A stretch of DNA of 14,963 nucleotides, taken from positions 1 to 14,963 of the forward strand of contig CAMDOL010000024.1 in assembly GCA_945903615.1 (NCBI GenBank), in the 5' to 3' direction. Positions 1 to 14,963 of this stretch are shown here, piece by piece; position 1 is the stretch's first letter; every line of letters begins with the position of its first letter. The DNA is from Rickettsia typhi (lineage in GTDB: Bacteria > Pseudomonadota > Alphaproteobacteria > Rickettsiales > UBA1997). A model generated the notes under the pieces. That model made no database searches. It was not told where the DNA came from and saw only the letters and a list, made by a program, of their open reading frames with translations. The position numbers were made by a program, and so were the translations under genes.

Positions 1-909
1 ACAAGTAACTGTAATTGGCTCATCAGTATCTAAGCTATTGCCGTTAATGAAACCAATGTCTTTCGGGCTTGGTAAATAATCAACCACCGCATCAAGCAGG
101 GTTTGAACACCTTTATTTTTAAAGGCAGTACCATTTAAAACTGGCACGAAAGAAGCGTTGATCGTTCCTTTTCTGATACATCTTTGCAGTTCTTCTAAAG
201 TGATTTCGCCGCCATTTAAATATTTATCCATTAATTCATCATCTTGTTCAACCGCCAATTCCAGCATAGTTTCACGATATTGATCTGCTTTTTCTTTCAT
301 GAAATCAGGGATTTCTTCGTAAGTAAAATCTGCACCCATAGTAGCGTCTTTCCAGACGACAGCTTTCATTTTAACTAGATCAATCAAACCGCCGTAATCT
401 TCACCTTCATTGATTGGTAATTGGATGATTAGTGGTTTAGCCGCAAGACGAGTTTTCATCATTTCTACACAACGGTAGAAATTTGCACCAGTGCGATCCA
501 TCTTATTGACGAAACACATTCTTGGAACTTTATATTTATTAGCTTGTCTCCACACAGTTTCTGATTGTGGCTCAACACCAGCAACGGCATCGAATACTGC
601 AACAGCACCGTCCAACACTCGAAGCGATCTTTCAACTTCAATTGTAAAATCAACGTGACCAGGAGTGTCAATAATATTGATTCGGTGATCTTTCCAGAAA
701 CAGGTCGTAGCGGCGGAAGTGATAGTTATGCCCCTTTCTTGTTCTTGTTCCATCCAATCCATAGTTGCGGCACCGTCGTGAACTTCACCAATCTTGTGAG
801 ATTTACCAGTGTAGAATAAAATTCTTTCAGTTGTGGTAGTTTTGCCAGCGTCAATGTGAGCCATAATGCCGATATTACGATAATTCTCAATTGCAATTTC
901 ACGTGCCAT
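1..909 (-). CDS. fusA: Elongation factor G, N-terminal 303 residues (3' end outside window)
   Basis: EF-G is the cytosolic GTPase that drives ribosomal translocation and, with RRF, ribosome recycling. The frame reads open from the ATG at 909 to the window edge, so the C-terminal half (domains II end to V) is missing here. GTPase motifs are all visible: the P-loop [12 protein letters not shown] at residues 17-28, the switch I region ending in [10 protein letters not shown] (59-68), DTPGH (81-85) and NKMDR (135-139). After the G domain comes the G' insertion and the start of domain II around residue 290. It is the third gene of an rpsL-rpsG-fusA operon, 92 bp after rpsG, with a strong hairpin in the gap. 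No Shine-Dalgarno precedes the ATG; the upstream sequence is A-rich followed by CCCC. Identity is secure from motif order and operon context. Confidence 0.98.
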
Positions 910-965
910 ATATTTGGGGAATTTTTGTTGTTATTTTTATCTTAATTAGGCGGGAGTATTAAAGA

Positions 966-991
966 TTAAGAGCGCCTTAGAGCGCCCTTAA
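966..991 (-). other. Strong RNA hairpin between rpsG and fusA
   Basis: Read as minus-strand RNA, this stretch folds into an 11-bp stem, including two G-U pairs, with a CUAA loop. The outer arms are UUAAG and CUUAA, and the core is GGCGC against GCGCU/C. On the DNA it appears as two near-identical 10-bp direct repeats (AGAGCGCCTT and AGAGCGCCCT). The sequence after it on the transcript is only weakly U-rich, so it is not a convincing terminator. It could be a processing or stability element, or a partial attenuator that tunes fusA relative to rpsL and rpsG. The structure is seen; the role is inferred. Confidence 0.5.
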
Positions 992-1001
992 ATAATTTTG
1001 T

Positions 1002-1469
1002 TTACCAACGATAGTGAGCGAAAGCTTTATTGGCTTCAGCCATTTTGAAAACTTCTTCTCTTTTTTTAACAGCCCAACCTTTATTATCAAAGGCTTCACC
1101 GAAAGCAAAAACAATTTTATCAGCTAAATTTCTACCAGAAGATTTTTGAATTGCAGTTTTCAACCATTTAAGCGCTAGAGCAGTTCCTCTGCGATCAGAA
1201 ACTTCAACTGGAATTTGGTAAGTCGCACCACCAATTCTTCTTGATCTAACCTCAACTCTAGGAGTGACATTGTCTAAGACTTGTTTAAAAGTTTCCAAGG
1301 GGTTCTTTTTCATCTTTTTTTCAACAGTCGCGAATGCATCGTAGACTGATTTTTCAACGACAGATTTTTTGCCATTTTCCATCAAACGATTGACCAATTT
1401 AGTGATAATAACCTCACCAAATTTAGCATCAGGAATAATTTTTCTCTTGGGTGCCGCTCTTCTTCTCAT
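1002..1469 (-). CDS. rpsG: 30S ribosomal protein S7
   Basis: S7 (uS7) binds the 3' major domain of 16S rRNA, nucleates assembly of the 30S head and lines the E-site. In enterobacteria it also represses the str operon. The 155-residue product has the normal family length and the typical opening MRRRAAPKRKI, the central SRRIGGATYQIPVEV segment (residues 76-90) and the RRGTALALKWL segment that follows. The ATG at 1469 gives the canonical N-terminus and is preceded by an A/T-only leader without Shine-Dalgarno. It lies between rpsL and fusA. The 102-bp gap to rpsL contains nested inverted repeats that could be the S7 feedback site. Confidence 0.99.
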   Translation of the reverse strand: MRRRAAPKRKIIPDAKFGEVIITKLVNRLMENGKKSVVEKSVYDAFATVEKKMKKNPLETFKQVLDNVTPRVEVRSRRIGGATYQIPVEVSDRRGTALALKWLKTAIQKSSGRNLADKIVFAFGEAFDNKGWAVKKREEVFKMAEANKAFAHYRW

Positions 1470-1513
1470 TTTATTTAGTAATTAATTATTAGTAGTTTTA
1501 GTATTATTTTGTT

Positions 1514-1567
1514 GATCTTGGCTTTAGTTTGGATAAGTGATATTTAGGCAAGCTTATCTCTAAGATC
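1514..1567 (-). promoter_or_regulatory. Nested inverted repeats in the rpsL-rpsG spacer, possible S7 autoregulation site
   Basis: An outer pair GATCTT (1514-1519) and AAGATC (1562-1567) encloses an inner pair GATAAG (1532-1537) and CTTATC (1553-1558) with a 15-nt loop. The element sits directly after the rpsL stop codon. In E. coli the rpsL-rpsG spacer folds into the S7 repressor target, so position and structure suggest the same job. The sequence is too AT-rich and divergent to recognise the 16S-mimic determinants, so the role is inferred from position only. Confidence 0.35.
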
Positions 1568-1571
1568 TTAC

Positions 1572-1943
1572 TTATTTAGGTTTAACAGTGCCGTATTTAG
1601 AACGGGATTGTTTACGGTTTTTCACGCCTTGAGTATCCAAAGATCCTCTCACGATATGATAACGCACACCTGGCAAATCTTTTACCCTTCCGCCGCGGAT
1701 GCTTACAACGCTATGTTCCTGCAAATTGTGACCTTCACCCGGAATATAAGCAATAACTTCAAAACCGTTAGTCAATTTAACTCGAGCAACTTTACGAAGT
1801 GCCGAGTTTGGTTTTTTTGGAGTTGTTGTATAAACTTTGGTGCAAACGCCTCTTTTTTGAGGGCAAGCTTTCATTGCTGGCACTTTGTTTTTCCTAGTTT
1901 GCTTAACCCGTGGATTACGCACTAATTGATTGACTGTAGGCAT
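1572..1943 (-). CDS. rpsL: 30S ribosomal protein S12
   Basis: S12 (uS12) sits at the decoding centre of the 30S subunit and controls translational accuracy. The 123-residue reading from the ATG at 1943 starts [10 protein letters not shown] and has the normal length. An upstream in-frame extension of 26 residues exists but is not family-like and would occupy the leader RNA. Conserved blocks are CPQKRGVCT (27-35), [13 protein letters not shown] (40-52), [10 protein letters not shown] (69-78) and [13 protein letters not shown] (84-96). Lys43 and Lys88, the usual sites of streptomycin-resistance changes, are both lysine, so S12 looks wild type for streptomycin. This is the first gene of the str operon. 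A promoter lies about 95-120 bp upstream. Confidence 0.99.
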
Positions 1944-1981
1944 TATTTTGTAATTGAATTTATGCGAATTTATGCTGAATA

Positions 1982-2022
1982 TTTGCCCCAAAATTTTTGT
2001 TATAAAGTTAAAACTGGGCAAA
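1982..2022 (-). other. Long-loop inverted repeat in the rpsL leader
   Basis: TTTGCCC (1982-1988) and GGGCAAA (2016-2022) form a 7-bp perfect inverted repeat separated by 27 nt. It lies within the roughly 85-nt leader predicted between the str promoter start site and the rpsL ATG. It could be a leader hairpin, but the loop is long and AT-rich, and nothing shows a function. Confidence 0.25.
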
Positions 2023-2036
2023 AAATAAGAGGCGGC

Positions 2037-2065
2037 ATATTAGGTAAAAGATATTTTATAGTCAA
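2037..2065 (-). promoter_or_regulatory. Sigma70-type promoter of the str operon
   Basis: On the minus strand the sequence is TTGACT (2065-2060), a spacer of exactly 17 bp, then TAATAT (2042-2037). The -35 box differs from consensus at one base and the -10 box at one base. The start site should fall near 2030, giving an rpsL leader of about 85 nt. The discriminator immediately after the -10 box is GCCGCC, unusually GC-rich for this window. Such discriminators are typical of stable-RNA and ribosomal-protein promoters that are shut down by ppGpp (established for E. coli; inference here). The TGA stop codon of thrB (2064-2062) is inside the -35 hexamer. Confidence 0.75.
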
Positions 2066-3039
2066 GAAATTTTGTCTATTTTAAAAAAGAATCTAATTTT
2101 CTCTAAATATTCCTGCGGGTTTTTGATTTTAACTAAGGAATCTTTGGGAGTAAAAAATAAATCATTAAGTCTAGTAAGCAGGAATCTCAAGGCAGCGCCG
2201 ACCAAAGCAATTTTTAGAAACTCCAATTCTGCATCTGATAATTTTATGATTTTTTGATAGCCAACCAAAATTGCTGCTGATTTTTTTTCATCAAATTTAT
2301 TATTTTCATCAAAACACCAAGCGCTTATTGTGATTGCCAAATCATAAATAAATAAATCATTAGCGGCAAAATAAAAATCGATCACGCCGCTTAAATTATT
2401 TTGTTCATCAAAAAAAACATTATCAGGAAAAAGATCAGCATGAACTGCACCAGATTGATAATTATTTTGCCAATTCCTTTCGAGAAAATCGATATAGCTA
2501 GATATTTCCACACGCAAACCAGTTTGATAATTTTCAATTTGATCGGCAATTTTATTAAACAAATTACGCCAACCAGAAATTCCTAAATCGTTCGTTCTGA
2601 TTTCTTTAAAATCCAAAACTGCATTATGCAAATTTGCTGAGACATTTCCGATTTGTTGACAATGATTTTCAGTGATTGAAGCATATAAACCAGTATCCAA
2701 TGGTTTTAAAGTTGCTCCGGGTAAAAAACTGACAATCGCTGTGGATTTATTTTTAACCGAGGAAATTAATTGTCCATAATTGTTTTTAATTGGCTTGGGG
2801 CAACAAATTTTATGTTCCGCCAAATGCAATTTCAAATTCATAAAAAACGGCAATTCGTCTTTATTTATTCTATTTTCAAAAATCGTTAAAATAAATTTAT
2901 CGGAGTTGGTCTGAATAATAAAATTTGAATTATCAATTCCTTCGATTATTTCTTTGAACGAAACCAACTCGCCAATTTGATAATTTTCTGTGATAAAATC
3001 GACAATTTCTTGCCTACTTAATTTTGTATGAACTGCCAT
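2062..3039 (-). CDS. thrB: Homoserine kinase, APH-fold type
   Basis: Predicted to phosphorylate L-homoserine with ATP to O-phosphohomoserine, the step before threonine synthase. The 325-residue length and sequence fit the alphaproteobacterial/Pseudomonas ThrB family with an aminoglycoside-phosphotransferase fold, not the GHMP-kinase ThrB of E. coli. The opening MAVHTKLS is typical. The catalytic loop is GAVHADLFPDNVFF, with His200, Asp202 and Asn207. The Mg-binding GVIDFYFAANDLFIYDLAI segment follows, with Asp221. The N-lobe has GIDNSNF near residue 34 and the hydrophobic IVSFLPG hinge near 102-108. It is 80 bp downstream of the peptidase-like gene on the same strand and may be read from the fur promoter, but that gap contains a hairpin cluster. 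No Shine-Dalgarno is present; the start is preceded by an A/T run. Confidence 0.9.
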   Translation of the reverse strand: MAVHTKLSRQEIVDFITENYQIGELVSFKEIIEGIDNSNFIIQTNSDKFILTIFENRINKDELPFFMNLKLHLAEHKICCPKPIKNNYGQLISSVKNKSTAIVSFLPGATLKPLDTGLYASITENHCQQIGNVSANLHNAVLDFKEIRTNDLGISGWRNLFNKIADQIENYQTGLRVEISSYIDFLERNWQNNYQSGAVHADLFPDNVFFDEQNNLSGVIDFYFAANDLFIYDLAITISAWCFDENNKFDEKKSAAILVGYQKIIKLSDAELEFLKIALVGAALRFLLTRLNDLFFTPKDSLVKIKNPQEYLEKIRFFFKIDKIS

Positions 3040-3061
3040 TTTAATTTTTTTTATTTTCTGG

Positions 3062-3123
3062 ATCCCAGATCAAGTCTGGGATAAGTAATTTCTAAGAAAA
3101 AAGTTTTCTAAGCAATTACTTAT
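3062..3123. repeat. REP-like palindrome with adjoining inverted repeat between thrB and the peptidase gene
   Basis: ATCCCAGA (3062-3069) and TCTGGGAT (3075-3082) make a perfect 8-bp inverted repeat around TCAAG. It overlaps by 2 bp a second inverted repeat, ATAAGTAATT (3081-3090) and AATTACTTAT (3114-3123), with a 23-nt loop that reaches into the stop codon of the upstream gene. The motif GGATCCCAGATCAAGTCTGGGAT is reminiscent of short palindromic repeats that recur in intergenic regions of Rickettsiales and other alphaproteobacteria. There is no T-tract after the stem on either strand, so it is not a standard terminator. Confidence 0.55.
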
Positions 3124-3950
3124 TTTTTGTCTTCCAGCTCTTGGTGTTTTTGCCAAGATTGTTGCCAGACGGAGTTAGAATTGACATTTTTTGACCAAGA
3201 TTTTTGCTGGCTTGAATCAAATTTTTTGTAAAATGATTTTTCGTTATCGGCAAATTTTTTTTCGGTTCTAAAACTATTATTAGCAATCAAATTATTAGAA
3301 TAATCTGCAATTTCCTGATTAATTTTGCTGCGAATTTTGGGATTAAAAACTTCACAAATCCATTTGGAAGTATTAACAAAAAACTCCATAACTTGGGCGG
3401 TTGTAAAGCTGCCATTTGGAGCCACATCGCGCGAAGTGCTTAAAAGCTCAAAATATCTGGCGAATAATTCAGAAATAAATTGATAAGATGGGTAAGACTT
3501 AAGTGCATCAATCATCAACCTTTGCATTTCACCCGCCAAAACCAATGATTTGGGCTGACGATTTTTCATATCAAAACCAATTGACTTGCGGAAATCATCA
3601 TTCAAAACTAACCCGCTTTCCACCTCCAAACAATGTGCCATCTCATGCGCCAAAACATTCACCGCAAAATTACGAATAATAATTTTGTGATCCAAGCTGC
3701 GTGTAAAAGTTTTTAAAAATTTATTATAAACCTTGCGCTGATCACTCAAATAGCAGCCTTGATTAGTGTCCCAACCTTTAATAATTTTAACTTCAAAAGT
3801 TAAGCCACCTTGTTGTGCTTTGGTTAAAATTAAATCTAAACCATCTTTATAAATCTCAATTCCATAAAGACTAATGAACTGATCAGCAAATTTTTTACTC
3901 TCATTCACACCTTCAAATTTGAGAGCTTTATTTAAAATTTCTTCGATCAT
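3120..3950 (-). CDS. HExxH putative zinc metallopeptidase, family not recognised
   Basis: A 276-residue protein with the zinc-peptidase signature AHEMAHCLEVE: His102, Glu103 and His106. A candidate third zinc ligand of gluzincin type is Glu161 in SELFARYFELL, about 55 residues further on. No signal peptide or membrane segment is apparent, so a cytosolic location is likely. The last 60 residues are rich in Lys, Ser, Asn and Gln and look disordered. The N-terminal 90 residues have no motif I recognise. The gene starts 5 bp after the fur stop codon, so the two are almost certainly co-transcribed and may respond to metal status together. That would fit a zinc- or iron-related role, but the substrate is unknown. 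The metal-site reading is firm; the peptidase activity is inferred. Confidence 0.7.
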   Translation of the reverse strand: MIEEILNKALKFEGVNESKKFADQFISLYGIEIYKDGLDLILTKAQQGGLTFEVKIIKGWDTNQGCYLSDQRKVYNKFLKTFTRSLDHKIIIRNFAVNVLAHEMAHCLEVESGLVLNDDFRKSIGFDMKNRQPKSLVLAGEMQRLMIDALKSYPSYQFISELFARYFELLSTSRDVAPNGSFTTAQVMEFFVNTSKWICEVFNPKIRSKINQEIADYSNNLIANNSFRTEKKFADNEKSFYKKFDSSQQKSWSKNVNSNSVWQQSWQKHQELEDKK

Positions 3951-3955
3951 TAAGA

Positions 3956-4381
3956 TTATTTTTTAAGTGGAACGGCGTAGAGTTCAAGCTTGTGATCAAC
4001 TAGCTGATAACCTAAATCTTTGGCGATTTTTTCTTTGAGTTTTTCAATTTCTTCATTGAAAAACTCAACAACCTTTCCAGAACTTATATCAATCAAATGA
4101 TCGTGATGTTCGTCGCTGACCTCTTCATAACGAGCTTTGTTCTTACCTCCAGAGTCACGACCAAAATCATGTTTGGAAATTACACCCTCTTCTTCAAACA
4201 TTCTCACTGCACGATAAACAGTGGCAATACCGATATTTGGCTTAATTTTAGCGGCGCGGCGATAAAGCTCTTCAACATCAGGATGATCTTGAGATTCAGA
4301 AATTATTCTGGCGACAATTCGGCGATTATCGGTTAGTTTAATATTTTTATCGGCACATAATTTTTCGATTAGGGACAGCAT
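3956..4381 (-). CDS. fur: Fur-family metal-dependent transcriptional regulator
   Basis: A 141-residue regulator of the ferric-uptake family. The N-terminal winged helix includes the recognition helix IATVYRAVRMFEEEGV (residues 52-67). The regulatory metal site is visible as the HHDHLIDI segment (His92, His93, His95) together with Glu107, Glu111 and His130 in GYQLVDHKLELYAV. The CxxC pairs that hold a structural zinc in E. coli Fur are absent: the equivalent position reads SSGKVVEF. This is the usual state of alphaproteobacterial Fur/Mur proteins, so it could sense iron or manganese. Irr is less likely, as no heme regulatory CP motif is seen. The ATG directly abuts an inverted repeat (4382-4392 with 4415-4425) that is a good candidate for autoregulation. 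It is the first gene of an operon with the HExxH protein. Confidence 0.9.
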   Translation of the reverse strand: MLSLIEKLCADKNIKLTDNRRIVARIISESQDHPDVEELYRRAAKIKPNIGIATVYRAVRMFEEEGVISKHDFGRDSGGKNKARYEEVSDEHHDHLIDISSGKVVEFFNEEIEKLKEKIAKDLGYQLVDHKLELYAVPLKK

Positions 4382-4425
4382 ATACCAAAATATAAATCAT
4401 ATTAATACCAAACTTATTTTGGTAT
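4382..4425. promoter_or_regulatory. Candidate Fur-family operator between fur and guaB
   Basis: An 11-bp perfect inverted repeat, ATACCAAAATA (4382-4392) and TATTTTGGTAT (4415-4425), is separated by 22 bp. A third half-site, ATACCAAA (4405-4412), forms a tighter 21-bp palindrome with TTTGGTAT (4418-4425) and a 5-bp spacer. The left copy touches the fur start codon, so a bound protein would block fur expression directly. TATGAT and TATATT hexamers on the minus strand lie between the half-sites, but no good -35 box could be assigned. Binding by the adjacent Fur-like protein is inferred from position and symmetry. Confidence 0.5.
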
Positions 4426-4426
4426 G

Positions 4427-4463
4427 GGGATCCCCACAAAAGTGGGGCGCTGGTAACCCAGCG
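4427..4463. repeat. Tandem GC-rich hairpins upstream of guaB
   Basis: Two adjacent perfect hairpins stand out in an AT-rich gap: CCCCAC/GTGGGG (4432-4447, loop AAAA) and CGCTGG/CCAGCG (4448-4463, loop TAAC). They follow the self-complementary TGGGGATCCCCA (4426-4437), which offers an alternative pairing. The GGATCCC core is shared with the palindrome near 3062, suggesting members of one dispersed repeat family. TAAAAAA follows rather than a T-tract, so a plus-strand terminator is unlikely. The hairpins may act as repeat DNA or as a boundary between fur and guaB. Confidence 0.5.
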
Positions 4464-4490
4464 TAAAAAATTGTAACCAATTAAAATTGA

Positions 4491-6083
<1,593 letters not shown>

Positions 6084-6560
6084 ATCGTTTAAAACAATTT
6101 TTAGCGGCAATTGAGCGTTTGGTTTAGTACCCATCTCACCTATGTGAATAGCGTTTTCTAATACCAGTTTTCATTTTAAACCATACATATTCAAAATATT
6201 TTTGAGGAAAGATTGATAAAAAACAAAAGCTTTATGACCATACAGCTTGAGGCTTTTTGCCAATCTTTAGAGGTTCCTTTACCAAAAAGATGAAGAATAT
6301 GTTTAGTTTAACTTTTGCAATTTTCAAAATGAAAATTGGTATTATAGCCAAAATCCGCTGACCACTAAAAATTGCTTTGAAATAGCTCATCGAAAAAATT
6401 AATTCTTGACTAACTTGAATAATTTTTATATGTTGTTTCAAATAATAATTTATAGAGAATCAGCTGCAGTTCAAAAATCCCGTTTGTAAGTTTTCTAAAA
6501 TAATAACTCGATCAATAAAACCTTTTAATTACACCTTAAATCTTCACCACTTAACTAGAG
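6084..6560. other. Intergenic stretch without a supportable gene
   Basis: About 480 bp between guaB and the M23 gene. Short open frames on both strands (for example 6232-6441 minus, TTG start) show no family resemblance, no Shine-Dalgarno and no conserved motif. It contains a perfect 9-bp palindromic hairpin, CAATTTTCA-AAA-TGAAAATTG (6318-6338), too AT-rich to be a standard terminator. A weak promoter-like pair TTGACT (6406-6411), 17 bp, TATGTT (6429-6434) is on the plus strand. It may be a decayed gene or a regulatory spacer. No tRNA or rRNA is recognisable. Confidence 0.5.
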
Positions 6561-6588
6561 TTGGCTTTGTAGCCACAATTTTGATAAT
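6561..6588 (+). promoter_or_regulatory. Candidate promoter of the M23-bactofilin gene pair
   Basis: TTGGCT (6561-6566), a 16-bp spacer and GATAAT (6583-6588) fit a sigma70-type promoter. The start site would fall about 10 nt before the ATG at 6605, giving a very short leader. The -35 region is also part of a small hairpin, TGGCT-TTGT-AGCCA (6562-6575). Proposed from consensus matching only. Confidence 0.4.
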
Positions 6589-6604
6589 AACGGTTAAATT
6601 CAAG

Positions 6605-7825
6605 ATGAATAAATTTCAGATTTTTACGAGTCAAATACTGGTTTATGCCTTAAGAGTAAGCCATTTCATAGTGATTTTATTAAAGAGAATCTTCGGTAAA
6701 AAAACTATTCTTCTAGTCTCCAAACAACAAATTAAGAGCTATTCTATTGGTCCAATCGCCCAAATCACTTTCCTATTTATATTATTGTGGCTAGGCAGCA
6801 TCTTCACCAGATCCCTCAGATATAACTCAATGATTGAAAAAAAATCAGTTGAAATCAGCGACTTAAAGAAAGCAAATCAACAATTTGAAGATAAAGTCGA
6901 ATCTTTAAACACTAATTTACAGAAAATTAATCTCTATTTCAAATCTATCTCTGGTTACAACAATGGCCCAGAAAAATTAGAAGGCGCTGATCAAACTAGT
7001 ATCGATCAAAAAGTTCAGGATTTATTTGGCAACCTTAATCTAAATTCTCAAGACCAACAAATTGCTGCCAAGATTGCTGATTCAAGTTTAATTTTAGATA
7101 ACATTAAAGGCACAGCAATTCAAAGAATTATCAGTTTAGAACAAAAACTTTCTATAGCCGGAATTAGCTTGATAAATAACAAAGTGATTCTCAGACGCGG
7201 TTCCGATAATAACGAAAACCAAAATGTTGTATCTTTGAACGGCAAGGGCGAACTTTCCAAAAGACAGGGTGGTCCATTTAAAGAATTTAGAAAAAATATT
7301 GATTCTTTCTCTGGATCAAAAATTTTTAGTTTTGGCACAGATTCATCATCTGGAATTAAAAATGAAATTGAATATCTAGCTAATTTAGAAAAATTTATTC
7401 ACTTCGCACCTCTTGCTTCGCCAATGAAAAACTATTATGTTTCTAGTGTTTTTGGCAAAAGAGTTGATCCGATCAAAGGAATCTTTGCTAAACATAACGG
7501 AATGGATTTTGCTGGACAAAACGGCGCAAAAATTCTCAGCCCCTCCGCTGGAAAAGTTATTTTTGCTGGAAAGTTTGGATCATATGGAAATACCCTAATC
7601 ATTGATCATGGTTATGGATTTACAACTAGATATGGTCATTTATCAAGAATTAATGTTAGGGCTGGTGACAATGTGAAGAAAGCACAAATAATTGCTGCAC
7701 AAGGGAGTACCGGCAGAAGCACCGGGCAACATTTACATTACGAGGTCAGATATAATAATACCCCACTTAATCCAAAAAAATTTTTACAGGCTGGGCAAGA
7801 GATTTTTAATACTAACAATGGCTAG
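6605..7825 (+). CDS. Membrane-anchored M23 (LytM) peptidoglycan endopeptidase
   Basis: A 406-residue protein expected to cut peptide cross-links in peptidoglycan from the periplasmic side of the inner membrane. One membrane segment is seen at about residues 51-67 after a basic cytosolic region, followed by a coiled coil (about 75-115). A linker of low conservation leads to a C-terminal M23 domain (about 268-395). Zinc and catalytic residues are complete: His297 and Asp301 in KHNGMDFA, His345 in RYGHLS, and His376 and His378 in GQHLHYE. The domain should therefore be active, unlike degenerate LytM activators of the EnvC/NlpD type. The start is the ATG at 6605; an 8-residue extension from a TTG at 6581 would overlap the candidate promoter. 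It is 32 bp upstream of a bactofilin gene. This M23-bactofilin pairing is widely conserved (for example Helicobacter Csd1-CcmA and alphaproteobacterial LmdC-BacA) and couples local wall cutting to a cytoskeletal scaffold. Confidence 0.92.
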   Translation: MNKFQIFTSQILVYALRVSHFIVILLKRIFGKKTILLVSKQQIKSYSIGPIAQITFLFILLWLGSIFTRSLRYNSMIEKKSVEISDLKKANQQFEDKVESLNTNLQKINLYFKSISGYNNGPEKLEGADQTSIDQKVQDLFGNLNLNSQDQQIAAKIADSSLILDNIKGTAIQRIISLEQKLSIAGISLINNKVILRRGSDNNENQNVVSLNGKGELSKRQGGPFKEFRKNIDSFSGSKIFSFGTDSSSGIKNEIEYLANLEKFIHFAPLASPMKNYYVSSVFGKRVDPIKGIFAKHNGMDFAGQNGAKILSPSAGKVIFAGKFGSYGNTLIIDHGYGFTTRYGHLSRINVRAGDNVKKAQIIAAQGSTGRSTGQHLHYEVRYNNTPLNPKKFLQAGQEIFNTNNG

Positions 7826-7857
7826 CAAATTCACTTACTTTAGTTCCAAATAATCAT

Positions 7858-8283
7858 ATGTTCTCAACTTCCACTTTAAAATTATTCACCAACTCACTCA
7901 AAAGTGGCAGCAATTCTGACTCATTTGGTAAAACTATTGAACAAATGACAGTTGCGTTTAAATCAATGCCATCAATAATTGCTAGAGATTCTAAAATTGA
8001 GGGAGAAGTTTATAGTTCGGGCGTGATAGAAATCGAAGGACAAATCAAAGGTCGCATCAATAGCAACTCAATTATTATTAGAGAGGATGGTTTTGTTGAT
8101 GGGGATATTAATGCTGATTCAATCAATATTCGCGGCAATTTTAATGGCAATATTAAAGCACGGAATATCAATGTTTTTAGTAAAGCAAAAATCACTGGCA
8201 ATATTGAATATCAATCTCTTTCTGTTGAAGATGGAGCTTCTATTGATGGTCAATTCAAGCAATTATCTGACAAAAAATCTTAG
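7858..8283 (+). CDS. Bactofilin (polymer-forming cytoskeletal protein)
   Basis: Bactofilins self-assemble without nucleotide into membrane-associated filaments that position wall enzymes or stalk and curvature machinery. This 141-residue protein has the family layout: a disordered Ser/Thr-rich N-terminus (about 1-36), then a right-handed beta-helix core of short Gly-Ile/Val repeats (about 38-135), such as IEGEVYSSGVIEIEGQIKGRI, and a short polar tail. The opening MPSIIARDSKIEGEV at residue 37 is the typical entry to the DUF583 fold. The ATG at 7858 lacks a Shine-Dalgarno. It directly follows the M23 endopeptidase gene, its usual functional partner, and precedes the PilMN-like gene by about 116 bp. 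The family assignment is secure; the process it scaffolds here is not known. Confidence 0.93.
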   Translation: MFSTSTLKLFTNSLKSGSNSDSFGKTIEQMTVAFKSMPSIIARDSKIEGEVYSSGVIEIEGQIKGRINSNSIIIREDGFVDGDINADSINIRGNFNGNIKARNINVFSKAKITGNIEYQSLSVEDGASIDGQFKQLSDKKS

Positions 8284-8399
8284 AACCTATCTTGTAATTT
8301 GCAGATTGTAATTTACACTAAATTGTACCGCTCTTCAATAAGACTGGAAAGGCATTACTTTCATTGCTCCCTCATTTGCGAACCAAATAATATCGTATT

Positions 8400-9977
8400 A
8401 TGCTCGATAAAAGGAAATTTACTATCAGCATTGGTGAATATGGTGTGATAGTCGCACTACATAATGGCAGCAATGTCCAAAATAAAATTCTTGTTGCTGC
8501 TCTTAACGAAGAAAATAAAGTTCAATTACGAGATTTATTCACCAAAAATAAATCAGTATCAATTTATGTTTTAATTGATACTGCGGATCAGAATTATAAA
8601 AGAACAAGCTATCCTCCAGTCAGTGAATCAGATTTTCATAAAATTGTTAAGCGCGACATCAACAAAGAACTTAACGACAGCCAAAAGACTTTTAAAAGCT
8701 ACTATGGCTATAAAGATAAAATACAAAATAAGTGGGAATGTATTTTTATTTCAGTTCCCTACTCCTTAGATGTAGAAAATTGGATTGAATTTTTACTGGG
8801 ATTACCCAATAAATTTGTTGGTATCTATATGCTACCAATTGAAACTTGTCATTTAGCTAAAACAGTTTTTGATTTTATTAAAGCTGATCATTCCCTTCGC
8901 ACTAACGAAAATAGCATAATCTCTTTCATTGTTCAAAACAAAGTAAGCGGGGTCAGACAGGTTGTGTTTTTCAATAATGCCATCGTCTTTACTAGGGTGG
9001 TTAATTACGATTTTGATGATCGGAATTTTGCTCAAAAATTCGAACAAGATATATTTCGTGCTAATGAGTATTTGAAAATGATTTTTCCGAAACTCAAAGC
9101 TCAAGATGTGACGGTGATTAACATTTTATCGGATGAAATAATCGAAAAAATAAAACACTCCGCCAATCACGAATTAAACTTTATCAACTATTCACCATTC
9201 CAAATCGCCTCTAAGCTTGGAATGACAAATGTTATTGCCAAAAATAATAGTAATTTTTCTGATATTATTATTGCCAATTCCTTTGCCAATAATAACAAAA
9301 AGGCGATTAAATTTTTAAATCCTAGAATAACTTTCTTATCTCGGCTGGAATTTATAGTTAAATCAATGATTGTTTTTAACTGCGTCATCGCCGCTGGAAT
9401 ATTGCTAATGTTCACTAAAATTATCATTCAAGCCCATCAATATAGTGGATCGATGTCGAAATTAAAACACGAGATAATTCAGCTGGAGCAACAGCTTCAA
9501 AGCATTAGTAGTGCAGCGTTAGATTTAGATGAAAAAGGTGTGGCTGGTAAAAAATTAGATAAATCTTCTAATGATTTAGCTAATGAAATTATTGATTTTG
9601 GAAAAGTAGATGAAGCATTGTCAAAGTTTGATATAACTATTGCTAACGTTTTTACTCAACTCACCTTAATTAAAAAATATGGCGCCATTGTTAATTCTTT
9701 TGCTTATAAAATACCAGATTATAATCCCAAATTAGAATCATCAACAACGCAAGGCAAATTCTCTATAAGTGGCGATTTATCAGATCCAAGTGGTGATATT
9801 GAAATTCTATTTAGAAAATTTGATAATTTAGGTCTTGATACCAAAACTCAATTGCCTGGGTACAATATTAAATATTCCGAAATATCAAAGAATATTGATT
9901 TTGGTCAAAAATATTATTCTTTCCCCTTCGATTTAACCATAGAAAACAAGATGCAAGGAAATTCAAATGGCAAATAG
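8400..9977 (+). CDS. PilM-PilN fusion / GspL-like inner-membrane assembly protein (divergent)
   Basis: A 525-residue bitopic protein. The cytosolic part (about 1-320) has the size of an actin-like PilM or GspL domain and begins with a beta-rich FTISIGEYGVIVAL segment. Residues 57-87 (from VLIDTADQNYKR to KIVKRDI) resemble conserved blocks I associate with PilM-like alphaproteobacterial proteins. One membrane span lies at about 322-344. It is followed by a coiled coil (350-375) and a periplasmic domain whose end (GKFSISGDLSDPSGDIEILF, then FPFDLTIENK) resembles the ferredoxin-like fold of PilN. This order corresponds to PilM fused to PilN, or to a GspL with a longer periplasmic part. The stop codon overlaps the next gene by 11 bp. 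The assignment rests on architecture and weak sequence patterns, not a clear family match. A clear actin-type ATP site could not be confirmed by eye. Confidence 0.6.
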   Translation: MLDKRKFTISIGEYGVIVALHNGSNVQNKILVAALNEENKVQLRDLFTKNKSVSIYVLIDTADQNYKRTSYPPVSESDFHKIVKRDINKELNDSQKTFKSYYGYKDKIQNKWECIFISVPYSLDVENWIEFLLGLPNKFVGIYMLPIETCHLAKTVFDFIKADHSLRTNENSIISFIVQNKVSGVRQVVFFNNAIVFTRVVNYDFDDRNFAQKFEQDIFRANEYLKMIFPKLKAQDVTVINILSDEIIEKIKHSANHELNFINYSPFQIASKLGMTNVIAKNNSNFSDIIIANSFANNNKKAIKFLNPRITFLSRLEFIVKSMIVFNCVIAAGILLMFTKIIIQAHQYSGSMSKLKHEIIQLEQQLQSISSAALDLDEKGVAGKKLDKSSNDLANEIIDFGKVDEALSKFDITIANVFTQLTLIKKYGAIVNSFAYKIPDYNPKLESSTTQGKFSISGDLSDPSGDIEILFRKFDNLGLDTKTQLPGYNIKYSEISKNIDFGQKYYSFPFDLTIENKMQGNSNGK

Positions 9978-10716
9978 CATTCTTGATCAACTACAAGCTG
10001 CGGAGTCAGCTAAAAATAGCGATGCGTCAAAAATTAAAAATGAAGCATACGATAAGAAAGCATCTCACTTAAAACACAACATTATTCTTTGCCTATGTTT
10101 TTCCGGCGCTTTTCTGGTAGTAATTATAGCGATCATTTTTCATAGCCAGCGTATGGTAACGATGAACGAGAAAGATGTGAGTCTTTTAAATGCTCAAATT
10201 GGAGATTTAAAAAATAAGTCAGCTAACGTTGAGGCAAGAGTTAGCGATGCTAAAAAATACAAACAAATTTGGATAAAGGCTGATGAAAAAAAGAAAAATT
10301 TCAACGAGATTAAACTTTCTGATATAAATATTGGCTTTAAGGCTTTATCCGATCAATTCAACCTTTCCAAATCATCAATTAATATTTCAGTTCCAGAAAT
10401 TCTGAAAGATGGTGTTTATAGCCGCCCAACTCTAGATGTTCATCTGATAAATTGTGTGGTAAATTTTGACGCATTAACTGATAAAATTGCAGTCGATTTT
10501 ATTAATACTTTTGTAGAGAGCCTTCCTGGCTATGTTATTATTAATGATTTTTCAATCAAAAAAAATAAAAAGGGGGGTTATAGTGATGCCGATCTAATAA
10601 ATATTAGTAGCGGTAATTTTGGCGGCTTAATATCAGCAAAAGTTAGTTTTTCTTGGTATTTCTTGAAACATAAAGTTGCAACCAACCAACCAACAAGTAA
10701 TGAATCCAAGAAGTAA
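9967..10716 (+). CDS. PilO/GspM-like bitopic assembly protein (divergent)
   Basis: A 249-residue protein with a short polar cytosolic tail (1-37), one membrane span (38-59, rich in Ile/Leu/Val), a coiled coil (about 66-115) and a periplasmic alpha/beta domain (about 116-235). Near the end it has PTLDVHLINCVVNFDAL and VESLPGYVIINDFSI, a pattern like the ferredoxin-type repeat of PilO. It would pair with the periplasmic part of the preceding PilMN-like protein. The ATG at 9967 lies 11 bp inside the upstream gene and has AGGA about 7 nt before it. This is the only clear Shine-Dalgarno in the window, which suggests translational coupling. The C-terminus overlaps the next gene by 17 bp. The function is inferred from size, topology and gene order; sequence similarity is too low to be sure. 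Confidence 0.55.
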   Translation: MANSILDQLQAAESAKNSDASKIKNEAYDKKASHLKHNIILCLCFSGAFLVVIIAIIFHSQRMVTMNEKDVSLLNAQIGDLKNKSANVEARVSDAKKYKQIWIKADEKKKNFNEIKLSDINIGFKALSDQFNLSKSSINISVPEILKDGVYSRPTLDVHLINCVVNFDALTDKIAVDFINTFVESLPGYVIINDFSIKKNKKGGYSDADLINISSGNFGGLISAKVSFSWYFLKHKVATNQPTSNESKK

Positions 10717-11398
10717 AATTATACAAATTATATTTTTTATAATCTGCGCTTTCGCCAGCAATGCTCTTGCTCAAGACCAACTCCCAAATAAAGATCTCAA
10801 TATCAATGGTATTGCAGATGTCGTCAATAAGGCGGTTGTTGGTGATCAACCACAGAATCTATCTTCTAACAACGATAAAAAGCCAGCCACTAATAATTTA
10901 TCTAAAACCGCCAACCCAGCAAGTAGTAAAAAAGATTATTTGTCATTGATGTATAGCGATGAAGAAATAAGGAAAATACAAGAAGCGCTTAACGCTTTTA
11001 AAGATGGAAAGCCTCTTATTGATAAAAATCAGAACACTCCAATTGAGGATGAAACCGCAGAATTACCTCCCGAAGATAATGCTAAATCTTACATTTATTT
11101 AGGATCAATTTTATATAGCTCTCCAAACAAATGGTCAGTTTGGATAAACGATCACAAAATTTCTTCATCAAATAATAAACCGAGCAATGAGCTTTATATA
11201 AAATCCATCAATGAAGATGAGGTGAATATTGTTTGGATAATGAGCACTAGTAAGTGGAAAATTTTAACCAATACAAAATCTGATGATGGGGTGCCAATTA
11301 ATGTAAACAATCAGGTTGAATTTGATTTTACTTTGAGCTTTAATCAAACCTATATGCTCAATGGTAATAAAACCGTTGAGGGTAAGATGCTCCACTAA
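10700..11398 (+). CDS. Secreted PilP/GspC homology-region-like protein (divergent)
   Basis: A 232-residue exported protein. An N-terminal signal peptide (residues 1-24, basic start then a hydrophobic run) has a probable cleavage site after ALA, before Gln25. Cys16 lies in the hydrophobic core and does not form a lipobox, so it is not a typical PilP lipoprotein. A disordered Asn/Ser/Lys-rich linker (25-128) leads to a small beta domain (about 130-190), starting YIYLGSILYSSPNKWSVWIN and continuing to LYIKSINEDEVNIVW. This resembles the beta-sandwich HR domain of PilP and GspC, which docks to a secretin. The ATG at 10700 overlaps the upstream gene by 17 bp; an earlier TTG (10676) would give a poorer signal peptide. 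Gene order after PilMN- and PilO-like proteins supports the idea. A secretin partner is not in the window. Confidence 0.55.
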   Translation: MNPRSKIIQIIFFIICAFASNALAQDQLPNKDLNINGIADVVNKAVVGDQPQNLSSNNDKKPATNNLSKTANPASSKKDYLSLMYSDEEIRKIQEALNAFKDGKPLIDKNQNTPIEDETAELPPEDNAKSYIYLGSILYSSPNKWSVWINDHKISSSNNKPSNELYIKSINEDEVNIVWIMSTSKWKILTNTKSDDGVPINVNNQVEFDFTLSFNQTYMLNGNKTVEGKMLH

Positions 11399-11411
11399 TT
11401 AACCGGAGCAT
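11387..11411 (+). terminator. Hairpin over the stop codon of the PilP-like gene, weak terminator candidate
   Basis: ATGCTCC (11387-11393) and GGAGCAT (11405-11411) form a perfect 7-bp stem whose 11-nt loop holds the TAA stop codon. Only TTTAAAT follows, so termination would be weak. A second copy of GGAGCATTT occurs at about 11433-11441 and could pair with the same left arm, giving two alternative folds. It separates the pilus-like genes from trxA. Confidence 0.35.
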
Positions 11412-11481
11412 TTAAATCGAAGCGGTTCTAAGGAGCATTTCACCTGAGAAAGGCAACAACTCTAATTAATCTAATAAATTT

Positions 11482-11799
11482 ATGACACAAAATATCACTG
11501 ACGACGCTTTTGAGCAAGAAATTGCTAATTCCAAAATACCAGTTTTGGTTGATTTTTGGGCACCTTGGTGTGGTCCTTGCAAGCAGCTTGGCCCAACTAT
11601 TGATGAATTATCCAAAGATTTAGGTGATAAAATTAGCGTCTATAAATGCAATATTGATGAAAATCCCGAAGCCCCATCCAAATATGCTGTGCGCGGCATT
11701 CCAACTTTGATGATTTTTAAAAATGGTAAATTAGTTGATAGCAAAGTTGGTTCGCTACCAAAAAGCGCCCTTTATGAATGGGTGAAAAGCAACTTGTAA
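11482..11799 (+). CDS. trxA: Thioredoxin
   Basis: A 105-residue cytosolic thioredoxin that reduces disulfides in partners such as ribonucleotide reductase. The active site is APWCGPCKQL, with Trp29, Cys30 and Cys33. The buried Asp at 24 (VDFWA) and the cis-proline Pro74 in RGIPTLMIF are present, as is the C-terminal GSLPKSALYEWV helix. The length is standard and no signal peptide is seen, so it is TrxA and not a periplasmic oxidoreductase. The ATG at 11482 follows an A/T-rich leader without Shine-Dalgarno. The stop codon is 3 bp before a four-copy tandem repeat that leads into the glutamine-synthetase-like gene. Confidence 0.97.
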   Translation: MTQNITDDAFEQEIANSKIPVLVDFWAPWCGPCKQLGPTIDELSKDLGDKISVYKCNIDENPEAPSKYAVRGIPTLMIFKNGKLVDSKVGSLPKSALYEWVKSNL

Positions 11800-11802
11800 A
11801 AA

Positions 11803-11854
11803 ATGTCAGTTGGAAATGCCAGTTGGAAATGCCAGTTGGAAATGTCAGTTGGAA
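11803..11854 (+). repeat. Four tandem 13-bp repeats, each with an ATG, before the glutamine-synthetase-like gene
   Basis: The unit ATGYCAGTTGGAA occurs four times without gaps (starts at 11803, 11816, 11829 and 11842), differing only at one C/T position in the order T, C, C, T. A fifth ATG at 11855 follows directly. Because 13 is not a multiple of 3, the ATGs fall in all three frames; those at 11816 and 11855 are in frame with the downstream gene. Such a unit is prone to slipped-strand change in copy number, which would alter upstream starts and possibly translation. Confidence 0.9.
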
Positions 11855-12790
11855 ATGATTTTGGAGAGAATTTATCATCACAAAAAATTTCTTCTAAAAT
11901 CAGTTTTAGAAAATTTTCAATCCCAAAATTTACAACCAAAAATTGGTGTTGAATTAGAATTTTATATTCAACACCATAGCTTGCCAGCTAATGCAGAATT
12001 AACAAAACAATTCATCGATCATCTCAAATCAGAAATTTCTAAACATAATATAAATCTTCTAGACATAGAACCAGAGCAAGGTATTGGGCAAATTGAAATT
12101 AAAACTCTACCTTATCTAGATATTATTAAGCTATGTGATGACATTTCTCAAATCAAAAAAATTACTCAAAGTTTAAGCCAAGATTTTCAAATTAACTTTT
12201 CATCCCAGCCTTATGAAAATGACTGCGGAAGCGCTCTGCAAATTAATTTCAGCTTGATGAATGAAAATAATTTTCTCTTCGCTAAAACACACGGGCAAGA
12301 AAGCAAATATCTTCTCCATTCCATTGCCGCAGCACTGAAATTTACCCACAATATGATGATTATTTTTGCACCAAAACCAGAAGATTATTTGCGGTTTGGC
12401 TTGGAATTAAATCGCAACTTGCACAAACAAAAAAAATATACTGCACCGGTCAATATCAGTTGGGGATACAATAACCGCAGCGCTTTAATTCGCGTTCCTG
12501 CTACTCAAACAATTAGCGAGCGGAGATTAGAGTTTCGTCTAGGATCAAGCTCTGCCGATATTTATTTAACTAGCACATTTTTTTTGTTAGCAATTTTACA
12601 AGGGATTAAAAAAGAGGATAAATTGCCGTCAGAGATTTATGGGAACAGCTTCGATGATCAATATGATTTAAAGCCTTTACCAAGCTATGAGGAGGCTAAA
12701 AGTCATTTTTTGAACAATGATTTAACCAACGAAATTCTTTTTATATTGGACAGCAACAAACTTGATTATAACTCCAGAGATTGTAGTTAA
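11855..12790 (+). CDS. Glutamine-synthetase-fold protein, minimal and lacking the HxH metal motif
   Basis: A 311-residue protein matching only the catalytic barrel of the glutamine synthetase superfamily. Visible landmarks are GVELEFYI (Glu33 and Glu35), EQGIGQIEIK (Glu74 and Glu81), APVNISWGYNNRSALIRVP (197-215, Arg208) and RRLEFRLGSSSADIYL (Glu226, Arg228). The N-terminal beta-grasp domain of about 100 residues is absent, although it completes the active site in classical oligomers. The GxHxHxSL motif reads GSALQINFSL, so both His residues are replaced (Gln129 and Asn131). It may be a gamma-glutamyl ligase with another substrate, a regulatory relative, or a decaying enzyme. The start was set at the ATG just after the 13-bp repeats; 11816 would add 13 residues. 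The last 69 bp are antisense to the permease gene end. The superfamily is fairly sure; the activity is not known. Confidence 0.7.
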   Translation: MILERIYHHKKFLLKSVLENFQSQNLQPKIGVELEFYIQHHSLPANAELTKQFIDHLKSEISKHNINLLDIEPEQGIGQIEIKTLPYLDIIKLCDDISQIKKITQSLSQDFQINFSSQPYENDCGSALQINFSLMNENNFLFAKTHGQESKYLLHSIAAALKFTHNMMIIFAPKPEDYLRFGLELNRNLHKQKKYTAPVNISWGYNNRSALIRVPATQTISERRLEFRLGSSSADIYLTSTFFLLAILQGIKKEDKLPSEIYGNSFDDQYDLKPLPSYEEAKSHFLNNDLTNEILFILDSNKLDYNSRDCS

Positions 12791-13774
12791 TGGAATTGCC
12801 AGCAAAACACCAACAAAACCAAAAAGAACACCAAAAACAAAGAGTCCAAAGATAATCCATACCGGATGCAAACCGACCCTGCTCCCAACTAATTTTGGGG
12901 TTAAGAAATTTGATTCAAAAATTTGTCCTGCCAAAAGTATCAGCGCCACTACACCAATATGAAAAGAATCTAATCCCCACTGAAATAAACCAACAACTAT
13001 TGCAACTGAGATTCCACAAAGCATTCCGATATAAGGAATGAACGATAAAAAACCAGTTAAAAAACCAATTAAAAATCCAAAATTGAGTCCAGATAAAGTT
13101 AAAGCAAAAGCATAGCAAATTCCCAGAATTAAACAGACATTAAATTGTCCGTGAACATATCCAGATAAATTTTTGTCAATTTCGATAAAAATATTTCTAA
13201 TGTTTTGGCTATAACTCGCAGGCAAATAATTGTCAACTTTATCAACCAACAAATCCCAATCTCTGAGCATATAAAACACCAAAACTGGAGTGATAAAAAT
13301 TAGAGATAAAACATTGACGATCACAATACCCGACTGCATAATATTGCCAAGCATATCTCCAGAAAAATTGAAGACATTGGCCAGATTTTTATTGCTAAAA
13401 TAAGTATGAGGATCAGGCTCAATTGCAAAACCATTTCTGGTTAAAAACTGAAATATTTGCGGATAAAAAGTGTTAACAAAAACATCAACATAGCCAGGAA
13501 CAGCAGCAATCAAGCTGATGGTTTGGCTATAAAGCAAAGGCAGAATTAGGATTAATAGAGTGGTGATGGTGAGTAAAAATCCACCCAAAATAATTGCCGT
13601 TGCGGATGTTCTGGAAAGACCGAATTTCTTAATTCTATCGGCCAAAGGATCAAGGAAATAAGCCACAACTATTGCAGCAATGAAGGGGAATAAAATTGAT
13701 TTGATGAAATAGATAAATACTAAAAATAAAGCTGTAATTAAAAAATATAAAATAGCTTTATCTTTTGTTTTCAT
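12722..13774 (-). CDS. AI-2E/PerM family membrane permease
   Basis: A 350-residue polytopic inner-membrane protein of the AI-2E transporter (UPF0118/PerM) family. Characterised members export autoinducer-2 (TqsA) or exchange Na+ for H+; the substrate here cannot be told. Paired hydrophobic spans are seen at about residues 8-45 and 60-85. A soluble region follows (about 90-145), then a C-terminal bundle. The bundle contains the Gly/Phe/Pro-rich GFLIGFLTGFLSFIPYIGML segment and the family-typical NFLTPKLVGSRVGLHPVWII. The ATG at 13774 gives a typical start (MKTKDKAILYF); an in-frame GTG at 13804 would add 10 residues. The gene is 70 bp downstream of the DUF2066-like gene on the same strand. In many alphaproteobacteria this pair is followed by the DnaA regulator hdaA, but here a convergent gene overlaps its 3' end. 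Confidence 0.9.
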   Translation of the reverse strand: MKTKDKAILYFLITALFLVFIYFIKSILFPFIAAIVVAYFLDPLADRIKKFGLSRTSATAIILGGFLLTITTLLILILPLLYSQTISLIAAVPGYVDVFVNTFYPQIFQFLTRNGFAIEPDPHTYFSNKNLANVFNFSGDMLGNIMQSGIVIVNVLSLIFITPVLVFYMLRDWDLLVDKVDNYLPASYSQNIRNIFIEIDKNLSGYVHGQFNVCLILGICYAFALTLSGLNFGFLIGFLTGFLSFIPYIGMLCGISVAIVVGLFQWGLDSFHIGVVALILLAGQIFESNFLTPKLVGSRVGLHPVWIIFGLFVFGVLFGFVGVLLAIPLTTISGVIIKFVAVQYKKNFVG

Positions 13775-13844
13775 TGGTTTGTTTATGTTTTGATAGATTC
13801 TCACAAAGCAAGCATTGCAAAGATATTTACAGTTTTGCGTTGAT

Positions 13845-14942
13845 CTATTTGGTTAATGATAAGAAATATCCACCTTCAGTTTTTCTTTGTAAAAACAAAT
13901 TATATTTGGCAAAAAAATTAATTATATCACCATTATTATTGTTGTAAGTAACATTTATTTTTACCAAATCTTTGGAAATTGAACTCACCTTCAGACCAGA
14001 AGCGATATTAGAATTTTCTAATTTATTTTTTACCGTTATCCAATCACCAAGATCAGAAATCAAAACATCAATATTGATAGAAGCTGTGCCATTAGAAGCT
14101 ACAGAGCTAGTATTATTTTTATCACCAACTAGGTAATCGAGGGTTTTTACCGCAACTTTGTTGATCAAATCTGGCATTGACAATTGATTCACATTTACAA
14201 AATCAAGGCGAATTTGATTGGTCTGAGATTTGCGAATGATTTGTAAATTAATATTCACCTTGTTTTCAATCGCATCAAATTCAAAATAAGCAAAAACTAA
14301 AGTATCGACTTTATATTTATTAAAAGCGGGCTCAAAGCTAGAAAAACTGTTGTTAATGATGGTTCCAAAATTGAATATGCTAATATCTTCAACATCACCT
14401 TTGAGAAATTTAATTGATGGGGTTTTACCATTCTGAGTAATATTTTCCCAAGCTAATTTCCAGTCGTTATTTTCTTCCCAGATTATTGATTGATTTTTTA
14501 CTACTTTAATTGGAACAACCAAATAGGAATTGGGCTTAGCAACTTCCGAAGAGCCAATCTTGTTGCCCAAATAATGCTTAACAAAACTTTCAGAAAAAGT
14601 GAGGTTTAAAGTGGCGGAATAATTATTTCCAGAGATTTTCTCATCAATAATTTGCTGTGAAGCCACCATATCCGCAATCAAATCATCTTGCAAACTGGCC
14701 GCAACACTTTCATCTATTCCCAAACGATTTAATAAAATAACAAAAGCATTTCTCTGCCCAGCGGCAACAGCATTGATTCTGGCTTGACTAGGTGTTTTTC
14801 CAGAAGCATTGACCGCCACATCACTCACAGCATATTGGCTTTGCACCTCAGCCAATGCAATTTTGGAATTGAACAGCAAGACTAGGATTAGACAAAACCA
14901 TCGAGGTTTCATCACTTGGTAAATCATATTGGAAGTTGACAT
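13845..14942 (-). CDS. DUF2066-like secreted protein
   Basis: A 365-residue protein with an N-terminal signal peptide (hydrophobic run at about 15-25, probable cleavage after IALA at residue 31), so periplasmic. The next block, YAVSDVAVNASGKTPSQARINAVAAGQRNAFVILLNRLG, fits the start of DUF2066 proteins, which lie beside the PerM permease gene in many alphaproteobacteria. The remainder alternates beta-strand-like segments and polar stretches, ending in GGYFLSLTK; no catalytic motif is recognised. In-frame ATGs at 14942, 14927 and 14912 are all possible and none has a Shine-Dalgarno. The longest is given; 14912 would give the tightest signal peptide. The role is unknown; link to the downstream permease is by gene order. 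Confidence 0.7.
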   Translation of the reverse strand: MSTSNMIYQVMKPRWFCLILVLLFNSKIALAEVQSQYAVSDVAVNASGKTPSQARINAVAAGQRNAFVILLNRLGIDESVAASLQDDLIADMVASQQIIDEKISGNNYSATLNLTFSESFVKHYLGNKIGSSEVAKPNSYLVVPIKVVKNQSIIWEENNDWKLAWENITQNGKTPSIKFLKGDVEDISIFNFGTIINNSFSSFEPAFNKYKVDTLVFAYFEFDAIENKVNINLQIIRKSQTNQIRLDFVNVNQLSMPDLINKVAVKTLDYLVGDKNNTSSVASNGTASINIDVLISDLGDWITVKNKLENSNIASGLKVSSISKDLVKINVTYNNNNGDIINFFAKYNLFLQRKTEGGYFLSLTK

Positions 14943-14963
14943 TAATTTAATTGGGGGGATAAT

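What the first reader, a model, noticed from the sequence alone, without database searches (positions are those of the whole stretch)
6605..11398. Possible undescribed envelope machine: M23 endopeptidase, bactofilin and a PilMN-PilO-PilP-like trio
Seen: five same-strand genes encode a membrane-anchored, catalytically complete M23 enzyme, a bactofilin, and three proteins. The three have the topology and order of PilM+PilN (fused), PilO and a secreted HR-domain protein. The last three genes overlap. Known: PilMNOP or GspLMC form the inner-membrane alignment complex of type IV pili and type II secretion. M23-bactofilin pairs direct local wall remodelling. Inferred: the set may form one apparatus that crosses the wall, with the M23-bactofilin pair opening or placing it. 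No ATPase, pilin, platform protein or secretin is in the window, and the sequences are far from textbook families.
Basis: partly seen in the sequence, partly recalled or inferred. Interest (0 to 1): 0.75.

Follow-up and report, generated by a model that had tools for sequence, protein, structure and literature searches.

The report
Hidden pilus alignment complex in Rickettsiales
Three unannotated genes in this Rickettsiales-like bacterium encode the inner-membrane scaffold of a type IV pilus, and the same scaffold genes are kept in relatives in which no pilin gene could be found, so the scaffold may have a second job there.

Summary
The five genes are real and placed as described. The last three (MN 8400-9977, O 9967-10716, P 10700-11398) are a diverged, unannotated type IV pilus alignment complex: fused PilM-PilN, PilO, PilP. 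The MN model matches solved PilM and GspL; the P model matches PilP/GspC HR domains. In another family of the same order the trio lies in pilB-pilC-MN-O-P clusters. Nearer relatives carry the other pilus genes scattered: secretin 31/32 genomes, T2SSE ATPase 32/32, platform protein 31/32, prepilins 32/32. So this is not a new class of machine.

The M23-bactofilin pair is a separate conserved module, beside the trio only in the window and its closest genome, where the whole neighbourhood is shared.

Unexpectedly, MN occurs in 168 of 262 genomes sampled from the order. In 31 of 33 hand-picked near-closed small genomes it persists with no detectable platform protein or prepilin. There the secretin-binding HR domain of P lies beside MN-O in 17 of 17 genomes with a secretin and 0 of 14 without. 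The genes show purifying selection, and a gene tree implies separate pilus losses. This suggests a pilus-independent role for PilMN-PilO, unproven; PilB/PilT were not searched there.

The parts
8400..9977 (+). MN: fused PilM (actin-like, about residues 1-305) + membrane helix (about 325) + PilN-like periplasmic domain
9967..10716 (+). O: PilO-like bitopic membrane protein
   Evidence: order and topology; profile match to the O gene of pilB-pilC-MN-O-P clusters, hhalign probability 99.6, E 1.7e-23; fold itself not modelled
10700..11398 (+). P: secreted PilP/GspC-like protein with C-terminal HR domain (about residues 125-232)
   Evidence: AlphaFold2 model, HR part pLDDT mostly over 90; Foldseek ranks 1-2 are PilP; VIA ranks 1-10 are all chains of type II secretion or type IV pilus entries; hhalign to cluster P genes probability 99.8, E 1.7e-27
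6605..7825 (+). membrane-anchored M23 metallopeptidase; separate module with bactofilin
   Evidence: Pfam PF01551; motifs; M23 beside bactofilin in 29 of 30 loci
7858..8283 (+). bactofilin; separate module with M23
   Evidence: Pfam PF04519; found in 29 of 32 relatives' genomes

Best explanation
MN-O-P is the inner-membrane alignment complex of a dispersed, MSHA-like type IV pilus. The PilM-like half of MN sits in the cytoplasm against the assembly ATPase and platform protein; its PilN-like half pairs with O in the periplasm; P binds N/O through its N-terminal part and the outer-membrane secretin through its HR domain, so that the pilus is built through a channel spanning both membranes. The ATPase in the closest genome carries an MshEN domain, so assembly is probably gated by cyclic di-GMP, and a PilT retracts the fibre. 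Shown here: predicted folds of MN and of the P domain, homology to contiguous pilB-pilC-MN-O-P clusters, presence of the other parts in relatives' genomes. Inferred: physical contacts, c-di-GMP control, and that the window's own genome has the other parts. M23-bactofilin is an independent wall-remodelling module.
For: Folds: MN against PilM/GspL; P against PilP/GspC. Synteny: distant MN beside ATPase and platform genes in L032; in the 12 regions fetched from that genome's family pilC-MN-O are contiguous in 12, pilB is seen upstream in 11 and P downstream in 11 (ATPase and platform named by NCBIfam models in L217, below their cut-offs; elsewhere by eye); MN found in 16 of 16 genomes of the family, which one search lists inside the order of G001. 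Homology of O and P to those clusters. Other parts in relatives: secretin 31 of 32, T2SSE 32 of 32 with a full-length PilB-class match in 27, T2SSF 31 of 32, N-methylation prepilins 32 of 32. Closest genome G001: PilD (Pfam over cut-off), PilT (NCBIfam over cut-off), PilB with MshEN (PilB model 509.6 bits, cut-off 675.65), PilC/GspF-type platform (267.5, cut-off 424), MshL-like secretin (185, cut-off 250). No rival alignment complex: curated PilO 0 of 32; PilM_2 matches are mostly in ORFs of about 410 and 350 aa, one of which I checked and is FtsA.
Confidence: 0.9

Rival explanations
1. A type II secretion system rather than a pilus: MN is GspL, O is GspM, P is GspC, and the pilins are pseudopilins.
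Against: A PilT-family ATPase over its cut-off in the closest genome (441.7 against 319.1 bits); its secretin scores higher with MshL than with GspD (185 against 122 bits) and its ATPase higher with PilB than with GspE (509.6 against 491.2), all below cut-off; 4-22 prepilin matches per genome; P has only a signal-like stretch.
Confidence: 0.08
2. One reading: M23, bactofilin and MN-O-P act together, the pair opening or placing the complex in the wall.
For: Five-gene order shared by window and L001, whose MN proteins are 53% identical; bactofilin is in 29 of 32 MN-bearing relatives, so the parts do coexist.
Against: Window and L001 share the whole surrounding block, so the adjacency carries no special weight; elsewhere the two modules are at different places.
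Confidence: 0.12
3. In the small genomes that keep MN-O but lack platform and prepilin genes, the trio is a decaying leftover of the pilus with no function.
For: One genome (G156) has a shortened MN ORF (218 aa) and a shortened O ORF (130 aa); L235 has MN without a neighbouring O; the genomes are small.
Against: Median dN/dS 0.16 for MN, O and P in group W, 0.25 and 0.24 for MN and O in E, 0.24 and 0.21 in R, with single pairs up to 0.36 (W), 0.76 (E) and 0.33 (R); MN ORFs of 476-534 aa in all near-closed genomes but G156; retained in three groups that the gene tree keeps apart.
Confidence: 0.25

Closest known systems
Type IVa pilus alignment complex PilM-PilN-PilO-PilP
   Same: fold of the PilM half, HR domain of P, gene order, one TM in MN and O, neighbours pilC and pilB in another family of the order
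   Different: PilM and PilN fused; P without lipobox; no curated Pfam or NCBIfam model reaches cut-off; in the window's nearer relatives scattered from the rest of the pilus set
MSHA pilus MshI-MshJ-MshK with MshL secretin and MshE ATPase (subunit roles recalled)
   Same: secretin scores best with TIGR02519 MshL; PilB-class ATPase has an MshEN domain; fused PilM-PilN as recalled for MshI
   Different: secretin below the MshL cut-off; MshI/J/K sequences not compared here; no single msh-like locus seen around the trio in L001-L031
Type II secretion GspL-GspM-GspC
   Same: fused actin-like plus periplasmic domain as in GspL; HR domain
   Different: PilT-family ATPase present; secretin closer to MshL than to GspD; P not membrane anchored beyond a signal-like stretch
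Rickettsiales type IV pili reported in comparative genomics (PMC10847448, passages; PMC9352585, abstract, opening text and passages)
   Same: same order; pilus components noted in early-branching families; PMC10847448 describes losses in crown families
   Different: 'PilM' does not occur in the main text of PMC10847448; I did not search subunit names in PMC9352585; the passages read do not describe an alignment complex kept in pilus-less genomes; supplements were not available to me
Pfam RP854 (PF17460) and RP853 (PF17542), uncharacterised families, by their names R. prowazekii loci
   Same: RP854 covers the O gene beside MN in L234
   Different: no function or pilus link in the family names; the gene matching RP853 shows no HR domain

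Membership tests
Type IV pilus alignment complex | PilM actin-like cytoplasmic domain | tested here: met
Type IV pilus alignment complex | PilN and PilO: bitopic with ferredoxin-like periplasmic domain (recalled) | tested here: inconclusive
   one membrane stretch each; secondary structure of MN 414-516 is helix-strand-strand-helix-strand-strand, compatible by recall; O not modelled; structure rows span residues 1-303
Type IV pilus alignment complex | PilP HR domain | tested here: met
Type IV pilus alignment complex | PilP is a lipoprotein (recalled) | tested here: not met
   window P begins with a signal-like stretch ending in an AxA-type site and has no lipobox, by reading the sequence; a secondary feature, absent also in GspC (recalled)
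Type IV pilus alignment complex | genes adjacent to pilB/pilC or secretin in some members | tested here: met
   pilC-MN-O contiguous in 12 of 12 regions of the G032 family, pilB seen in 11; not so in L001-L031
Type IV pilus | secretin, assembly ATPase, platform protein, prepilins in the same genome | tested here: met
   in relatives selected by MN: 31, 32, 31 and 32 of 32 genomes; T2SSE also counts VirB11-class hits, full-length PilB-class in 27 of 32
Type IV pilus | the same set in the window's own genome | not testable with these tools
   no whole genome held
Type IV pilus alignment complex | recognition by curated PilM_2 or PilO models | tested here: not met
   window proteins reach no cut-off; PilO 0 of 32 genomes; PilM_2 hits mostly in ORFs of FtsA and MreB size, one checked as FtsA; a few weak ones below cut-off in ORFs of 456-597 aa (G009, G010, G025, G026) not checked
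MSHA-type pilus | MshL secretin | tested here: inconclusive
   TIGR02519 is the best family but 185 bits against cut-off 250
MSHA-type pilus | MshE-type ATPase with MshEN domain | tested here: met
   PF05157 56 bits against 23.1 in G001 PilB; NF053729 42.7 against 38
Type II secretion system | no PilT retraction ATPase (recalled) | tested here: not met
   pilT_fam 441.7 bits against cut-off 319.1 in G001
M23-bactofilin-PilMNOP single apparatus | conserved five-gene order across relatives | tested here: not met
   only window and L001; 28 of the 31 other MN loci have acpS upstream, L025 and L030 end there, L032 has pilC; same contig in 1 of 19 genomes

The most novel reading that the evidence does not exclude
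In several intracellular lineages of the order, PilMN and PilO (with P and a secretin in one group) have outlived the pilus and were kept as a pilus-free envelope complex with its own function: a trans-envelope channel or scaffold where secretin and HR domain remain, and an inner-membrane-only complex where both are gone.
Probability: 0.5. Interest if true: 0.78.

Novelty: new variant of a known kind. Interest (0 to 1): 0.62.

Why it matters
Type IV pili have been reported in early Rickettsiales, but the alignment-complex genes found here bear no pilus name: the names printed for MN homologues are 'hypothetical' or the like, apart from one 'SlyX', and two O homologues are called 'FtsL'. Naming them completes the pilus parts list for these genomes. 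The persistence of MN and O in small genomes without detectable platform or prepilin genes suggests a second role for part of the pilus machinery. If group W is Wolbachia, as I think from gene content, it may also give partners to the type II secretion-like protein that a review found unexplained in many Wolbachia strains (PMC7397232, passages). The matching absence of secretin and HR domain predicts which half of P binds what.

Tried and rejected
Rejected: a new class of machine, because the other pilus parts exist elsewhere in the relatives and the trio is contiguous with pilC, mostly also pilB, in the G032 family. Rejected as main reading: M23-bactofilin as part of the apparatus. Considered: T2SS (see rivals). 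Tried without gain: PDB sequence searches with MN profiles and with the cluster P and O profiles gave no T4P or T2SS chain (one search listed Titin at E 0.0026, taken as chance; the window-side P and O profiles were not searched); promoter/terminator scan; phage and plasmid DNA searches meant to identify the small genomes gave no match. Literature: RP853/RP854/RP855 listed four papers, one a Rickettsia typhi GroEL paper (PMC8191997) that holds 'RP853' once, not opened; Rickettsi* with PilM, PilN and PilO listed one Vibrio harveyi paper, not opened; of the other listings I opened only the three papers named in the report.

Limits of the counts: the 32 genomes were reached by MN homology, so they are selected for MN. 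The order sampled is unnamed; that it is Rickettsiales is my inference from the record titles. The 33 near-closed genomes were hand-picked from the MN rows printed: match on contig 1, which turned out 1.1-1.8 Mb long; rows not printed were not considered, and G036, G084 and G184 (also contig 1) were left out. The 20 MN-negative genomes are those printed of 94. The 33 fall into few clades, so 17 of 17 against 0 of 14 is not 31 independent observations. With G063 (secretin, HR) and G216 (secretin, no P found beside O) the table is 18 of 19 against 0 of 14. The HR search covered only the fetched regions of 7-16 kb, not whole genomes. G222 has the HR domain but was not in the secretin search and is left out. 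Absence of platform, prepilin or secretin means no match to one Pfam model, which rang in 13, 8 and 6 of 14 control genomes; very diverged copies would be missed. In group W the secretin match stops near position 130 of 169, as it does in pilus-bearing G216. dN/dS used pairs with dS 0.05-1.5 and over 100 codons: W, 15 genomes (14 of the 17 above plus G222; G156 left out as shortened, G232 and G243 as near-copies of G226), 101, 101 and 96 of 105 pairs for MN, O and P; E, 10 genomes, 28 and 27 of 45 pairs for MN and O; R, 4 genomes, 5 of 6 pairs for MN and 2 for O; P was not computed for E. The gene tree warns of long branches meeting, and its root is for drawing only.
Full report
What is in the window. 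Pfam recognises only the M23 peptidase and the bactofilin; the other three have no family over cut-off in Pfam or NCBIfam. The M23 domain keeps both metal-site motifs; MN and O each have one membrane stretch and P a signal-like N-terminus. MN/O and O/P overlap by 11 and 17 nt.

Relatives. A protein search found 69 MN homologues and 14 O homologues. A scan of one genome per species found 32 loci, mostly Rickettsiales or unplaced alphaproteobacterial metagenome assemblies; several record titles (Rickettsia typhi, Rhizobium sp. Q54) look like mislabelled metagenome bins (my judgement). In 28 of the 31 loci other than L001 an acpS gene stands divergent next to MN, with gpsA and guaA beyond it in 25 and 21 loci (the names are by eye); L025 and L030 end on that side, and L032 has pilC there. 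O was found beside MN in 29 of 32 loci and P in 26 (which counts 30 and 27 with the window). L018, L031 and L032 end inside MN and L022 inside O; L012 and L020 showed no P. Only L001 shares the window's arrangement, and there the whole block is shared, from the ribosomal-protein genes to the AI-2E transporter.

M23-bactofilin. A bactofilin was found in 29 of the 32 genomes. M23 lies next to bactofilin in 29 of the 30 fetched bactofilin loci, the exception being a second bactofilin of G032. Among 19 genomes for which I had both coordinates, MN and bactofilin share a contig in one, G001; fragmented assemblies weaken this, but the flanks of the trio show the same. So the pair is a conserved module of its own, and its place beside the trio is a local arrangement.

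The synteny decides it. In L032 a distant MN follows an ATPase and a platform gene. In the family of that genome 16 of 16 genomes have MN; one search lists these genomes within the order of G001. In 12 fetched regions pilC-MN-O are contiguous in all 12, pilB is seen upstream in 11 (in L224 my ORF picker chose an opposite-strand ORF) and P downstream in 11 (not seen in L223, near its contig end); in four a TPR protein and two PilT-like genes stand beside the cluster. Family models match the ATPase and platform in L217 (below cut-off) and PilT in L219 (over cut-off); elsewhere these are by eye. The O and P genes of these clusters match the window's families by profile comparison (probability 99.6 and 99.8).

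The rest of the pilus. The 32 genomes carry a secretin in 31, a T2SSE ATPase in 32 (full-length PilB-class in 27), a T2SSF protein in 31 and N-methylation-motif prepilins in 32, 4 to 22 matches each. In G001, the nearest genome, they are scattered: secretin next to a prepilin peptidase, a platform protein, PilB with an MshEN domain, and a TPR protein next to PilT. Curated PilO is found in 0 of 32. PilM_2 matches 32 of 32, but mostly in ORFs of FtsA and MreB size; the one checked is FtsA, and a few weak ones in longer ORFs were not checked. The trio therefore fills the vacant place of the alignment complex. The secretin is nearest MshL, below its cut-off, so the pilus is MSHA-like rather than a proven MSHA member.

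An unexpected extension. With a broader profile, MN was found in 168 of 262 genomes sampled from the order of G001. I fetched trio regions from small near-closed genomes. In 34 such regions (33 near-closed genomes plus G222) O lies beside MN in 33, the exception being L235. By gene content I sort the pilus-less ones into W (Wolbachia-like), E (Ehrlichia/Anaplasma-like) and R (Rickettsia-like); the first two names are recall, the third is supported by Pfam family RP854 covering the O gene of L234. Of the 33 near-closed genomes, hand-picked from the printed rows, 19 have a secretin, 2 a platform protein and the same 2 prepilins. So 31 keep MN with no detectable platform or prepilin: 17 with a secretin (W), 14 without (10 E, 4 R). 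Of 20 MN-negative genomes, 5 have a secretin, 3 a platform protein and 4 prepilins: MN absence and pilus absence are not the same thing, or the profile misses some.

P and the secretin. A profile of the HR part alone finds it in the fetched region of 18 of 19 secretin-bearing genomes (exception G216, with no P seen beside O) and of 0 of 14 without secretin. Without the two pilus-bearing genomes G063 and G216 the table is 17 of 17 against 0 of 14. In group E the ORF in the place of P is 178-195 aa: it keeps a cysteine-rich N-terminal part and an IKSIFF-like motif and ends before the HR domain. In group R the gene after O is of another family (RP853 in L234, by eye also in L311 and L312), and L235 has MN alone. 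This fits the division of PilP that I recall: N-terminal part to PilN/PilO, HR domain to secretin.

Selection and history. Median dN/dS is 0.16 for MN, O and P in W, 0.25 and 0.24 for MN and O in E, and 0.24 and 0.21 in R, the last from 5 and 2 pairs. In an MN tree, W, E and R are each one clade, and G216, which keeps platform and prepilin genes, is sister to W (support 98/86) inside the W+E clade (100/100), so platform and pilins were lost separately in W, E and R if the gene tree follows the species and nothing was regained (long-branch warnings apply). Parallel retention of MN-O under constraint argues for a role beyond the pilus. What that role is I cannot show; a scaffold or, where the secretin remains, a trans-envelope channel is the most economical guess. 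PilB/PilT were not searched in these genomes.

Literature. I read passages of PMC10847448, which reports type 4 pili in basal Rickettsiales and multiple losses in crown families, and the abstract, opening text and passages of PMC9352585, which reports type 4 pili in Mitibacteraceae and Athabascaceae. A review of Wolbachia systems (PMC7397232, passages) notes that many strains encode a protein annotated as, or homologous to, a T2SS protein, possibly related to type 4 pilus proteins, and leaves it out of its figure. Searches for Rickettsiales with type IV pili and PilQ, for Rickettsi* with PilM/PilN/PilO, and for RP853-RP855 (listings only) showed nothing that, from title and abstract, names this trio; subscription papers and supplements were not covered.

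Noticed in passing
32 relatives' genomes, e.g. L174 and L192: Prepilin genes are many (4-22 N_methyl matches per genome) and, among the printed rows, mostly in large ORFs of about 240-440 aa, some in tandem; one has a LamG-like match below cut-off.
   Followed up: partly
L153, L155 (genome G001): PilB carries an MshEN domain over cut-off, the secretin gene stands beside a prepilin peptidase, and a TPR protein stands beside PilT, as by eye also in clusters L218, L219, L222 and L228.
   Followed up: partly
P genes in L229, L230, L232, L233, L237, L239: P proteins of the W and E groups share a cysteine-rich N-terminal part; the two tested have no family over cut-off.
   Followed up: no
window 11810-12790; L306, L307, L308, L310: A glutamine-synthetase-like gene (Pfam in the window; by eye elsewhere) lies near the trio both in the window and in several E-group genomes, perhaps old synteny.
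   Followed up: no
L303 (genome G156): MN and O ORFs are shortened (218 and 130 aa) in one W-group genome that keeps P with its HR domain and a secretin.
   Followed up: partly
window 13845-14942 and 3120-3950: Two further window proteins without any Pfam family over cut-off.
   Followed up: no
L217:12141-12860 and like positions: An ABC-type ATP-binding protein follows P in 11 of 12 pilB-pilC-MN-O-P regions (Pfam ABC_tran in L217; others by eye).
   Followed up: partly
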